Origin: Jiella flava
Lineage (GTDB): Bacteria > Pseudomonadota > Alphaproteobacteria > Rhizobiales > Rhizobiaceae
Direction of reading: 5' to 3'
DNA: 64,000 bases
NCBI RefSeq assembly: GCF_017349315.1
Contig: NZ_JAFMPP010000010.1
Span: 1 to 64,000, forward strand
A model generated the notes under the pieces. The model was not told the DNA's origin, ran no database searches, and was given only the letters and a program-made list of their open reading frames with translations. This document shows, in pieces, positions 1-64,000 of this stretch (the first letter of the stretch is position 1; each line of letters starts with the position of its first letter). Position numbers and translations under genes: made by a program.

Positions 1-112
1 AACGACCAAGTCATCTCACAAACTCATGAAAAAACGGAAAGGATACCGATCTTCATGAGCCGCAAAAACCACGCCGCCCACATTTCTCTTTCTTGTCTCT
101 TAATACCAACTA

Positions 113-123
113 TGTCAAAGAAC
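113..123 (-). promoter_or_regulatory. boxA antitermination element
   Basis: The minus strand reads GTTCTTTGACA, the boxA form I recall from alphaproteobacterial rRNA operons (E. coli: TGCTCTTTAACA). It should bind NusB/NusE in the nascent rRNA leader. Confidence 0.6.
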
Positions 124-144
124 ACGACGCAATGTCTGCGTCGT
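124..144 (-). promoter_or_regulatory. boxB-like hairpin of the antitermination leader
   Basis: ACGACGCA (124-131) and TGCGTCGT (137-144) form a perfect 8-bp stem with a 5-base loop, directly before boxA on the minus strand. This is the usual boxB-boxA order of rRNA antitermination signals. Confidence 0.55.
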
Positions 145-321
145 CGAGAAAAGCAACGAAATCCAAGCCCTCAGGAGAAGGCCGAACCCGTCGACAAAAC
201 TCAAATGATACCGACGTAGGAGGCGCAAAAACCGTCCCGGTCGACGATTTCTCGCTCGAACCAGAATGATGCCCGCTCCGTCTGGAGCGTCTCGGCGCCG
301 CCGCCGTCGTTGATGAGCGCC

Positions 322-350
322 ATATAGGGGATGGTTTCGCGGCCTGTCAA
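322..350 (-). promoter_or_regulatory. Strong housekeeping promoter (rrn P1-like)
   Basis: On the minus strand TTGACA (350-345) is followed after 17 bases by CTATAT (327-322), close to the alphaproteobacterial housekeeping consensus. An A-rich stretch at about 362-380 could act as an UP element. It faces the boxB/boxA leader. Confidence 0.7.
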
Positions 351-720
351 CGCCCGTTTCGCAAAAACTTCAAAAAACTCGTCGCACGATCGTTTTGCGC
401 TCCTGTGGGGCACAGCTTGCCGAGAGCCCGCCGTTCCGCACCATTTTCAAACCATTGTCCCTCCCCGCCTCGCGCAGGCTCAGCCGAGGGCATATGGGTC
501 CACGCCGACCTTTCGTTCGGCGGCGGACAGGTTTGCCTTCGCGCGGATTCATATCGGCCGCAACGATTACGCTTGCGCCGGCTTGAGCACCCTGCCGCCG
601 TCGGCTATGCGGTTAACAAACGACGAATGGACGAGATTCTGGTGGTGATGATTGCATGCGGCCGGGATTTCGCCACCTTGTTGGGACATTGCCGAAGCGG
701 TCCGCCTGACACGGCACAAA
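351..720. other. Intergenic stretch with no supported gene
   Basis: Several short overlapping frames exist on both strands, but none has a ribosome binding site, recognisable domain or consistent composition. It separates the leftward rRNA promoter from the rightward M23 peptidase gene and probably holds that gene's promoter, which I could not place. Confidence 0.5.
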
Positions 721-756
721 CCATGTTTCGGGCCATGTTTCGGGCCATGTTTCGGG
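721..756 (+). repeat. Three perfect tandem copies of a 12-bp unit
   Basis: CCATGTTTCGGG occurs three times without mismatch at 721-732, 733-744 and 745-756, ending just before the purine-rich ribosome binding site of the M23 gene. Each unit contains an in-frame ATG. Confidence 0.9.
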
Positions 757-767
757 GAGAGGAATGA
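723..767 (+). CDS. Possible 14-codon leader peptide
   Basis: Starting at the first repeat ATG, this frame reads MFRAMFRAMFRGEE and stops with a TGA that overlaps the ATG of the M23 gene (ATGA). This layout could couple translation of the peptide to the peptidase. No clear ribosome binding site precedes the first ATG, so translation is speculative. Confidence 0.25.
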   Translation: MFRAMFRAMFRGEE

Positions 768-2737
768 ACCGTACGGCGCAGGACAGTCCCGGCTTTTGCC
801 CTTCCCTCGGTGACGAACCGGCGCTGATCGCCGATCGGCGCCGTCGTCCGGACAAGCGGCAGGTCTCAGCGCGCTGGCTGACGGGAACCCTTCTCACGGG
901 GCTCACATCCACAGCGTTGATGGGCATCGCGCTTTCGGCCGCGCTCGACGGTCACCATGGCGCGGCAAGCCCGGCGGTGGCGATGACCGTCGACGGCCTG
1001 TCCGACGATCAGCTGGCCAAGGGCCAGCGCGTGGTCGCCACCGCAATGCCCGTCGCCCGCAGCCGGCAGATCATGGAATTGTCGACGCTGACCCGCGACG
1101 GCGACCGCGAAGTGTTGCGCACCTTGCCCTTCGGCTACGTCAACATGCTTTTGGCCGCGCGCTACCAAGCGCCGGCCGACTACCCGCGGTTCGATCCCTT
1201 GAAAATCTTCGGGGCCGACGACGAGAAGGACGGCGCCGACGAGCCGGCCAAAATCTACGGCAATCGCGTCGAATCGGAGGTCAGCCTCAAGGTCTCGCAA
1301 TTCGACTTCGAGCCATCGACCTACGAACGCAATGTCGATCTCGATGCGGCTTCGGCGGAAAATCTGGTGCGATCGGTCGCCTCACGGGTCGGCAACAAGC
1401 CGGTCCAGGTCGCCTCGCTCAGCAGCGTCGATCCGTTCCGCTTCGGGTTGAATGTCGACATGTCGGAATACGAGCCGGGTTCGGCCTTCCGCGTCGTTCC
1501 GGAGAACGTCTCCTTCGCCGTCGCCGATACCACCCATGACGACCTGCCGCGCTTCCACGAGGAAATCGTGCCCTTTCGCCAACAGGCGGCGATCGCGGAC
1601 ATTCTCAGCCGCGCCGGCCATGATGGCGAGCAGACGAAGGACGCCGTCGACGCGCTCACCAAACTGATCGGCGCCGACACGCTCGAGCCCGGCGACGCCT
1701 TGCGCATCGGCGTCGAGACCACCACCACCGGCAAAGGCGACACGGCCGCTTCCCATGGCGAGGTCGTACGGCTTTCCGCCTATCGCGGCGGCGAGCATCT
1801 CGGCACCGTGGCGGCCACCAAGGACGGCCCGTTCGAGCCGGCCGACGCGCCGGAAATGTCGGATTCGGTCGCCGAAGGCATCGACGAGAACGAAGACGAG
1901 GCGCCGATCCGCGCCGACATGCCGACGGTCTATGACGGCATCTATCAGGCGGCTCTTTCCTATGGCCTCGATCAGCGGATGTGCCGCCAGCTGGTGCGCA
2001 TGCTGGCGAGCGACATCGATCTGCAGGCCCGGCTGTCCCCCTCCGACCGACTGGTCGTCTTCTATTCGATGACCGGCGAAAAGGGGAAAGACCTCAGCTC
2101 GGCCGAAGCCAGCGAGATGCTTTATGTCGAGATCCACGTCGGCGATCTCGTCAAACGCTACTATCGCTTCCGGCCGAATGACAGCAAAATCGCCGATTAT
2201 TTCGACCCGAGCGGCCGCAGCGCGCGGCAGTTCCTGTTGCGCAAACCGGTGCCGAACGGGCGGTTCACGTCTGGCTTTTCCACAGGGCGCAGACATCCCG
2301 TTCTCGGCTATATCCGCCCGCATTGGGGCGTCGACTGGGCGGCGCCCCGTGGCACGCCGATCCTGGCGGCCGGCGATGGCGTCGTGGAAAAGGCCGGTTG
2401 GGCGACCGGCTATGGCCGCGAGACGGTGCTGCGCCATGCCAATGGCTACGAAACAGTCTATGCCCATCAGAGTGGCTTTGCCAACAACATCAAGCCGGGC
2501 ACCCATGTCCGTCAGGGCCAGGTGATTGGCTATGTCGGCTCGACCGGCATTTCGACCGGCAATCACCTGCATTTCGAAATCCACGTGAACGACAAGCGCA
2601 TGGACCCGATGCGGATCAAATTGCCGGCGGAAAAGATCCTCACCGGCGACGATCTCCTCACCTTCAAGCGCGAGCGCGATCGGATCGATACGTTGCTGAA
2701 GGATCGTGTCGACGAGCCGCTGCTCGCCGCAAAATAA
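764..2737 (+). CDS. M23 family metallopeptidase, membrane-anchored
   Basis: Likely a zinc endopeptidase that cuts peptidoglycan cross-bridges in the periplasm, or a degenerate relative that activates amidases. The 657-residue protein has a cytoplasmic N-terminus of about 38 residues, one membrane segment near 39-60, a long periplasmic linker region, and a C-terminal M23 (LytM) domain from about residue 500. The domain keeps the expected zinc ligands: H520 and D524 in HWGVD, and HLHFE at 601-605. The family match is clear; the exact bond cut is not known. The ATG at 764 follows GGGGAGAGG. It is convergent with the extensin-like gene downstream, and three consecutive loci here concern the cell wall. 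Confidence 0.9.
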   Translation: MNRTAQDSPGFCPSLGDEPALIADRRRRPDKRQVSARWLTGTLLTGLTSTALMGIALSAALDGHHGAASPAVAMTVDGLSDDQLAKGQRVVATAMPVARSRQIMELSTLTRDGDREVLRTLPFGYVNMLLAARYQAPADYPRFDPLKIFGADDEKDGADEPAKIYGNRVESEVSLKVSQFDFEPSTYERNVDLDAASAENLVRSVASRVGNKPVQVASLSSVDPFRFGLNVDMSEYEPGSAFRVVPENVSFAVADTTHDDLPRFHEEIVPFRQQAAIADILSRAGHDGEQTKDAVDALTKLIGADTLEPGDALRIGVETTTTGKGDTAASHGEVVRLSAYRGGEHLGTVAATKDGPFEPADAPEMSDSVAEGIDENEDEAPIRADMPTVYDGIYQAALSYGLDQRMCRQLVRMLASDIDLQARLSPSDRLVVFYSMTGEKGKDLSSAEASEMLYVEIHVGDLVKRYYRFRPNDSKIADYFDPSGRSARQFLLRKPVPNGRFTSGFSTGRRHPVLGYIRPHWGVDWAAPRGTPILAAGDGVVEKAGWATGYGRETVLRHANGYETVYAHQSGFANNIKPGTHVRQGQVIGYVGSTGISTGNHLHFEIHVNDKRMDPMRIKLPAEKILTGDDLLTFKRERDRIDTLLKDRVDEPLLAAK

Positions 2738-2820
2738 ATCGCCTCCCCCCTTTGAACCTGCCACGATGGCGAGTGCCCCTCAGCGGCGCCCGACGAACAT
2801 GGCCGACAGCCCGGCCACGC

Positions 2821-4110
2821 TCAGCGGCAGTAGGTCGCTGCGTTGCGGCGAGCGGCCATGTCGAGATGGAAATGGGTGGCATGGTCGGCGTCGGTGCCGG
2901 GCCCCAAGACGGTCTTGAAGGGACCGCAAGCGCCGGCCCGAATGCCATGCTGAAAACGGCCCTCCGGCGTATCGTCGCTACGGGCCTTCACGTCGATTTC
3001 CCGCCCGTCCGACAGATGGACGCCCGCAATGTCAATGGCACTGCCACGGGCATGTTCTGAAATCCGGTCTTCGGACGAACGCGGGCGGCAAACATAGGTG
3101 CCCTCCTGCCGGATCGTATCGATGTGAGCCTTGGGGAAGTTCGCCTTCGCCGCCGGCACGATCACGTCGCTCGCCCACTGGTCGAGCGCCAGCGCGGTGC
3201 GGCAGAGGACTTTGGTAGGCGGCACGACGGCGATGCCGGAACTGAGCTTATCCACGGCGACCGGCCGCAACACACCGCAGGCGCCCTCGCTGATACTGGG
3301 CTCGACGGTGAATTTGACGCCACGCTGGCTCAGTTCAGCTTCGCAAGCCTTGGCATCGGCAAGCGCGGCTGCTGCCTCGACGGTGATGGCCGGGGTGATC
3401 GCCGCAACGTCGGAGCGCAGCGCCGATGGCGAATGCTTGAGCTGACGGTGTCTACTGCCGAGCGTGGATGGTGCAGCGCTTGTCGCCGATCCGCCGCCAG
3501 CGTTCGAAGACGGGCCCTCGCCGGCCTTTTCCTCCAACGTCGCTTGGCGATCGGAATTTCGATGGTCAGGGCGCGGCTGCGGCAGCGGGCCTTGCGCCGG
3601 CGGCCCTCCGGCCTCAACGCGCGCGCCGGAAACGGGCGCCACCGGTTCGTCGAGACCGGCCACCGGATCAGCCTTGCGGTCGAGAGCGAGCTTTTCAGGC
3701 TTCGACGTCTCGGCGTCGGGCTTGGGCGGCGGTGCGATTATGGCCGGCGCCGGTTGCGCGGCGTCCAGATCGCGATCGGTCTTGACGTCGGCTTGCGGCT
3801 TAGCGGTCTCGCCGCCGTCCGGCAGCTTGGCCGATTGATCGGCAGCCGCCGGCTTTTGCTCGGTCTGCGGCGGCTGCGTCATCACCGTCGCGCGCGGCGT
3901 CGGGACCGGCGGATTGGCCGGAGCGGCCGCTGTCTTGGCGCGGCTGGTATGGCGCGTGGTGCGGTGCCGGATCGGACGATGATGCGGCCTCAATCCCGGA
4001 AAGATTCGCTCCAGAAGCGACTCCGCATGGGCCTTGCCGGTCGTGCCGAAGCCCTTCGGGATCGCAACCATCAACAAGCCGGCCAGCGCAACAACGGCCG
4101 CGCTCCTCAT
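2821..4110 (-). CDS. Extensin-like C-terminal domain protein
   Basis: Secreted or periplasmic protein of unknown reaction, conserved in Rhizobiales; related domains are often found with cell-wall enzymes. An N-terminal hydrophobic signal-like segment is followed by a long Pro/Ala/Lys-rich disordered region (about residues 30-240). The C-terminal domain of about 180 residues has the family pattern: paired cysteines (ACEAEL, GACGVL, VLCRTAL, TYVCRPR), a conserved SEHARGSAIDI motif, and a final HFHLDMA that could bind metal. The ATG at 4110 is chosen because GGTGGAG lies about 9 bases before it; a GTG at 4125 would add five residues. It is convergent with the M23 peptidase gene. Confidence 0.85.
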   Translation of the reverse strand: MRSAAVVALAGLLMVAIPKGFGTTGKAHAESLLERIFPGLRPHHRPIRHRTTRHTSRAKTAAAPANPPVPTPRATVMTQPPQTEQKPAAADQSAKLPDGGETAKPQADVKTDRDLDAAQPAPAIIAPPPKPDAETSKPEKLALDRKADPVAGLDEPVAPVSGARVEAGGPPAQGPLPQPRPDHRNSDRQATLEEKAGEGPSSNAGGGSATSAAPSTLGSRHRQLKHSPSALRSDVAAITPAITVEAAAALADAKACEAELSQRGVKFTVEPSISEGACGVLRPVAVDKLSSGIAVVPPTKVLCRTALALDQWASDVIVPAAKANFPKAHIDTIRQEGTYVCRPRSSEDRISEHARGSAIDIAGVHLSDGREIDVKARSDDTPEGRFQHGIRAGACGPFKTVLGPGTDADHATHFHLDMAARRNAATYCR

Positions 4111-4517
4111 CCGAAAACGCTCCACCTCGAGACCAATCGACTGCTGGTCAAGGGGCGATCCAAACCACCAGGGGCGGCAAAACCGTTTGATCGACGCGCC
4201 GTGCCGATCATGCCGGGGCGACGAAATGGGAGCGATACCGTCACGCTTTGGTCGTCCAATTTGAAACCGTTCGTTTTACATAGCGCCCCGCAGGAGCCTG
4301 GAAACCGCCACGATCGCGCTTGGCCGAAACCGACGTCGCCAACGCCGACGGTTCCCGCATCACAAAGCGAACGAGCCGCGCCGATCGAGCGCGCCGTGCC
4401 TCCGCTAGGACGGACAAAGGACGCGCACTCTGATTAAGTCTCAGCATCGGCCTTGGCCGAACATCGATTCCGGTTTCCGGTCGATGCTGGAGACCGGCGC
4501 GGCGGTTCGATCGCCGA
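4111..4517. other. Intergenic stretch with a degenerate half-repeat
   Basis: A 68-codon minus-strand frame at 4241-4447 has no family match and is not called. Positions 4443-4491 resemble the second half of the dispersed palindromic repeat described below. The rest should contain the extensin-like gene's promoter. Confidence 0.5.
4443..4491 (+). repeat. Degenerate half copy of the RIME-like repeat
   Basis: GCATCGGCC, then ATCGATTCCGGTTT, then CGATGCTGGAG follows the right half of the element: outer arms GCATCG/CGATGC enclosing an inner hairpin. It is more diverged than the other copies, and the left palindrome is missing. Confidence 0.5.
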
Positions 4518-6107
4518 TCAATCGACGAACTGAACGGTCACGCCAGGCTTGACCATCTTGGCCAGTTCGGTGGCGTCCCAATTGGTCAACCGCACGCAGC
4601 CATGGCTGTTGGTCTTGCCGATCTTGGACGGTTCGGGCGTGCCGTGGATACCATAGGTCGGCTTCGACAGCGCGATCCAGATCGAGCCGACCGGGCCGTT
4701 CGGGCCCGGCGGAATGGTCAGGACCTTGTCGTTAGTGCCCTGCTTGAAATTGATCTTCGGATTGTAGGTGTAGTTGGGATTGAAGGCGATGCGGGTCACC
4801 TGAACCGTGCCGGAGGGCGACGGCGTGTCGGTCGAGCCGATCGTCGCCGGATAGGCGGCGAGAAGCGTCCCGTTGGCATCATAGGCGCGGACCTGCTCGC
4901 GGCCTTTGTCGGCAATGATCTTCGCCACCTCGCCGGTGACGTTCTTACCGACATCGGCGACCTTGATGATTGTGCCCGCGCGGTTGAAGTCGGCGCCCGG
5001 ATTGATCTGCTTCAGATAATCCTCATCCATGTGGAACCGTTCGGCGAGCCGCTCCGAGACCCGCTCGAAGCTCATCGCCGGCAGCTTGGCCTTTTCGGCA
5101 TAATCGCCCGGAATCGACGCGACATAGGGGCCGGCGACGTCCTCGTTGGTGATGGTGTAATTGACGATGGCCGGACCGCCGGTCTTATCGAGTTCCTCGG
5201 CGAGCGCCTTGGGATCGCCGGTCTTCAGGGCATGGCCGAATTTCTCCTGATAGGCCGCAGCCGCCTTGTTGACGTTGCTGCCCATACGTCCGTCGATCAC
5301 GCCGGGCGACATGCCGGCCCGGTCAAGCAGAATCTGCAGAGCGGCAACCTGCACCTTGTCGGCCTTGCCGCCCGGAGCCTGAACCGCGGGTGCCGGGTTG
5401 GTCTCCTGAATGGTCTGCCCCTCGCCGGTTGGCAGCGGCTGCGAGCCAAGTGTGTCCGGCTGCGGCCCTGCCGGCCCTGCCGGCGCGCCGAGTGCAGGGC
5501 TGGGTGCTGGGCCGAGTGCTGGATTGGCGTCTTGCTGCGGCAGACCCGCTTCCCGGGTTCCTGGCGCATTCTCCCCTGCCCCTGGGGACGGCAGCGGCGA
5601 GGCCTCGATCGGACCGGTATCGTCGTTTCCGCCGTTATTGTCGTAGCCCTGATCGTCGCTATAGGGATCTCTGCCGTAGATATCGCCATTCTGGTCCTGA
5701 TATGGACCTTCATAGGGATTGGCGCTGCGCGGGCGTCCAGCATAGTCCGGGCCGGAATTGTAATCGGCCGGCGGAGCGACATTCGCCGGCCCTTCGAGCG
5801 TCACGCCGGGAGGCGGCGGGCCGTCGATGATTTCGCCACGCCTTTGCTGAAACCGCTCCCTGCGGACCTCAAAGCGGTCGCGGCGAGGATTATCAACGCC
5901 GACGATACGGCCGCGACGATCAAGATAGATCCGCCGGCCGTATTGGTCGACATAGCTCTCGACGGCCCGGGCCGGTGGCGCCGGCTCATAGGATTGCGCC
6001 ACGCGCACTGCCGGTTCGCCATCGGCGCCCCCTGCTGCCATGGACGGCTGCGCCGCCAGCACGGCGACAAGCGCGCCTGCAAGGCTTCCGAGAACCAAAT
6101 TCTTCAT
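4518..6107 (-). CDS. L,D-transpeptidase (ErfK/YbiS/YkuD family), secreted
   Basis: Predicted periplasmic enzyme forming 3-3 peptidoglycan cross-links or attaching proteins to peptidoglycan. The 529-residue protein starts at the ATG at 6107, chosen because it opens a clean signal peptide (MKNLVLGSLAGALVAVLAA) ending near AMAAGG. Next come an Arg/Tyr/Gly-rich low-complexity region, a Pro/Gly/Ala-rich linker, a peptidoglycan-binding-like domain (VAALQILLDRAG, about residues 255-310), and the YkuD domain. The catalytic motif is intact: YGIHGT, then SHGC with Cys504. Length exceeds a minimal L,D-transpeptidase because of the linkers. Transcribed alone, with a roughly 400-bp gap on each side. Confidence 0.93.
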   Translation of the reverse strand: MKNLVLGSLAGALVAVLAAQPSMAAGGADGEPAVRVAQSYEPAPPARAVESYVDQYGRRIYLDRRGRIVGVDNPRRDRFEVRRERFQQRRGEIIDGPPPPGVTLEGPANVAPPADYNSGPDYAGRPRSANPYEGPYQDQNGDIYGRDPYSDDQGYDNNGGNDDTGPIEASPLPSPGAGENAPGTREAGLPQQDANPALGPAPSPALGAPAGPAGPQPDTLGSQPLPTGEGQTIQETNPAPAVQAPGGKADKVQVAALQILLDRAGMSPGVIDGRMGSNVNKAAAAYQEKFGHALKTGDPKALAEELDKTGGPAIVNYTITNEDVAGPYVASIPGDYAEKAKLPAMSFERVSERLAERFHMDEDYLKQINPGADFNRAGTIIKVADVGKNVTGEVAKIIADKGREQVRAYDANGTLLAAYPATIGSTDTPSPSGTVQVTRIAFNPNYTYNPKINFKQGTNDKVLTIPPGPNGPVGSIWIALSKPTYGIHGTPEPSKIGKTNSHGCVRLTNWDATELAKMVKPGVTVQFVD

Positions 6108-6533
6108 CGCACATCTCGATCGTTCGTCGTCATCGCCACGTCTCAAGCTTCCGCTGTGCGGCTATCGTGTTCCTAAACGATCACGCATCCGCTCAGCGAC
6201 AGCCAGACGAGTCACATCCTTTGGAAGTCTCGAGCTTGCCACATGAAACGGACATGAACATGACCATAGGCAAGCCGTGATTTCCCCCTCACCCCGCCCG
6301 CGGGATAGCGACAAACCCCTTTGCCGCACGAGAGGAACCAGCGAGCGCGCAACTGGTTCCCCGCACGACGCGGCCGCACGGGGCTTCTTGCACAACGCAG
6401 CGGCAGGCGCTGCAGACGTGGACGGGATCCTTTGATCCTTCCGTCGGCCTTCGGCGACAAAGCTGCGAAAAACGATTCCGATCTTTGAGACGATGCGGTA
6501 GAGGATCGGCCGCTTTGTTGAAGGAGAGACCGT
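6108..6533. other. Intergenic stretch between divergent genes
   Basis: Contains the divergent promoters of the L,D-transpeptidase and DUF3297 genes. Overlapping frames of 60-175 codons on both strands lack domains or good start sites. GGAGAG at about 6522-6527 is the likely ribosome binding site for the DUF3297 gene. Confidence 0.5.
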
Positions 6534-6791
6534 TTGACCCAAGACCTTCCCGACCGCCTGAGCATCGACCCGGATAGCCCGTTTTACGACGAAGCCGCGA
6601 TCGGCGACGGCGTCGGCGTCCGCTTCAAAGGCGAGGAAAAAACCAATGTCGAAGAATATTGCGTCAGCGAAGGGTGGATCCGCGTTCAAGCGGGCAAGGC
6701 GCTCGACCGCAAGGGCAAGCCGCTGACGATTAAGCTCAAGGGACCGGTCGAGATCTATCGCCGCACGCCCAACCCGAGCGACGCCGGCTAG
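6534..6791 (+). CDS. DUF3297 family protein
   Basis: Small conserved protein of 85 residues with no known function, common in proteobacteria. Recognised by the pattern PDRLSIDPDSPFYDE near the start, then GVGVRFKGEEKTNVEEYCVSEGW and a basic C-terminal half ending in GPVEIYRR. The start may be a TTG at 6534 just after GGAGAGACCG. Its TAG stop at 6789-6791 is also the first three bases of a RIME-like repeat, so the repeat appears to define the gene's 3' end. No operon partner. Confidence 0.85.
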   Translation: MTQDLPDRLSIDPDSPFYDEAAIGDGVGVRFKGEEKTNVEEYCVSEGWIRVQAGKALDRKGKPLTIKLKGPVEIYRRTPNPSDAG

Positions 6792-6897
6792 AGCGTCCTG
6801 CGTCCGATCGGACGCAGAAAGGTCGCTCTAAGCTTTTGAATCGCCGCATCGTGCTTTGCCGAAAATCGATTCCGATTTTCGGGCGAATGCTGTAACG
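6789..6897 (+). repeat. RIME-like two-palindrome repeat, copy A
   Basis: Begins TAGAGCG, has a perfect 20-bp palindrome (CTGCGTCC-GATC-GGACGCAG) inside outer arms AGAGCG/CGCTCT, then a second palindrome with AAAATCG-ATTC-CGATTTT. The same arrangement recurs at 33723, 40738 and 59875. It overlaps the DUF3297 stop codon and could fold as a transcript-end hairpin. Confidence 0.85.
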
Positions 6898-6920
6898 CCA
6901 GCGCCAAAATTCTTGAGCGG

Positions 6921-7631
6921 TCAGTCGGCGACGTCGCCGCCGATCGCCATCAGCGATTTCGTCAGACCCGCCACCTTCTCGTCGACCAGCGTGGCGCCCG
7001 GAAACAGCTGACGCATCAGCTTGCGGTCGAGAAGCCGGATATCGGCGACATTACGATAGGCTTCGTCGTAGCTCCGCGCCTTCGGAAAGAAGCCCAGATT
7101 GAAGCGCTGCATCATCGCGACGCGAACCGCCAGCGGCAGCCACTGGAAGCCCGGCACCCGGAAGTGCGGCTCCAGCGGAAACCAGAAATTCGGCGTCTGA
7201 ACGAAATACCGTTCCCCCAACCGCCGGACGTTGTCGGCGAAGGCTCGCATCCGCGCGACGTCGCCGACATGCTCAATCACCGAGTTGGAATGGACAAGGT
7301 CATATCTTCGTCCGGCATAAAGCTCTGGATCGCAGGCATCGCCTGCTACCGACACGAACATCTCTTCACTGACCGGTGCCGCGGTCTCGTTGTTGACGAG
7401 AATGATCGAAATCCGGCCGCGGTGTACGGAGAGGAAATCATCGGCTATCGTCCAATAGGCCTCGGTGCCGCCGAGATCGAGGATCTCGATCCGCTTTTTT
7501 GTCTGCAACGCCCCCTCGATCAATCGGCGCACGTGAAAAAAGCGCCGGGCTCGAAAGCGGCGCTCGAGGCTTTGCGGGTCACTCATCGGATCTGGCTTGA
7601 CCCAGCTGTTGCTCACCTGCGCAACCGACAT
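6921..7631 (-). CDS. Class I SAM-dependent methyltransferase
   Basis: Predicted SAM-dependent methyltransferase of unknown substrate, 236 residues. The SAM-binding motif is IEILDLGGTEAYW (about 49-61), and the motif-IV-like YDLVHSNSVIEHVGD sits near 108-122, as in Methyltransf_11-type enzymes. The start at 7631 follows GAGGG. The gene stands alone downstream of the most AT-rich stretch of the window. Related proteins often sit in polysaccharide or lipid modification loci, but nothing here fixes the substrate. Confidence 0.75.
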   Translation of the reverse strand: MSVAQVSNSWVKPDPMSDPQSLERRFRARRFFHVRRLIEGALQTKKRIEILDLGGTEAYWTIADDFLSVHRGRISIILVNNETAAPVSEEMFVSVAGDACDPELYAGRRYDLVHSNSVIEHVGDVARMRAFADNVRRLGERYFVQTPNFWFPLEPHFRVPGFQWLPLAVRVAMMQRFNLGFFPKARSYDEAYRNVADIRLLDRKLMRQLFPGATLVDEKVAGLTKSLMAIGGDVAD

Positions 7632-8101
7632 TGAACCCTCTTCATCTTTGACATTTCCTCTGCGCTCGAACTCATCAGGAGGCGCTGCAATTGCTAAAGC
7701 AAAATCAAAATAAAGTCATAAGATATAATGATCATCCTGTCCGCAATCGTATGTTAATGAGACTATATAATATATAGAAACAAAAATATATTTGTATCAA
7801 TTAATTAATTCTCCAAAAATGCTGAGATCTCTCAAAGTCATACTAAAAAGCAATGAATAATTCGGGAAAAAGCTCGCATTGTTGCGGCGCATACCGCTGA
7901 CTGAGAGAATAAGGCGGCTATGCCTCAAGGCTTTGGCCTGACACAACAAGGCCGAAAAATCCAAGGCTCTCGATCGCTGAAAGGACGACGGCGCCGCCCG
8001 ATCAGGCCACGCCGTCGAAAGATCGCGAATGTGCCGCGCCAGTAGTTCCAACACGGACGGCGCATCGCATGGCGCCGCATCGATCAGGAAATCGCCGATG
8101 C
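7632..8101. other. AT-rich intergenic island
   Basis: No gene is supported. By hand count, 7741-7800 has 14 G/C in 60 bases and 7801-7860 has 16 in 60, against well over half G/C elsewhere. It contains TATATAATATATAG and runs of TTAATTAATT. It likely holds the methyltransferase promoter, and could be a nucleoid-protein target or a trace of transfer. A 131-codon minus-strand frame at 7797-8192 overlaps actR and has no domain, so it is not called. Confidence 0.6.
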
Positions 8102-8671
8102 TCAGCGGGGCGCGCGCTTGGCCAAAATGCGCTGCAGCGTGCGCCGGTGCATCGACAGCCGCCGCGCCGTCTCGGAGACATTGCGATCGCACATCTCATA
8201 GACGCGCTGGATGTGTTCCCAACGCACCCGGTCAGCCGACATCGGATTGGCCGGCACTTCGACCTTAAAGCCCGCCGAACGCAGCAGCGCCGCGACCACG
8301 TCGTCCGCGTCGGCCGGCTTGGCCAGATAGTCGATCGCCCCCAGCTTCACTGCGGTCACAGCGGTGGCGATATTCCCGTAACCGGTCAACACGATGGCGC
8401 GGGCCTCGGGCCGCCGCTTCTGCAGTGCCGCCACGACGTCGAGACCATTGCCATCACCCAGCCGCATGTCGACGACGGCATGGGCCGGAGCGCTGCCTTC
8501 GACGTCGATAAGACCGGCAGCGATGCTGTCGGCAATACGGACACGAAAGCCGCGCTGGTCGAGCGCCCGGCTCATCCGCTGCAAAAACGGCCTGTCGTCG
8601 TCCACCAGAAGAAGGCTCGGGTCGGACACCGGCAGCGGGATTTCATTGAAATTCATCGAATGATCAAGCAT
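8102..8671 (-). CDS. actR: Redox response regulator ActR/RegA/PrrA
   Basis: DNA-binding response regulator controlling redox-responsive genes (respiration, carbon and nitrogen fixation in relatives) when phosphorylated by ActS/RegB. The 189-residue protein has a receiver domain with the acidic pocket VDDDRPF, the phosphoacceptor Asp68 in VVDMRLGDG, the threonine in VLTGYG and the lysine in AKPADADD. A Fis-type helix-turn-helix ends the protein (NVSETARRLSMHRRTLQRIL), the hallmark of RegA/ActR. The start may be ATG 8671 or 8656. The partner kinase lies about 400 bp upstream on the same strand, so the two may not share a transcript. Confidence 0.92.
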   Translation of the reverse strand: MLDHSMNFNEIPLPVSDPSLLLVDDDRPFLQRMSRALDQRGFRVRIADSIAAGLIDVEGSAPAHAVVDMRLGDGNGLDVVAALQKRRPEARAIVLTGYGNIATAVTAVKLGAIDYLAKPADADDVVAALLRSAGFKVEVPANPMSADRVRWEHIQRVYEMCDRNVSETARRLSMHRRTLQRILAKRAPR

Positions 8672-9077
8672 TCCTCAGCGCAGTCCTTCCACCCATACGT
8701 GTTTTCATTGCGTCGGAATTCATTTGCGTACTCTCGCCGCCGATCATTTGGCGGCATTCAAGCCCGTGCCGCTTCATTGGCGGTTCCGACGAGTGTGCTG
8801 AATCTACGCTGCGACTAAACGCCCAGATGCAGCAGGCGCGAACTAAATTCTAGTTGATAGCCATGAGAATTTTCTAAACCACTGGAACTTCTAGGACATT
8901 AGTTTTCACCGGCTCGCCTTTCCCGAGTGTTCGGCTGGTCGGCGACGCCCGCATCGGCGGTGGACGGTGAGTCGAATCTAACCTCATTGGTTGATTTCAA
9001 TTTGAATATGCACTTAAAAGATGTAGATTCCGTCCTTTCAATTCATCGAATTGAACTGATCTGTGATCACGCCTTTA
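8672..9077. other. Spacer between actS and actR
   Basis: No gene is supported. It contains a perfect AT-rich inverted repeat, TTCAATTC-ATC-GAATTGAA at 9037-9055, shortly after the actS stop, and a shorter one, AACTA-AATTC-TAGTT at 8841-8855. The spacer probably carries the actR promoter. Confidence 0.5.
9037..9055. repeat. Perfect 8-bp inverted repeat between actS and actR
   Basis: TTCAATTC and GAATTGAA flank a three-base spacer. With no T-run it is not a standard terminator. It could be an operator for actR or a transcript hairpin. Confidence 0.6.
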
Positions 9078-10412
9078 TCACTCCTCCGGACCACCGGCGA
9101 CATAGCTGGATCGCTTCCAGGCAATCTGCGCAACGGCTCCGCTGGTCGCGCGATTTTCGATGCGCACGTCGGCGCCGGAGCGTTGCAACAGCGTCATCGC
9201 GATGAACAAGCCGAGGCCAAGGCCGCCAGCGGTTCGCTGATCCCGCGTGTCCCTGCGGGAGATATACGGATCACCGATCCGATCGAGAACAGCCGGCGGA
9301 AAGCCGGGACCATCGTCGAGAACCTCGATCCACACCGATCCGGTATTCCAGCCGGCGCGGATCACAACGGCCGAGCGGGCGAAATCGACCGCATTTTCGA
9401 CGATGTTGCCGATGCCGTAGAGCACGGCCGCATTGCGCCGAGCCACCGGTTCCGGGCCCTCGCGCTCGATGATCTCCACCGTCACATCGACGCTGAAATG
9501 GCGATGCGGCTCAGCCACCTCGTCGAGCAGCGCCAAAAACGAGAGATTGGCAAGCTGGCTTTCGCTGCAGGCCGACAGGGACGCAAGCCGGCCGAGAATG
9601 GAACGGCAGCGTTCCGACTGCTCGACGAGGAGGATCACATCCTCAAAGAGCGGATCGTCTTCCAGGACCGAGCGCTTCATCTCCTTGGCGATCAAGGCGA
9701 TCGTCGATAAGGGCGTGCCGAGTTCATGGGCCGCGGCGGCGGCCAGTCCATCAAGGGCCGAGAGATGCTGCTCGCGCTGCAAGACCAGTTCCGTCGCCGA
9801 CAGCGCATCGGCCAGCGCCCGCGATTCCGCCGCGAGCCGATAGATATAGACCACGGCAAACACCAGGGTCGTCGCCAGGGCAAACCACAGGCCGCCGACA
9901 TATTCGGCCGGCAGGGTAAAGCCATTGGGAATCGGCCACGGCAGCGGATAGTGCACGGCGACCAGCACGCTCGTCGCCGCGACGGCGAGCCCGCTGATTG
10001 CGACGACGGTCAGCGGCGGCTGCGTCGCCGAGGCGATCACCGCCGGCACCACCAAGAAGACGATGAATGGATTGTGGATGCCGCCGGTCAGCATCAGCAA
10101 GCCGGTCGGCTGCAACACATCGAAGCTCAACACGGCAAACGACGCCGTTGCGGACAAACGGAAGCTGCCCGGAAAGCGGCCGGCAAGATAAAGGTTGAGC
10201 CCGGCCGACAGCCCGATCAGCGCGAGGCAGAGAAAGACGGGAAACGGCCAGACCAAAATCCACGCGACGAAGACGCAGGCCGCCGTCTGCCCGACCACTG
10301 ATAGCCAGCGCAGCCGGATCAAGGTCGCCAATCGCAAGCACTGGCTCTCGCGCATGCCTGGGATCACGCCAGGAGCCGCGGCGCGGCGGCGCTCGTCTGT
10401 CATACGGTCCAT
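9078..10412 (-). CDS. actS: Redox sensor histidine kinase ActS/RegB/PrrB
   Basis: Membrane sensor kinase that reads quinone-pool redox state and phosphorylates ActR. The 444-residue protein has about six membrane segments (roughly 30-195). It carries the family's quinone-site motif GGIHNPF (110-116), the H-box AAAHELGTPLSTI with His229, and the conserved redox-active cysteine (Cys269 in SERCRSIL). The ATPase domain has NIVENAVDFA, DDGPGFP and GGLGLGLFIA. These features separate it from generic kinases. It lies upstream of actR on the same strand. I saw no senC/prrC gene between them. Confidence 0.93.
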   Translation of the reverse strand: MDRMTDERRRAAAPGVIPGMRESQCLRLATLIRLRWLSVVGQTAACVFVAWILVWPFPVFLCLALIGLSAGLNLYLAGRFPGSFRLSATASFAVLSFDVLQPTGLLMLTGGIHNPFIVFLVVPAVIASATQPPLTVVAISGLAVAATSVLVAVHYPLPWPIPNGFTLPAEYVGGLWFALATTLVFAVVYIYRLAAESRALADALSATELVLQREQHLSALDGLAAAAAHELGTPLSTIALIAKEMKRSVLEDDPLFEDVILLVEQSERCRSILGRLASLSACSESQLANLSFLALLDEVAEPHRHFSVDVTVEIIEREGPEPVARRNAAVLYGIGNIVENAVDFARSAVVIRAGWNTGSVWIEVLDDGPGFPPAVLDRIGDPYISRRDTRDQRTAGGLGLGLFIAMTLLQRSGADVRIENRATSGAVAQIAWKRSSYVAGGPEE

Positions 10413-10688
10413 GGCACGTTCTCCACCTGTTCGACGATCGCGCGAATGAGATCACAGAACACGTTTACGAGTGGAGAACCAAGGCCCACTTGCGGCGACC
10501 GGGTGGCGCCGCGGCTGGGCGGATTTTCATAGCCAGCAATGCAAAGCACCGCCCGCGGGCTCGGAACGCGAGAGGGTTTCGGCCGCTTCTACGGACATGA
10601 CGTATCGGCAGTTTTAGAGCAGCCGCGGCCGTCGCGGTGCCAGCGGCACGCCGCCGCCGATACCCCCAAAGCCGAGAAGGAGACGATG

Positions 10689-11183
10689 ATGGCGATCGCC
10701 AATCTCAAGGACATCTACATCGACCAGCTGCAGGACATTTACAGCGCAAACACCCAGTCGGCCAAAGTCACCCGAGAACTGGCCGATGCGGCCCATGCCG
10801 CCGGCCTCCGCCACGCCCTCAAGGCAGGTGTCGAGGGGATCGAGGATGGCCGCAACGCGCTGCAGAGGATCATCACCGCCCATGGCGCCTCCCCGAGCGG
10901 GGAGTTCTGCAAGGGGATGGAAGGCCTGGTGAAGGAGGCAAGATCGCATGCGCTCGAGGAAGAGATCTCCGACAAGGATGCCCGCGACGCGATGATCATC
11001 ACCCAATATCAGCGCATGGCCCATTACGGTATCGCCGGCTATGGCTGCCTGCTTGCTTTCGCCAAACGCCTCGGTCTAGACGACGACGCGAAAACGCTGG
11101 AAGAGTGCCTGCGCGCGACCGCCCACGGCGACAAGACGATGAGCGAGCTCGCTGAGGGTAGCATCAACCAGGCCGCCGCCTGA
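10689..11183 (+). CDS. Ferritin-like DUF892 (YciE/YciF) protein
   Basis: Small cytoplasmic four-helix-bundle protein of the YciF-type DUF892 family, induced by stress in relatives; its reaction is not known. It starts MAIANLKDIYIDQLQDIYSAN, and the family pattern continues with ITQYQRMAHYGIAGYG near residues 105-120. Acidic residues and histidines fit a di-iron ferritin-like fold. The second of two adjacent ATGs (10689) is chosen because AAGGAG lies six bases before it; 10686 is the alternative. Length 164 residues, usual for the family. No operon partner. Confidence 0.85.
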   Translation: MAIANLKDIYIDQLQDIYSANTQSAKVTRELADAAHAAGLRHALKAGVEGIEDGRNALQRIITAHGASPSGEFCKGMEGLVKEARSHALEEEISDKDARDAMIITQYQRMAHYGIAGYGCLLAFAKRLGLDDDAKTLEECLRATAHGDKTMSELAEGSINQAAA

Positions 11184-11205
11184 CGGCTCGGTTTCGATGC
11201 AAGTG

Positions 11206-13698
11206 TCAACGGCGCGGCTTGGCCCGTGCCGTTGGCTTGGCATTCGCCGGATCTTCCGGCCATTCGTGTTTGGGATAGCGACCGCGCAGATCGGATCTGA
11301 CGTCCCGCCAGGAGCCGGCCCAAAACCCCGGGAGATCGCGGGTGACCTGGATCGGACGATGGGCGGGCGACAGGAGTTCCAAGGTCAGCGGCAAGCGGCC
11401 ATCGGCGATCGCCGGATGCACTGCGAGACCGAACAATTCCTGAACGCGGATCGCCAGCACCGGACGCTCGCCCTCGTATCGGATCGGAACGCGCGAGCCG
11501 GTCGGCGCTTCATAGTGGCTCGGCGCCAGATCGTCGAGCCGGCCAGCAAAGGCCGGTGGAACGAGACCCGTCAGCGCCGCGATCAAAACGCCCTCGGTCA
11601 GATCGCCAAAGCTCGACGCCCCTGGCGCATAGGGGAGCAGCCACGCCTCGACCGTCAGCGCCAGTGCCGCGTCGTTCATATGTGGCCAGGGTGGCCCCGA
11701 GACATCGGCCAGAAAGCGGAGGCGAGCGAGCAGCCGGCTCGCCTCCTTGCCGAAATCGAGCCGCTGCAATCCCAGCCGCCGGATCCCTTCGGCCAAGGCA
11801 GCGGCGACCCGCGCGTCAGCGGGCAGCGCCATCGGCACCGTTTCGACCGCCGCCCGCCCCAGCCACGTCGTGCGAGATGCCCGCACCGAGCGGCTCTGCG
11901 GCACGAAGGCGACGGTGTCATCTGTCGTCGCCTTGGCAGCGAGAATGCGATCGAGCGCCAGCTGGCCGAGCGCCGCCCCCGAAACGATCCTTCCGGCCGC
12001 AGCCGCGCCCTGGACCTCGACGGCGACCAGCACTTTTTCCCGCGCCAGCGACGTCGCCGGATCGAGCGCCCCGCCCCGGCCATTGCTCAGCGCGAACTGG
12101 CCGGGCGTCGGCTGGCGAAGCGCGATCCGATCGGGATAGCCGAGCGCCAGGATCGCGCCGATATCGCCATCGCTCGGCCAGCCGGCGCCGGAGCTCTTCT
12201 GTGCATCGCTCCGGCTCGTTGCCGCGATCCGGCCGGCGAGCGCCATCGCCTGTTTCGAGCGCGGATCGCGGCCTTGGCGCAGGCGACGCAGCCGGCTGTC
12301 GAGATCGACATCGGTCCCGCCGAGACCGCGTTCGGTCACGAGAACGGCGAGTTCGGCCGCCGTGCGGCGATCCTCCGCGTCGGCCGCAGCGACCATGTGG
12401 GCGAGCCGCGGCGGCAGCGGCAATCGACGCATCGCCTGCCCAGCCGGGGTCAGCCGCTGCATGTCGTCGAGCGCGCCGAGATCGGCCAGCAGCTTTGCCG
12501 CTTCCTTCACCGCAGCCTGCGGTGGTGGATCAAGCAGCCGCAGCTGCGCCGGATCGTTGACGCCCCAGGCCGCGCAATCGAGCAGCAGGCCCGACAGATC
12601 CGTCGCCAGGATTTCCGGCCGATCGAAGGCGTCGAGCGCCGCCGTCTGCTCGGCCCGCCAGAGGCGGATGGCGGTGCCAGGTTCGGTCCGGCCGGCACGG
12701 CCGGCGCGCTGATCGGCCGAGGCGCGCGACACGCGGACGGTTTCCAGCCGCGTCAGGCCGGTCTCAGGTTCGAAGGCGGGACGCCGCTTGAGGCCCGAAT
12801 CGATGACGATCCGCACGCCTTCGATGGTCAGCGAGGTCTCGGCGATATCGGTTGCCAGCACCACCTTGCGGATGCCGGCCGGCGCCGGGCGGACCGCCTT
12901 GTCCTGATCGCTTGCATCGAGCGCGCCATAGAGCGGCGCCAGCAGGACGTTGGCCGCAAGCACCGGCTGCAGACGCTCGGCGACCCGGCGGATCTCTTTT
13001 TGCCCTGGCAAAAAGACGAGAATGCTGCCGGTCTCCTCGGCGAGCGCTGCGCGCACGGCCGCGACCACCGCATCCTCGACGGCAACCGTGCCGGGCCGGT
13101 CGCGATGCCGGATGGTGACCGGAAAGGCGCGGCCCTTGCTTTCGACCACCGGCGCGTCGTCCAGCAGCGCGGCGACCTTGGCGCCGTCAAGCGTTGCCGA
13201 CATCACGACAAGCTTCAGATCGTCGCGCAAGGCCGTGGCGACCTCAATGGCGAGCGCCAAGCCGAAATCGCCGTCGAGCGAGCGCTCGTGAAACTCGTCG
13301 AAAATCACCGCATCGACGCCGGCAAGCTCCGGATCGTCGAGAATCATGCGGGTGAAAACGCCCTCGGTGACGACCTCGATGCGGGTTTTCGCCGAAACCT
13401 TGGTATCGAGCCGCATGCGCCAACCGACGGTCTCGCCGACCGCTTCGCCCAGAAGCTCGGCCATGCGCCGGGCGGCCGCCCGCGCGGCCAGCCGACGCGG
13501 CTCGATCAGAATCACCCGGCCGGCGATCCCGTCGCTTACGAGATGCAGCGGCACCAGCGTCGTCTTGCCGGCGCCGGGCGGTGCAACCAGCACCACGCGG
13601 CCATGGGAAAGAAGCGCGGCAGAGAGATCGCACAACACCTGGATGACAGGAAGCGAATCGACGCCGGCCGGAAGCTTCGGCTTGGCCCCCGCCGTCAT
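11206..13698 (-). CDS. hrpB: ATP-dependent helicase HrpB
   Basis: DEAH/RHA-family helicase of 830 residues; its cellular role is poorly defined. The Walker A motif is APPGAGKTT (39-47), motif II is DEFHE (in VIFDEFHERSLDGDFG), motif III VMSATLDG, and motif VI DQRAGRAGRTEPG. The C-terminal half carries the HrpB-specific region with the typical end (WAGSWRDVRSDLRGRYPKHEWPEDP). Length is normal. Its start overlaps the stop of the upstream ABC ATPase gene by four bases (ATGA), so it is probably translated from the ABC operon mRNA although no functional link is known. Confidence 0.95.
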   Translation of the reverse strand: MTAGAKPKLPAGVDSLPVIQVLCDLSAALLSHGRVVLVAPPGAGKTTLVPLHLVSDGIAGRVILIEPRRLAARAAARRMAELLGEAVGETVGWRMRLDTKVSAKTRIEVVTEGVFTRMILDDPELAGVDAVIFDEFHERSLDGDFGLALAIEVATALRDDLKLVVMSATLDGAKVAALLDDAPVVESKGRAFPVTIRHRDRPGTVAVEDAVVAAVRAALAEETGSILVFLPGQKEIRRVAERLQPVLAANVLLAPLYGALDASDQDKAVRPAPAGIRKVVLATDIAETSLTIEGVRIVIDSGLKRRPAFEPETGLTRLETVRVSRASADQRAGRAGRTEPGTAIRLWRAEQTAALDAFDRPEILATDLSGLLLDCAAWGVNDPAQLRLLDPPPQAAVKEAAKLLADLGALDDMQRLTPAGQAMRRLPLPPRLAHMVAAADAEDRRTAAELAVLVTERGLGGTDVDLDSRLRRLRQGRDPRSKQAMALAGRIAATSRSDAQKSSGAGWPSDGDIGAILALGYPDRIALRQPTPGQFALSNGRGGALDPATSLAREKVLVAVEVQGAAAAGRIVSGAALGQLALDRILAAKATTDDTVAFVPQSRSVRASRTTWLGRAAVETVPMALPADARVAAALAEGIRRLGLQRLDFGKEASRLLARLRFLADVSGPPWPHMNDAALALTVEAWLLPYAPGASSFGDLTEGVLIAALTGLVPPAFAGRLDDLAPSHYEAPTGSRVPIRYEGERPVLAIRVQELFGLAVHPAIADGRLPLTLELLSPAHRPIQVTRDLPGFWAGSWRDVRSDLRGRYPKHEWPEDPANAKPTARAKPRR

Positions 13699-14402
13699 AC
13701 CGTCGTCCCCTCCCCGGAACCGATCTCGACAAGGGCGCTGCCGGCGGCTTGTGCATCGGCCGGATCGTGCGTCACGAGCACCGCCGGAATTTTCCGCGCG
13801 CGGATCGTCTGGAAGACGAGATCCCGGATTGTCGCGCGCAGATCCTGATCAAGGCGCGCGAACGGCTCGTCGAGCAGCAAGGCCTCCGGCTTGGCGAGCA
13901 ACGTCCGCGCCAGCGCAACCCGCGCCGCCTGGCCGCCGGACAGTGTTGCGGGATCGCGGGAAAAATGGCCGGCGAGCCCGACGTCGCTCAGCATCGCCTC
14001 GGCTGCCGCGCGCCGCTGGCGGCTGCCTTTGACATTTGCCGGTAAGGCAAACAGCAGATTGTCGCCAACCGACATGTGCGGCAAGAGCAGCGCATCCTGG
14101 AACAGTAGCCCAACGCGCCGGCACCGCGGTGGCAGCAGCGTGAGATCGCGGCCGTTCAGGCACACGCGGCCGACAGCCTCGAAAGCCGGGTCGAGGAAGC
14201 CCGCGACAAAGGCGAAGAGCGTCGACTTGCCGGAACCGGACGGTCCCATCACGGTCAGGGTGTCACCCGGTGCGACGCGATGGTCGAGGGCGAGCAGCTG
14301 GCGCCCGGCCAACCGGATCGCGACGCGATCGAGGACCAGTCCATCGGTTGATGGCGGCACGGCATCGCCGCGCGGCGAAGAAGAAGCCTGTTGGTCGATC
14401 AT
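13695..14402 (-). CDS. ABC transporter ATP-binding protein, YnjD/ThiQ-like
   Basis: ATPase subunit of an importer, 235 residues. Walker A GPSGSGKST, signature LSGGQAARVALART, Walker B EALLLDEPFARLD and the switch histidine in LVTHDPADA are all present. Similarity is to ThiQ and YnjD. It overlaps the permease gene upstream and hrpB downstream by four bases each, so the operon reads binding protein, permease, ATPase, hrpB. The substrate is not known; a thiamine-like ligand is only a possibility. Confidence 0.88.
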   Translation of the reverse strand: MIDQQASSSPRGDAVPPSTDGLVLDRVAIRLAGRQLLALDHRVAPGDTLTVMGPSGSGKSTLFAFVAGFLDPAFEAVGRVCLNGRDLTLLPPRCRRVGLLFQDALLLPHMSVGDNLLFALPANVKGSRQRRAAAEAMLSDVGLAGHFSRDPATLSGGQAARVALARTLLAKPEALLLDEPFARLDQDLRATIRDLVFQTIRARKIPAVLVTHDPADAQAAGSALVEIGSGEGTTV

Positions 14403-16207
14403 CGCGGCTTCATGGCGCCTCGCCGCCGCAAGAGCAAGCGCGGAAGGCTCCCCGACAGGCTGAAGGCGAGGAAAGGCAGGAGCATCTGCAACAGTGCATA
14501 AGCCCCGATCACCCGGCGATTGCCGCCCGAGGCGAGCGCCACGGCCTCGGTGGTGATCGTCGGCAGACGACCCGCACCGATCAGAATGGTCGGCAGATAT
14601 TGGCCGACCGAGGTCGCAATGCCGATGGCAAGCGCTGTCAGAACCGGCCGGGTGAGCATCGGCAGGCGGACACGGAACAGCGTTCGGATCGGACCGTGAC
14701 CGAGGCTCGCGGCGATCTGCTCATAGCGCGGATCGAGGGCGAACCATGGGTCGGCGAGCGCCAAGGCGACGTATGGCGCGACGAAAATGAGATGCACCCC
14801 GGACAGCATCAGGATCGAGGGTTCGAGCCGCAACGCCAGGATCGTCACCTGCAGACCAGAGACGAAGGCGATTTGCGGGACGATCAGCGGCAGATAGATC
14901 AGTGCGGCCACCAGCGGCGGCAGACGCAGCTTTTGTCCGGCCGCGGCCCCGAACTGGCGCCGCCGCGCCTCCAGCAGGACCACCACCAGTCCAAGCGCTG
15001 CCGTTGCCGATGCAATCGCCACGATAAAGCTCGTCGCCATCGGCCCACCCAGCGAGGTGATAACGCGGCTCCAAGTCGAAAAATTGAAGCTCGGCGGAAA
15101 AATATCGGGAAACGACCAGAAGCCCGCGATCGACCATAAACTTAGCCATACGAGGCCAAAGGCCACCGCCCCGCCGGCAAGCGCCACCGGCACCGCCGAT
15201 AGCAGCCGGAGCCAATGATCCTCTGCCAAACGCCGGCCGCCGATCCCGATACGATGGCGCAGACGGGCCGCGAGCCGCTCACCGCAGAGCCACAGGACCA
15301 GCACGAGGCCAGTGACGAGAAGCTGCAGGACGGCGCCGGCCGATGCCATGAAGTGCAAGGAAAGGTCCGGATCGTTCATCCAGGTGACCAGCCGCACCGC
15401 CAGCGGGGCCGGCGTCGACGGGCCAAGGATCAATGCGACATCGACGACACCCGACGCATAGGCCGCGACCGCCAGCACCGGCAGACGGATCTGCCGGTAA
15501 ACACCCGGCCAGACCGCCAGCAGAAAGCCGAGAATACGGCCATGGCCGAGCGAGGCAGACAGCCGCATGCGGCGCGTTGGGTCCGCCTGCGGCAGCGCGG
15601 CAAAAGCGACGAGGATGAGAAACGGCATCTCCTTGGCGACCAGCCCGGCCATCATCGCGAGACCCCACGGATCACCGATGATGAGAAGATCGGGCGGGCG
15701 ATCGAAACCGAAGATCCTGGCGAGGACGCGAAAGATCAGCCCGGACGGTGCGATCAAAAAGGCGAGGCCGAAGGCCGCGGCCGCATGCGGCACCGCCAGC
15801 AGCGGCGCCAGCGCCCGTTGCGCCAGGCGGTGACCGGCGGTGTCGTAAAACGCCGCCAGAAACAGGGCGACGCCGACCACCGCGACGGCGGTGGTGATCA
15901 GGCCGCTCGCCAGCGAAAGCAGCACGGATGTGACGAGGCCCGGCTCGGCGAGAAGGGCGCGCACCGGCTCGAGCGACAGCGCCCGCCCGCCGAGCGCCGG
16001 CATATAGCCGAAGGCCGGCAGCAAGACGCCGATCAAACCGATCCCCACCGGCACGGCAAACAGCGCGGCGATGCCGTAGACGACCAACGCCGCGCCATGA
16101 CGCGGGAGCCCAGGAAAACCTGCGCTCTTATTCTGATGCTCCCTAAGCGCAGTCGACGACCGCACGCCAAAAAGCTTCAGTGCCTTGGGACTGACGGAAT
16201 GCGGCAA
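14399..16207 (-). CDS. ABC transporter permease, fused double-unit YnjC type
   Basis: Inner-membrane permease of 602 residues, about twice the usual length, because two permease units are fused in one chain, as in YnjC, FbpB or ThiP. About twelve membrane segments are visible. EAA-loop-like sequences occur in both halves (RRMRLSASLGHGRILGF in the first; YEQIAASLGHGPIRTLF in the second). It partners the binding protein encoded just upstream (72-bp gap) and the ATPase just downstream (four-base overlap). The first ATG at 16207 has a weak ribosome binding site, so the true start may be slightly later. Confidence 0.88.
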   Translation of the reverse strand: MPHSVSPKALKLFGVRSSTALREHQNKSAGFPGLPRHGAALVVYGIAALFAVPVGIGLIGVLLPAFGYMPALGGRALSLEPVRALLAEPGLVTSVLLSLASGLITTAVAVVGVALFLAAFYDTAGHRLAQRALAPLLAVPHAAAAFGLAFLIAPSGLIFRVLARIFGFDRPPDLLIIGDPWGLAMMAGLVAKEMPFLILVAFAALPQADPTRRMRLSASLGHGRILGFLLAVWPGVYRQIRLPVLAVAAYASGVVDVALILGPSTPAPLAVRLVTWMNDPDLSLHFMASAGAVLQLLVTGLVLVLWLCGERLAARLRHRIGIGGRRLAEDHWLRLLSAVPVALAGGAVAFGLVWLSLWSIAGFWSFPDIFPPSFNFSTWSRVITSLGGPMATSFIVAIASATAALGLVVVLLEARRRQFGAAAGQKLRLPPLVAALIYLPLIVPQIAFVSGLQVTILALRLEPSILMLSGVHLIFVAPYVALALADPWFALDPRYEQIAASLGHGPIRTLFRVRLPMLTRPVLTALAIGIATSVGQYLPTILIGAGRLPTITTEAVALASGGNRRVIGAYALLQMLLPFLAFSLSGSLPRLLLRRRGAMKPR

Positions 16208-16279
16208 GAATCATCACTTTCAGAAGACCAATCGAGCGGGACGCCCGCGCAAGCAAGATCGTCCTGACTAGCCGTCCCC

Positions 16280-17500
16280 TCAACTGCCGTAGCGATGCTT
16301 CCATTCGGTCTCGATGCGCGTCATCCAGGACGGATGCGGCTCCGGCAGCACCGGGCCGAGCTTCGAGGGCGGCAAGGTGGCGACGCCCCGGTCGATCTTG
16401 GCGAAGGCCTCGCGGTCCTTGGCCGGCAGCTTGTCCATCGCCAGGATCGTCGGATCGCCCCAATAGCGCGGATCTTCCTTGCGCAGCTGCGCCTCGGGCG
16501 AGATCAGGAAATTGGCGACGACCTTTGCCGCTGCCTTGGCGCTCGAATTATACGGAATCGCGACGAAATGGGTGTTGCCGAGCGTGCCATTCGGAAAAAC
16601 GAAGGAGCGCACGGTGTCCGGCAGCTCGCCGGCCTCGATCGCTGACGAGGCTTCGGCCGGGTTGAAGGCGAAGATGATGCCGAGCTCGCCGTCGGCGAGA
16701 AGCTGCTTCATCGCCGGATAGGACTTCGGATGGTCGCGCCCCTGGCGCCAGAGCACCGGCTGGACAGCATCGAGCCAGTCCCACAGTGGCTTCGTCACGG
16801 TCTCGAAATTCGCCACGTCGACGGGCTTTTGCAGTACCGATGGATCGGCGACCGTTTCCAGCAAAACCTGCTTCAGGAAGCTCGAACCGATGAAGTCCGG
16901 CGGAGCCGGATAGGAAAACTGGCCGGGATGCTGCTTCGTCCAGGCCAAGAGCGCATCGGCGGATTTCGGCATGTCGGCCACGGGCCCCGTGCGGGCGGTA
17001 TCGGCGAAGAACACCAGCTTGGCCGCGCCCCAGGGCGATTCCTGCCCCTTGGTCGGCAAGGTGAAGTCGACGGAGATCGTCGGATTGGCGGTATCGACAT
17101 ATTTCCAGTTCGGCAGCGTTGTCGCAAAGCCCTTGGACAGCAGTCCCTGCTTCTGCATCGCGGCAAAGTTTTCGCCGTTGATCCAGATCAGATCAATCGA
17201 ACCGTGGTCGTTCTTGCCCGCCGCCTTTTCGGCGACGACGGTCGAGACCGCATCGGCGGTGTCGTTCAGCTTGACGTGCTTCAGCGTGATCTGAAAGCGC
17301 TTCTTCACCTCGCTGCTGACCCAGTCGATATAGTCGTTGATGGTCTCAGAGCCGCCCCAAGCATCGAAATAAACGGTCTTGCCCTTGGCCGCGGCGAGTG
17401 TGGACTGCCAATCGTTCGCTTTGATAGCGTCGGCATTGGCGCGCGCACCGAGCAGCAGGCTGGCTGCCATGACCATTGCGACAATTCGTAACTGAACCAT
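16280..17500 (-). CDS. ABC transporter substrate-binding protein, YnjB-like
   Basis: Periplasmic solute-binding protein of 406 residues for the YnjBCD-type importer. The ATG at 17500 is chosen because AGGAGG precedes it and it opens a signal peptide (MVQLRIVAMVMAASLLLGA, cut near ANA); the frame could extend another 52 codons upstream but without signal character. The mature part begins with a KGKTVYFDAWGGSETINDYI stretch typical of this family and ends in a basic tail. The ligand is unknown. I looked for a TPP riboswitch upstream and found only an unconvincing resemblance. Confidence 0.88.
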   Translation of the reverse strand: MVQLRIVAMVMAASLLLGARANADAIKANDWQSTLAAAKGKTVYFDAWGGSETINDYIDWVSSEVKKRFQITLKHVKLNDTADAVSTVVAEKAAGKNDHGSIDLIWINGENFAAMQKQGLLSKGFATTLPNWKYVDTANPTISVDFTLPTKGQESPWGAAKLVFFADTARTGPVADMPKSADALLAWTKQHPGQFSYPAPPDFIGSSFLKQVLLETVADPSVLQKPVDVANFETVTKPLWDWLDAVQPVLWRQGRDHPKSYPAMKQLLADGELGIIFAFNPAEASSAIEAGELPDTVRSFVFPNGTLGNTHFVAIPYNSSAKAAAKVVANFLISPEAQLRKEDPRYWGDPTILAMDKLPAKDREAFAKIDRGVATLPPSKLGPVLPEPHPSWMTRIETEWKHRYGS

Positions 17501-17706
17501 ATCGCCTCCTCGGCATTTTCTTCGCCGGCTCGAAATGTCCGACTCCTCATCAGGTTCGTTCGATCGCGGCATATGTTTCCGATCGTCGTGAGCCCGATCA
17601 TCACATGAGGCAGGCTGATGCCAACGCCCCTCAGTTCCGCTATTGAGAAGAGGCAAGCAGACGATTCAACCGGCAGATTCGCCGATCGTCTTAGGAGACG
17701 CGACAG

Positions 17707-18456
17707 ATGACAGAGCGCGACGAACGCAGAACCCTCGTGCTGACCGGCGCATCGCGAGGCATTGGCCACGCCACCGTCAAACGGTTTTCGCGGGAAAATT
17801 GGCGCGTCATCACCTGTTCGCGTCAAGACTTTTCGGAAAACTGCCCCTGGCCGGCCGGTTCGGAGGATCATATCCGGGTCGATCTGTCCGATCCCGAGGA
17901 CGTCGGCTACGCCGTGTCTGAAATTCGCCGCCGGGTGGAAGCCAACGGCTCGCAGCTGCATGCCCTGGTCAACAACGCCGCGATTTCTCCGAAGGTCGAT
18001 GGCGGCAAACGTCTCGATTCGATCCAGACGCCGATGCACATGTGGCGCGATGTCTTCCAGGTCAATTTCTTCGCCCCGATCATGCTAGCGCGCGGCCTGT
18101 TCCGAGAGCTGTCCAACGCCAAGGGCTCGATCGTCAACGTCACCTCGATCGCCGGCGGCCGTGTGCATCCCTTCGCCGGGACCGCCTATGCCACCTCCAA
18201 GGCCGCGCTGAACTCTCTCACGCGCGAAATGGCCCACGATTTCGGTCCGGCAGGAATCCGAGTCAACGCGATCGCGCCCGGCGAGATCGAGACCGCGATC
18301 CTGTCCCCGGGAACGGAAAAACTGATCGATGACATTCCACTGCGCCGTCTCGGCCAAACCGCCGAGGTCGCAGACGTGATCTATTTCCTCTGCTCCAACC
18401 AATCGACCTACGTCTCCGGCTCCGAGCTGCACATCAATGGCGGTCAACACGTCTGA
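17707..18456 (+). CDS. SDR family oxidoreductase
   Basis: NAD(P)-dependent short-chain dehydrogenase of 249 residues, substrate unknown. Classical SDR features: TGASRGIG nucleotide-binding motif near the start (13-20), LVNNAAIS, active-site serine in NVTSIAGG, catalytic YATSK in the middle, and the C-terminal YVSGSELHINGGQ. AGGAG lies before the ATG. Divergent from the ABC importer operon with a 206-bp shared promoter region. The DFGPAGIRVNAIAPGEIET stretch matches the FabG-like subgroup, which covers many reactions. Confidence 0.85.
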   Translation: MTERDERRTLVLTGASRGIGHATVKRFSRENWRVITCSRQDFSENCPWPAGSEDHIRVDLSDPEDVGYAVSEIRRRVEANGSQLHALVNNAAISPKVDGGKRLDSIQTPMHMWRDVFQVNFFAPIMLARGLFRELSNAKGSIVNVTSIAGGRVHPFAGTAYATSKAALNSLTREMAHDFGPAGIRVNAIAPGEIETAILSPGTEKLIDDIPLRRLGQTAEVADVIYFLCSNQSTYVSGSELHINGGQHV

Positions 18457-18640
18457 TCAGACAGCGATAAGGGACTGATTTTCAGCGCGGAAGTCAGTTC
18501 CGACCGACAGGCAGCGGCATCGTCGGCGAAAGGCCGCCTCTCGCTTTGCCGCGACATGCGACGGCTGCGCCCCGCCCTCCCCATGGTGAACCTGTCAAAC
18601 CACGACGGTGACAGCGCGAGACGCCCTTCGACGAACCCAT

Positions 18641-18663
18641 CCTTCGACAAGCTCAGGACGAGG
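18641..18663 (+). repeat. Short CCTTCGACAAGCTCAGG-type intergenic motif
   Basis: CTTCGACAAGCTCAGG is a word I recall as recurring between genes of many alphaproteobacteria. It occurs once here, between convergent genes, after a partly similar CCTTCGACGAACCCAT at about 18625. Function unknown. Confidence 0.35.
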
Positions 18664-18718
18664 GGCGGTGGCTGGGTGTGATGGGCTGGCTTATCGAGAC
18701 GAGCAGCTAACCGGCCGA

Positions 18719-19321
18719 TTAGCCATGGCGGCTGAGGCTGCGGGCGGTGTCGAGGAGCTTGTCGCAGAGCGATTCGAGACTGCTGCGGGCGACATCGTCG
18801 GTCAGTCGACCATTTTCGTCAAAGCCCTCCCCCGCAAGCGGCAGCAGGCATTGCTGGGTCATCACATCCGCGCCGAGGGCCCGCAGCACCACCCGCACCG
18901 CTTCGAGGCCCCGTTGCCCGCCGAAGCGTCCGGGCGAGGCGGACGCCAGCCCGACGACGAGGCCTTTGAACGGCTGCACCGGCCGCTCGTTGACCTTGCG
19001 AACCCGGCTCGCCCAATCGATGGCGTTTTTCAGCAAGGGCGGAATGGAAGCATTGTATTCGGGCGAAACGATCAACAGCGCATCCTGCGCCGCGATCCGC
19101 TGCGCCAGCAGCTGGGCGTTCTGCGGAACGCCGCTCTCGATCTCGAAGTCGCCGTCGTAGATCGGCAGCGGATAATCGGCGAGGTCAACGCGAGTGACCA
19201 CCGCCTCGGTGACCGACAACAGCCGCATGGCCTCCGAAGCCAGACGGCGATTGTGCGAGCCAAGCCGCACCGAGCCCGGCATGATCAGAATATTGGCACT
19301 CAAGCCGCCATGTCCTCGCAC
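18719..19321 (-). CDS. NADPH-dependent FMN reductase
   Basis: Flavodoxin-fold quinone/FMN/chromate reductase-like protein of about 200 residues, cytoplasmic. The flavin-binding start ILIMPGSVRLGSHNRRL (about 11-27) and the middle motif ALLIVSPEYNASIPPLLKNAIDW (near 95-117) are diagnostic. The SPEYN loop contacts the flavin. The first ATG lies inside the 3' end of the upstream methyltransferase gene (22-base overlap), suggesting one transcript. Substrate not predictable beyond flavin or quinone reduction. Confidence 0.88.
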   Translation of the reverse strand: MRGHGGLSANILIMPGSVRLGSHNRRLASEAMRLLSVTEAVVTRVDLADYPLPIYDGDFEIESGVPQNAQLLAQRIAAQDALLIVSPEYNASIPPLLKNAIDWASRVRKVNERPVQPFKGLVVGLASASPGRFGGQRGLEAVRVVLRALGADVMTQQCLLPLAGEGFDENGRLTDDVARSSLESLCDKLLDTARSLSRHG

Positions 19322-19917
19322 CGTTCGTCGCCGTCAGCGTGGTAGATCCACACCCGCGCCGGCGGGATGTTGCTCCAAACCCGCTTCGAGGAGGAGGTCT
19401 TGAAGACGCCTGGCAGCGAGCGAACCGGCGGCGTCACCATGTAGGACAGCTGGGTGAGATTGCCGCCCGGCAAAAGTCGCTCGAAATAGCGGGCAAACAG
19501 ATCCTGGCGCCGCGCGTGCGGCATGTTGACGATCGGGATCGCGAACAGGATCGCGGCATATTTCGGCGCGCTGTCCACCGGCCCGAGGGTCTTGTCGAGG
19601 TCGAGCCCATCGCCGTGAATGACGTTGACCTTCGGAAACCGCTGCTGGAGCTTACGGGCAAAATCGCCCTCATATTCGATCGAGGTGATGCGCTCCGGCG
19701 CAACGCCATGGGTGAGCAGCGCCCGCGTCACGACGCCGAGGCCCGGCCCGAGCTCCAGGATCGGACCGTCGAGATCGGTGGTCGCATGGCTCACCATCAT
19801 CGAACAATAGGCGCGGCTCGACGGGGCGATGGCGCCCATCTTGATCGGGCTGCGAACCCAGTTCGCCAGAAAGGGAAGCCAGTCGCTCTCGGGGGTCTGT
19901 GAGGTGGTTCGGCTCAT
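19300..19917 (-). CDS. Phospholipid N-methyltransferase-like (PmtA type), copy 2
   Basis: Predicted SAM-dependent methyltransferase of the PmtA/rRNA-adenine-dimethylase-like fold, probably methylating phosphatidylethanolamine toward phosphatidylcholine at the membrane. The 205-residue protein has SAM motif I ILELGPGLGVVTRALL (53-68), an acidic ribose-binding residue in SIEYEGDFARKL, and MGAIAPSSRAYCSMM, typical of PmtA. It overlaps the stop of the upstream paralogue by four bases, so the two are coupled. Whether both act on lipids or one has diverged cannot be told from the sequence. Confidence 0.78.
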   Translation of the reverse strand: MSRTTSQTPESDWLPFLANWVRSPIKMGAIAPSSRAYCSMMVSHATTDLDGPILELGPGLGVVTRALLTHGVAPERITSIEYEGDFARKLQQRFPKVNVIHGDGLDLDKTLGPVDSAPKYAAILFAIPIVNMPHARRQDLFARYFERLLPGGNLTQLSYMVTPPVRSLPGVFKTSSSKRVWSNIPPARVWIYHADGDERCEDMAA

Positions 19918-20630
19918 GACGTCTTACTCTCGCGCTTCACTCGGTCAGCGGATGAAATCGGCGGGGCCGAGGCCTTATCGGCCGAACGGTAGACCAGCAC
20001 CCGCGCCGGCGGCAGGTTTCGCTTGACCCAGGGGCTGAGTTCCAAGGTCGCGCCGATCTTCTTGGCCTTCACCGGCTGGGTCAGGGCATAGGAAAACTGA
20101 ATGAAGGGGGCTCCCGGCCGCATCATTTCAAGCGACCGGCCAACCACCTCCTCGCGCATCTCGTCCGGCCGGGTAAACAGCGGCAAGCTCGAGACGACGG
20201 CTTCCAAGGGATCGGCGCCGATCCACTCGGGCAACGCCCGGCCGATGGCATAGGCATCGCCTTCGATGACCTCGGCGTCCGGAAAGCGCTGGCGCAAAAG
20301 CTTGCAGAAGTCGTGAGAGTATTCGATCAGGACGAGCGAACGTTCGGGCACGCCGCGCTGCAGCAGCATCTGGGTGACGACGCCGGTGCCCGGCCCCAGC
20401 TCCAAAACCCTGGAGTTTTCAGAAAACAACGCCGGATCGGGAACATAGGACGCCATCGCCCGCCCGAGGGCACGCGAAGACGGCGACACCGCCCCCGTGA
20501 TCAGCGGCCGTTGCAGCCATCCGCGAAAAAACCGCGCTTCGTCACTCACCTTGATGCGCGGACGCGCGGACGACTGCTGTCGCCGCTGCAAGACTTCCAC
20601 CACGCGTTTTCCTCCATCCTTCAGATGCAT
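19914..20630 (-). CDS. Phospholipid N-methyltransferase-like (PmtA type), copy 1
   Basis: Paralogue of the next gene, 238 residues. It keeps the PmtA-like GAVSPSSRALGRAMASY segment, SAM motif I VLELGPGTGVVTQMLL, and LVLIEYSHDFCKLLRQRFPDAEVIEGD. The basic N-terminal region (GKRVVEVLQRRQQ) could bind the membrane surface. First gene of a coupled run of three (this, its paralogue, FMN reductase). Bacterial PmtA makes phosphatidylcholine in three methylations; two enzymes could split the steps, but that is inference. Confidence 0.78.
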   Translation of the reverse strand: MHLKDGGKRVVEVLQRRQQSSARPRIKVSDEARFFRGWLQRPLITGAVSPSSRALGRAMASYVPDPALFSENSRVLELGPGTGVVTQMLLQRGVPERSLVLIEYSHDFCKLLRQRFPDAEVIEGDAYAIGRALPEWIGADPLEAVVSSLPLFTRPDEMREEVVGRSLEMMRPGAPFIQFSYALTQPVKAKKIGATLELSPWVKRNLPPARVLVYRSADKASAPPISSADRVKRESKTS

Positions 20631-20726
20631 GATCTACCGGCGCGGTCACGCCGGCGCTTTGCAGAAAACCGTGTCGCCATAACCGCGGCATCCGTCACGA
20701 TTACGACAATCCGAAGATGGAGCAGA

Positions 20727-21872
20727 TCAGGTCTCGCTCAACCCTTCGAAGAACTCCTTCATCCTGGAAAAGAACCCACTCGACTGGGGAGAATTCTCCG
20801 TCGACGAGATCTGCTCGAATTCTTCCAGCAATTCACGCTGTCGACGCGAGAGATTTTGCGGCGTTTCAATTGCCACTTGGATGAATAGATCGCCGGTCTG
20901 CTGTGAGCGCAGTACCGGCATGCCCTTGCCGCGCAACCGGAATTGCTTGCCGGTCTGCGTCCCTTCGGGAATTTTGACTCGGCTGGTGTTGGCGTCGAGG
21001 GTCTGGACGTCGATGTGTCCGCCGAGCGCCGCGGTGGTCATCGACACCGGCACCTTGCAGAAAAGATCTGATCCGTCGCGCTGGAAGAACTCGTGCGGGC
21101 GAATCGACAGGAAGATGTAGAGGTCGCCCGCCGGGCCACCGCGCAGACCAGCCTCGCCCTCGCCAGCCAGCCGAATCCGTGTGCCATCCTCGATACCCGC
21201 CGGGATGTTGACCGACAGCGTGCGCTCCTCGGGCAGACGACCGTCGCCGCCGCACTTGCCGCAGGGATCGGTGATCACCTGACCGCGGCCCTCGCAGTTC
21301 GGACAGGTGCGCTCGATCGAGAAGAAGCCCTGTGCCGCCCGCACCCGCCCGACACCGCCACAGGTCGGGCAAGCCTTCGGGCTCGATCCCGGACGGGCGC
21401 CAGAGCCCGAGCATTCGTCACACTGAATGGTGGTCGGCACGCCGATTTCGGCGGTCTTGCCGGCAAACGCCTCTTCCAGCGTGATTTCCATATTGTAGCG
21501 CAGGTCCGAACCACGCTCGCGCCCGCCGGAACCCTGGCGGCCGCGGGCTGCCCGTCCGCCCATCATCTCGCCGAAAATATCGTCGAAGATGTCGGCCATG
21601 GAGGATGCGAAATCGCCGCGGAATCCGCCGGCCCCGGCGCCACCGCCGTTTTGGAACGCGGCATGGCCGTATCGATCGTAAGTCGCGCGCTTCTGCGGAT
21701 CCTTCAGGATCTCGTAGGCCTCACCGAGTTCCTTGAACTTCACTTCAGCGTCGGCGTCACCCGGATTGCGGTCCGGGTGGTATTTCATGGCGAGCTTGCG
21801 AAACGCGCTTTTCAGTCCCTTTTCGTCAACATCGCGGGACACGCCGAGCATTTCGTAGTAATCGGCCTTCAT
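20727..21872 (-). CDS. dnaJ: Chaperone DnaJ
   Basis: Hsp40 co-chaperone that stimulates DnaK ATPase and holds unfolded proteins. The 381-residue protein has the J domain with HPDRN (residues 32-36), a Gly-rich linker ([13 protein letters not shown] and the following Gly/Arg-rich region), and four zinc-finger repeats ([32 protein letters not shown]). Two C-terminal substrate-binding barrels and an acidic tail follow. All key residues are intact and length is normal. The partner dnaK is not adjacent in this window: an acyltransferase gene lies upstream. Confidence 0.97.
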
Positions 21873-22285
21873 TCACACTTCCATCGGTTCTGTGTTCTTG
21901 CCGCTCGCGGGGACCGGCGCCACGTTTTGGCGCGGCCGCCGTACCCTCGGTGGATGCCGTCGTTCCTGCGCCTCGATCAAGACCCGTCACAAGAGCGAAG
22001 TCCCACCCGTCCTCCTGGCGCAAAGGGCATTTGCACACAGGCTGCAAGGCGGAAACGCCGCGCGTTTCCAAGTCGACAGAAGCGCTCCATGTTCTTGTCG
22101 CCGCAGACAGCGTTGCGGACGCCAAGGCGCCCGGTCCCTCGTCCGCTTACTGACCGTTCATCTAGGAACGTTGATCCGGCGATACCATAGGCCACAGGTT
22201 GGGCAAAGTGCATCGACGCATCGCATCGCAAGCAAATCGAAACATTTGCCCAGATCACGGTGGAAAAGCGTGGATCAGCGGCGGA
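21873..22285. other. dnaJ upstream region, no supported gene
   Basis: Overlapping frames on both strands lack domains or ribosome binding sites. The stretch should contain the dnaJ promoter and the 3' end of the acyltransferase transcript. I did not find a convincing heat-shock sigma promoter, CIRCE element or terminator. Confidence 0.45.
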
Positions 22286-23371
22286 TCAGACGGAAATCAA
22301 GCCGGGATGCACGGAAGCGCGGGCGGGCTTGCGCGGCTGGATCCACTTGGCGCAAAGGGGCTCGACATAGCGGGCGGAGAGCAGCGCGACAGCCACGGTC
22401 GCCATCATCGGCAACAGCCAGAAGAGATAGAAAGGGACGACACCGGTGTTCTTCAGCCAGTGGTACCACAGCCCTTCCAGAAACAGCACTTCCATCACCG
22501 GGTGGATCAGATAGATGCCGAACGCCACCCGCGTCACCGGCATCAGCGGCGCAAGACGCGCCGTGGATTGCGGATTGGCCGTTTCCGCCAAAGCGGTCAG
22601 CACAAGCGACAGGATCATCAGCGGCATCACGACATAGTACTGAAACCCGACCAGCATCGCGCCGACGGCAAGCGCCGTCAGCACAAGGCCGGGCCAGTGA
22701 CGGCGCAGATCGACGAAGCGGCGCTCGACGACGATCGACGCCGCCGCCCCGATCATGAAATCGGCAAGCGCGCGATAGGCGCCCATCGCATCGGCGGTCA
22801 TCCAGTGGCCTGACGGAAACCAGCCATAGGCTGAGGCGACTTCCAACAGCGTGATCCAGATCGCGATCCCCACCAGCAAGCCCCGCAGGCCGCCCAAGCG
22901 CAGCGTTAAAAGAATCAATGGGAACAAGGCATAAGAGAAGAATTCGGCACTGATCGACCAAGACGGATAGTTCAGCGCCAGACCGTCGGTCAGCCCCAAC
23001 CCGTGCAGCAGCAGGAGGTGATAGGGCAGCGCCTGAAAGTCATGCAGCCAGGGATAGTTTTTCGCGCCGACACTCCAGGCGGCCAATGCCACCAGCACGA
23101 AGAAACCGGTCGTCATGTAATGCAGCGGCAGAAGGCGTGCAGCGCGCCCGCGCATAAAGGCCCCATAACTGCGAAGATCCGTCACCCGCTCGCGATAGCG
23201 CGTGGTGATGAAGAAGCCCGAGATCATAAAAAACATATCGAGCAACGGCAGCAGGCGATGCAGAATGCCGGCCCCGGTCTCGACGCCGTAGGGTGCCCAA
23301 AAGACGAAGTGATAAGCCATGATGAGAATCGCCGCGACGAAGCGCCAGCAATCGAAAATTCTGAAATACAC
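22286..23371 (-). CDS. Acyltransferase 3 family membrane protein (OafA/YrhL-like)
   Basis: Integral-membrane acyltransferase of 361 residues, about ten membrane segments, probably O-acetylating a cell-surface glycan or lipid. The N-terminus has the family motif FRIFDCWRFVAAILIMAYHFVFW with the catalytic-type histidine after the first segment, and an Arg-rich cytosolic loop (YRERVTDLRSYGAFMRGRAARLLPLHY) follows. The C-terminal HPVMEVLF stretch is also usual. No SGNH domain is fused. Single gene, upstream of dnaJ on the same strand. Confidence 0.87.
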   Translation of the reverse strand: MYFRIFDCWRFVAAILIMAYHFVFWAPYGVETGAGILHRLLPLLDMFFMISGFFITTRYRERVTDLRSYGAFMRGRAARLLPLHYMTTGFFVLVALAAWSVGAKNYPWLHDFQALPYHLLLLHGLGLTDGLALNYPSWSISAEFFSYALFPLILLTLRLGGLRGLLVGIAIWITLLEVASAYGWFPSGHWMTADAMGAYRALADFMIGAAASIVVERRFVDLRRHWPGLVLTALAVGAMLVGFQYYVVMPLMILSLVLTALAETANPQSTARLAPLMPVTRVAFGIYLIHPVMEVLFLEGLWYHWLKNTGVVPFYLFWLLPMMATVAVALLSARYVEPLCAKWIQPRKPARASVHPGLISV

Positions 23372-23529
23372 GGCCGGTCTCCATCATCGGCAGAAGGACA
23401 GCGCGCCACGATATTCGCGCAGTTGACCTCGCAGCCAATTGTGCGCTCTCTCAGGGTCAGCGCAAGCACAACTCAGACACGTGGTTAAGTAAGTCACCGG
23501 CGCAAGTCACAAAAGCGCCCTCATCGCGG

Positions 23530-23793
23530 TCAGATCCGATCCAGCGGACAGGGAACGGCCTTGCGATCGCATTTGCGCCGGTAGACCCGCTCCCAGCGCG
23601 ACAATCGCCCCCGGTCCGTCAACCGTGCGACGAGATCACGGAAGAACGCCTTCTTCTTCGGCTTCTTATCGAGACGCTTGAAGCGCTTTTTCTCGGGTTT
23701 GGTCATCGAACAGCCGATACAAGTTTCGCCTTCAGCCCGAAACTTGCACACGCCAATGCAGGGCGACGGCGCTTTGGTCCATCGTTTTGCCAC
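23530..23793 (-). CDS. DUF1289 family protein (first of two)
   Basis: Short cysteine-bearing protein of 87 residues, function unknown. The diagnostic pattern PSPCIGVCKF, then CIGCSMTKPEKKRF, is present; the four cysteines could bind metal or an iron-sulfur cluster. The long basic C-terminal half ends CDRKAVPCPLD. A second gene of the same type lies at 25483-25788 with the same layout, and both flank likely iron-regulated genes. An Irr-box-like palindrome lies 145-161 bp upstream, shared with the divergent neighbour. Confidence 0.8.
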   Translation of the reverse strand: MAKRWTKAPSPCIGVCKFRAEGETCIGCSMTKPEKKRFKRLDKKPKKKAFFRDLVARLTDRGRLSRWERVYRRKCDRKAVPCPLDRI

Positions 23794-23937
23794 GCAAAAT
23801 CCTCGCAGAAGATCAGCCGGTCGAAGGCAGAGGCCGGAGATTAGCCTCCAACTTTGAGGCCGCGGCGCCGTGCCGCTTCACGCCCCCTTTGCCGATACGA
23901 GTTCGGCTGCTATGAAGACTGATCGATTTTGTCAAGT

Positions 23938-23954
23938 TTTAGAAGAGCTCTAAT
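23938..23954. promoter_or_regulatory. Irr-box-like palindrome (ICE) between divergent genes
   Basis: TTTAGAA-GAG-CTCTAAT matches 12 of 14 fixed bases of the iron control element I recall for the rhizobial iron regulator Irr (TTTAGAA-nnn-TTCTAAA). It lies between the DUF1289 gene and the unknown gene at 24011. Confidence 0.55.
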
Positions 23955-24010
23955 CTGATGCCCGTCAACGCTTGAGTTTCGGCGTTTGGAGCGGGCTGCC
24001 GACGGACGAC

Positions 24011-24490
24011 ATGATGAGCGCAGCATTTGCCTTTGCGGAACCAGAGACCCCCGGCGCCGTGATTCTGCCTTTCAGACGCGGCGATCGGGAGATCGCTTGT
24101 CCCACTGTGACGAAGCGTGTCCCGAATCTGTCGGAAGACGATCGCAATCGGCTGAACCGGCTGCGGTGGTTTGCGCTGAAGAGCCATCTCGCCCCCCGGC
24201 GGGACGTGGAGCGGGCCTGCCTCGTCCTGTCGGCCCAAGCCGAAACGAGCATCGAATATCTGGCGACCTTTTTCTTTCGGGCACTCGACGAATATGCGAC
24301 GCGCGAACTCGCCATTTATCGGCCTGGCGCGCGGCATCCGTCCGAGGACGAAATCTGGCTTCTGCGGCTGATGGCGTCCTGGCAGAGCGATGAGCGGACC
24401 GCGGGATCCGCGTTGATTGCCTGGCGTGTCCGTCTCGAAGGCCGTCGCTGGCTGCGCTTTCTTGCCGAAACGCTCGCCCATCGGCTTTGA
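24011..24490 (+). CDS. Conserved hypothetical protein behind an Irr-box-like site
   Basis: I do not recognise the family with certainty. The protein (159 residues) is soluble, with a variable N-terminus, a central LSEDDRNRLNRLRWFALKSHL stretch and Leu/Arg-rich helices to the end (GRRWLRFLAETLAHRL). It has few cysteines and no signal or membrane segment, so it may be an alpha-helical regulator or adaptor. The start is uncertain: ATG at 24011 or 24014 is preferred over a TTG at 23972, which would sit only 17 bases after the palindrome and has no ribosome binding site. Coding character is supported by length, high GC at third positions and clear placement between regulated genes. Confidence 0.65.
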   Translation: MMSAAFAFAEPETPGAVILPFRRGDREIACPTVTKRVPNLSEDDRNRLNRLRWFALKSHLAPRRDVERACLVLSAQAETSIEYLATFFFRALDEYATRELAIYRPGARHPSEDEIWLLRLMASWQSDERTAGSALIAWRVRLEGRRWLRFLAETLAHRL

Positions 24491-24780
24491 GTGAAACCGG
24501 GGGCGCCAAGTACAAGATCCGCTTGGCCGCTCCCTGCTTTACCGACCTTGGCCTGACAACACGACACCTTACCGGCGATTCGCGCTCGCTTCGCGCGATC
24601 GCGATGTCCTGGCAATATCCGCTTCGCGCGTCCCTCCCCTGCCGCTGATGTCCAATACTCCACGGCCCGCTTGTCGACGTCATCGCGTCTCTGTGCGGAG
24701 GGAAACAGACCGCGGAGCCGCAGGTTCTCGAGCGAAAAATCAGACCAGCGACAAAAATCGCGGACCCGACTTCCATCTTG
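24491..24780. other. Intergenic stretch before the dps operator
   Basis: No gene or RNA is supported. The minus-strand frames here overlap each other and lack domains. The dps promoter and Irr-box-like operator follow directly. Confidence 0.45.
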
Positions 24781-24797
24781 TTTAGAATAGGTCTAAA
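24781..24797 (+). promoter_or_regulatory. Irr-box-like operator upstream of dps
   Basis: TTTAGA-ATAGG-TCTAAA is a perfect 6-bp inverted repeat and matches 13 of 14 fixed bases of the recalled Irr box TTTAGAA-nnn-TTCTAAA. It ends 61 bases before the dps start codon. Irr would be expected to repress an iron-storage gene when iron is low. Confidence 0.72.
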
Positions 24798-24858
24798 GAC
24801 AGAGCCCAAGACGCTCTTTGGCGTTCATGTAACGGAATTTTCTGCAAAGGAGACAGCC

Positions 24859-25341
24859 ATGGCTCTCGTGGCCGCCAAGATGGAACCCACCGCCAAGGAA
24901 GAAATCGTCGAGGGTCTGACCCAGGCTCTGGCCGAGACGGCGGTCGAGACGATGAAAGCCCAGAACTTCCACTGGAACGTCACGGGCATGGCCTTCGGCC
25001 CGCTGCACGAGTTGTTCCAGAAGATCTACGAGGATCACTTCGAGGGTCAGGACTTCCTCGCCGAGCGCATCAAGGCGATGGACGCCCATGCCGAGGGCCG
25101 GCTCAGCGTCTTCCTCAAGCTGAGCAAGATCACCGAGCATGACGGCAAGACCGACGCCAAGACCATGATCGAAGTGCTTCTGAAGGATCAGGAGACCCTC
25201 TCTTCGACGCTGTCCGCTTTGGCTCAGGTCGCAGACCAGCATGGCGACTGGGCGACCAACGACATGGCGACAGCTCGCATCGAAACCCACGACAAGTTCG
25301 CCTGGATGCTGCGCGCCCACCTGCGCAACACGGCCGCCTAA
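24859..25341 (+). CDS. dps: DNA starvation/stationary-phase protection protein Dps
   Basis: Dodecameric mini-ferritin that oxidises and stores iron using peroxide and protects DNA; cytoplasm. The 160-residue protein has the family ferroxidase residues with the right spacing: H38 (in NFHWNVTG), H50, D65 and E69 (in FEGQDFLAERI). The ATG at 24859 follows AAAGGAG; an upstream ATG at 24778 would put the operator inside the gene. Transcribed alone, with an Irr-box-like operator before it and a strong terminator after it. Confidence 0.95.
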   Translation: MALVAAKMEPTAKEEIVEGLTQALAETAVETMKAQNFHWNVTGMAFGPLHELFQKIYEDHFEGQDFLAERIKAMDAHAEGRLSVFLKLSKITEHDGKTDAKTMIEVLLKDQETLSSTLSALAQVADQHGDWATNDMATARIETHDKFAWMLRAHLRNTAA

Positions 25342-25372
25342 ACCGAGCGCTGCTCAATCGAGCCCGAATAAT

Positions 25373-25400
25373 GGCCCGTCGATATCTCGGCGGGCCTTTT
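25373..25400 (+). terminator. Rho-independent terminator of dps
   Basis: GGCCCG (25373-25378) pairs with CGGGCC (25391-25396), extended by partial TCGA/TCGG pairing, and is followed directly by TTTT. It lies 31 bases after the dps stop. Confidence 0.75.
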
Positions 25401-25482
25401 GCATGGTCGCATCGCCTCAACGCCGGACGCGGCGCAGCCGGCGATCGGCCATCCCCATCACCAATCCGATCACACCGGCTGC

Positions 25483-25788
25483 CTATTCCTCGGCGATCTC
25501 CACCGGGCACGGCACGCCTTCGCGTTTGCATTTGTGCTGATAGGTATAGGCCCAGAACGCCGGATTGCGGCCGCTATCTTCGAGCCGCGCGATCAACGCC
25601 CCGATAAAGTCGCGCTTGGCAGCCGCACCGCCGTGATGAGGAAAGGCATCCTTTTCCGCCTTGGTCATCGAGCAGCCGATACAGCGCCCCTGACGCTTGT
25701 ATTTGCACACATCAATGCATGGCGATGGCGCGGTTTCCCAAACCGAATCGTCGAGTGAAACAGGCGCCGCGTCGGCAAAGCTGCTCAT
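25483..25788 (-). CDS. DUF1289 family protein (second of two)
   Basis: Paralogue-like relative of the gene at 23530, 101 residues, with the same pattern: PSPCIDVCKYKRQG, CIGCSMTKAEKDAF, and a C-terminal CKREGVPCPVE. The six cysteines make metal or Fe-S binding possible. The start overlaps the rirA stop by four bases, so the two are translationally coupled: an unknown cysteine protein made with the iron regulator. Function remains unknown. Confidence 0.82.
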   Translation of the reverse strand: MSSFADAAPVSLDDSVWETAPSPCIDVCKYKRQGRCIGCSMTKAEKDAFPHHGGAAAKRDFIGALIARLEDSGRNPAFWAYTYQHKCKREGVPCPVEIAEE

Positions 25789-26246
25789 GACAGCGCGGCG
25801 CGCTCCGCGACCGGAGCAATCCCGAGAGTCTGCGAAATGAAGGGGCGATTTTCAACCAGGTCGGCGATCGAAAACTGGCCGAGGGTCGTCAGGAACGCTT
25901 CGAGAGCCTGCCGGAGCGCTGCATTCAGCTCGCAATGGACCACCAACGGACAATCGGTTGTTCCACCGTCGAAACACTCCGCCATGGCGAAGCTCTCTTC
26001 CATCAACTCGACCACCTCGCGCAGGCTGATGCTGCCGGCCTCGCGGCCGAGCCGAATGCCACCATTGCGCCCACGCACCGTTTCAACCAGTCCCGAGGCG
26101 ACAAGCGGCTGCAGAATTTTGAACATAAAGGGTTCGGGCGCCGCGTAGGACCGTGCCACATCGCCGAGCTTGCTAAGCCGACCCTCATTCGTCGCGAGAT
26201 ACATGAGGATCCGGATGGCGTAATTCGTCTGGCGCGTCAGGCGCAT
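25785..26246 (-). CDS. rirA: Rrf2-family iron-responsive regulator RirA
   Basis: Iron-sulfur transcription factor that represses iron-uptake genes when iron is plentiful in Rhizobiales. The 153-residue protein starts MRLTRQTNYAIRILMYLAT, with the winged helix-turn-helix and ETVRGRNGGIRLGR wing. Cluster-ligand cysteines C91, C99 and C105 (AMAECF, TTDCP, VVHCEL) are spaced as in RirA. The match to the Rhizobium protein I remember runs through most of the length, which distinguishes it from NsrR or IscR. The ATG at 26246 is chosen over 26300 because it gives the standard RirA N-terminus. It is coupled to the downstream DUF1289 gene. Confidence 0.9.
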   Translation of the reverse strand: MRLTRQTNYAIRILMYLATNEGRLSKLGDVARSYAAPEPFMFKILQPLVASGLVETVRGRNGGIRLGREAGSISLREVVELMEESFAMAECFDGGTTDCPLVVHCELNAALRQALEAFLTTLGQFSIADLVENRPFISQTLGIAPVAERAALS

Positions 26247-26505
26247 GTCGCAAATGACCTTTTCGTTGAAACGGCGTCGCCGTCTCTCGTCCCTTTCCAA
26301 ATAAGCTTCTTTAGAGCAATTAAAAGGTGTGGTGCAAATGCAAAAGTGCCGCGCCGCGCCGATCGCTCCCTGCCGGCAGGCCGACGTCGCGTAACATTAA
26401 ACGCCCGATCTTGGCATCGCCGCACCGCCGAGAAATACCACAGGTTGCGCTCCGGCGCGATTTAAACCTGATCGCAATAAGGAATAGGCTCAGTCGTAGC
26501 GCGAT

Positions 26506-26796
26506 TCAGTTATTGAACAGCGCCTCTCCCTGCTCGTCGATCACCTGCTCGGCCTTGCGCAGCGCAAAGGCGGCAGCGTCGTCCTTGGAAGCAAACAGAT
26601 CGGCGCGGATCATGCGATGAACCTTGGTCTCGCCGCCGATCTCCTTTTCGATCAGCGCAGCCAGACGAAACTGACCGCCTTCGGGCATCGGCGTCGCCTT
26701 GATGGCGAAACCGGCATAATCGCGGCTGTCGACCACCGCCGGCTCGCCAGGAGTCGCGCCGCCTGCACCGCCAAACAGCTTCTTTAAAAAGGACAT
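26506..26796 (-). CDS. HlyU-family protein
   Basis: Small cytosolic protein of 96 residues, similar to HlyU, a regulator of hemolysin in Vibrio; the role in alphaproteobacteria is unclear. It begins MSFLKKLFGG followed by a Gly/Ala stretch, then VDSRDYAGFAIKATPMPEGGQFRL, HRMIRADLFASKDDAA and a C-terminal helix (KAEQVIDEQGEALFNN). The ATG at 26796 opens the conserved N-terminus; the frame runs upstream another 91 codons, but that part is low-complexity and antisense to a repeat. Single gene. Confidence 0.75.
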   Translation of the reverse strand: MSFLKKLFGGAGGATPGEPAVVDSRDYAGFAIKATPMPEGGQFRLAALIEKEIGGETKVHRMIRADLFASKDDAAAFALRKAEQVIDEQGEALFNN

Positions 26797-26827
26797 GCAT
26801 TCCACCTCATCTCGCCAGCCCGGCGCA

Positions 26828-26887
26828 TTGCATCCGATCGGACGCAGAAAGGACGCGATAACTTTCTGATTCTGCGAATCGTGCTGT
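26828..26887 (+). repeat. Partial RIME-like repeat copy
   Basis: CATCCGATCGGACGCAGAAAGGACGCG matches the left palindrome of the family, then the sequence decays through the GAATCGTGCTGTAGG part. It lies between the HlyU-family and Uma2 genes. Confidence 0.6.
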
Positions 26888-26926
26888 AGGTAGCCCGGCA
26901 GATCACGCTTCGCCAGGGATATGCGC

Positions 26927-27532
26927 TCAGAGATCGTCGGAAAGCTTGAGAGCGAGATCGGGAACGAGCGCCGGCGTGACCGCGACCTCGGTCTTGAAGT
27001 CGGTGATTTGCCGATATCCGGCCGGCGTCGGCTCACGCAACATCCGAGTTTCGAGCGCCACGGCGTCAATCACCCACAATTCGCGAATGCCAAAGCCGGC
27101 ATAGATAGACGCTTTGCGCCCCTGGTCATAGGCAAGGCTCGAATCGCCAAGTTCCACCGCCAGCAGGCAAGTCTCGCCGTTCAACCCTTCGAGGCCGACG
27201 AATTTTTCAGAGAGAACGAAGTCTGGCTCCAAAAACGTATCGACCGACAGGCGGAAAGTCGTCTCCGGGGTAAACGCGATGCCCGATGGAAGCTGACGCG
27301 CCAGTTCCATGTTGACGAACGTCTTCAAGCGCTCGTGGCGGATGCCTTTCGAGGACATCGGCACCAACTCCCCGCCGATCAGCTCGACGTGCTCGTGCTC
27401 GTCCATGTTTCTGGTCCGCACCATCGCGTCGATCTCGGCGACGGTGAAAGCGCGGCGCACCATCCCTTCCGCCGCCTGCGTGGTACGAGGGCGGCGGATA
27501 GGGAGGTCGAAATGATCGTCGAGCGCGTTCAT
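26927..27532 (-). CDS. Uma2 family (DUF820) putative endonuclease
   Basis: Restriction-endonuclease-like fold protein of 201 residues; biological role not established. The family pattern is present: FTVAEIDAMV, HVELIGGELVPMSSKGIRHE, the catalytic-type FLEPDFVLSE and CLLAVELGDSSLAYDQGRKASIYAGFGIRELWVID stretch with Asp, Glu and Lys positions as in PD-(D/E)XK nucleases. Uma2 genes occur in many copies in cyanobacteria and scattered in others. Located just downstream of rpoD on the same strand, with a 31-bp gap. Confidence 0.85.
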   Translation of the reverse strand: MNALDDHFDLPIRRPRTTQAAEGMVRRAFTVAEIDAMVRTRNMDEHEHVELIGGELVPMSSKGIRHERLKTFVNMELARQLPSGIAFTPETTFRLSVDTFLEPDFVLSEKFVGLEGLNGETCLLAVELGDSSLAYDQGRKASIYAGFGIRELWVIDAVALETRMLREPTPAGYRQITDFKTEVAVTPALVPDLALKLSDDL

Positions 27533-27563
27533 CGTGCCATGACAGCAGAGCCGCGCCCGAGGA

Positions 27564-29570
27564 TCAGCTGTCGAGGAAGCTGCGCAGCTTGCGGGAGCGC
27601 GAGGGGTGCTTCAGCTTGCGCAGCGCCTTGGCTTCGATCTGGCGGATGCGCTCGCGGGTGACCGAGAACTGCTGGCCGACCTCCTCAAGGGTGTGATCGG
27701 TGTTCATGCCGATGCCGAAACGCATGCGCAGCACGCGCTCTTCGCGCGGCGTGAGCGAAGCCAGAACGCGGGTCGTCGTCTCGCGCAGATTGCCCTGGAT
27801 GGCTGCATCGATCGGCAGGACCGCATTCTTGTCCTCGATGAAGTCGCCAAGATGCGAATCCTCCTCGTCGCCCACCGGGGTTTCGAGGGAAATCGGCTCC
27901 TTGGCGATCTTCAGAACCTTGCGGACCTTTTCGAGCGGCATCGCCAGCTTTTCGGCCAGCTCTTCCGGCGTCGGCTCGCGTCCGATCTCGTGCAGCATCT
28001 GGCGCGAGGTCCGCACGATCTTGTTGATCGTCTCGATCATATGGACCGGGATGCGGATGGTGCGCGCCTGATCGGCGATCGAGCGGGTGATCGCCTGCCG
28101 GATCCACCACGTGGCATAGGTCGAGAACTTGTAGCCGCGGCGATACTCGAACTTGTCCACCGCCTTCATCAGGCCGATATTGCCCTCCTGGATGAGATCC
28201 AGGAACTGCAGACCGCGGTTGGTGTATTTCTTGGCGATCGAGATGACGAGGCGCAGATTGGCCTCGACCATCTCTTTCTTCGCCTGGCGGGCCTCGGCCT
28301 CGCCCTTTTTCACCATCTGGACGATGCGCCGGAATTCGGTGATCTCGAGGCCGGTCTCGGTCGCAAGATTCTGGATTTCCTGGCGCAGCGACTTGATGCC
28401 GTCTTTCTCGTTCTGAACGAACTTCAGCCAGCCTTTGCCCGACAGATTGGCGACATGCCGCGTCCAGTTCGGATCGAGTTCCGAGCCCTGATATTCGCGC
28501 AGAAACTCCTCGCGCTTTACCCCATGCGATTCGGCGAGGCGCAAGAGCCGGCCCTCATTGCCGACCAGCCGCTTGTTGATGTCGTAGAGCTGGGCGACCA
28601 GGGCGTCGATCCGGTTCTGGTTGAGGGACAGGCTCTTCACCGCAGCGACGAGATCTTCCTTCAGCTTCTTGTAGGACCGTTCCTGGCTCGGCGAGAGGGT
28701 GCCCTGCGCGGCCAAACGGTTTTCCACCTGCTGGTCCTGCAGCTTGCGCAGCCGCCGATAGCCATCGGCGATCTGATCGAAGATCTCCATCACCTGCGGC
28801 TTGATCTCGGCTTCCATCGCCGCGAGCGACAGATTGTTCTCGAGATCGTCGTCATCATCGTCGTCTTCGCCGGAAGGGGCTTCGCCGACCATCCGATCGC
28901 CGGACGCAGCCGTGCCGTCGTTGCCAAGGCCATTCGCGCCATTCGCGCCTTCTGCCGGCGGCGGCGCCGACGGAGTCTTGGCCTCAGGTCCCGCATAGGT
29001 CGCCTCGAGATCGACGATCTCGCGCAACATGATGTTGCCTTCGTTCAGCTCATCGCGCCAGATGATGATTGCCTGGAACGTCAGGGGGCTCTCGCAGAGC
29101 CCGGCGATCATCGTCTCGCGGCCAGCCTCGATGCGCTTGGCGATGGCAATCTCGCCCTCGCGCGACAACAGCTCCACCGAGCCCATCTCGCGAAGATACA
29201 TGCGAACGGGGTCGTCCGTGCGATCGCCCGATTCGCGTTTCTGCGTCGTCGCGACCTGGGTCGCGCCGGTCTCGGCGACTTCGGTCGATTCGGATTCGTT
29301 CGAGTCGTCCTGCTCGCCCTCTTCGTCGTCCTCGACGACGTTGATCCCCATGTCGTTGAGCATGGCCATCATGTCTTCGACTTGCTCCGACGTCACGTCG
29401 TCGGAGGACAGCATCGAGTTCAGTTTGTCCATGGTGACGAAGCCGCGCTTTTTGGCGGCCTTGATCATCTTTTTGACGGCGTCATCCGACAGATCGAGCA
29501 ACGGCCCATCGGAGGCGTTGTCATTACGCTCCTCGGTGGGCGCTTCGCTTTCCTTGGCCTTTGTCGCCAT
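27564..29570 (-). CDS. rpoD: RNA polymerase primary sigma factor RpoD
   Basis: Housekeeping sigma-70 factor, 668 residues. Region 1.1 is acidic, with a long non-conserved insert that includes a run of Asp residues ([12 protein letters not shown] near 235-246) typical of alphaproteobacteria. Region 2 has [21 protein letters not shown], region 3 starts [15 protein letters not shown], and region 4 has [13 protein letters not shown] and [20 protein letters not shown]. All core-binding and promoter-recognition motifs are intact. The ATG at 29570 is chosen because GGAG lies 9-10 bases before it; 29579 is the alternative. dnaG follows upstream on the same strand. Confidence 0.97.
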
Positions 29571-29921
29571 ACGCTTCATTCTCCAATTCGCATGCCCCTC
29601 GGAGCGCGCCCTTGAATTTCAAGGACTGGGCCATGCTGCGACCCGTAAAGCCACGCTATGCGGCAAATGCCGTTAACGGCGGCTTAACCATAAATCGACC
29701 GCGCCGAAGCGGAACACATCGATCTTGTTACCTGACGGCGCGATAAAGAAGGCGCAGTCTCGCAATCTTTCAAGCTTTGGGCTCGGGTCGAACGCCCTCT
29801 CGACCGATCAGATATGTTCTGTCAAGCGCCACCGCACAATAAGAGGCGACAATTCATCCCGTTTTTTTAGCGAGATAAGCCCAGACTGCAACATGTCGAC
29901 CAGATTTTCGACTGCACGCCT
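29571..29921. other. rpoD promoter region
   Basis: No gene is supported. It contains a perfect TTAA-N7-TTAA site at 29673-29687 and a CCTTGAA-T-TTCAAGG palindrome at 29610-29624. A dnaG terminator was not evident. Confidence 0.5.
29673..29689 (+). promoter_or_regulatory. Candidate CtrA-binding site upstream of rpoD
   Basis: TTAA-CGGCGGC-TTAACC fits the CtrA consensus TTAA-N7-TTAA exactly. CtrA is the cell-cycle regulator of alphaproteobacteria. It lies about 100 bases upstream of the rpoD start. One motif alone is weak evidence. Confidence 0.4.
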
Positions 29922-31883
29922 TCAAATGGCCTTCATCGGTCGTCCCGACAAGAGGCCAAAGCCTTCGATCAACGCTTCGGTGCCTTCGACGCGCTCCATA
30001 TTGGCTTTGATCTCAATCATGTGAGCATAGCTCGCGTCTGATGGGTCACGACCGAAGGCATCCTCGGCCAACTTCAATTCTCGTTTCAAGGCCAACGATT
30101 TGTGATGCAAGTGAAGCATTTGGCGCAGGGCTTCGCGGGCATCCTCGAAGGCCGCATCGGCGAGAACCGGCCACAGGCGAACCGCCTTGAGCTTCGCCTC
30201 GAAGATCTCGAACAGCCCGATTGTGCCGTGCCGGGAAAGTTGCGCCAAAAGTCCGTCGCGCCCCTCCGGCGGATCGCTCGCATAGGCATCGAGGACCGAA
30301 GAGCGCAAGCGCGCCAACTCGCCATTCGGCAGATCGAGCGAGGCGAACACCTCGAACTCCTCGTCCATCAGCAGCGGATGATTGACGAAGCCGATGACGA
30401 TGGCGATCTCCCGCAAGGAGGGAGCCGGCAGACTCGCCCCGGCGGCGATATGAGAGCGCGCCAGCCGATCGGAGATCGCCGCGCGGCCGGGCTGACCCCG
30501 GCCCTTTGGGCCGTCACGCCGGCCATAGCCGCCGCCACGCCCTTTGCCCCGTCCCTCGCCTTGCCAGCCCTCGCCGCGCCCGCGCCCCGCCGAGACACCT
30601 GCGCCGAAGAAGCTCGCAAGCCGGGCGGAGAGATCATCGAGATAGTGGCGGCGCACTGATTCGTCGCCGATCGCGCGGAACAGCCCCTTCAGGCGGTGTT
30701 CGAGATCGGCCCGTCGTTCGGGCGTATCGAAATTGCCGCCATGGGTCTCGCGCATCCACACGAGGTCGGCAAGCGGTCGGGCCGCGCCAAGAATTTCGGC
30801 AAAGGCCTCCGATCCTCCGTCGCGGATCAGATCGTCGGGATCCTTGCCCTCCGGCAACAGCGCAAAGCGCAGCGAGCGGCCAGGCTTCAGCGCCGGCAGT
30901 GCCAGCTCCGCCGCCCGGTTCGCCGCCTTCAAGCCGGCCGCATCGCCGTCGAAACACAAAATCGGCTCGCCGGTCGTGCGCCACAAGAGTTCGAGCTGGC
31001 GATCGGTCATCGCCGTGCCGAGCGGCGCCACCGCATGGCCGAAGCCCGCCTGGGCGAGCATGATGACGTCCATATAGCCTTCGACGAGGATCAGCGTGCC
31101 GGCCTCACGCGCCGCCCGCCTCGCCTTGGCGAGGTTGAACAGCATCTCGCCTTTATGAAAGACGTCGGTTTCCGGCGAGTTCAGATATTTCGCCTGGGCA
31201 TCGGCCGCCATCGCCCGGCCACCAAAGGCTACGACCTTCTCGCCGGCATTGGCGATCGGAAACATCACCCGGTCGCGAAACCGGTCGTAGGAGACGGCAA
31301 TCTCCTCGCCATAAACGACGAGGCCGGCGCCCTCGATCTCCGCCTTGCCGATCCCCTTGGCGATCAGATGTTCCTTCAGCCGGTTGCGCGAATTCGGCGC
31401 ATAGCCGAGCCCAAAGGCTCCTTGCGTGCGCGGATCGAGGCCGCGATCGCGCAGATAGGCTCGCGCCTTGGCGCCGTCCGCCTCATGCAGCGTCTGGCGG
31501 AAAAAGGCCGCGGCCTCGGCGAGAGCGTCGAGCAAGGTGCCACGCTTGGCCTCGCGCTGTTCGGCGGCCGGATCGCGCTCGGGCATCGGCACGCCCGCTT
31601 CGTCGGCAAGCCGCTCGACAGCCTCGGGGAAAGACAGCCCCTCCAGCTCGGTCAAAAAGCGGAAATGATCGCCCGAAACGCCGCAGCCGAAGCAGTGGTA
31701 GCGCCCCTTCTGATCCTCGCAGTGAAAGGACGGCGTCTTTTCGCCGTGAAACGGGCAGCAGGCCCAATAGTCGCCCCGTCCCGGCTGCGACTTGCGCCGA
31801 TCCCAGGTGACTCGGCGCCCGATCACATCGGAAATCGGGATCCGATCGCGAATCTCATCAAGAAAGGAGGGCGGAAAGCGCAT
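29922..31883 (-). CDS. dnaG: DNA primase DnaG
   Basis: Makes RNA primers for replication with DnaB helicase. The 653-residue protein has the N-terminal zinc finger (CCPFHGEKTPSFHC, then HCFGCGVSGDHF), the RNA polymerase domain with TOPRIM motifs LILVEGYMDVIML and CFDGDAAGLKAA, and a C-terminal helicase-binding domain. Between the last two is an unusual linker rich in Gly and Arg (about residues 428-465, with GRGRGEG and KGRGGGYGRR). The ATG at 31883 is chosen because it opens the canonical N-terminus (MRFPPSFLDEIRDRIP) after GGGAG. Downstream lies rpoD, the common dnaG-rpoD order. Confidence 0.97.
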   Translation of the reverse strand: MRFPPSFLDEIRDRIPISDVIGRRVTWDRRKSQPGRGDYWACCPFHGEKTPSFHCEDQKGRYHCFGCGVSGDHFRFLTELEGLSFPEAVERLADEAGVPMPERDPAAEQREAKRGTLLDALAEAAAFFRQTLHEADGAKARAYLRDRGLDPRTQGAFGLGYAPNSRNRLKEHLIAKGIGKAEIEGAGLVVYGEEIAVSYDRFRDRVMFPIANAGEKVVAFGGRAMAADAQAKYLNSPETDVFHKGEMLFNLAKARRAAREAGTLILVEGYMDVIMLAQAGFGHAVAPLGTAMTDRQLELLWRTTGEPILCFDGDAAGLKAANRAAELALPALKPGRSLRFALLPEGKDPDDLIRDGGSEAFAEILGAARPLADLVWMRETHGGNFDTPERRADLEHRLKGLFRAIGDESVRRHYLDDLSARLASFFGAGVSAGRGRGEGWQGEGRGKGRGGGYGRRDGPKGRGQPGRAAISDRLARSHIAAGASLPAPSLREIAIVIGFVNHPLLMDEEFEVFASLDLPNGELARLRSSVLDAYASDPPEGRDGLLAQLSRHGTIGLFEIFEAKLKAVRLWPVLADAAFEDAREALRQMLHLHHKSLALKRELKLAEDAFGRDPSDASYAHMIEIKANMERVEGTEALIEGFGLLSGRPMKAI

Positions 31884-32284
31884 GGATCTCCCATAGCGTG
31901 TCTGCCGAGGACTTGTCAGTCCCCGCCGGGGCACAGCCGGCCGGCTCGGATCCGCTTCATTGTGCCATCGCGCCGGCCATTCGAGAATGTGAATATCGTA
32001 TCGCCTCAAACCAACGATTCGCGACCGTACTGCGAGCTCTGACCGCCATCTGCCTTTGCCAACGCGCCGGGACGACGATTTCCGCTGCGGCCAGGTGGCC
32101 GGTTCCGGTGCCGGTGCCAGTGATCGGCATGGTGCTGCTGTTTCTCGTCCTGACGACTTGCAAAGGCGTGCCGCCCGGCGGCCTTGCTCCCGCCACGCCC
32201 GACAACAAAATACGATCCGAAAGTTGTCTTCGGCTCTGTGGCAGTCTGCGATCCTGTCGCCCTCCGCGCACCGAGGATTTGACC
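31884..32284. other. Intergenic stretch between divergent dnaG and the DUF2793 gene
   Basis: No gene is supported. A short run of 6-bp repeats (GGTTCC, GGTGCC, GGTGCC at 32101-32118) is the only visible structure. Both promoters should lie here. One long frame runs through into the DUF2793 gene, but its upstream part lacks character. Confidence 0.45.
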
Positions 32285-33373
32285 ATGGCCGACACGACAG
32301 ACCGCCTTGCTCTTCCCTACATTCTTGCCGATCAGGCCCAGAAACATGTAACCCACAACGAGGCTCTCGTCCGGCTCGACGCGCTCGTGCATCTGGCCGT
32401 CCTCGATCGGGACCAAAGCGCGCCGCCGGCCTCGCCCACCGAGGGCGACCGCCACATCGTTGCGGCGAACCCGTCGGGCGACTGGAGCGGCCATGCCAGC
32501 GAGATCGCCGCGTGGCAGGATGGCGCCTGGCTGTTTCTGACGCCGCAAATCGGCTGGCGGGCGTGGCTTGCCAAAGAGGCCAATCTCCTCGTCTTCGATG
32601 GCAACGACTGGACTCCGGCGCTTCTGACCCCCGATATGCTCAGCACCGGCACCCTCACCCGCCTCGGCGTCAACACCGCCGCGGACGACGATAACCGCCT
32701 CGCCGCCAAAACCTCGGCGGTGCTTCTCAGCCATGACGACGTTTCGGGCAGCGGCAATGGCAGCGTGCTGGGCACCTTCAACAAGGCGGCCACCGGGAAC
32801 GACGCCGGCCTAAAATTCCAGACCGGCTCGTCGACCCGGGCGCTGATCGGACTTTATGGCGACGATGATTTCCACATCAAGGTCTCGCCCGACGGCAGCA
32901 CCGATCACGACGCGCTGACGATCGACGCCAGCGACGGCGGCGTCTCGCTCGCCGCCGGCCTGTCGCTCGCCGGCGGCACGGACCGGCTCGATGCCTATCA
33001 GCTCGGCAGCTGGACGCCGGGCTTCGGCGCGAGCGACACCGACCCCAGCAGCGCCACCTTTACCGCCAGCGGCAACTTCGCGCGGATCGGCAAATATGTC
33101 TTCGTCAATTTCGGCCTCAACGTGACCTCGAAGGGGACGGGTGGCAGCGGCAATGCGACGATCACCAACCTGCCATTCTCGTCGGACGGCCATTTTTACA
33201 GCTCGGATCTGCGCCACGCCGGCGTGGCCTTCCCCGCGCCCGGCGCACCTATGATGCGCTCCTCGGGGACAAGCCTGGTGCTTTATTCGACGGCCGGGGC
33301 CGACATGCTGTGGAGCGACCTGCCGTCGGGCACCTTCTCGTTCCTGGGCTGCTTCAGCTATCTCGGAGTGTGA
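32285..33373 (+). CDS. DUF2793 domain protein (phage tail-like)
   Basis: 362-residue protein with an N-terminal DUF2793 domain: LPYILADQAQKHVTHNEAL, ASPTEGDRHIVAANPSGDW, AAWQDGAWLFLTPQIGWRAW. These domains occur in prophage and gene-transfer-agent tail-fibre regions of rhizobia. The Ser/Gly/Thr-rich C-terminal half has repeated beta-strand-like character (ASGNFARIGKYVFVNFGLNV), like fibre or spike domains. No other phage gene is nearby, so it is an isolated cargo or remnant. The ATG at 32285 is chosen because it opens the domain; a longer frame starts at 31898. Confidence 0.78.
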   Translation: MADTTDRLALPYILADQAQKHVTHNEALVRLDALVHLAVLDRDQSAPPASPTEGDRHIVAANPSGDWSGHASEIAAWQDGAWLFLTPQIGWRAWLAKEANLLVFDGNDWTPALLTPDMLSTGTLTRLGVNTAADDDNRLAAKTSAVLLSHDDVSGSGNGSVLGTFNKAATGNDAGLKFQTGSSTRALIGLYGDDDFHIKVSPDGSTDHDALTIDASDGGVSLAAGLSLAGGTDRLDAYQLGSWTPGFGASDTDPSSATFTASGNFARIGKYVFVNFGLNVTSKGTGGSGNATITNLPFSSDGHFYSSDLRHAGVAFPAPGAPMMRSSGTSLVLYSTAGADMLWSDLPSGTFSFLGCFSYLGV

Positions 33374-33400
33374 GGTTGTCGGTGATCCGACGCCCGCTGA
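33374..33400. other. Spacer before the gene remnant
   Basis: The 566-bp gap 33374-33939 holds, in order, a frameshifted gene remnant, two adjacent palindromic repeats and about 100 bases before the transporter gene in which I see nothing else. Confidence 0.4.
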
Positions 33401-33622
33401 CCATGGCACATACCCCTCTTCGATGATTCGACTGGTTTTGGCCATCGCTCTTGAACCGCGCGATGGTCCCCAAATTCGGATCATTCGTCGTGATTTCGAA
33501 GACGGTCGGCTCGCGGCTGAACCATCCGTGATGCTCGACAATATGAACGGGGCCGCCCAAACCCCATTCATTCTCCGCGGCAGGTGTGCGCGCAATTTCG
33601 ATCGCCGTCTTCTTGTCGATTA
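33401..33622 (-). pseudogene. Frameshifted remnant of a small PepSY-like protein gene
   Basis: On the minus strand one frame reads KKTAIEIARTPAAENEWGLG, then VFEITTNDPNLGTIARFKSDG, and the next frame continues KTSRIIEEGYVPW. Together they give the layout of small proteins I recall ending in a residue pattern like ARFKIDAETGRIIEEGYVP. A single shift near 33435 separates the halves. No start codon remains: the 5' end meets a palindromic repeat at 33621. Inference from pattern memory, not a search. Confidence 0.5.
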
Positions 33623-33722
33623 GAGCATGATGCCGAGAAGTTGCACGACTTTTCGGGTCACATCATGCGGCAAAACAATGGCTTGGAGCGAAATGGCGAT
33701 TCCAGTTCATCGCATCCCGCTC
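33621..33722 (+). repeat. Second-type palindromic intergenic element
   Basis: TAGAGCATGATGCCGAGAAG, ACTTTTCGG and CATCATGC form a long imperfect hairpin, followed by a second GAGCG...CGCTC pair. This GCATGATG form is common in rhizobial intergenic regions. It joins directly to a RIME-like copy at 33723. Confidence 0.65.
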
Positions 33723-33831
33723 TAGAGCGCCCCGCGTCCGATTGGACGCAGAAAGGTCGCTCTCACCCTTTGAATCAACGCATCGTGCTTTGCCGAAAAT
33801 CGATTCCGATTGTCGGGCCGATGCTGGAGTG
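33723..33831 (+). repeat. RIME-like two-palindrome repeat, copy C
   Basis: Same layout as copy A with a few substitutions (CGCGTCC-GATT-GGACGCAG; AAAATCG-ATTCCGATTGTCGGG). It is adjacent to a different palindromic element, giving a composite of about 210 bp. Confidence 0.8.
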
Positions 33832-33939
33832 CCATTCGGACCGCCTCTCGACGTCGCGCGGCTCGACATCAGTGAGAAACCGATGGAGGCCGGATTGCAT
33901 CTGAAACAGAATTGGCAATTCTGTTTCAGATGCTGACAT

Positions 33940-35013
33940 TCACCCGTGGCTGTGCCGGTGGTGGAGATCGGGGTAATGGGGGTGCTTGTGGCACATTGGC
34001 TCGTGCCTGTGAAAATGCGTGTGCGGCTCGATCACAGGCCCCGAATGAGCATGTTTATGATGCTCGTCATGAACATGCGCGTGGTCGTGTTCGAGAGCTT
34101 CATGCCGATGTTCATGGTCATGCCGTTCGGCCAGATGAAGCCATAGGCCAAGCGCCATGAGCAGGCCCGCTACGGCAAATTGCGCCGACATGGTTTCGCC
34201 GAGCAGGCCGATCGCCAATGCCGCCCCAATGAACGGTGCAAGTGAGAAGTAGGCCCCTGTTCGTGCTGTGCCGAGATGCCGAAGGCCCAGCATGAACATC
34301 ACGAGGCTGACGCCGACCCCCAAAAATCCGACAACCGCACCGGCTGCGATATAGCTGGCCAATGGCAACCCCGCGCCAAAGGAGAACGCGAAGGCCAGAT
34401 TGACCGTGCCTGCAACGAGGCCTTTGATCATCGCGATCTGGACTGGATCGGCCGCCGAGAGTTTGCGGGTCAGATTGTTGTCGATGCCCCATGCTAGACA
34501 GGCTCCGGCGATGAGCACGCCGCCCCAATCGAATTGAAATTTCTGCCCGTTCCATGTCAGCATGACGGCTCCAGCCAATATGGCCCCGGCACCGAGCAAG
34601 AGGCGTCGATCGACGTTCTCTTTGAACACGAGCCAGGCGATTCCCATCGTCGCCAGACCTTCAAGGTTGAGCAGCAGAGAGCCCGACGCGGCTGAAGTCA
34701 GAGACAGGCCGAACATGAGGAGAAGCGGCCCTAGGCCGCCGCCAATGGCGACGACCGCAGCCAGCCAGGGCAGGTCGGTTTTTTGCAACGGAGCTTCGAC
34801 CTGCGGAAGCTTGATGATGTGCCGCCCAAAATGCACTGCGGCAAGTCCGATGCCCGCGCCGATATAGAGAATTCCGGCGAGCAACCACGGATCAATCCGG
34901 CCCAGCAAAAGCTTTGAAAAAGGGGCGGACGCACCAAAGAGGATCGCTGCGCCCAGAGCCAAAGGGACGCCGGGCCAGAGATGAGATCGAGAGGTTTGCA
35001 TGCTTCCGATCAT
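33940..35013 (-). CDS. DMT-superfamily transporter with histidine-rich tail
   Basis: Ten-segment EamA/DMT membrane transporter of 357 residues. Both EamA halves are visible (VPLALGAAILFGASAPFSKLLL near the start; AGACLAWGIDNNLTRKLS in the middle). After the last membrane segment, about 62 residues carry roughly 23 histidines in HDHEH, HDHAHVHDEHH and HTHFHRH patterns, which fits binding of Ni, Co, Zn or Cu. The tail should be cytoplasmic if the fold has ten segments. EamA proteins usually export metabolites; a metal role is inference from the tail. The start may be 35013 or 35001. Confidence 0.85.
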   Translation of the reverse strand: MIGSMQTSRSHLWPGVPLALGAAILFGASAPFSKLLLGRIDPWLLAGILYIGAGIGLAAVHFGRHIIKLPQVEAPLQKTDLPWLAAVVAIGGGLGPLLLMFGLSLTSAASGSLLLNLEGLATMGIAWLVFKENVDRRLLLGAGAILAGAVMLTWNGQKFQFDWGGVLIAGACLAWGIDNNLTRKLSAADPVQIAMIKGLVAGTVNLAFAFSFGAGLPLASYIAAGAVVGFLGVGVSLVMFMLGLRHLGTARTGAYFSLAPFIGAALAIGLLGETMSAQFAVAGLLMALGLWLHLAERHDHEHRHEALEHDHAHVHDEHHKHAHSGPVIEPHTHFHRHEPMCHKHPHYPDLHHRHSHG

Positions 35014-35340
35014 ATCACAGCGGGTTCGTCGGACAGCACCTGAATTGATGATTTTTGAAGCACTTTCATTGCATTCTGTTTTGCAGGTCGAGCACCGCGT
35101 GACAGCATCTGCCCCGGGCCATCGCGAGCCATAGGATGCTGCTTTCGATCACGAATAAAAGCGACAACCCGATTGGCCAGTCAACGTGCCGTCTGCGAGC
35201 AGTGGTGACTTTCTTGGTCGTCGGCGCGTTACCGAAGGCCACCGCGCTCCGGATGCGCAATCATGCTGAGAGTGAAACACCAAAACGCTGTTCGAAGACA
35301 CGATCAGCGCTAGGGTTGGGGCATCGAAACACCCGTCCCC
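35014..35340. other. Upstream region of the DMT transporter
   Basis: No gene is supported; a 64-codon minus frame and a 102-codon plus frame lack domains. I saw no metal-regulator palindrome. It also contains the 3' end region of the RimK-like gene. Confidence 0.4.
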
Positions 35341-36795
35341 TCACCGCTCGATCCGGTCCACGAACCAGCGGGTCAGGCGGGTCCAGACCTCGTCCTTTTC
35401 GGCAGCGTCCTCGACGCCATGTTCGAGATTGGGGTTGTCGTTGACCTCGATCAGGAAGACGCCGTCGTCGGTTTCTTTGAGGTCGACGCCGTAAAGGCCG
35501 TCGCCGATGCAGCGGGCGGCGCGCAGGCCGGCATCGAGGACGTGTGGCGGAGCGTCGCCGAGGGCGAAGCTGCGGAAGCCACCCTCCATCGGCCGGCCGC
35601 CGGTGTCGTGATTGATGATCTGCCAGTGCTGCTTGGCCATCAGATATTGCACGGCAAACAGCGGCTCGCCGCCCAAAACGCCGATCCGCCAGTCGAATTT
35701 GGTCGGCATGAATTTTTGCGCAATCAACAGATCGCTGTCTTCAAGCCAAGTGGTCGCCAGCTTTTCCAGGCCGGGAAGGTCTTCGACCTTCTTAACCCCG
35801 CGCGAAAACGAGCCGTCGGGAATTTTCAGCACCATCGGAAAGCCGAGTTCGTCGGCGGCGCGGGAAAAATCCTCCCGCCCCGCGATCATCACGCTCGGCG
35901 GACAGGCAACGCCATTCGCCGCCATCAGCTCGTTGAGATAGACCTTGTTGGTGCAGCGGATCATCGAGATCGGATCGTCGATGACCGGCATGCCCTCCTG
36001 CGCCGCACGCCTTGCGAAGCGATAGGTGTGGTTGGAAATCGATGTCGTCTCGCGGATGAACAGCGCGTCGAAATTAGCGAGCCGCGGCAGGTCCTTGCGG
36101 GTGATCGGCTCAACATCGACGCCGAGGCGCGCGGCGACCCGCGCCCAATGCTTCAAGGTGTCGACGGAGGACGGCGGCAGCTCCTCGCGCGGATCGCACA
36201 GGGTCGCAAAGGCGTATTTCGACGGCGTCTTGGTCTTGGCCGCCCGCCATTCGCGCGCCGTGTAGCGCTCCATCGCGGCATAAAGCCGGCCCATCTCGGC
36301 GGTGTCGAGCTTGCCGAGGGTCGAAAAGGCGATCCGCCGGATCGTCGGCATGGCGGCGTTGGCCTCGAGGTGAATGTCGAGCGCCGGAGCGCGGAACCAG
36401 TCGAAAACCAGCTTGGCAAACCGCTCCAGCCGAGAATCGTCGCTATAGCCGAAATAGAGCCGGATCGGCGAAGCCGGCGCCGTTCCCTTCTCGCAGGCCT
36501 TGCGCAGCGCCGCGTCGAGTTCCGGGAGGGCGTTTTCGTAGAGCTTCTTTTCCGAAAGATCGATCATCGTCTCGACCGACGGGATGATCCGATGGCCGCG
36601 GGCCTCCGCCAGCAGCGAGGCATAATAGCCGCGGCTTTGATAGGCGTAGGAGCGCGAGAGATTGATGACCTTCGGCCGCTGGCCGCGAAACAGCGCGGGA
36701 CGGGCGAGATAATCCCGGCTGGTCATCACCTTGTGCGGTGTCGCGCTGTTGTCGAGATCGGACAGTCGGCCGACGAGAACGACCCATTGAGACAT
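35341..36795 (-). CDS. RimK-like ATP-grasp protein with RLAN N-terminal domain
   Basis: Predicted ATP-dependent carboxylate-amine ligase, 484 residues. The N-terminal region (about 1-190) matches the RimK-like N-terminal domain (VVLVGRLSDLDN; RSYAYQSRGYYASLLAEARGH). The ATP-grasp domain follows from about 280, with FPMVLKIPDGSFSRGVKKVED as the phosphate loop, DWRIGVLGGEPLFAVQY, and the Mg-binding end VFLIEVNDNPNLEHGVED. It lies nine bases after a GNAT/C39 peptidase gene. This pair was, as I recall, predicted by Aravind and colleagues to modify peptides, but no substrate is known. Confidence 0.85.
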   Translation of the reverse strand: MSQWVVLVGRLSDLDNSATPHKVMTSRDYLARPALFRGQRPKVINLSRSYAYQSRGYYASLLAEARGHRIIPSVETMIDLSEKKLYENALPELDAALRKACEKGTAPASPIRLYFGYSDDSRLERFAKLVFDWFRAPALDIHLEANAAMPTIRRIAFSTLGKLDTAEMGRLYAAMERYTAREWRAAKTKTPSKYAFATLCDPREELPPSSVDTLKHWARVAARLGVDVEPITRKDLPRLANFDALFIRETTSISNHTYRFARRAAQEGMPVIDDPISMIRCTNKVYLNELMAANGVACPPSVMIAGREDFSRAADELGFPMVLKIPDGSFSRGVKKVEDLPGLEKLATTWLEDSDLLIAQKFMPTKFDWRIGVLGGEPLFAVQYLMAKQHWQIINHDTGGRPMEGGFRSFALGDAPPHVLDAGLRAARCIGDGLYGVDLKETDDGVFLIEVNDNPNLEHGVEDAAEKDEVWTRLTRWFVDRIER

Positions 36796-36804
36796 GTAGA
36801 ACGA

Positions 36805-37974
36805 TCAGCTCCGTCGGGGGGAAAGAAACACCGCGGCGCGCAGGCCCGATTTGCCGAAACGCGCCATCTTGTCGAAGGTGCCATAGGGCAGCGGCAGATG
36901 GGCCGCATCGGCGATCGTCTCGCCGCGCTCATCGGCCACCCACGGATCGTGCAGGATCACGTGCCGCCCGTCGTCGCCATGGACGAGCACCCAATGGGGT
37001 ACCTTCTTGGAAAACATGTGGTAGCCGGAGACGAGCACGATCGCGGTGCCGCCCGTCGCGATATGGGCCCGCAACAGATCCAGCGAAAACGGCTCGATGA
37101 CGATCGGAATGCCGTAATCGGCGGCGCGCCGGCGGAAATCCTCCTGGGCGAGCGCCATCACCTTCTGCTTTTCGGCGCTGCGCACGCCTTCAAGGAAGAG
37201 ATCACCAGGCTGCGAGACGTGAATCTCGGCATCAAGGCCGAATTCGTGGGCGGTGACGGCAAGGCCGTGCGGATCGCAGCCGCCAGGCCCCGACATCATG
37301 AACACCGTCGTCGCCTCGCGCCACAGCCGGATCTCCATCACCGGGTCGAGCCGAAAGCCCGGCACGTCGCGGGCCATCGCCATCATCAGGCAGCACGAGC
37401 CGCAGGTAAAATCGGTGGTCTGCTCGTAGTAGGGCACGCCGGTGTCGAAAGGTTTGTCGCCGCGCAACGTCTTCTCGAAGCGCAGCGCCGGCATGTGGTC
37501 GGCGTAATAGTCGAGATAGCGGCCGATCGGCCGATAACCTTCCGAGCGATAGAGCTGGATCGCCCGCACGTTGTCTTCGCGCACTTCAAGGCGCAGCAGG
37601 ATACGGTCGCGATCGAATGCCGCCGCCTCGCACGCTTTCAGCAGCCGGCGACCGACGCCACGGCCAGCCGACGCCTTTGCCACCGCCAGGGAATAAAGTC
37701 GGGCAAGGCCGGTGCCGCGGCGAAACAACAGCGCCGCATAGCCGAGTATCGCGCCGCCCGTCTCGCCCGCTTCGGCGACGAGGATCAGAGCACTCGACGA
37801 GCCGATCAGATTGCGGAACGAGCGCCGGGTGATGCGGTCGGCGTCGAACGCCGCCTCTTCCAACGCAACCATCGCATCAAGATCTCCCGGCACTGCGCGC
37901 CTCACGGAAACTGATGTCTCAGGCTGTTCTGGGGAGGACAAGCGAGGTTGGGACAGAGCGCTTGAGGCGCACAT
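36805..37974 (-). CDS. GNAT acetyltransferase fused to C39-like peptidase
   Basis: Two-domain protein of 389 residues. Residues about 23-165 form a GNAT N-acetyltransferase (VRRAVPGDLDAMVALEEAAF; acetyl-CoA loop AKASAGRGVGRRLL; ENVRAIQLYRSEGY-like NVRAIQLYRSEGY). Residues about 178-389 form a papain-like C39-type peptidase domain with Cys191 in DFTCGSCC, and a histidine plus aspartate in VPHWVLVHGDD and ILHDPW. It is nine bases upstream of the RimK-like gene, so the two form an operon. A ligase, a peptidase and an acetyltransferase together suggest peptide tagging or maturation, but the target is unknown. Confidence 0.85.
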   Translation of the reverse strand: MCASSALSQPRLSSPEQPETSVSVRRAVPGDLDAMVALEEAAFDADRITRRSFRNLIGSSSALILVAEAGETGGAILGYAALLFRRGTGLARLYSLAVAKASAGRGVGRRLLKACEAAAFDRDRILLRLEVREDNVRAIQLYRSEGYRPIGRYLDYYADHMPALRFEKTLRGDKPFDTGVPYYEQTTDFTCGSCCLMMAMARDVPGFRLDPVMEIRLWREATTVFMMSGPGGCDPHGLAVTAHEFGLDAEIHVSQPGDLFLEGVRSAEKQKVMALAQEDFRRRAADYGIPIVIEPFSLDLLRAHIATGGTAIVLVSGYHMFSKKVPHWVLVHGDDGRHVILHDPWVADERGETIADAAHLPLPYGTFDKMARFGKSGLRAAVFLSPRRS

Positions 37975-38368
37975 GGGGGCGAAGATTCCGCAACTGGATG
38001 TCGGCTGGGTTTGATCACGCCCTTATGCACCCGCTTTTCGCGAAAAGCGATGTCGATTTTTTAGCAGAAGGACCGCTCGCGGGAGTGTGATTCGGCGGGC
38101 TTCGCGCGATCGGCACGAGCCGACGACAACCAATGTGCGCAAAAGACAATTGTCGGCGCGCGAGCAATTACAGAAGATATGAACGTATTATTTGGTTTTA
38201 ATCATCAACTAACGAAATAAACTTCTTTTTAACGTCCTGAAGTTGTAATCTTAGCAAGGTGAAACGGCAATAGCCGCGCCGAAAAGCAATGCCGGCTACA
38301 AAAAAATCAGTCAATCTGATGATTTCCTCCTTATTTTCAATGAACGCCTTTGACCTCGAGGTGATCCC
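37975..38368. other. Divergent promoter region before the chemoreceptor gene
   Basis: Contains an 18-bp perfect palindrome at 38032-38049 and an AT-rich stretch at about 38166-38240. The chemoreceptor's ribosome binding site is GAGGTGATC just before its ATG. No gene is supported. Confidence 0.5.
38032..38049. repeat. Perfect 18-bp palindrome
   Basis: CGCTTTTCG and CGAAAAGCG meet without a spacer. A run of six T follows eight bases later on the plus strand, but no plus-strand gene ends here, so an operator for the divergent genes is as likely as a terminator. Confidence 0.5.
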
Positions 38369-40252
38369 ATGAGCTACCTGCGCTTCGGCATCGGATCGGA
38401 CGCGACCAATATTCTAGCCGCGCTCGAAGAGGCCATGATCGTGGTCGAGTTCGATCTTGGCGGCCAGGTCTTACAGGGCAACCAATGGGCCCATGCCTGT
38501 TTCGAGCGTGGCGCAAACGAGTTCGGCGGCCTGACCCACACCGCCTTGCTCGGCGAAAACGCCCAAGACGCAGCGGCGGATCAATCGTTCTGGCGCCGCC
38601 TCCTCGAAGGCGAAGCGCAGAGCTGTGAGTGGCATTACCAGACAAAAGCCGGTTCCGGCGCCTGGTTCAAGGCCCTTTATCAACCGGTGCGTGGCCGCTC
38701 TAAAAAGCCCTATAAAATCATCGCGCTGGCCTGGGATATCTCCAAAGATAAGCAAATCGTGGCGGAGATGGCCGGTAAGCTCGCGGCGATCTCCCGCTTC
38801 CAGGCGGTGCTGGAGTTTTCACCGGACGGCATGGTGCTTGCCGCCAATGCCAACGCTCTTGGTCTTTTGGGCTACGACAGCGCCGAGGTGGTCGGCCGGC
38901 ATCATCGCGAGCTGGTCGAGCCCGACTATGCCAACAGTCAGGAATATCGTGATTTCTGGGACAAGCTCGGGCGGGGCGAGTTTGTCGCAGGCGAATTTCA
39001 GCGCCTGGGCAAAGGCGGCCGGCTGATCCATATGCAAGCATCCTACAACCCGGTGCTTGATGCCCGCGGCAAGCCGCTGAAGATCGTCAAATTTGCCACC
39101 GACGTCACCGACCGTGTCGAGGCCGTCGCGGCGATCGGCCTTGGCCTCGAACGGTTGGCGCATGGCGACCTCAGCCAGCGTCTTGAACACGACTTCCTGC
39201 CGGCACTCGATCCGATCCGCGTCGATTTCAACCGTTCGCTCGACACGCTGGAAGCCGCGCTCGCGCGGGTCGAAGAGACCGCCTCGTCGATTGCTGGCGC
39301 GACCGAGGAAATCCGCATTGCCTCGAGCGATCTTGCCAAGCGCACCGAAACCCAGGCGACGTCAGTCGAGGAGACCGCCGCTGCGATAACGGAGCTTTCC
39401 GCCAATATTCGCGTCTCGGCCACCGCGGCGGAGGAAGCCGGGATTCTCGTCGCTGCGACAACAGCCGATGCGAAACGATCGGGACAGATCGTCGGTGACG
39501 CGATCGCATCGATGAGCGGGATCGAAGAGTCATCGAACAAGATCACCAGCATCATCACGGTGATCGACGAAATCGCCTTTCAGACCAACCTTCTGGCGCT
39601 GAATGCCGGGGTCGAGGCGGCCCGGGCTGGCGAGGCCGGCAAGGGGTTTGCCGTTGTCGCGCAAGAGGTCCGCGAACTTGCCCAGCGCTCGGCGAAGGCC
39701 GCTAGGGAAATCAAGACGTTGATCAATGCGTCTTCGCAGCAGGTCGCCGATGGCGTGGCGCGGGTTGGCGAAACCGGCGAGGCCTTGGAGGCCATTCTGA
39801 CGGAATTCGAAACCATCGATGAAAAAGTTCAGGCGATCGTCGCGGCGGCGCGTGCTCAGGCGACCGGACTTGACGAACTCAACCACGCGATCGGATCGAT
39901 CGACAGGGACACGCAACAGAACGCCGCCATGGTGGAAGAGTCCTCGGCCGCTTGCCATGGACTGGCCACCGACACCCAGCAGCTTGACGACCTGCTCGCG
40001 GCGTTCCAGCTTTCCTCGCCGCACGAAGCCAGCAATGCCGCGCGCGCCAAGCGGCGCAACGCTGCGGCTCAAAGGGCCTCGGCGGCGCAAGGAAGCGCCT
40101 GTATTGCCCTAGCGTCCAGCCAAGCAACAGGAAGACCGGATAAGTTGCCGAACGCGACCGCTTTCATCCGCAACGCTCCGGCAACTTTCGGGCGACATGG
40201 CGCCGAACTCTCGCGACAGTCGGCGCTGCCCGATCAATGGGAAGAATTTTGA
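38369..40252 (+). CDS. Cytosolic methyl-accepting chemotaxis protein with two PAS domains
   Basis: Soluble chemoreceptor of 627 residues, no membrane segment. Two PAS domains lie at about 17-130 and 135-250 (both with the conserved DITKQ/DVTDR-like exit [10 protein letters not shown] and [10 protein letters not shown]), then a HAMP-like linker and the signalling domain. The hairpin tip is [20 protein letters not shown]. The C-terminus ends QWEEF, the type of pentapeptide that binds CheR or CheB. The stop overlaps the start of cheW by one base. Likely an internal energy or redox sensor; the ligand or cofactor is not visible. Confidence 0.93.
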
Positions 40253-40740
40253 TGACAGCCTTAGAAACCGCCGCCAACCAGACCCAGGCGGCGAACGATC
40301 CGATTGAAATCATCGCATTTTATCTCGGCGAGCAACAATTCTGCGTCCGCACGACCTCGATTCGGGAAATCCGTGGATGGGCGAAGTCGACGCCGCTGCC
40401 CCACGCCTCGCCAGAGGTGATGGGCATGATGAATCTGCGCGGGGCCGTCATCCCGGTGATCAACACCGGCCGCAAGCTCGGCCACGGGTGGTCGGAGCCG
40501 ACCGAGCGCAGCGCCATCGTCGTCGCCGAGCTCGGCGGAGCGGTCTTCGGCCTGATGGTCGATCGAGTCTCCGATATCCTCACAATCGACCAGTCACTGG
40601 TACAACCGGTGCCGGAGATGACGTCCGGCTTCGACAAGAGTTATGTCGAGGGCATCATCGCCCATCAGGGCGATATGATCTGTTTCCTCAATCTGGGGCG
40701 GATGTTCCCGGAGCCTTCACGCTCTGACTTCTTTGATTAG
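40252..40740 (+). CDS. cheW: Chemotaxis coupling protein CheW
   Basis: Adaptor linking chemoreceptors to the CheA kinase, 162 residues. Recognised by IEIIAFYLGEQQFCVRTTSIREI, MGMMNLRGAVIPVINTGRKLG and the VVAELGGAVFGLMVDRVSDI stretch. It starts at the ATG overlapping the chemoreceptor stop (TGATG), so the two are coupled. No cheA, cheY or cheR is nearby. Its TAG stop is the first three bases of a RIME-like repeat. Confidence 0.92.
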   Translation: MTALETAANQTQAANDPIEIIAFYLGEQQFCVRTTSIREIRGWAKSTPLPHASPEVMGMMNLRGAVIPVINTGRKLGHGWSEPTERSAIVVAELGGAVFGLMVDRVSDILTIDQSLVQPVPEMTSGFDKSYVEGIIAHQGDMICFLNLGRMFPEPSRSDFFD

Positions 40741-40841
40741 ACCGCCCTGCGTCCGATCGAACGCAGAATGGACGCTCCAACTCTTTGAATTGATGCATCG
40801 GCCTGGAAATCGACTCCGATTTTCGGGCCGATGCTGTTAAG
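40738..40841 (+). repeat. RIME-like two-palindrome repeat, copy D
   Basis: Same layout as copy A with the left palindrome GCGTCC-GATC-GAACGC and right palindrome AAATCG-ACTC-CGATTTT. About ten bases are missing from the middle (TGCTTTGCCGA). Its TAG supplies the cheW stop codon. Confidence 0.8.
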
Positions 40842-41046
40842 ACCGGCGACCATCGCAGAGCATCGCTTTTAAGGGTTCGCCAGCAAGCCCGAATAGCGTT
40901 TGAACCAAAGCCACGAGAGCCATGGCCGGCAGGTCATGTCACGCAATCGGCAGCAAAAGAGCGACCCGATCACTTGATCGGTGATTCAGAAAGCCGAAAC
41001 TGCGGCCATATCAAACGCCGACGCCTCGTCAGCATCGGCGCCCCAA
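40842..41046. other. Intergenic stretch between convergent genes
   Basis: Together with the repeat this makes a 306-bp gap. Nothing else is visible. Confidence 0.4.
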
Positions 41047-41793
41047 TCAGCCGCGGCCGACAAATGGCATCAGGTTGGCCATCACGGTCATGGTGAGCAC
41101 GTTCGCGTCGAGCGGCAGGCTGGCCATATAGGCGACGGCGCGGGCGATGTGCACAGCATCGATCGTCGGCTCAGGCCGCAATTCGCCATCCGCCTGCATC
41201 ACCCCACCGGACATCTTCGCCGTCATGTCGCTGGCCGCATTGCCGATGTCGATCTGGCCAACGGCGATATCGAACTTGCGCCCGTCGAGCGAGGCCGATT
41301 TCGTCAGGCCGGTGATGGCATGTTTGGTGGCGGTATAGGGCGCCGAATTCGGCCGGGGCGTCGTGGCCGAGATCGAACCGTTGTTGATGATGCGGCCGCC
41401 ACGCGGTTGCTGTGCCTTCATCATCCGAAACGCCTCCTGGGTGCAGAAGAAGGTGCCGGACAAATTGGCGCCGACCGCCTTGTTCCATTCATCCGCCGGC
41501 AGCTCTTCGAGCGGCACGGACGGGCTGAAGACGCCGGCATTGTTGACCAGAAGATCGAGCCGGCCGAATTGGTCTTCCACCGTCTTGAACAGCGCCGCCA
41601 CGGCTGCACGGTCGGAGACGTCGCAGGCGACGGCGTGGATGGCAGAGGCGTCGATCTCTGCCACCGCATCGTCGAGGACAGCCTTGCGGCGGCCGGTGAT
41701 CACGACCTCAAACCCATCGTCGACGAGCGCCTTGGTGATCGCCTTGCCGACGCCGGTTCCCCCACCCGTGACCACCGCGATTTTCTTCGACAT
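41047..41793 (-). CDS. SDR family oxidoreductase
   Basis: NAD(P)-dependent short-chain dehydrogenase, 248 residues, substrate unknown. Motifs are [13 protein letters not shown] (nucleotide binding), [19 protein letters not shown] (active-site serine) and the catalytic [10 protein letters not shown]. The C-terminus is of the classical type ([14 protein letters not shown]). ATG 41793 is chosen because GGGAGGAG precedes it; an ATG at 41817 would add eight basic residues. Single gene, 93 bp after the NlpC/P60 gene's end. Confidence 0.88.
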
Positions 41794-41886
41794 GTCTTTC
41801 TCCTCCCTTCGGCGCAATCGGATCGCGCCGCGTCGATTCCCGGTGTAACCGATCGCCGCCGGCGAACCAATGCAACCGGCGTCTTC

Positions 41887-42759
41887 TCACGCAGCGCGCA
41901 TCCGCCGCACGCTGGTGACGCCGGCGCCCCGCGCGTCAAGCCGCCCGATCGCCTCCGCCAGAGGCTCGATCGCCGTCATCATGTGATGGGCGTTGGCATG
42001 CAAAAGGCTGTGCCCGTCGATCATGATGCCGACATGGCCCTTCCAGAAGATCAGATCGCCGCGCTGAAGCCCCTCGATTCCGGCGAGCCGTGTCCCCAGC
42101 GCCCGCTCCTGCATGTCGGTGTCGCGCGGCACCGTCGCTCCGCCCATCTGCAGCGCGATCTGGACGAGACCGGAGCAATCGATCCCGAGCGCGCTCTTGC
42201 CGCCCCAAAGATAGGGAACGCCGACGAAGCGCTCGGCCACCGCCACGAAATCCGGCGCCCGTTCGTCGAGGCCGGCCAGATGCTGGCGCACGACGAAGCC
42301 GCCTGAGGCAAGTTCGGCATAGTCGGCATTGTGATCGCGCGCCGCGCCGGCGACCGCGACTTCAGCGCCCATCGGCAAAGCAGCAAGCGGTCGGCGTTTG
42401 ATGTCGGGCGCGGGAAAAACCAGCGTGCGCGGCGCCGTCACCCGGGCCGTCGGCGGCGCGGCATCCTCCGCGCCGAGCCCGTCGGCCGGCACATAGCCGA
42501 CATAGGAATCGGCTTCGGCCTGCACCCAGCACCAGCCATCCGCCGTCTCGTCGAACACCAGCACGCTCTCGCCGCCGAGAAGCTCGGTGTCGAGCGCGGC
42601 ATCGTGCTGAGGCCGCCGCCGCAAGGGCAGAAGCGGCGCGGTGACACGGAAAGGACGGCCCTCAACGAAGCGCGCAGCCTCGACGCGACCTTTCAGCCGC
42701 GCGTCGGCAAGGTCGTCCCGCATAGCGTTGAGGCGCGGATCGGGGGTGGCTTGGCTCAT
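41887..42759 (-). CDS. NlpC/P60 peptidase with SH3-like domains
   Basis: Cysteine peptidase of the C40 family, 290 residues, likely cutting D-glutamyl-meso-diaminopimelate bonds of murein peptides. No signal peptide is seen, which suggests action in the cytoplasm, probably in murein-peptide recycling. Two SH3-like regions (about 38-95 and 105-160) precede the catalytic domain with Cys195 in GIDCSGLVQ and His242 in GHVGIMID. The start at 42759 overlaps the M17 peptidase stop by four bases, so both are coupled. The longer upstream frame is antisense and not credible. Confidence 0.88.
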   Translation of the reverse strand: MSQATPDPRLNAMRDDLADARLKGRVEAARFVEGRPFRVTAPLLPLRRRPQHDAALDTELLGGESVLVFDETADGWCWVQAEADSYVGYVPADGLGAEDAAPPTARVTAPRTLVFPAPDIKRRPLAALPMGAEVAVAGAARDHNADYAELASGGFVVRQHLAGLDERAPDFVAVAERFVGVPYLWGGKSALGIDCSGLVQIALQMGGATVPRDTDMQERALGTRLAGIEGLQRGDLIFWKGHVGIMIDGHSLLHANAHHMMTAIEPLAEAIGRLDARGAGVTSVRRMRAA

Positions 42760-44159
42760 TGCGCTGCCGGAAAGCGCTGCTTCAAAACGGCGAAGATCGC
42801 TCGGATCGCTTGGGCTTCGCCGCCGACACCGCCGATCGACGCGGCTTTCGGCCGCCAGCCATAGACGTCGAAATGCGCCCAGGTCTTGGCCTTCTCGACA
42901 AAGCCTTCGAGGAACAGCGCGGCGGTGATCGAGCCGGCGAAACCGTCGCTGGTAACGTTGTTCACGTCGGCGACCTTCGAGGCGAGGTTGTCCGCATAGG
43001 GCTGCCACAACGGCAGGCGCCAGATCGGATCGGCGACGCTCACCGCGCTCTCGGCAAGCGCTGCTGCAAAGCTCTCGTCGGCGGTGAAGAACGGCGGCAC
43101 GTCAGGTCCGAGCGCAACCCGCGCAGCGCCGGTCAAGGTCGCCATATCGATGAGGATCTCCGGCTCGTCGTCATCGGCCAACGCCAAGGCATCGGCCAGC
43201 ACCAGCCGCCCCTCGGCGTCGGTGTTGCCGATCTCGACGGTCTTGCCCTTGCGGCTCTTCAGAACGTCGCTCGGCCTAAACGCCGAGGCCGAGATCGAAT
43301 TTTCCACCGCCGGCACCAGCACCCGCAGCCGCACCGCTAGCCCAAAGGCCATGATCAGCCGCGCCAGGGCCAGGACATTGGCCGAGCCGCCCATGTCCTT
43401 CTTCATCAGAAGCATCGATGAGGAGGGCTTGATGTCGAGACCACCGGTATCGAAGCAGACGCCCTTGCCGACCAAAGTGACCTTCGGAGCATCGCCCGCG
43501 CCCCAGGAAAAATCGATCAAGCGCGGCGCGCTGGCGCTGGCCCGGCCGACCGCATGGATCATCGGAAAATTCGCGGCCAAAAGGTCGTCGCCGGTCGTCA
43601 CCGAAATTTCGGCGCCAAATTCGCTGGCAAGGTTGCGTGCCGCCGCTTCGAGCTCCGCCGGGCCGAGATCATTGGTCGGAGTGTTGATGAGATCCCGGGC
43701 CAAAAAGACGGCATCGGCCAGATGGCGCGCTTCGCTCAGGTCGGCGCCCTCACCGGGGAAGATTTCGGTCGGCTCAGCGTCTGCTGCCGCGGGCTTGTAA
43801 CGGGTAAAGCGATAGGCCCCGAGCAGCATGGCAAGCGCCCGCAGCGTCGGATCGCCGGCCTCGTCGCCCGCCTCGACATGCCACTGCCCGGCCGGCAGCT
43901 TGCCCGCCAACGCGCCGAAGAGCAGCGGCTTGGCAGCCTTTATGATCGCATCGCTCTTGCGCGCCCCCAAGCCGAGCAGCGCGGACGACGGCCGAGCGCC
44001 CTCACCCGGAACGACGAGCACAGCACCGGCATCGGCCGCAAAGCGCATGGTCTTGGCCCAATCGCGCTCGCGCTGCGATAGCGTCTCCAGCCCATCGCTG
44101 AAGACCGCGCGGATCGGCAAGGTACCATCGCCGGAGCGAGGTCTGAGCATAATCGACAT
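42756..44159 (-). CDS. Leucyl aminopeptidase family protein (M17)
   Basis: Two-metal aminopeptidase of 467 residues. Metal ligands and catalytic residues lie in VGKGVCFDTGGLDIKP, LLMKKDMGGSAN and EIGNTDAEGRLVLADAL, as in PepA. The N-terminal domain is shorter and less conserved than in E. coli PepA. It overlaps the start of the NlpC/P60 gene by four bases; such pairs recur in alphaproteobacteria and could recycle murein peptides. Promoter region upstream holds palindromic TTAA motifs facing the TPR gene. Confidence 0.93.
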   Translation of the reverse strand: MSIMLRPRSGDGTLPIRAVFSDGLETLSQRERDWAKTMRFAADAGAVLVVPGEGARPSSALLGLGARKSDAIIKAAKPLLFGALAGKLPAGQWHVEAGDEAGDPTLRALAMLLGAYRFTRYKPAAADAEPTEIFPGEGADLSEARHLADAVFLARDLINTPTNDLGPAELEAAARNLASEFGAEISVTTGDDLLAANFPMIHAVGRASASAPRLIDFSWGAGDAPKVTLVGKGVCFDTGGLDIKPSSSMLLMKKDMGGSANVLALARLIMAFGLAVRLRVLVPAVENSISASAFRPSDVLKSRKGKTVEIGNTDAEGRLVLADALALADDDEPEILIDMATLTGAARVALGPDVPPFFTADESFAAALAESAVSVADPIWRLPLWQPYADNLASKVADVNNVTSDGFAGSITAALFLEGFVEKAKTWAHFDVYGWRPKAASIGGVGGEAQAIRAIFAVLKQRFPAAQ

Positions 44160-44283
44160 GGCGGTCTCCGTGATTCTGCGAAAACGATCGAAAGGGTCGA
44201 AGAGGGGTTGTCTTCGCCTGATGCGGCGGAATCAAGAGGTGCGTGGCCGCGCGCCGCACGCCGCCGCAGCATGCGCGCCGCAA

Positions 44284-44306
44284 GTTAACCGCTCGTTAGG
44301 GTTAAC
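44284..44306 (+). promoter_or_regulatory. GTTAACC/GGTTAAC inverted repeat upstream of the TPR gene
   Basis: GTTAACC and GGTTAAC flank nine bases. One half also reads TTAA-N7-TTAG, one base off the CtrA consensus. The site is about 70 bases before the ATG of the TPR lipoprotein gene and could serve either divergent gene. Confidence 0.35.
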
Positions 44307-44375
44307 GAAATATTGTCGTCTTCGCATGGCCCGTCATAAGCGGGTGGCCTGCAAAAACAGGATGGAGATCGACCG

Positions 44376-45203
44376 ATGGCCGTTAGCGACGCTCACCCGA
44401 TGCGGCATTTCAGGCACGGCGCCCTCGTGGCCGCCGCGCTGGCGCTGCTGGCGGTTCAGGGCTGTGCCTCGGTTTCGCGCGAGATCACCGGCTCGATCAG
44501 TCGGAGCCCCGCCCCGTCAGCCCGAACGGTCGCGGCAATGCCCGCCTCGCAGTTGCAGGGCGTCGTGCGATCCTATGGTGAGGCCTATCAGAACAATCCG
44601 AAAGACAAGGGCACCGGCCTCTCCTATGCCGCCGTGCTGCAGATGGCCGGACGCAACGACCAGTCGCTTGCGGTGATGCAGCAGGTGGCGATCGCTCATC
44701 CGAAGGATCGCGATGTGCTGGCCGCTTATGGCAAAGCGCTTGCCGCCGCCGGCGATCTGCCGAAGGCGCTGTCCACGATCCAACGCGCCCAAACCCCCGA
44801 CAATCCCGACTGGCGGTTGTTTTCGGCCGAGGGCGCGATTCTCGATCAGATGGGCAAGTCCGACGACGCCCGCACGCTCTATCGCAAGGCGCTCGAGATT
44901 CAGCCGAATGATCCGACCGTCCTGTCCAATCTCGGTATGTCCTACGTTCTGACCAACGACCTGCCGTCGGCGGAAAAATATCTGCGGGAAGCGTTGAAGC
45001 AGCCAGGCGGCGACAGCCGCATCCGGCAAAATCTCGCTCTCGTCGTCGGTTTGCAGGGCCGGTTCGCCGAGGCGCAAAAAATCGCCAGCGCGGAACTCTC
45101 CCCAGACGACGCCGAGGCGAATGTCGCCTATTTGCGCAAGATGCTGAGCCAGCAAAACACCTGGTCGAAGCTGCGCCAGAGCGACACGAAGCGTCGCGGC
45201 TGA
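44376..45203 (+). CDS. TPR-repeat lipoprotein, TadD-like
   Basis: Tetratricopeptide-repeat lipoprotein of 275 residues, similar to pilus-assembly TadD. A signal peptide with lipobox LAVQGC (about residue 25-30) predicts outer-membrane attachment. Several TPR units follow (YAAVLQMAGRNDQSLAVMQQ, YGKALAAAGDLPKALSTI, YRKALEIQPNDPTVLSNLG, YLREALKQPGGD). Length and layout match TadD, but no other tad/cpa genes lie in the window, so the pilus link is inference. Ribosome binding site GGAG about ten bases before the ATG. Confidence 0.82.
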   Translation: MAVSDAHPMRHFRHGALVAAALALLAVQGCASVSREITGSISRSPAPSARTVAAMPASQLQGVVRSYGEAYQNNPKDKGTGLSYAAVLQMAGRNDQSLAVMQQVAIAHPKDRDVLAAYGKALAAAGDLPKALSTIQRAQTPDNPDWRLFSAEGAILDQMGKSDDARTLYRKALEIQPNDPTVLSNLGMSYVLTNDLPSAEKYLREALKQPGGDSRIRQNLALVVGLQGRFAEAQKIASAELSPDDAEANVAYLRKMLSQQNTWSKLRQSDTKRRG

Positions 45204-45246
45204 GATCGCCGCGCTCTTCCACTTCTCAGATCAGCGAACGTTTGCG

Positions 45247-45630
45247 TCAGCGCGTCCAGGACGATGCCGTCTGACCATCTGCCAGCCGCGCAGCGCTCGA
45301 CGCCGCGGTCCCGACCCCATCGCGATGGCGTCGCCAGACCGACCGCGTTTCCACAACCTCATTGGGGAAAAGAGCCGGTGAAAACGGCTCCGGCGTCCAG
45401 AGTGCGGCGCGTAGGCGCTCGACTTCCGACGGTCCGGCATCGGTTCCAGCCCCATCGGTCAGCGTCGCAGCGTCACCCTTGGCCTCTGCGTCGGGAGTTG
45501 GATGCAGCTCGGCATAGACGCGATTGGCCTTTGCCCAGTGCACGTGGTCGAACCCGTGGGGTCGGCCTTCCTGTTCCCAGATCTGATACGCTAGAGCCCT
45601 GATCTCGGCCGCCTCGTCAATTCTCGGCAT
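45247..45630 (-). CDS. DUF2934 domain protein
   Basis: 127-residue protein with an N-terminal DUF2934 motif (EIRALAYQIWEQEGRPHGFDHVHW), a short helix domain of unknown function found in many Rhizobiales. The rest is low complexity with no motif. The ATG at 45630 is chosen because GGAGAG lies just before it; the frame could start at 45672. Convergent with the TPR gene. Confidence 0.7.
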   Translation of the reverse strand: MPRIDEAAEIRALAYQIWEQEGRPHGFDHVHWAKANRVYAELHPTPDAEAKGDAATLTDGAGTDAGPSEVERLRAALWTPEPFSPALFPNEVVETRSVWRRHRDGVGTAASSAARLADGQTASSWTR

Positions 45631-46085
45631 CGATCTCTCCTCCCCGCCCGCCCATCGGCAGGAGCTCTTCATGCGGATCCAACTTTAAATCAGGCAACTC
45701 CGAGGTGAAAGCATTCGTTGCATCGCAACGACGCACTTATCGTTGAAATTTCGTTAGCAGCCTCGAAACTTCGCCGACGGGCGGAGCGGACGCTCGACGA
45801 AGCATCAAGCCAGGCGGCAAGCTTCGCACGCCGTCAGCGGAGAACAATCATCGCGCCGGCCAGCACGAGCAGCCAAAACAGGATCGTCGCCAGAAGAATG
45901 ATGTCTTCGGCATCTCGGTATGTCGTCATCAATGGCCCTTCTGCCTCAGCCGCGCACGGCGGCAACGTCGGGCCGCATCAGAGGTATAGATAGCTTATTG
46001 CATTGAAAGGCAAGTTTTCGCCACAATTCGAATTGTCGCAAAGACCCGATCCCGCCTCATGCGAGGCAGCGACACGTCGACACCG
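45631..46085. other. Intergenic stretch holding one small membrane ORF
   Basis: The only supported feature is the 31-codon gene at 45834-45929. Plus-strand frames here have no domain. AT content rises at about 45990-46040 near the 3' end of the phosphatase gene. Confidence 0.5.
45834..45929 (-). CDS. 31-residue hydrophobic membrane protein
   Basis: Too short for usual gene finders. It begins MTTYRDAEDIILL, continues as one membrane helix (ILLATILFWLLVLAGAMIVL) and ends in Arg. AAGGG lies six bases before the ATG. A charged N-terminus followed by one helix resembles small membrane subunits or regulators such as CydX or KdpF in layout, but no homology is claimed. It has no close neighbour on the same strand. 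Confidence 0.5.
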   Translation of the reverse strand: MTTYRDAEDIILLATILFWLLVLAGAMIVLR

Positions 46086-46772
46086 CTAACCGTCCTGCAG
46101 CGCCGCGAACATCGTCGGCAGCTCCGCGAGACTTGCCACCATGTGATCCGGCGCGAGCTCGTCGGGCGACAGCACGGTGTAGCCGCCGGCGACGGCGACG
46201 ACCTTGATCCGCGCGGCTTTCGCGGCCTCAACGTCGTTTTCGCTATCGCCGACGAACAGCACGTCTTGCGGCGAAAGATCGAGGATCTCGCAGGCATGGA
46301 GCAACAGGCCGGGCTCTGGCTTTTTCGGCGGGCCGGCATCACCACCCACCACGACGTCCATCAGCTCGAACAGGCCGAAATGCCGAAGGATCGCCTCGGC
46401 CGCCTGTCCCGGCTTGTTGGTCACGACGCCGATCAGCCGGCCCTCGGCCTTCAGATTGCGAGTCACCTCGCTCACCCCGGCATAGAGCGTCGTCAGCTCC
46501 GTGCTGCGCGGCTCGTAAATCTTCAAAAAGCGATCAACGACGCGATCGCGCGTTGCCGGATCCAGATGCTTGTCGAGCGCGGTATAGGCGCGTTCGATCA
46601 GTTTCGGCACGCCGGCACCGATCATTCGGGTGACGGCTTCCAGCGTGAAGGGCGGCTCGCCGTAGCTTTCCAACGTCTGATTCAAGGCGGCATGCAGATC
46701 GGGAGCGGAATCGATCAGCGTCCCGTCGAGATCGAACAACACGGCTTTCGGCCAACCCATATCGGCCATCAT
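46086..46772 (-). CDS. gph: Phosphoglycolate phosphatase (HAD superfamily)
   Basis: Removes phosphate from 2-phosphoglycolate, a toxic by-product of DNA repair or Rubisco oxygenation. The 228-residue protein has the HAD nucleophile motif AVLFDLDGTLIDSAPDL, motif II in IGVVTNKPGQAAEAIL, and motif IV DVLFVGDSENDVEAA. The cap type and length fit Gph, but other small-molecule phosphatases look alike. The ATG at 46772 is chosen because GGAAGG lies seven bases before it. It overlaps the stop of the thioredoxin-like gene, so they are coupled. Confidence 0.82.
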   Translation of the reverse strand: MMADMGWPKAVLFDLDGTLIDSAPDLHAALNQTLESYGEPPFTLEAVTRMIGAGVPKLIERAYTALDKHLDPATRDRVVDRFLKIYEPRSTELTTLYAGVSEVTRNLKAEGRLIGVVTNKPGQAAEAILRHFGLFELMDVVVGGDAGPPKKPEPGLLLHACEILDLSPQDVLFVGDSENDVEAAKAARIKVVAVAGGYTVLSPDELAPDHMVASLAELPTMFAALQDG

Positions 46773-47326
46773 GCCGCGTCCTTCCATTTGATCGAACAGC
46801 CGATGGACGGGATCTGCTCGCGCGGCCCTTCCCCCGTTTCGGCGACGTGTCGCATGGCATCAAACAGGTCGCGGGCCGTTCCCGGCGGTGCCTGCTCCTT
46901 GCGCGAGGCATCGATGCGGCCGCGATATTGCAGCTTCAAATCCTTGTTGAAGCCGAAGAAGTCCGGCGTGCATACAGCGCCGTATTGCCTGGCCACGCTC
47001 TGATCCTCGTCCTGAAGATAAACGAAGGGAAAGCCATGCTCGTCAGCAAAGCGCCGCATCTTGTCGAAGGAATCCTCGGGATAGGCATCCGCGTCGTTCG
47101 AGCAGATTGCGACGGTGCCGATACCAAGCGGCGCCAAGTCGTTGGCGTCTCGCACCAGCCGGTCGATCACGGCCTTCACATAGGGGCAGTGATTGCAGAT
47201 GAAGGCGATAAGCAGGCCGTTCGCGCCGCGATGCTCGAAAATGCGATGGCTCCGGCCATCGACGCCGGGCAGCGCGGCATCCAGCGCCGGCCGGCCAAAA
47301 TCGCAGACGGGGGGATGAGCGGCCAT
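46769..47326 (-). CDS. Thioredoxin-fold family protein
   Basis: Soluble thioredoxin/peroxiredoxin-like protein, 185 residues. The CNHC active site (Cys44-Cys47 in FICNHCPYV) and the following CPYVKAVIDRL helix match the AhpC/TSA-like 'thioredoxin family' group. VCTPDFFGF and the C-terminal IPSIGCSIKWK are also typical. The CNHC pair could allow dithiol reduction; the natural partner is unknown. It is coupled to the phosphatase gene downstream. Confidence 0.85.
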   Translation of the reverse strand: MAAHPPVCDFGRPALDAALPGVDGRSHRIFEHRGANGLLIAFICNHCPYVKAVIDRLVRDANDLAPLGIGTVAICSNDADAYPEDSFDKMRRFADEHGFPFVYLQDEDQSVARQYGAVCTPDFFGFNKDLKLQYRGRIDASRKEQAPPGTARDLFDAMRHVAETGEGPREQIPSIGCSIKWKDAA

Positions 47327-47456
47327 GTGTCAGCTTCCTGTCTCGTCCGGTGCCAAGCCCTATTATGTGGCGCCGATCAGCGGCAAGGAAAGCGGTGGTT
47401 GCGGCGACGCGCGCGGGATGCGCATTCGAAGACAATCGGATTCCGTCTGTCTGGCC

Positions 47457-47663
47457 TCAGATCGGATTCGCGCGCTGCTCAGGCCATTCGCAATGCCATT
47501 CGGTGACCTTCCATCGCGGATGATCGCCAACCCATTTTGCGACATAAGGCGTGGCGAGCATCATGCACTGGGCCCGCGTCGAACGGGCCTGAAAGGTCAG
47601 GCGCTGCTGCTCGCAATGCTGCGGCGTCGCGATCATGCAAACGGTCAGAACGAGATCGATCAT
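47457..47663 (-). CDS. Small conserved hypothetical protein
   Basis: 68-residue protein, probably secreted or membrane-associated: MIDLVLTVCMIATPQHCEQQ, then QARSTRAQCMM, and a Trp-rich C-terminus (RWKVTEWHCEWPEQRANPI). The pattern with paired cysteines and a WH-Trp tail resembles a small family I recall in Rhizobiales, function unknown. The ATG at 47663 is preceded by AAGGA at about ten bases; the longer frame starting at 47711 has no support. Confidence 0.6.
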   Translation of the reverse strand: MIDLVLTVCMIATPQHCEQQRLTFQARSTRAQCMMLATPYVAKWVGDHPRWKVTEWHCEWPEQRANPI

Positions 47664-47837
47664 CGAATGAGGATCCTTTGCGTTAAGCCGGTGCCCAGCC
47701 AGCGTCGTCACGTCCTCCTAGCTTCGCATCGGGTCAGCAAACGGATGCATAGCATGGGCTGCCTGCCGGCTGCGAGCGCGTAAGACGGACCGCAGCAATC
47801 CGCCAGCGACGCGGCCCATCGCGCAATCCGGTTCCCG

Positions 47838-48647
47838 TCAGATGGGCAAAAAGATCTCGCCGAGGCCGAGCACGGCCGTATCACCGCCGAGCCGACGCAT
47901 CATCTTGCCGGCAAAGGGGACGGGGCCAACAGCCCCTTCGGCGAACGCGTCGGCCATCACCTTCAGGATCAAGAGGTCGGCGGGGCCGTTGTCGAGAAAG
48001 GTCGGCGCGAGATGATCCACCCCGCCGCACAGAAACAGCGTGCCGCGCTTCATCAGCCGACCGGGCGTTGCGGCGGTCGTGCCGCCGACGACGATCGTTC
48101 CGGCGATCATCCGGCTGCCGAGATCTCCGGCCGCGTCGCCGGCGATCGCAATCACACCGCGGCGCATGCGATCGCCAGCCCGCGCACCTGCATGGCCACC
48201 AACCGTAATCGTACCGCCCTTCATGCCGGTCATCTCGCCGGCAAACGGTCCGCCGAGGCGGTCCCCGGCATCGCCGGAAATCGCGATCACCCCGCCGGCC
48301 ATCGCAGAGCCCGCATCGTCGCCGGCCGTACCGTTCACGGTGATCGTTCCGCCCGCCATCGCGCGGCCGAGCCGCACGCCGACATCGCCATCGACGGTGA
48401 TGTCACCGGCCGCCATCGCTTCACCGATCCGGTCGAAGCGATGAGAACCGCCCTCAAAGCGAATCGCCGCGGGATCGTCGCCTGCGATCGTGAAGACGTC
48501 GTCGACGACGAGACCCCGGCGCGTCAGCCCGATCGGCAAGGCAGCGATATCTTTGGCCGCGAGGCCGGCAAGGCGCGCCGGCACGAGCGGCGAAAGATCC
48601 AGCCGCTCTTCCGGCTCCGCCTTCTTGCGAAAGGTCAGCCCGCTCAT
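47838..48647 (-). CDS. fhcC: Formylmethanofuran dehydrogenase subunit C homologue FhcC
   Basis: Subunit of the formyltransferase/hydrolase complex that releases formate from formyl-H4MPT via a methanofuran analogue. The 269-residue protein is a beta-helix built from repeated Gly/Asp motifs (GTITVNGTAGDDAGSAMAGG, GVIAISGDAGDRLG, GTITVGGHAGARAGDRM), as in FwdC/FhcC. It overlaps fhcD by four bases at the end of the fhcB-A-D-C transcript order. Confidence 0.93.
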   Translation of the reverse strand: MSGLTFRKKAEPEERLDLSPLVPARLAGLAAKDIAALPIGLTRRGLVVDDVFTIAGDDPAAIRFEGGSHRFDRIGEAMAAGDITVDGDVGVRLGRAMAGGTITVNGTAGDDAGSAMAGGVIAISGDAGDRLGGPFAGEMTGMKGGTITVGGHAGARAGDRMRRGVIAIAGDAAGDLGSRMIAGTIVVGGTTAATPGRLMKRGTLFLCGGVDHLAPTFLDNGPADLLILKVMADAFAEGAVGPVPFAGKMMRRLGGDTAVLGLGEIFLPI

Positions 48648-49564
48648 GGCAAAAGATCCTTGAGATGAAAGTGGTGGGGCCCGAGATTGCCGCCGTAATT
48701 GCCGGCCCCGATCCGGATTGCGCCCTCCACCGGGCCGAGGTCGGTGACCGCCTTGATGCCGACCCGCATGGCATCGGCCACAGCCTCGGCCGAGAGGCCG
48801 TCGATGACGATTTCGAGCACCGAGCCGATTTCAGGCGTGAGTTCGGACCGGGTGACGGCTTTCAGCGTCGGACAATAGGCGTCGTTGGTCGACGCCATCA
48901 TCCCCTTATATTTGCCGCCGACCTTGGAACCGGACCGGACGATGCCGCCCGGAAACGGCATAATCACGCCCGGAACCTTGCGCATGGCCTCGATCGCGAT
49001 TTCGCAGGCCGCGAGCGCCTGGGGCGTGCTGCGCGCCATCAAAAGGAGATTGCCGCCGCCGACGCCATTCGTGGTGATGCCGGTTTTCGCCTCACAGAGA
49101 AACTCGCCCTCCATCACCGGCATGCGCCAGAAATGCTTGCCCTCGAATTTCTTCGAGATCTGCCAGCCATCGGCGAAATAGCGGATCGCATTGCCGAGAT
49201 CGATCGTCTCCTCGCCGTCGAAATCGGCAAAGCAGGCCGATGTCGGGCTGGTCAAGATGCATTGGCCAAGCCGTGTCGTCACTTGTTTTTCGAGCCCGCC
49301 GGCATCGAAGGAGAAAAACAGCACCCGCACGCCCGGTCGCCCGTCGCGAGTCTCGTCCGGCGAGAGCAGCCGGTCGATGCCGCCTTCGCAGCCGCAGGCG
49401 ATGACCGAGGTCGCAAACCCGGTCATCGAGCGCGCCGCCTCCAGCGCCCATTTCTCGTTGATCGCGGTGATCTCAATCGCCGTGCCGGCCATCGGAAAGG
49501 CCTCGGCAAAGCTGTCGTCGATCTCAACGCCGTTCACCACCATCGTCTCGCCTACGCCCGACAT
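48644..49564 (-). CDS. fhcD: Formylmethanofuran-H4MPT formyltransferase FhcD
   Basis: Transfers the formyl group between formyl-H4MPT and the methanofuran analogue. The 306-residue protein matches archaeal Ftr: INEKWALEAARSMTGFATSVI, VRVLFFSFDAGGLEKQV, GKHFWRMPVMEGEFLCE, TNGVGGGNLLLMAR and the final GNYGGNLGPHHFHLKDLLP. The start at 49564 overlaps the 3' end of fhcA by 13 bases, and its own stop overlaps fhcC by four, so translation is coupled along the operon. Confidence 0.95.
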   Translation of the reverse strand: MSGVGETMVVNGVEIDDSFAEAFPMAGTAIEITAINEKWALEAARSMTGFATSVIACGCEGGIDRLLSPDETRDGRPGVRVLFFSFDAGGLEKQVTTRLGQCILTSPTSACFADFDGEETIDLGNAIRYFADGWQISKKFEGKHFWRMPVMEGEFLCEAKTGITTNGVGGGNLLLMARSTPQALAACEIAIEAMRKVPGVIMPFPGGIVRSGSKVGGKYKGMMASTNDAYCPTLKAVTRSELTPEIGSVLEIVIDGLSAEAVADAMRVGIKAVTDLGPVEGAIRIGAGNYGGNLGPHHFHLKDLLP

Positions 49565-51192
49565 GGCACCACCTTGAACGGATCGTTGTGGCCGAGCGCG
49601 CCGTCCGGCACCTCGAACCAGCGGGCGGACAGCCCGTATTTGTCGTCGAAATAGCGGTCGAGCCGGGCCTTCATCGCCTTGTCGGGCTCGGGTCGGAGCG
49701 TCAGGGCGCGGCCGAAGGTCCGCTTCACCACGGCTCCGTTTCGCACCACCACCTCGCCGTCCTTCAGCACAAACGCGGCCGTGCCGAACATCGCCGCCTT
49801 GTCGGCGCCCGGCCGATAGACCGCGATATCCGCCACGGCGCCGGCGCCGAGATGGCCGCGATCGGCGGTCCCGAGCAGCCGCGCCGGCGCGGCACGAGTC
49901 ATGGTGGCGATTTCGTTCAGCGTGTATTCGCGCTCGATCTCGGCGAGCGAGGTCATTTCCCGAACCGCCTTCGGCAGGGCCTCCAGCCATGCCTGGCGAA
50001 CGGAGCGATCCATCAGCAGCGCGAAGATGTCCGGATAGGTGGTGAAAGGCGCGCCATTCGGATGATCGGTGGTGAAGAACACCCGCGCAGGATCCTCGAT
50101 CAAGAGGAACAACTCCATCCCGATCGCCCATTGCAGCGCGTTGTGGAAGCTCTTTCGCCGGTAATCGAAGGGCACCACGCCGCCGCCATTCGCCTCGTGG
50201 TCGAAGATCACCGACTTTCTCGGGCTGGCCTGCGCCCGGCCGGCAAACTGCCGCAGTTCGTCGGAGGAGATCGTCACCGTCTGGCCGAACATCACCTGGC
50301 CGATATCGACGGTGACTTCCGGCGTCGTGTTGACGAGCGCGGCGAGATCGCGGCCGCGCGACGAAAAGCGCCGCTTGCCCTCGGTGCCGTAGCCGTAGAA
50401 CTGGATATGGGCGAGGTGCAGCGGGTCGCCCTCGGCGGCGCGCATGGTTGCCGCGATCGCATCGGACGATGCGCCCGGCACGCCTAGATTGTTGCAATGA
50501 ACATGCAGCGGATGGGCGATGCCGAGGCTGGTGACCGCCCGTTGCAGCGTCTTGACGATCTGCCGCGAGGAAACGCCATAGTCCGGCACGACGTCGTCGA
50601 ATTCGAACTTGCGGACGTTCTCCTTGAAAGCCGCCGAACCGCCGGCATTGATGCATTTGACACCGAGCGCGCGGCTGGAGGCGACCGTCCAGGCGACGTA
50701 GTCGGCGATCGCATTCTCGCTCTCGCCGTCACGGATCATCGATAAGAGCAAATCGTCATTGCCGAGCACGACCAGCGTCGCCTTGTCGATGATCGGCGTG
50801 TCGGCGAGTTCGAGATGGGCATGCAGCGCCGACGATGGCGCCATGGCCGGTTCCACCACCGTGGTGAAACCCATTTGCGCGTAGCGCAGACCGGTCTCTT
50901 CCGTGGTCCAGCCCACCCGCGACAGCGCGGTCTCGCCCGGCCGGGACGAAAACGCCCGATGCCATTCCGGCAGGAGAAGCCGTGCGGTGTTCACGTGGCC
51001 GCCGGCGATATGGGAGTGGATGTCGATCGCGCCGGCCATGACCACGAGACCTGTACAGTCGATGGTCTCATCGGCGCTGCGCCCATCCGAGGGCGGATCG
51101 ACGATGACGCCGTCTTCGACATAGAGGTCGATGACCCCATCGCGTTCGGTCGCCGGATCGACGACATGACCGCCCGATAACCGTTTCAGCAT
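49552..51192 (-). CDS. fhcA: Formylmethanofuran dehydrogenase subunit A homologue FhcA
   Basis: Amidohydrolase-family subunit that hydrolyses the formylated cofactor to formate. Metal-site residues are visible: His59 and His61 (DIHSHIAGG), Lys179 (LGVKCINAGG; carboxylated in the archaeal enzyme), His230 and His232 (PLHVHCNNLG), His262 (LAHIQFYGYG) and Asp376 (FFTTDHPNG). Length of 546 residues is normal. It follows fhcB after 30 bases. Confidence 0.95.
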   Translation of the reverse strand: MLKRLSGGHVVDPATERDGVIDLYVEDGVIVDPPSDGRSADETIDCTGLVVMAGAIDIHSHIAGGHVNTARLLLPEWHRAFSSRPGETALSRVGWTTEETGLRYAQMGFTTVVEPAMAPSSALHAHLELADTPIIDKATLVVLGNDDLLLSMIRDGESENAIADYVAWTVASSRALGVKCINAGGSAAFKENVRKFEFDDVVPDYGVSSRQIVKTLQRAVTSLGIAHPLHVHCNNLGVPGASSDAIAATMRAAEGDPLHLAHIQFYGYGTEGKRRFSSRGRDLAALVNTTPEVTVDIGQVMFGQTVTISSDELRQFAGRAQASPRKSVIFDHEANGGGVVPFDYRRKSFHNALQWAIGMELFLLIEDPARVFFTTDHPNGAPFTTYPDIFALLMDRSVRQAWLEALPKAVREMTSLAEIEREYTLNEIATMTRAAPARLLGTADRGHLGAGAVADIAVYRPGADKAAMFGTAAFVLKDGEVVVRNGAVVKRTFGRALTLRPEPDKAMKARLDRYFDDKYGLSARWFEVPDGALGHNDPFKVVPCRA

Positions 51193-51222
51193 GTCAGAGA
51201 TGTTCCTCCCGGCTGCGATCGA

Positions 51223-52368
51223 TCACGCCGCATCCGCCACCCGCCCGCCGAGACGCTCGGCGAGTGCAGTGAGGATGGCGGCCGCTGTCGGCAGCTCGCT
51301 GCTTTCTTGCGCGGTCTGGCCGACAAAGCTGCCGAACCGCGAATCGTAGAGAATGCTGTCATGGTCCCGCCCGGCAGAGGCGACCGCAAAGCCGATCTGG
51401 GCCGCTTTCGCCGCGGCCGGATCGGCGGCGAGCACGATAGCCGGAAGGGCGACAGCGGGTGCTGCGGCGGCTGCTCCATCGGCCAACGCATCGACGATCA
51501 CCGCGCAATCGGCCTCGCCCGCGCCGGAAAGCTGACGGTCGCTGGCATAAAGCGCGGCATCATGCTCGGCCTCACGACGCCCAAAGGACAGGCGCAAGGG
51601 AAAGCCCGCCGTCCAGGTCGACAGCAGAGCCGCCCCCATCGCGTTATCACTGCCCAGCAGAGGTAATGTGCTGCAGCGGGTCTCGGCATTGAGGTCGGCG
51701 GCCAGGCCAAAGACCTGCTCGGATCCGAGGGCCCCGACCTCGGCCGGAGAAAAGACGATGCAGCCAAAGCCCGCCGCCGCGACGAATTCTGCAATCGTCG
51801 CGATTGTCGTTCCGCCGAGGGGCCCTTCACCGATCGGCCGGCCGGCCAGCCTCGCACGGACCATGCCGACAACATCGACGAGGTCGTCGCTCGCACAGTC
51901 GATCCGCGTGACGCCATCGTGGCCCTCGACCGGCCCTGCGACCGTGCCCAGCACCATGATCTGCCGGCCGGATCCACGCGTGCGCACACCGAGATCTGGC
52001 TCGCTCGTGCTCAGGCTCGTCAAGAGATCCGCCCCGATCGTCGCCGGCTCGTCGCCCAGCACCAGAACCCGGTCGGCCCGGCGCCGCATCTCGGCCGGCG
52101 CCGCGAGGAAAGCGCCGCCATCGCGCAAGGCGGAAAGAAACGGTTCAATGGTCGCCGAATCGGCATGATCGACGATCGCACCGAGGTCTTTGGCCAACGC
52201 AAACGCCGCGCGCAGCCCTGCCACATCGGTCCGCAAGCCGCCGACGAAGGGCTGCACCGCATCGGCCAGAAGCTTTGCCGCCGCATCGAGTGCCTCGTCG
52301 CTGGTCGCCGGCTGCCCGTCGATCCACGCTCTGTCCACGAACTCTCGCTTTCTGTGCCCAGCACTCAA
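51223..52368 (-). CDS. fhcB: Formylmethanofuran dehydrogenase subunit B homologue FhcB
   Basis: Structural subunit of the Fhc complex, 381 residues. It matches bacterial FhcB (AAKLLADAVQPFVGGLRTDVAGLRAAF; AKDLGAIVDHADSATIEPFL). Unlike archaeal FwdB it has no N-terminal 4Fe-4S cysteine motif, consistent with bacterial FhcB having lost the redox cofactors and the complex acting only as a hydrolase. First gene of the fhc operon; the pterin dehydratase gene lies 42 bases upstream. Confidence 0.9.
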   Translation of the reverse strand: MSAGHRKREFVDRAWIDGQPATSDEALDAAAKLLADAVQPFVGGLRTDVAGLRAAFALAKDLGAIVDHADSATIEPFLSALRDGGAFLAAPAEMRRRADRVLVLGDEPATIGADLLTSLSTSEPDLGVRTRGSGRQIMVLGTVAGPVEGHDGVTRIDCASDDLVDVVGMVRARLAGRPIGEGPLGGTTIATIAEFVAAAGFGCIVFSPAEVGALGSEQVFGLAADLNAETRCSTLPLLGSDNAMGAALLSTWTAGFPLRLSFGRREAEHDAALYASDRQLSGAGEADCAVIVDALADGAAAAAPAVALPAIVLAADPAAAKAAQIGFAVASAGRDHDSILYDSRFGSFVGQTAQESSELPTAAAILTALAERLGGRVADAA

Positions 52369-52410
52369 GGTACAGCCTGGATCGGCAAGGTCAATCGTCC
52401 GCCAGCCGGC

Positions 52411-52782
52411 TCACGACTTGTCGTATTTGATATAGGCAAAGCGCGGGTCGTCCGGCGTGCCCTGCAGCGGGCCGTCTTCTTTGCCAGGCTGCCACATCAC
52501 CACCTGTTCGATCATCCTCGCCAAGGCAAAATCCGAATCGGTGATGCCCTTGGCCGCGTGATTGACCAGCCGGACCTCTACCCAGGCATAGGATGCGGTG
52601 ATGTCCGGATGGTGAAAGGCCGCCTCGGCAAGATGGCCGACGGCGTTGATCACCATCAGCGTGCCTTTCCACCCTTGAGTCTTGTAGGTTCGCCGGATCC
52701 AGCCGTCCTCAAGCCGCCAGGTCGGCAGTTCAGCCTTCAGCCGATCCTCGACCTCAGCCTCGGAATAGGTCTTCGCACCCAT
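52411..52782 (-). CDS. Pterin-4a-carbinolamine dehydratase family protein
   Basis: Small enzyme (123 residues) that dehydrates 4a-hydroxy-tetrahydropterin, or a relative acting in H4MPT metabolism. The family motif HHPDITASYAWVEVRLVNHAAKGITDSDFALA is present: HHPD, WVEVRL and H. The start at 52782 follows GGGAGAAATTC. It leads the leftward fhc run and is divergent from mptG. A PCD-like gene in this position is common among H4MPT-using bacteria; the exact role is inferred from location. Confidence 0.85.
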   Translation of the reverse strand: MGAKTYSEAEVEDRLKAELPTWRLEDGWIRRTYKTQGWKGTLMVINAVGHLAEAAFHHPDITASYAWVEVRLVNHAAKGITDSDFALARMIEQVVMWQPGKEDGPLQGTPDDPRFAYIKYDKS

Positions 52783-52856
52783 TGAATTTCTCCCTTGCCC
52801 CGATGTCTCGCCCACCAATAATAAGGGAACGGGCACGCGGAAGGCAGGATATTTTT

Positions 52857-53849
52857 TTGATCGAAGACGTCGTCATCGTCTCGGCGCCCGCCAGGCTGCA
52901 TCTGGGGTTTCTCGACCCCGGCGGTTCGCTCGGCCGGCGCTTCGGCGGCATCGGTCTCGCGCTCGACGCCCCGAGCACCACCATCGCCGTCCAGCGCGCC
53001 AGCCGCGATTCGGTTGCCGGCCCGCATGCCGAACGCGCCGCACGCCATCTCGACACCATGCGCCGCGCGCTCGGTCTGCGCGGCGCTTATGCGCTCACCA
53101 TCGACACCGCCATGCCGGCCCATGCCGGCCTCGGCTCCGGTACCCAGCTTGCCCTTGCAATCGCCTGCGCGCTGCGGCGGCTGGAAGGTTGCGACCTCGC
53201 CCCGGACCAGGATGCAGCGCTGCTGGGCCGCGGCAACCGCTCCGGTCTCGGCACCGCCTTCATCACCGGCGGCGGCGTCGCCGTCGATGGCGGGCGTGGC
53301 GACCGCGACTTGCCGCCGCCGCTGATCGCCCGCCTGCCCTTCCCCGACGACTGGCGCGTGATCCTCGTCATGGACCCGCGCCAAACCGGCGTGCACGGGC
53401 AGGACGAACTCGATGCCTTCGCAGCGCTGCCGCCCTTTGCCGAAAGCGACGCCGCGCGAATCTGCCAGCTGGTACTGCTGCGCGCGCTGCCGGGGCTCGG
53501 CGAGCACGACCTCGACGCCTTCGGCGCGGCCATCGCCGAGATCCAGGAAAAGGTTGGCGCCCATTTCGCCACGGCGCAAGGCGGTGTGTTCAGCAGCGAC
53601 ACGGTCGCCGCCGCCTGCACCTGGCTCGCCGCCAATGGTGCGCGCGGTATCGGACAAAGCTCCTGGGGGCCGACCGGATTTGCCTTCGCCCCATCAAACG
53701 ACGCCGCTGAGGCTCTGGTGGCACAGCTGAGCAGCCAGGGCCTGGCCGAAGCGCTCGAAATTCGCGTCGCGCGCGGCCGCAATCGCGGCGTCGAGATCAG
53801 CAGCACCGCCGCCCTGGGCCGCCGGGTCGGCACGAGCCTTGGCCGCTGA
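52857..53849 (+). CDS. mptG: Beta-ribofuranosylaminobenzene 5'-phosphate synthase
   Basis: First committed step of H4MPT biosynthesis: joins PRPP and 4-hydroxybenzoate or p-aminobenzoate with loss of CO2. The 330-residue protein is a GHMP-kinase-like enzyme: VIVSAPARLHLGFLDPGGSLGRRFGG near the start, MPAHAGLGSGTQLALAIACAL in the middle, GRGNRSGLGTAFITGGGVAVDGG, and the C-terminal SSWGPTGFAFAPS. The start is a TTG at 52857, chosen because it opens the conserved N-terminus with GGCAGGA seven bases upstream; ATGs at 52782 and 52803 lack ribosome binding sites, and the first collides with the divergent gene. Confidence 0.88.
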   Translation: MIEDVVIVSAPARLHLGFLDPGGSLGRRFGGIGLALDAPSTTIAVQRASRDSVAGPHAERAARHLDTMRRALGLRGAYALTIDTAMPAHAGLGSGTQLALAIACALRRLEGCDLAPDQDAALLGRGNRSGLGTAFITGGGVAVDGGRGDRDLPPPLIARLPFPDDWRVILVMDPRQTGVHGQDELDAFAALPPFAESDAARICQLVLLRALPGLGEHDLDAFGAAIAEIQEKVGAHFATAQGGVFSSDTVAAACTWLAANGARGIGQSSWGPTGFAFAPSNDAAEALVAQLSSQGLAEALEIRVARGRNRGVEISSTAALGRRVGTSLGR

Positions 53850-53933
53850 CGGCTGCCCGCCCGGCCTCTGCTTCATTCACCGGCCCAGTTGGCCGAAAAA
53901 TCTGCACCACAACCAATCGAGGGAGGAAACCCG

Positions 53934-54830
53934 ATGGCCGCCAAGAACATTCTTCACATGCTGACGCCGCACAAACATGTCAGCCCTTTCGACGTGAATA
54001 TGGCCCTCGACGCCGGCTATGATTCCGTTACCCCGTACGAAAACGTATCGCTCGACGAGGTCACCGATATCGTCCAGGACATCATCTTTTCGCGGCCACC
54101 GGATCGCGGCGTCAACTCGGCGGTGTTCTTCGGCGGCGACGACGCTGTCCTTGCCCTCGACATGATCGACGCGGCCAAAAGCGCGCTGGTGCCGCCCTTT
54201 GGCTGCAACATCATGGCCGATCCCGCCGGCTCCTTCACCACCGCCGCGGCCATGGTCGCCTGCGTCGAGAAAAACTTGAAGGACAAGGCGGGCAAGAGCC
54301 TTGCCGACGTTTCGATCGCGGTTTTCGGGGCGACTGGCGTGGTCGGCTACTGCTCGGCGGTGATCGCCGCGCTGGAAGGCGCGACGGTCAAAATCGTCGG
54401 CTATAGCGGCCTCGACCGGGTGAAAAAACGCGCCGATGAAATGCAGGAGCGTTTCGGTGTCGAGATCCAGCCGGTCGACGGATCGAGCGACGAGAAAAAC
54501 GCGGCCGCGATCGCCGATGTCGAGGTCATCTTCTCGGCCGCCCGGGCCGGGGTCCAGGTGCTCTCGCTCGGCCAACTTCAGACGGCCAAGAAGCTGCTTG
54601 TCGCGGCCGACGTCAATGCCGTGCCGCCCCTCGGCCTCGAAGGCATCGACGTGATGGCGAATGGCGCGCCGATCGACGGCACCGACGCTTTCGGCATCGG
54701 CGCGCTGGCGGTGGGGCCCGTCAAATCGAACACCGAGCATGGGTTGCTCAAGCGGATGATCGAAGCGGACGAGGTGCAAAGCCTCGATTTTCGCGACGCC
54801 TTTCAACTCGCCCGCACGCTCGTGTCATGA
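53934..54830 (+). CDS. mtdB: NADP-dependent methylene-H4MPT dehydrogenase MtdB
   Basis: Oxidises methylene-H4MPT to methenyl-H4MPT with NAD(P)+. The 298-residue protein begins MAAKNILHMLTPHKHVSPFD after GGGAGGA, with the Rossmann motif VAVFGATGVVGYCSAVI (near 125-140) and GCNIMADPAGSFTTAAAMV. The match to MtdB is close and distinguishes it from MtdA (no FolD-like KSxxVGxP site). First of a chain of overlapping genes (mtdB, ATP-grasp, mch, ATP-grasp, CitG-like) that looks like one operon. Confidence 0.94.
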   Translation: MAAKNILHMLTPHKHVSPFDVNMALDAGYDSVTPYENVSLDEVTDIVQDIIFSRPPDRGVNSAVFFGGDDAVLALDMIDAAKSALVPPFGCNIMADPAGSFTTAAAMVACVEKNLKDKAGKSLADVSIAVFGATGVVGYCSAVIAALEGATVKIVGYSGLDRVKKRADEMQERFGVEIQPVDGSSDEKNAAAIADVEVIFSAARAGVQVLSLGQLQTAKKLLVAADVNAVPPLGLEGIDVMANGAPIDGTDAFGIGALAVGPVKSNTEHGLLKRMIEADEVQSLDFRDAFQLARTLVS

Positions 54831-55981
54831 CCACAGTGAACGAACCGGGAGCGGCCGACGGGACGACCGGCCGGCCGACCATCCTGGCCGCCGCCTTTTC
54901 GGCACGGCAGATCGCGGCGAGCGCCAAGCTGGCCGGGATCGACACACTCGCGGTCGATTTCTTCGGCGATCTCGACCTTGAGGACCACGCCAAGGCGAGC
55001 ACTGTCCTGCGCGGCCACTATCCCGACGGGTTTTCCGGCGAGGCCTTGATCGAGTCGCTGGAACGGCTGGCCGAGGGCGAAACGCCGCTCGGCTTCGTCT
55101 ACGGCGCCGGCTTCGAGGATCGGCCGGAGTTGCTCGCCGCGATCGGCACGCGCTGGCCGATCCTCGGCACCGATCCGGAGACCGCGCGGCGGTTGAAGGA
55201 TCCGGAGATCGTCGCCGAGATCTGCCGCGCGGCAGGCGCCGCGCATCCCGCCATCCAGCGCGCGGCGCCGAACGATCCGGGCAACTGGCTGTCAAAGCAG
55301 GTCGGCGGCTGTGGCGGCAGCCATGTCAGGCTCGGCGACACGCCGCCGTCGGATGATCGCTATTATCAACGCTTCGTCCGGGGCGAGCGAATCTCGATGG
55401 CCTTCGTTGCCGCCGGCACGCGCTCTGCCGTTATCGGCTATTCACGGCAATGGGCCGACGCCAGCCCCGACGAGCCGTTCCGCTATGGCGGCGCCGTTGG
55501 CCCGATCCCGGTCGATCCACAAAACGATGCGACGATGCGCGAAGCGGTGACGGCCGTGCTCCATCGGCTGCCGCTGAAAGGGCTTTGCAGTGCCGACTTC
55601 GTCATTGGCGACGACGGCATCGTCCTTTTGGAGCTGAATGCCCGCTGCGGCGCGACGCTCGACGTCTTCGAGGATCCGGCCAGGCCACTCGTTGCGCTGC
55701 ATCTCGCCGCCCTTCGCGGCAGCCTGCCGGAGACGCTTGCGCGGCCGTCAGGTCCGATCCGCGCCACGGGTTTGGCCTGGGCACGCCAGCCTCTGGATCT
55801 ACCGGCGGGTTTTGCCTGGCCAACCTGGACGCGCGACCGGACCGCGCCGCCAGGCGCATTCGCCGCTGGCCAACCGATCTGCACCATCGTCGCCGAAGCC
55901 TCGAGCGCCGAAGCAGCAGAGCGGCTTTTTCATGATAGAACGCAACAGATCAACGACATGCTTGGGAGCATTGCGGCATGA
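54827..55981 (+). CDS. ATP-grasp protein of the H4MPT cluster (Orf17-like)
   Basis: Predicted ATP-dependent ligase of 384 residues; exact reaction unknown. Similar to the Orf17-type ATP-grasp proteins found in methylotroph H4MPT clusters. An N-terminal Rossmann-like segment (LAAAFSARQIAASAKLAGIDTLAVDFFGD) is followed by ATP-grasp features: NWLSKQVGGCGGSHVRLGD (phosphate loop), YYQRFVRGERISMAFVA, and FVIGDDGIVLLELNARCGATLD (Mg ligands). It overlaps mtdB and mch by four bases each. A role in building the glutamyl or side-chain part of the cofactor is plausible but inferred from place alone. Confidence 0.8.
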   Translation: MTTVNEPGAADGTTGRPTILAAAFSARQIAASAKLAGIDTLAVDFFGDLDLEDHAKASTVLRGHYPDGFSGEALIESLERLAEGETPLGFVYGAGFEDRPELLAAIGTRWPILGTDPETARRLKDPEIVAEICRAAGAAHPAIQRAAPNDPGNWLSKQVGGCGGSHVRLGDTPPSDDRYYQRFVRGERISMAFVAAGTRSAVIGYSRQWADASPDEPFRYGGAVGPIPVDPQNDATMREAVTAVLHRLPLKGLCSADFVIGDDGIVLLELNARCGATLDVFEDPARPLVALHLAALRGSLPETLARPSGPIRATGLAWARQPLDLPAGFAWPTWTRDRTAPPGAFAAGQPICTIVAEASSAEAAERLFHDRTQQINDMLGSIAA

Positions 55982-56949
55982 TTCAAACGAGGGTCCTATC
56001 GGTCAATGCCGGCGTTCAGTCTCTGGTCGCCGACCTCAAGCAGCGCGCCCGGGAGCTGAAGGTCGCGATCTCGACCGGTGCTGCCGGCGAAACCGTGATC
56101 GACGCCGGCGCCGCGGTGCCTGGCAGTCTCGAAGCCGGACGGATCATCACCGAGATCTGTCTCGGCGGCTACGGTTCGGTCGTGATCGGCTCGTCGGAGC
56201 GCCTGCCGCGCTGGCCGTTTGCGCTGACCGTGCGCAGCTCGAACCCGGTGATCGCCTGTATGGGCAGCCAATATGCCGGCTGGCAGCTCACCAACGAGCC
56301 GGGCGAGCCGGACTATTTCTCGATGGGCTCGGGCCCGGCCCGGGCGCTCGCCGGTAAGGAGGCCCTGTTCAAGGACATCACCTACGCCGATCAGAGCGAT
56401 ACGGCGACGCTGGTGCTCGAAGCCGGCAGTCCGCCACCCGAAGCGCTGGTCCGCCGCATCGCCGACGACTGCGACATCGCACCGGAGAAGCTGACGATCA
56501 TCTTCACCCCGACCCAGTCGCTCGCCGGCAGCGTGCAGATCGTCGGCCGGGTGGTCGAGGTCGCGCTGCATAAGGCCCATGAGCTGCATTTCGATATGAG
56601 CCAGATCGTCGAGGGAATGGGCACCGCCCCCCTGGCCCCGCCGCATCCGGATTTCTTGACCGCCATGGGCCGGACCAACGACGCGGTGATCTATGGCGGC
56701 CGTGTGACGCTGCATGTCACCGGCCCGGCCGATGCCGCCAGAGCGCTGGCGGAGCGGCTGCCGAGCAGCACGTCCGAGGACTACGGCAAGCCGTTCAAAG
56801 AGATCTTCAGCCGCTACGACGGCGATTTCTACAAGATCGATGGCATGCTGTTCTCGCCCGCCGCGGTGCAGGTCGTCGCGCTGGAGAGCGGCGAGACCTT
56901 TTCGGCCGGGGCTGTCAACCCGGATCTGATCGATGCGTCCTTCGGCTGA
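55978..56949 (+). CDS. mch: Methenyl-H4MPT cyclohydrolase Mch
   Basis: Hydrolyses methenyl-H4MPT to formyl-H4MPT. The 323-residue protein matches Mch: VIGSSERLPRWPFALTVRSSNPVIACMGSQYAGWQL, FSMGSGPARALAGKEALF, ITIIFTPTQSLAGSVQIVGRVVEVALHKAHELHFD-like stretch, and AVIYGGRVTLHVTG. Length is normal. It overlaps its neighbours (four bases with the preceding gene, 17 with the next). Confidence 0.95.
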   Translation: MIQTRVLSVNAGVQSLVADLKQRARELKVAISTGAAGETVIDAGAAVPGSLEAGRIITEICLGGYGSVVIGSSERLPRWPFALTVRSSNPVIACMGSQYAGWQLTNEPGEPDYFSMGSGPARALAGKEALFKDITYADQSDTATLVLEAGSPPPEALVRRIADDCDIAPEKLTIIFTPTQSLAGSVQIVGRVVEVALHKAHELHFDMSQIVEGMGTAPLAPPHPDFLTAMGRTNDAVIYGGRVTLHVTGPADAARALAERLPSSTSEDYGKPFKEIFSRYDGDFYKIDGMLFSPAAVQVVALESGETFSAGAVNPDLIDASFG

Positions 56950-57901
56950 GCGTCGCGTGGAGCAGCCGGGCGACGGCGAGCCTGCGCGCATCCTCCTGGT
57001 GACCGCAAGCCTTGATCGCCATGCCCGCGACCTCTGCGCCGCGTTCGAGGCGCGCGGGGCCAGCGTGACGATGACGAAACTCGCCGACGCCGGCTTCGAC
57101 ACCGGCGCCCGTCATGGCCTGCATTTTCCGGGACTCGGCGAAACCCTGCCGGACGCCGTCTGCGTGCGAACCATGGATGGCGGCAGCTTCGAGGCGGTGA
57201 CACGTCGCCTGTCGATCCTGCATGCTCTCGCACGCCTCAACATTTTCGTCTCGAACGATGCCCGGGCGATCGAAAACTGCGTCGACAAGGCAATGACGAG
57301 CTTTCTGGTGGCGAAGTCGGGCCTGCCGACGCCGCGCAGCTGGACGGTGGAGTCCCGCGCCGAAGCGGAGCGGATCATTGCCGCGGAAAACCGCGCCCTT
57401 GTCCTCAAGCCCTTGTTCGGTGCCCAGGGCAAAGGGCTGAAGCTCATCGGATCCGCGAGCGATCTGCCGCCCGCCGAGGAGATCGCTGGCGGGGTCTATT
57501 ATCTCCAACGCTTCATCGGTCATTCCCGCGATGGCCGCTGGTCGGATTACCGGCTTTTGGTCTCGCGCGGCCGCGTCGCCGCCGCCATGCGCCGTGAGGC
57601 CGCGTGCTGGATCACCAACATCAAGCAGGGCGCCGCCGCCCGTCCGATCTTCCCACGCCGCGACCTCGAAGAGCTGGCCATCGCCGCGACTGAGGCCGTC
57701 GCCGGCGATTTTTGCGGCGTCGACCTGCTGGTCGACGCCGATGGCCGGGCGCAGGTGCTCGAAGTCAATTCGATGCCGGCCTGGACCGGTCTTGAGAAGG
57801 CGAGCGGGCTCGACATCGCCGCGCTCCGCGCCGCCGATCTCCTGGCCAGCCTCACGGACCGTCGCCGCACGCAGCCGGCGCCCTCGCCAGCGCTCGCATG
57901 A
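56933..57901 (+). CDS. RimK-family ATP-grasp ligase of the H4MPT cluster (Orf5-like)
   Basis: Predicted glutamate-type ligase of 322 residues, similar to the Orf5-type protein of methylotroph clusters and to archaeal MptN/CofF in fold. Features: ILLVTASLDRHARDLCAAFEARGA, KAMTSFLVAKSGLPTPRSW, LVLKPLFGAQGKGLKLI (ATP loop), and the Mg-binding end FCGVDLLVDADGRAQVLEVNSMPAWTG. Coupled to mch and to the CitG-like gene. It may add glutamate or a related acid to the methanofuran or methanopterin side chain; not shown. Confidence 0.82.
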   Translation: MRPSAERRVEQPGDGEPARILLVTASLDRHARDLCAAFEARGASVTMTKLADAGFDTGARHGLHFPGLGETLPDAVCVRTMDGGSFEAVTRRLSILHALARLNIFVSNDARAIENCVDKAMTSFLVAKSGLPTPRSWTVESRAEAERIIAAENRALVLKPLFGAQGKGLKLIGSASDLPPAEEIAGGVYYLQRFIGHSRDGRWSDYRLLVSRGRVAAAMRREAACWITNIKQGAAARPIFPRRDLEELAIAATEAVAGDFCGVDLLVDADGRAQVLEVNSMPAWTGLEKASGLDIAALRAADLLASLTDRRRTQPAPSPALA

Positions 57902-58779
57902 GCCTTTCGGCGGCCAGGATCGAGGCGGCCTTCCGCGCCGCCTGTCAGGCGGAGATCGACACGCTGAAGCCGGGCAACGTCCATCGCTTCGCCGCCGGCC
58001 ACGGCATGAGCGCCGTCACCTTTGCCATCGCCGCCAAGGCCGCCGCTCCGGCGATTGCCCGCACAGGCGCCTCGGTCGGCGCCCGCATCATCGCCGCCAC
58101 CGAGGCGAGCGTTGCGGCCGTCGGCATGAACGCCAATCTCGGCATCGTCCTTTTGGCCGCGCCGCTCGCCGCAGCGGCCGAGCGCGTCGGCGCCGGCGCG
58201 ACACCTGCCGACCCCGTCGCCGCGTTGCGGTCAGAGACGATCGCGGTTCTCAGCAGCCTCGATGCCGAGGACACGCGCCTTGCCTATCGCGCGATCGCAC
58301 TGGCCAATCCCGGCGGTCTTGGCAGGCGAAGCGACAACGACGTGCGGGATGCGCCGAGGATCGGCCTGGTCGCGGCGATGACGCTCGCCAGCGATCGCGA
58401 CCTCGTCGCGCGGCAATATGCGAATGGCTTTGGGGAAATTTTTAATGTCGGCATGGCCGCAATCCATGCGCAGGCCGATCCCGGCAACGAGATCCTCGGC
58501 GATCGGGCCGCGCTGGCAAGCTTCCTTGCCTTTGCCACACGCTTTCCCGACAGCCATATCGACCGCAAGTTCGGGGCATCGGTTTCCGATGAAATCTGCA
58601 GTCTTTTCAAACATTTCGATCGAAATCTGACAGAACTGGTCGAGCCCGACGCGCGGCTCGCATTGGCTCTGGCCTTCGATTCGGAGTTGAAAGCCAAAGG
58701 GGTCAATCCCGGCACCTCGGCCGATCTCACCGTCGGTACGCTGTTCGTCAAGGAGCTTGCGGAAGCGCTCGCGGGGTGA
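57898..58779 (+). CDS. CitG-like (triphosphoribosyl-dephospho-CoA synthase family) protein (Orf7-like)
   Basis: 293-residue protein of the CitG/MdcB fold, found as Orf7 in methylotroph H4MPT clusters. The family motif is FRAACQAEIDTLKPGNVHRFAAGHGM, then NANLGIVLLAAPLA. In citrate lyase, CitG makes a ribosyl-dephospho-CoA prosthetic group; here no lyase genes are near, so a different alpha-ribosyl transfer in H4MPT or methanofuran synthesis is a reasonable guess. It overlaps the ATP-grasp gene by four bases. Confidence 0.83.
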   Translation: MSLSAARIEAAFRAACQAEIDTLKPGNVHRFAAGHGMSAVTFAIAAKAAAPAIARTGASVGARIIAATEASVAAVGMNANLGIVLLAAPLAAAAERVGAGATPADPVAALRSETIAVLSSLDAEDTRLAYRAIALANPGGLGRRSDNDVRDAPRIGLVAAMTLASDRDLVARQYANGFGEIFNVGMAAIHAQADPGNEILGDRAALASFLAFATRFPDSHIDRKFGASVSDEICSLFKHFDRNLTELVEPDARLALALAFDSELKAKGVNPGTSADLTVGTLFVKELAEALAG

Positions 58780-58867
58780 TTGACTAAGCAGCGCAGGGGC
58801 ACATGTGGCCTCAAGCTATCTGGCAAACCGGTCCCGTGCGGACGCCGCGAACAAGGATAGTCGTCTG

Positions 58868-58884
58868 GCCGGGATTGTCCCGGC
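58868..58884 (+). repeat. GCCGGGA-TTG-TCCCGGC inverted repeat in the fae leader
   Basis: A perfect 7-bp inverted repeat with a three-base spacer lies about 140 bases before the fae ATG. It could be an operator or a leader hairpin. No T-run follows. Confidence 0.4.
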
Positions 58885-59022
58885 GACCGGAAGGAGGACG
58901 ACTCGACGCAGCGCCGAGGCCTGCGGCTGAGTCACGGGAAACTCTTCTTCAGGTCGGAACTTCTTCGCGCGGACCGGGGCTGCCGGGCCGCTGCATGTAA
59001 CGCCAGTTTGGAGGAACTGCTC

Positions 59023-59532
59023 ATGGCGACAATCAACAAGGTGATGGTCGGCGAATCGCTCGTCGGAGACGGCAACGAGGTCGCCCATATCGACCTCATC
59101 ATCGGACCACGCGGCTCGGCCGCGGAGTCGGCGTTTTGTAACTCGCTGACCAACAACAAGGACGGCTTCACGACGCTGCTCGCAGTCGTCGCGCCGAACC
59201 TGCCCTGCAAGCCCAACACCGTGATGTTCAACAAGGTCACGATCAAGGGCGCCAAGCAAGCCGTGCAGATGTTCGGCCCGGCCCAGACCGCCGTGGCCCG
59301 CGCCGTTGCCGACAGCGTCGAGAAGGGCATCATTCCGGCCGCGGAAGCCGACGACCTGTTCATCTGCGTCGGCGTCTTCATTCACTGGGAAGCCGAGGAC
59401 GACGCCAAGATCCGCGATTACAACTATCAGGCTACGATGGAGTCGATCGAGCGCGCCATCAAGGGCACGCCGACGGCCGCCGAAGTGGTCTCCAAGAAAG
59501 GTTCCGCCGCGCACCCCTTCGCCGGCGCCTAG
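59023..59532 (+). CDS. fae: Formaldehyde-activating enzyme Fae
   Basis: Condenses formaldehyde with H4MPT to methylene-H4MPT, the entry step of the pathway and major formaldehyde detoxification. The 169-residue protein matches Fae nearly throughout: [20 protein letters not shown] (with the conserved His22), [40 protein letters not shown] and [12 protein letters not shown]. The ATG at 59023 follows GGAGGAA. It has its own 243-bp upstream region and a terminator after it, so it may be expressed separately from the mtdB operon. Confidence 0.97.
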
Positions 59533-59650
59533 ACAAGAAACCATCCCGGGGAAGACGACAAGCCGGCGATGCCCGCTGGCCTTCTCCGGCGATTGGCCGC
59601 CAAGTTTGGCTTCCAGTAGGCAGCCGCTGTTCTCGGGATCATCACCGTTG

Positions 59651-59672
59651 GAAGGGGCCGAAAGGCCCCTTC
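59651..59672 (+). terminator. Probable terminator of fae
   Basis: GAAGGGGCC-GAAA-GGCCCCTTC is a perfect 9-bp stem with a GAAA loop; the T content after it is modest (TTCAC). It lies about 119 bases after the fae stop. Confidence 0.6.
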
Positions 59673-59874
59673 TTCACGTCCGCCGATCGCATCGTTTCTA
59701 AAAAATCGCAGCAGCGGCGCGGACCGTTTCAATGCTCAGGACGCGCCGCTCCCGCCAGCGGTGAGCCCGTCACGGCAATCAGGAATTTTCGCCGTTCGGA
59801 GCGATGTCGGTTGCGCTGACGCTCGCGCCGTAGCAAGCATCAGGCAGCTTGGGTCAAGCAATCATCACGCTGCC

Positions 59875-59983
59875 TAGAGCGCCCTGCGTCCTATCGGACG
59901 CAGACAGGTCGCTCTAACCCTTTGAATCGACGCATCGTGCTTTGCCGAAAATCGATGCCGATTTTCGGGCCGATGCTGTAACG
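59875..59983 (+). repeat. RIME-like two-palindrome repeat, copy E
   Basis: Same layout as copy A; the left palindrome has one change (CTGCGTCC-TATC-GGACGCAG). It ends 13 bases before the nadK start codon, so its second hairpin would sit over or near the ribosome binding site of that mRNA. Confidence 0.85.
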
Positions 59984-59996
59984 ATGTGCCGGTAAG

Positions 59997-60770
59997 ATGT
60001 CCCGTTCCTTTCATTCGATTGCCTTCGTCGCCAGCGAAACGGACGCCGCCCAAGAGGCCGCGCATCGGCTCGCGGCGCTTTACGGCAACGTTGCGACGGA
60101 CTGCGCCGATGTCATCGTGGCGCTCGGCGGTGACGGCTTTATGCTGCAGACGCTGCACCGCTTCATCGACACCGCGCAGCCGATCTACGGCATGAACAAA
60201 GGCACGGTCGGGTTCTTGATGAACCCCTATCGCGAGGCCGGGCTGCGCGAACGACTTGCCGCAGCGGTCGAGAACGTCATCCATCCGCTGGAAATGATTG
60301 CCCTCGATACCGACGGAATCGAGCACCGCTCGCTGGCGATCAACGAGGCGTCGATCTTCCGCCAGTCCTTTCAGGCGGCACGGCTGCAAATCTCGATCGA
60401 CGACAAGGTGCGGCTGGAGGAACTCGTCTGCGACGGCGTCCTGGTCGCGACCCCTACCGGCTCGACCGCCTACAATCTTTCCGCCCAGGGGCCGATCCTG
60501 CCGATCGACGCACCGCTTTTGGCGCTCACCCCGGTCAGCCCGTTCCGGCCCCGGCGCTGGCGCGGCGCGCTCCTGCGCAACCATCAGCAGGTGACGATCA
60601 CCGCACTCGAATATGAGAAGCGTCCGGTCAACGCCGTCGCCGACGCGACCGAGGTGAAATCGGTCGTCAAGGTTCAGATCCGCGAATCTGGCAGTGACGT
60701 CTGCTACATTCTGTTCGACCAGGACCATTCATGGGACGAACGCATCCTGATCGAGCAATTCCGCTATTGA
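59997..60770 (+). CDS. nadK: NAD kinase
   Basis: Phosphorylates NAD+ to NADP+. The 257-residue protein has the substrate motif [18 protein letters not shown] (GGDG near 42-45), [18 protein letters not shown] and [17 protein letters not shown], all typical of NadK. Length is short, as usual for alphaproteobacteria. The start at 59997 is within 14 bases of a repeat element. Convergent with the DUF2336 gene. An extra NADP+ supply could help MtdB, but the link is only by position. Confidence 0.94.
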
Positions 60771-60822
60771 AGACAAACAAGACGCGCCGGGATCGGTGCG
60801 TGCCGACCTTTCGATGATCCGG

Positions 60823-61953
60823 TCAGGCCGCGACGGCTCGGGTCGTTTCGCGCACGGCGTCCCGCTCAGCCTCGCTGACAAGCTGGCGCAGAATCGCCAT
60901 CGCTTCCGACATCCCGCGGTCGTCGAACTGGCGCGCCGACACGCGAGCCAACAGCAGGGCCGGGACGGCGGCCGGGCGCGGCGCCGAGGCGTCGCGGGCG
61001 ACCGCGCGCCAGAGCGTCAGCGCTTCGCCGAAGAGATAGGCGATTCCTTCCGACAAGCCGCAATCGAGGACAAGGGCCCGCAGCGCCGACGAGCGGCCGG
61101 CCGCAACGATGCTCTCCACCCGCCGCTGCGAGCGCCCGGACAAGCTGACGAGCAGCGTCGTGAAGAGTTCGACGTCGCCGCCAACCAGCACTCTGAGGAG
61201 CAGCGACGGCGTCATCGTCCCGCTGCCGCGCAGATGCTCGGCGAAGGCAGGCACTTCGTGCCGCGTCAGTGTGGCGCCGATGGTGGCAGTCCCGCGCTCG
61301 CCCGCCTCATAGGCGATCACGCCGGCGCGCTTGGCGCCGAGCAAGCCGATCAGCAACGGCGCTTCGGCGAGACGGTCGCGCGCGGCCAGCATCAGCGTCT
61401 GGCGGACCGCCGACGGAAGCTCGGTCCGGGCCAGCAGGGCTTCGCACAGATCGCCATCGGCGGAAAAGCGCTCGGCGAGACGATAAAAGCTTGGGGAGGA
61501 GAGTGCCGCGCCCGGATTGCGGCATAGGGCCAGCGCCGCCTCTACCTCGCCGCTCTCGGCGATCGCCGCGGCGACCGGCAGCGGCACGATGGCCCGTTCG
61601 GCAATCGCCCGGCGGGCAGCCGGCGAACCGACGGCGACGAGATCAACCAGCCTCTCGGCTGAAAGATCCCCGCAACCGGTGACGATGGCGGTCGCGACCG
61701 AATCGATGTCTGCGGCCAAAGCGTAGAGCAGCGCCGGCGGCAGATTGTTCGCGCGCGACAGGGCTTTGGCCATCGCCAGCCGCACGGCGGAGGCCGGATC
61801 GTCGAGAAGCAGCGTCAGGGAGGCGACGACCGCGTCGTAATCGGCCCCCGTGGCATTGCCCGAAGCCAGCGTTCCGGCGAGCATCGTCGCCGCCTCGGCC
61901 CGATCCTTGGTCGACGCTTGTTTCGCCCATTTGGCAAATCGCTGCACGATCAT
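60823..61953 (-). CDS. DUF2336 domain protein
   Basis: 376-residue soluble protein of the DUF2336 family, common in alphaproteobacteria; function unknown, helical repeat-like. The pattern VVASLTLLLDDPASAVRLAMAKALS, LAADIDSVATAIVTGCGDLS and LVDLVAVGSPAARRAIAERA is typical. No signal or membrane segment. Relatives have been discussed in cell-cycle or stress control, with no firm role. Starts at ATG 61953 and ends convergent with nadK. Confidence 0.85.
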   Translation of the reverse strand: MIVQRFAKWAKQASTKDRAEAATMLAGTLASGNATGADYDAVVASLTLLLDDPASAVRLAMAKALSRANNLPPALLYALAADIDSVATAIVTGCGDLSAERLVDLVAVGSPAARRAIAERAIVPLPVAAAIAESGEVEAALALCRNPGAALSSPSFYRLAERFSADGDLCEALLARTELPSAVRQTLMLAARDRLAEAPLLIGLLGAKRAGVIAYEAGERGTATIGATLTRHEVPAFAEHLRGSGTMTPSLLLRVLVGGDVELFTTLLVSLSGRSQRRVESIVAAGRSSALRALVLDCGLSEGIAYLFGEALTLWRAVARDASAPRPAAVPALLLARVSARQFDDRGMSEAMAILRQLVSEAERDAVRETTRAVAA

Positions 61954-62068
61954 CGAACCCGTCCCTTTCCCGCCAAGACTGATAAGGTCATCTTTGCGGG
62001 AAATGGTTTAGGTTTCGTTCACCATACGCGTTGACGAAATGAAAACTTTTGCCACCCTCGGTCGACGC

Positions 62069-62692
62069 TCAAAGATCCGAGGCGTCCGGCGCCTTCGGGC
62101 GCTGCATCTGAAACACCTGGTCGCCCACGGTGTAATCGAGATAGCCGAGGCGGGCGAGCGGCGCGGCGAGCGTCATGTCGATCAGGCCGTCTTTGAGGAT
62201 GGTCTCATCAATGTGGATCGCCACCACCTCACCGATCACGACGGTGTTGTTCGATCGCGTCGCGCCGAGTCCCTTCGGCCGGAAGTGATCGGTCACCTTG
62301 CATTCGAGCGCCGCCGGGCTTTCGGCAACGCGCGGCGCGGCAACGATCCGGCAGGGCGCCTCGGTCAAGCCGGAGAAGCTGAATTCGCTCACGCCACGCG
62401 GCGCCGGGGCGGAGCTGCGATTGAGAGGATCGGCGAGCGCCCGCGTCGCGAGATTGGCAACGAACTCGCCGCTTTCGATGGCGAAGCTCGCCGTGTCCTT
62501 CATACCGGCCGAGGAGAACATGACCAGTTTCGGCTGATCGCTGATGGCGTTGAAAAAGCTGTAGGGCGCGAGATTGACCGCCCCGGCCGCGCTGCGGGTG
62601 GAGATCCAGCCGATCGGCCGTGGCGCGACGATCGCCTTGAACGGATCGTGCGGCAGGCCATGGTCGTTGGTGTCGGTCGTGTAAGAGAGCAT
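62069..62692 (-). CDS. Flavin reductase family protein (DIM6/NTAB)
   Basis: FMN-binding flavin-reductase-like protein of 207 residues. Typical sequence: DPFKAIVAPRPIGWISTRSAAGAVNLAPYSFFNAISDQPKLVMFSS, with the flavin-contact TRSAAG and APYSFFN segments, then KDTASFAIESGEFVANLAT. This COG1853 group differs from the HpaC-type reductases. It starts one base inside the nitroreductase stop, so the two are one transcript. Confidence 0.88.
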   Translation of the reverse strand: MLSYTTDTNDHGLPHDPFKAIVAPRPIGWISTRSAAGAVNLAPYSFFNAISDQPKLVMFSSAGMKDTASFAIESGEFVANLATRALADPLNRSSAPAPRGVSEFSFSGLTEAPCRIVAAPRVAESPAALECKVTDHFRPKGLGATRSNNTVVIGEVVAIHIDETILKDGLIDMTLAAPLARLGYLDYTVGDQVFQMQRPKAPDASDL

Positions 62693-63276
62693 CAGGCCGC
62701 TCCCGTCGCCGTCGCCTCGCTGACGATTTCGGCGAGATCGGGGCGTGGGCGCTCGGACGGCGGAACGCTCGGCGTGCCGATATGGATGAAGCCGACGACC
62801 TTCTCCTCCGGCGTGATGCCAAGAATTGCCTTGGCCTCGTCGTCATAGGCGACCCACTCCGTCACCCAATTGGCCGCATAGCCATGGGCATGAACGGCAT
62901 TGACGAGGTTCATCGCCACCGCGCCGCCGGACAATTCCTGTTCCCAGATCGGAATCTTCACATGCGCCTTGGCGGTCGAGATCACGCCGACGACGAGCGG
63001 AGCTCGGGTGAAGCGCTCCGCCTCGATCGTCTGACGCGTCTCGGTCATCCGCTCGCCCTCGCGCTCGGCGACGAGCCCGGCCAGGGCCTCGCCAACTTTG
63101 ACCGCAGCATCGCCGCGATACAGAACGAAGCGCCATGGCGCGAGCTTGCCGTGGTCGGGCACCCGCGCGGCAATCGTCAGGATATGATCGAGCGCCTCGC
63201 CCGACGGCGCCGGTTCGGCGAGCATCGGGATCGGGATCGAACGACGGGTGGACAAGAGTTCAATAGCGTCGGTCAA
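62692..63276 (-). CDS. Nitroreductase family protein
   Basis: FMN-dependent oxidoreductase of 194 residues, YdjA-like small type. Start: ELLSTRRSIPIPMLAEPAP (the R-R-S flavin phosphate site), AARVPDHGKLAPWRFVLYRGD and AVHAHGYAANWVTEW in the middle, and the C-terminal GFIHIGTPS. Substrate unknown: nitroaromatics or enones. Coupled to the flavin reductase gene downstream (one-base overlap). Confidence 0.9.
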   Translation of the reverse strand: MTDAIELLSTRRSIPIPMLAEPAPSGEALDHILTIAARVPDHGKLAPWRFVLYRGDAAVKVGEALAGLVAEREGERMTETRQTIEAERFTRAPLVVGVISTAKAHVKIPIWEQELSGGAVAMNLVNAVHAHGYAANWVTEWVAYDDEAKAILGITPEEKVVGFIHIGTPSVPPSERPRPDLAEIVSEATATGAA

Positions 63277-63439
63277 GGCTTCGTCTCCGCAAATGTCACG
63301 GCAGAGCTAGGTGCTCGTGCAAGGCTTAGCAATCGTGTCGGCCGATGAACACCGTGTCGTCCACCGCGACGCGTAGGCTTCGCCTTGAATTTGTCGATGA
63401 TTTGCGCTCAACACAAAAGCCATGGGGGAAGCGTTCACG

Positions 63440-64000
63440 ATGGCGCCGCGGCGACGGCCTCGCAATCCGGCCAAGAGATTTGGCGGGAGCGTTGAGGCGT
63501 GTCGTGATGCAAGCCATCGCGCTTTCTGCGACGCACTTTGCGCGGATTCTGCGGCGAGCGCGCCACGCCCCTTCCACCGGCGCAACATACTGAGCACGAC
63601 GAGGCTCGTCGCCTTGTTCTTGGCCTTTCTTCTCGCCGCCCCGGCCGCCATGGCGCAAGAACGCGGTGGTGGAGGCGGCAGCGGATTTCTCGGCGGCCTC
63701 GGTGACCTCCTCGGCGGCAAGCCGGACGGCCCTGCCCCTTACGTTTCGCCAAGTGCCAATGACCTGATCCCGAATGCCGGCGACGTCGGTGTGCCGCAGG
63801 CGCGCGCACCGAAGACGTTCGAGCCGATCACTCTGCCAAAGGCCGCACCAGGCAATCTGAAGGCACCGAAGATCGATCTGCCGGGTCTGCCCGCCTATGC
63901 GCCTCAAAGCGCTCCATCCCAGAATCTGTTGCGCCACAGCGCCAGCCTGTCGTTGCGCGCGGTGCTTGTCAAAGGCGGTGCAACGGTACCGAACGGCCTG
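63440..64000 (+). CDS. Secreted protein, N-terminal part (cut by the window edge)
   Basis: An open frame runs to the end of the window without a stop. A clear signal peptide appears at about 63590-63660 (TTRLVALFLAFLLAAPAAMA, cut before QERGG), followed by a Gly-rich segment, a Pro-rich linker (ALPKAAPGNLKAPKIDLPG-like) and a start of a folded part (SLSLRAVLVKGGATVPNGL) that recalls proteins with 'LxVRLxxxGxPIPxGLVWRV' ends in alphaproteobacteria. The true start is unclear: ATG 63440 gives a 50-residue extension before the signal; a non-ATG start near 63590 would fit better. Function unknown. Confidence 0.55.
   Translation, partial: MAPRRRPRNPAKRFGGSVEACRDASHRAFCDALCADSAASAPRPFHRRNILSTTRLVALFLAFLLAAPAAMAQERGGGGGSGFLGGLGDLLGGKPDGPAPYVSPSANDLIPNAGDVGVPQARAPKTFEPITLPKAAPGNLKAPKIDLPGLPAYAPQSAPSQNLLRHSASLSLRAVLVKGGATVPNGL

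Follow-up and report, generated by a model that had tools for sequence, protein, structure and literature searches.

The genes between positions 23530 and 26246 of the window, i.e., the whole 64-kb stretch of DNA analyzed here, likely form an iron-storage module that has a divergent Dps at its centre and is under Irr control, with two DUF1289 proteins and the product of orf24011 as predicted accessory proteins. This segment holds rirA, the divergent dps, two DUF1289 genes with six cysteines each, orf24011 and two Irr-box-like palindromes (Table 1). Pfam and NCBIfam matches, a palindrome scan and the cysteine positions bear out all parts of the iron-control island that a preliminary description had named, including the coupling of a RirA-type regulator to a cysteine-rich DUF1289 gene by overlapping stop and start codons and the placement of a second DUF1289 gene, the unnamed orf24011 and dps near Irr-like palindromes.

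Table 1 Positions of genes and sequence elements in the window
Feature	Position	Strand	Description
DUF1289a	23530-23793	-	87 aa from GTG; Pfam PF06945, 41.7 bits (cut-off 27)
Irr-box-like palindrome TTTAGAAGAGCTCTAAT	23938-23954		2 mismatches; divergent DUF1289a/orf24011 promoter region
orf24011	24011-24490	+	159 aa, unnamed, mostly alpha-helical
Irr-box-like palindrome TTTAGAATAGGTCTAAA	24781-24797		1 mismatch of 14; 61 bp upstream of dps
dps	24859-25341	+	160 aa, divergent Dps-type ferritin; Pfam Ferritin, 82.1 bits (cut-off 24.5)
Terminator-like hairpin	25373-25396	+	after dps; 10-pair stem, then T run
DUF1289b	25483-25788	-	101 aa; Pfam PF06945, 34.1 bits (cut-off 27); overlaps rirA by ATGA
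rirA	25785-26246	-	153 aa, Rrf2 family; NCBIfam NF008886 (RirA), 207.7 bits (cut-off 193)
Conserved element TTTAGAGCAATTAAAAG	26310-26326		upstream of rirA; degenerate Irr-box-like, 4 mismatches

The small genes of the island are under purifying constraint. For DUF1289a and DUF1289b, dN values of 0.067 and 0.054 against dS values of 0.48 and 0.45 (one congener pair each) led us to reject the notion of spurious open reading frames, and orf24011 has dN/dS ratios of ~0.13 and ~0.15 in two congener pairs. Cysteines occupy positions 12, 16, 25 and 28 plus 75 and 82 in DUF1289a, and 24, 28, 36 and 39 plus 87 and 94 in DUF1289b. The dps product shares the Pfam Ferritin domain with Dps proteins but scores below the cut-off of the NCBIfam Dps equivalog NF006975 (58.7 versus 114 bits), and is therefore called Dps-like and not the equivalog. 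Its LHELFQ motif carries a Gln, which recurs in 44/44 of the Dps homologue entries listed (one locus, L081 and L138, was entered twice). At this position the canonical Dps of the same genome has Asp, and 8ff9, the closest sequence with a solved structure (Pseudomonas aeruginosa Dps, entered as 'probable DNA-binding stress protein'), has Glu; the Gln is not unique, because the solved chain 5lbh has it too. In line with a Dps-based storage module, the two PF00210 ferritins that the window genome encodes are Dps-type, one of them canonical. Evidence from the hairpin behind dps is weak, as the three terminator-like sites of the region compare with 3.5 expected by chance, and no promoter is claimed because a sigma-70 scan of positions 23300-26700 found none.

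As a single unit, the island was upheld in part. It is joined in the window and in Aurantimonas manganoxydans and A. coralicida (L108, L113), which share the full order and thus partly dispel the view that the arrangement is peculiar to the window, but it is split into two halves in 9/9 congeners examined, where DUF1289a-orf24011-dps and DUF1289b-rirA occupy separate places. Each half is tightly kept: DUF1289a adjoins orf24011, and DUF1289b lies directly behind rirA, in 10/10 genus genomes (window counted). Among 45 named orf24011 loci from Jiella, Aurantimonas, Aureimonas, Fulvimarina, Consotaella, Mangrovicella, Afifella and MAGs, 39 have both dps and DUF1289 within 6 kb of orf24011, and only four have rirA within that distance. 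One of the six remaining loci ends at a contig end (L118); the other five (L106, L111, L114, L119, L121) have no dps nearby, and four of these are also without DUF1289. The order orf-box-dps-DUF1289, with an Irr-like box, is repeated in two genomes that belong to a different order of the Alphaproteobacteria, at an orf identity of ~30%, the box being a perfect palindrome in L140 and having one mismatch in L141. A locus of a further family (L153) keeps the gene order orf-dps-DUF1289, without a box at ≤2 mismatches.

The palindromes were scanned for with TTTAGAANNNTTCTAAA (14 scored positions), which we take to be the Irr operator (ICE/Irr box) consensus, as is supported by a similar palindrome at mbfA (2 mismatches, 3 bp outside the open frame encoding rubrerythrin and VIT1 domains in the window genome). 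The two sites of Table 1 are the only ones with ≤3 mismatches in the 64 kb; shuffled versions had a mean of 0.26 such sites and reached two in 2/100 shuffles. Genome-wide, the palindrome is not enriched at ≤3 mismatches (36 sites versus 46 for the reversed control), and the case for it therefore rests on conservation. The window genome has eight palindromes at ≤2 mismatches, five of them not at recognised iron-storage genes. An Irr-like palindrome lies between orf24011 and dps in 38 of the 39 loci with dps and DUF1289 (0.04 expected from shuffles); the exception, L100, has no box at ≤2 mismatches there. Divergent DUF1289a/orf24011 promoters contain a box with ≤2 mismatches in 14/17 loci and with ≤3 mismatches in 17/17 (shuffle expectations 0.01 and 0.04, respectively). 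Where DUF1289a and dps are convergent, 0/18 loci have a box at ≤3 mismatches within 250 bp upstream of DUF1289a, in a count that leaves out five loci with a DUF1289b call only. Chance as the origin of the two palindromes was rejected, given their retention in relatives far above shuffle expectation; as expected of Irr operators, the predicted sites are palindromes near TTTAGAANNNTTCTAAA that lie upstream of iron genes and are kept in relatives. Rodionov et al. (2006, PLoS Comput Biol) reportedly predicted Irr sites in many Alphaproteobacteria; some of the module palindromes may already be listed there, and for this reason the operator part is not claimed as new.

The preliminary description had made its proposal dependent on, among other things, conservation of both neighbourhood and sites in relatives, and both are conserved. 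Since relatives keep much of the layout, the DUF1289 genes and orf24011 probably help the cell to store or handle iron; their suggested part in iron homeostasis draws support from the conserved dps neighbourhood, the boxes and the recurrence in another order. The same neighbourhood could in principle reflect inertia, in that a dps operator adjoining or overlapping the 3' end of orf24011 would hold the genes together without any shared function. In L107, L110, L115, L125 and L126, from several genera, the dps box indeed begins just inside the end of orf24011 (offset -4). We nevertheless consider inertia very improbable, as in the window genus 187-399 bases separate the end of orf24011 from the box (290 in the window) and the genes are still together, genera differ in whether DUF1289 precedes orf24011 or follows dps, and the gene order survives the low orf identity seen in the other order.

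The regulators that this reading calls for are encoded in the window genome, which has IrrA (NF045678, 220.4 bits, cut-off 150) in addition to RirA. The latter has cysteines at positions 91, 99 and 105 and no others; three conserved cysteines are described for RirA in an excerpt of PMC5863699. The element upstream of rirA is identical in 8/9 genomes of the genus that were examined, with a single base different in the ninth, and boxes with 1-2 mismatches precede rirA in some other genera, e.g., in L063, L065, L073, L092 and L093. Beyond the genus, the rirA-DUF1289b pair is also found in three g22 genomes (G030, G155, G223) and some Aurantimonas. This pairing and the ATGA overlap would fit a function of DUF1289b in iron sensing instead of storage, i.e., delivery of iron or an Fe-S cluster to RirA or its removal, with the proximity to dps being secondary. 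Such a function is quite unlikely, because DUF1289 elsewhere follows dps without rirA, far fewer orf24011 loci include rirA than DUF1289 with dps (4 versus 39 of 45), and the two genomes of the other order join dps, orf and DUF1289 with no RirA homologue found in the surrounding 9 kb.

According to an excerpt of PMC7762939, low iron makes Irr a repressor of storage systems and of rirA, and Irr also controls MbfA. The Irr steps of the proposed storage module are modelled on this known biology of Irr. When heme or iron is low, Irr bound to the palindromes would hold down expression of dps, orf24011, DUF1289a and, together with rirA, DUF1289b. With ample iron, Irr would leave the palindromes, Dps and its helpers would be made and surplus iron would be stored, while newly made RirA would shut iron uptake.

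What the DUF1289 proteins would contribute is less certain. By analogy with Bfd, they could be small partner proteins, with metal or an Fe-S cluster held by cysteines, that exchange iron or electrons with the Dps mineral, a tentative assignment to which we give somewhat less than even weight. The module resembles the bfd-bfr operon in that a ferritin gene lies beside a gene for a small cysteine protein, and in other Alphaproteobacteria members of the orf24011 family are likewise neighbours of bfd and bfr. It differs from this operon in that its ferritin is a Dps and not a Bfr, and in that the DUF1289 proteins have another cysteine spacing, the pattern of Bfd being CXC/CXXC, and no match to the Bfd family (Fer2_BFD, PF04324); the only Pfam family recovered at E 0.1 was PF06945. 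Neither a Foldseek search of DUF1289b against the PDB (nothing at E ≤ 0.001; best E 2.4) nor a DUF1289 sequence profile against the PDB (nothing at E ≤ 1) gave a structural relative. Moreover, a mobilising partner repressed by Irr at low iron would be switched off just when the cell needs it most, a point against a role in release that is purely Bfd-like. DUF1289a and DUF1289b are accordingly handled here as possibly Bfd-like, not as Bfd. Among open frames of ≤170 aa, a stand-alone Bfd was not found in the window genome and is absent from 31 of the 32 genomes that carry all or part of the module (G490 has one; in G030 and G250, the fetched stretches had no dps next to DUF1289). All seven bfr-context genomes have a stand-alone Bfd, but this pattern is weak, as the counts cover only module genomes and genomes picked because bfr adjoins the orf.

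The module DUF1289 proteins share PF06945 above the cut-off and the four core cysteines with DUF1289/COG3313 proteins such as Escherichia coli YdhL, and add a C-terminal extension in which a Trp and a Tyr are conserved and most copies have a KC-x6-CP motif. Two short DUF1289 copies aligned for comparison (L088, L089) are without this extension, and the DUF1289 proteins of L140 and L141 are without the two C-terminal cysteines. Because the best-scoring, third DUF1289 copy of the window genome is located on another contig, we limit the iron assignment to the module subfamily and do not extend it to DUF1289 at large.

Searches of Pfam, NCBIfam and PHROGs placed the product of orf24011 in no family. 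Its AF2 model (mean pLDDT 82) comprises six helices, for which Foldseek found no fold match in the PDB at E ≤ 0.001 (best E 0.4), and a sequence profile had a single PDB match at E 0.14. Relatives of this unnamed protein occur in 100 of 385 sampled alphaproteobacterial genomes, about a quarter (130 matches of profile A4, whose own sequences came mostly from genomes of this sample). The gene adjoins bfr in 7 of 77 examined loci, the seven representing six families, and six of these seven (L146, L147, L173, L175, L210, L215) also have a Bfd-like gene; L147 was the source of both the Bfr and the Bfd query. The 77 loci were hand-picked (60 roughly best-scoring of the 130 matches plus 17 fetched earlier), and the ~0.3 Bfr neighbours expected by chance are a rough estimate (two bfr per 4.5 Mb; 7.5-kb stretch), not a computed control. 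Because the wider family adjoins both dps and bfr, orf24011 could encode a ferritin accessory protein. A further proposal, in which the module DUF1289 is a dedicated iron or electron partner of Dps, as a counterpart of Bfd, and orf24011 founds a family of ferritin accessories serving Dps or bacterioferritin depending on lineage, is doubtful as a whole.

It is also conceivable that the DUF1289 genes and orf24011 serve in general defence against peroxide or stress, have an iron-responsive operator in common with dps and do not act on iron themselves. An excerpt of PMC8228696 reports that E. coli ydhL emerged when plasmid libraries were screened for resistance to H2O2 and HOCl, a result that also counts in favour of the storage module. 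We regard this explanation as unlikely, as the boxes are Irr-like and the bfr neighbours and HugZ-like neighbours (2/77 loci, one being the HugZ query source) of the orf24011 family point to iron.

Like the Irr/ICE-controlled genes of Rhizobiales (mbfA, bfr, rirA), the proposed storage module combines Irr-like palindromes near storage genes and rirA with IrrA and an mbfA site in the same genome; it differs in having Dps as its ferritin and in including the uncharacterised DUF1289 proteins and orf24011. A dps with such partners was not described among the literature matches listed. Conserved, small, uncharacterised proteins beside an Irr-box-marked dps are concrete candidates for accessory functions in iron storage, and would offer a physiological lead for DUF1289, including E. 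coli YdhL, and for an unnamed family present in 100 of the 385 sampled alphaproteobacterial genomes.

The preliminary description had proposed an iron-control island of rirA, dps, two DUF1289 genes, the unnamed gene at 24011 (orf24011) and two Irr-like palindromes, and its composition was confirmed by family scores together with a motif scan. The start of DUF1289b lies inside the rirA stop codon (ATGA junction), while orf24011 had no family match in Pfam, NCBIfam or PHROGs. Low dN/dS ratios of ~0.12-0.15 in congener pairs (two for orf24011, one each for DUF1289a and DUF1289b) indicate purifying selection on these three genes. AlphaFold2 predicted six helices for orf24011 (mean pLDDT 82) and a model of mean pLDDT 79 for DUF1289b; a Foldseek search against the PDB gave no match at E <= 0.001 for either, and sequence profiles for orf24011 and DUF1289 gave no credible structure match. 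The genome comprises 4.16 Mb in 49 contigs, and the closest named relatives, at 68-73% orf24011 protein identity, are Jiella species, Fulvimarina sp. NAT173, and Aurantimonas sp. 22II-16-19i. Elsewhere in the window, two neighbouring ORFs with a four-base overlap (19300-20630) read like similar methyltransferases.

Genes and Irr-like palindromes of the island (window coordinates)
Feature	Position	Strand	Characteristics
DUF1289a	23530-23793	minus	above Pfam DUF1289 cut-off; six cysteines
Irr-like palindrome	23938-23954		2 mismatches to TTTAGAANNNTTCTAAA
orf24011	24011-24490	plus	open frame without family match
Irr-like palindrome	24781-24797		1 mismatch to TTTAGAANNNTTCTAAA
dps	24859-25341	plus	Ferritin domain; under NCBIfam Dps cut-off
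DUF1289b	25483-25788	minus	above Pfam DUF1289 cut-off; six cysteines
rirA	25785-26246	minus	above NCBIfam RirA cut-off; cysteines 91, 99, 105

The genome encodes IrrA. Against the pattern TTTAGAANNNTTCTAAA, which we take to be the Irr-box consensus, the window contains just two sites at <=3 mismatches, both in the module region, a number reached in 2 of 100 shuffles. As an internal positive control we used the 2-mismatch palindrome that lies 3 bp outside the open frame of mbfA (rubrerythrin-VIT1; G000:C10:63771-63787, L009). Across the whole genome the pattern was not enriched at <=3 mismatches (36 sites vs 46 for the reversed control), and the 8 sites at <=2 mismatches include, besides the two in the module and the one at mbfA, five beside other genes. 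The motif would therefore be weak evidence in the window genome alone; it is the comparison across relatives that makes it strong. One 1-mismatch site (G000:C23:113367-113383, L005) precedes an SBP_bac_6 solute-binding gene by ~180 bp; the product of this gene may be a ferric-iron ABC binding protein.

A profile scan of genome contigs with the orf24011 alignment yielded 45 loci. Within 6 kb of orf24011, dps was present in 39, DUF1289 in 40, both in 39 and rirA in four; the six loci without dps include one ended by a contig end (L118). The gap between orf24011 and dps carries an Irr-like site with <=2 mismatches in 38 of 39 loci, L100 being the sole exception, where shuffled gaps would be expected to give 0.04. 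Promoters shared by divergent DUF1289a and orf24011 contain a site in 14 of 17 cases at <=2 mismatches and in all 17 at <=3 (expected 0.01 and 0.04). Where DUF1289a is convergent to dps, no Irr-like site at <=3 mismatches was found <=250 bp upstream of DUF1289a in any of 18 loci (five with a DUF1289b call only are excluded), which counts against the promoter-box pattern. Neighbourhood and sites are conserved in relatives, and the earlier suggestion that DUF1289 proteins and orf24011 belong to iron homeostasis is supported as far as comparative genomics reaches.

The DUF1289a-orf24011-dps and rirA-DUF1289b blocks occur in all ten genus genomes compared, separately in the nine congeners and contiguously in the window. 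Since Aurantimonas manganoxydans (L108) and A. coralicida (L113) have the same joined five-gene order, the split arrangement of the congeners probably arose later than the joined one. Eight of nine genus genomes (G001 omitted) carry the same 17-base element upstream of rirA, and the ninth differs from it by one base; the element has 4 mismatches to the Irr-box consensus, and some other genera have 1-2-mismatch boxes at this place. In the congener G001 (L036), rirA is in two pieces in different frames, so that either the record contains a frameshift or the gene is broken. The interval from rirA to rpoD (window 26506-29579) is occupied by HlyU-family and Uma2 genes, an order common to several congeners.

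The orf-dps-DUF1289 order extends to one family outside the window's order (genomes G645 and G723; 30-31% identity for orf and 57% for Dps), with a palindrome in the orf-dps gap that is perfect in one genome and has 1 mismatch in the other; their DUF1289 proteins are missing the two C-terminal cysteines. The module gene order recurs in a genome of a further family (G490, L153), there with no Irr-like site at <=2 mismatches. The A4 profile of distant orf24011-family members, built largely from the same sample, matches 100 of 385 sampled alphaproteobacterial genomes (E <= 1e-5), despite no scanned member scoring above a Pfam model cut-off. Family members sometimes form tandem pairs. The orf was visible in 76 of 77 loci fetched and examined. 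In this sample, chosen roughly best score first and without a matched control, dps and DUF1289 neighboured it in one locus, a HugZ-like gene in two (one, L142, being the HugZ query source) and Bfr in seven from six families (L146, L147, L173, L175, L202, L210, L215). In L147, the origin of the Bfr and Bfd queries, the orf, a Bfd-like gene (31.3 bits, below the Bfd cut-off of 75) and bfr (246.6 bits, above the NCBIfam cut-off) are consecutive.

PF00210 matches two proteins of the window genome, the module Dps and, at another locus, a canonical Dps (192.4 bits, cut-off 114). No stand-alone Bfd was found in it, as each of the four PF04324 matches belongs to an open frame of at least 846 aa. The module does not always go with a lack of Bfr, because a Bfr-like gene (L225; 114.6 bits, just under the cut-off) is present in the Afifella-type genome G263. 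The module Dps carries Gln in its LHELFQ motif in 44 of 44 homologues listed, of which L081 and L138 are one locus; this position, presumably that of a ferroxidase ligand, is Asp in the genome's other Dps, Glu in the solved structure 8ff9 and Gln in 5lbh.

According to passages of PMC7762939, low iron is the condition under which storage systems and RirA are repressed by Irr, which also controls mbfA; the fate of Dps iron is described there as unclear. Irr boxes at mbfA, ccpA, and rirA appear in passages of PMC3413700 and PMC10374146, and an excerpt of PMC8228696 places ydhL (DUF1289) among genes from plasmid-library screens for H2O2 and HOCl resistance. Judged by titles and the opening lines of abstracts, none of the matches listed for dps with Irr and ydhL with iron gives an account of the module. 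Iron release from Bfr by Bfd is discussed in parts of PMC7411545 and PMC10536872, the latter also treating ferredoxins with Dps. A pure release-factor role is disfavoured, because Irr control would be expected to turn the module off at low iron. The comparisons support a Dps-centred iron-storage module, apparently marked by Irr boxes, in which DUF1289 and orf24011 are conserved; our preferred, still tentative, reading is that these proteins might act in iron or electron transfer at Dps.
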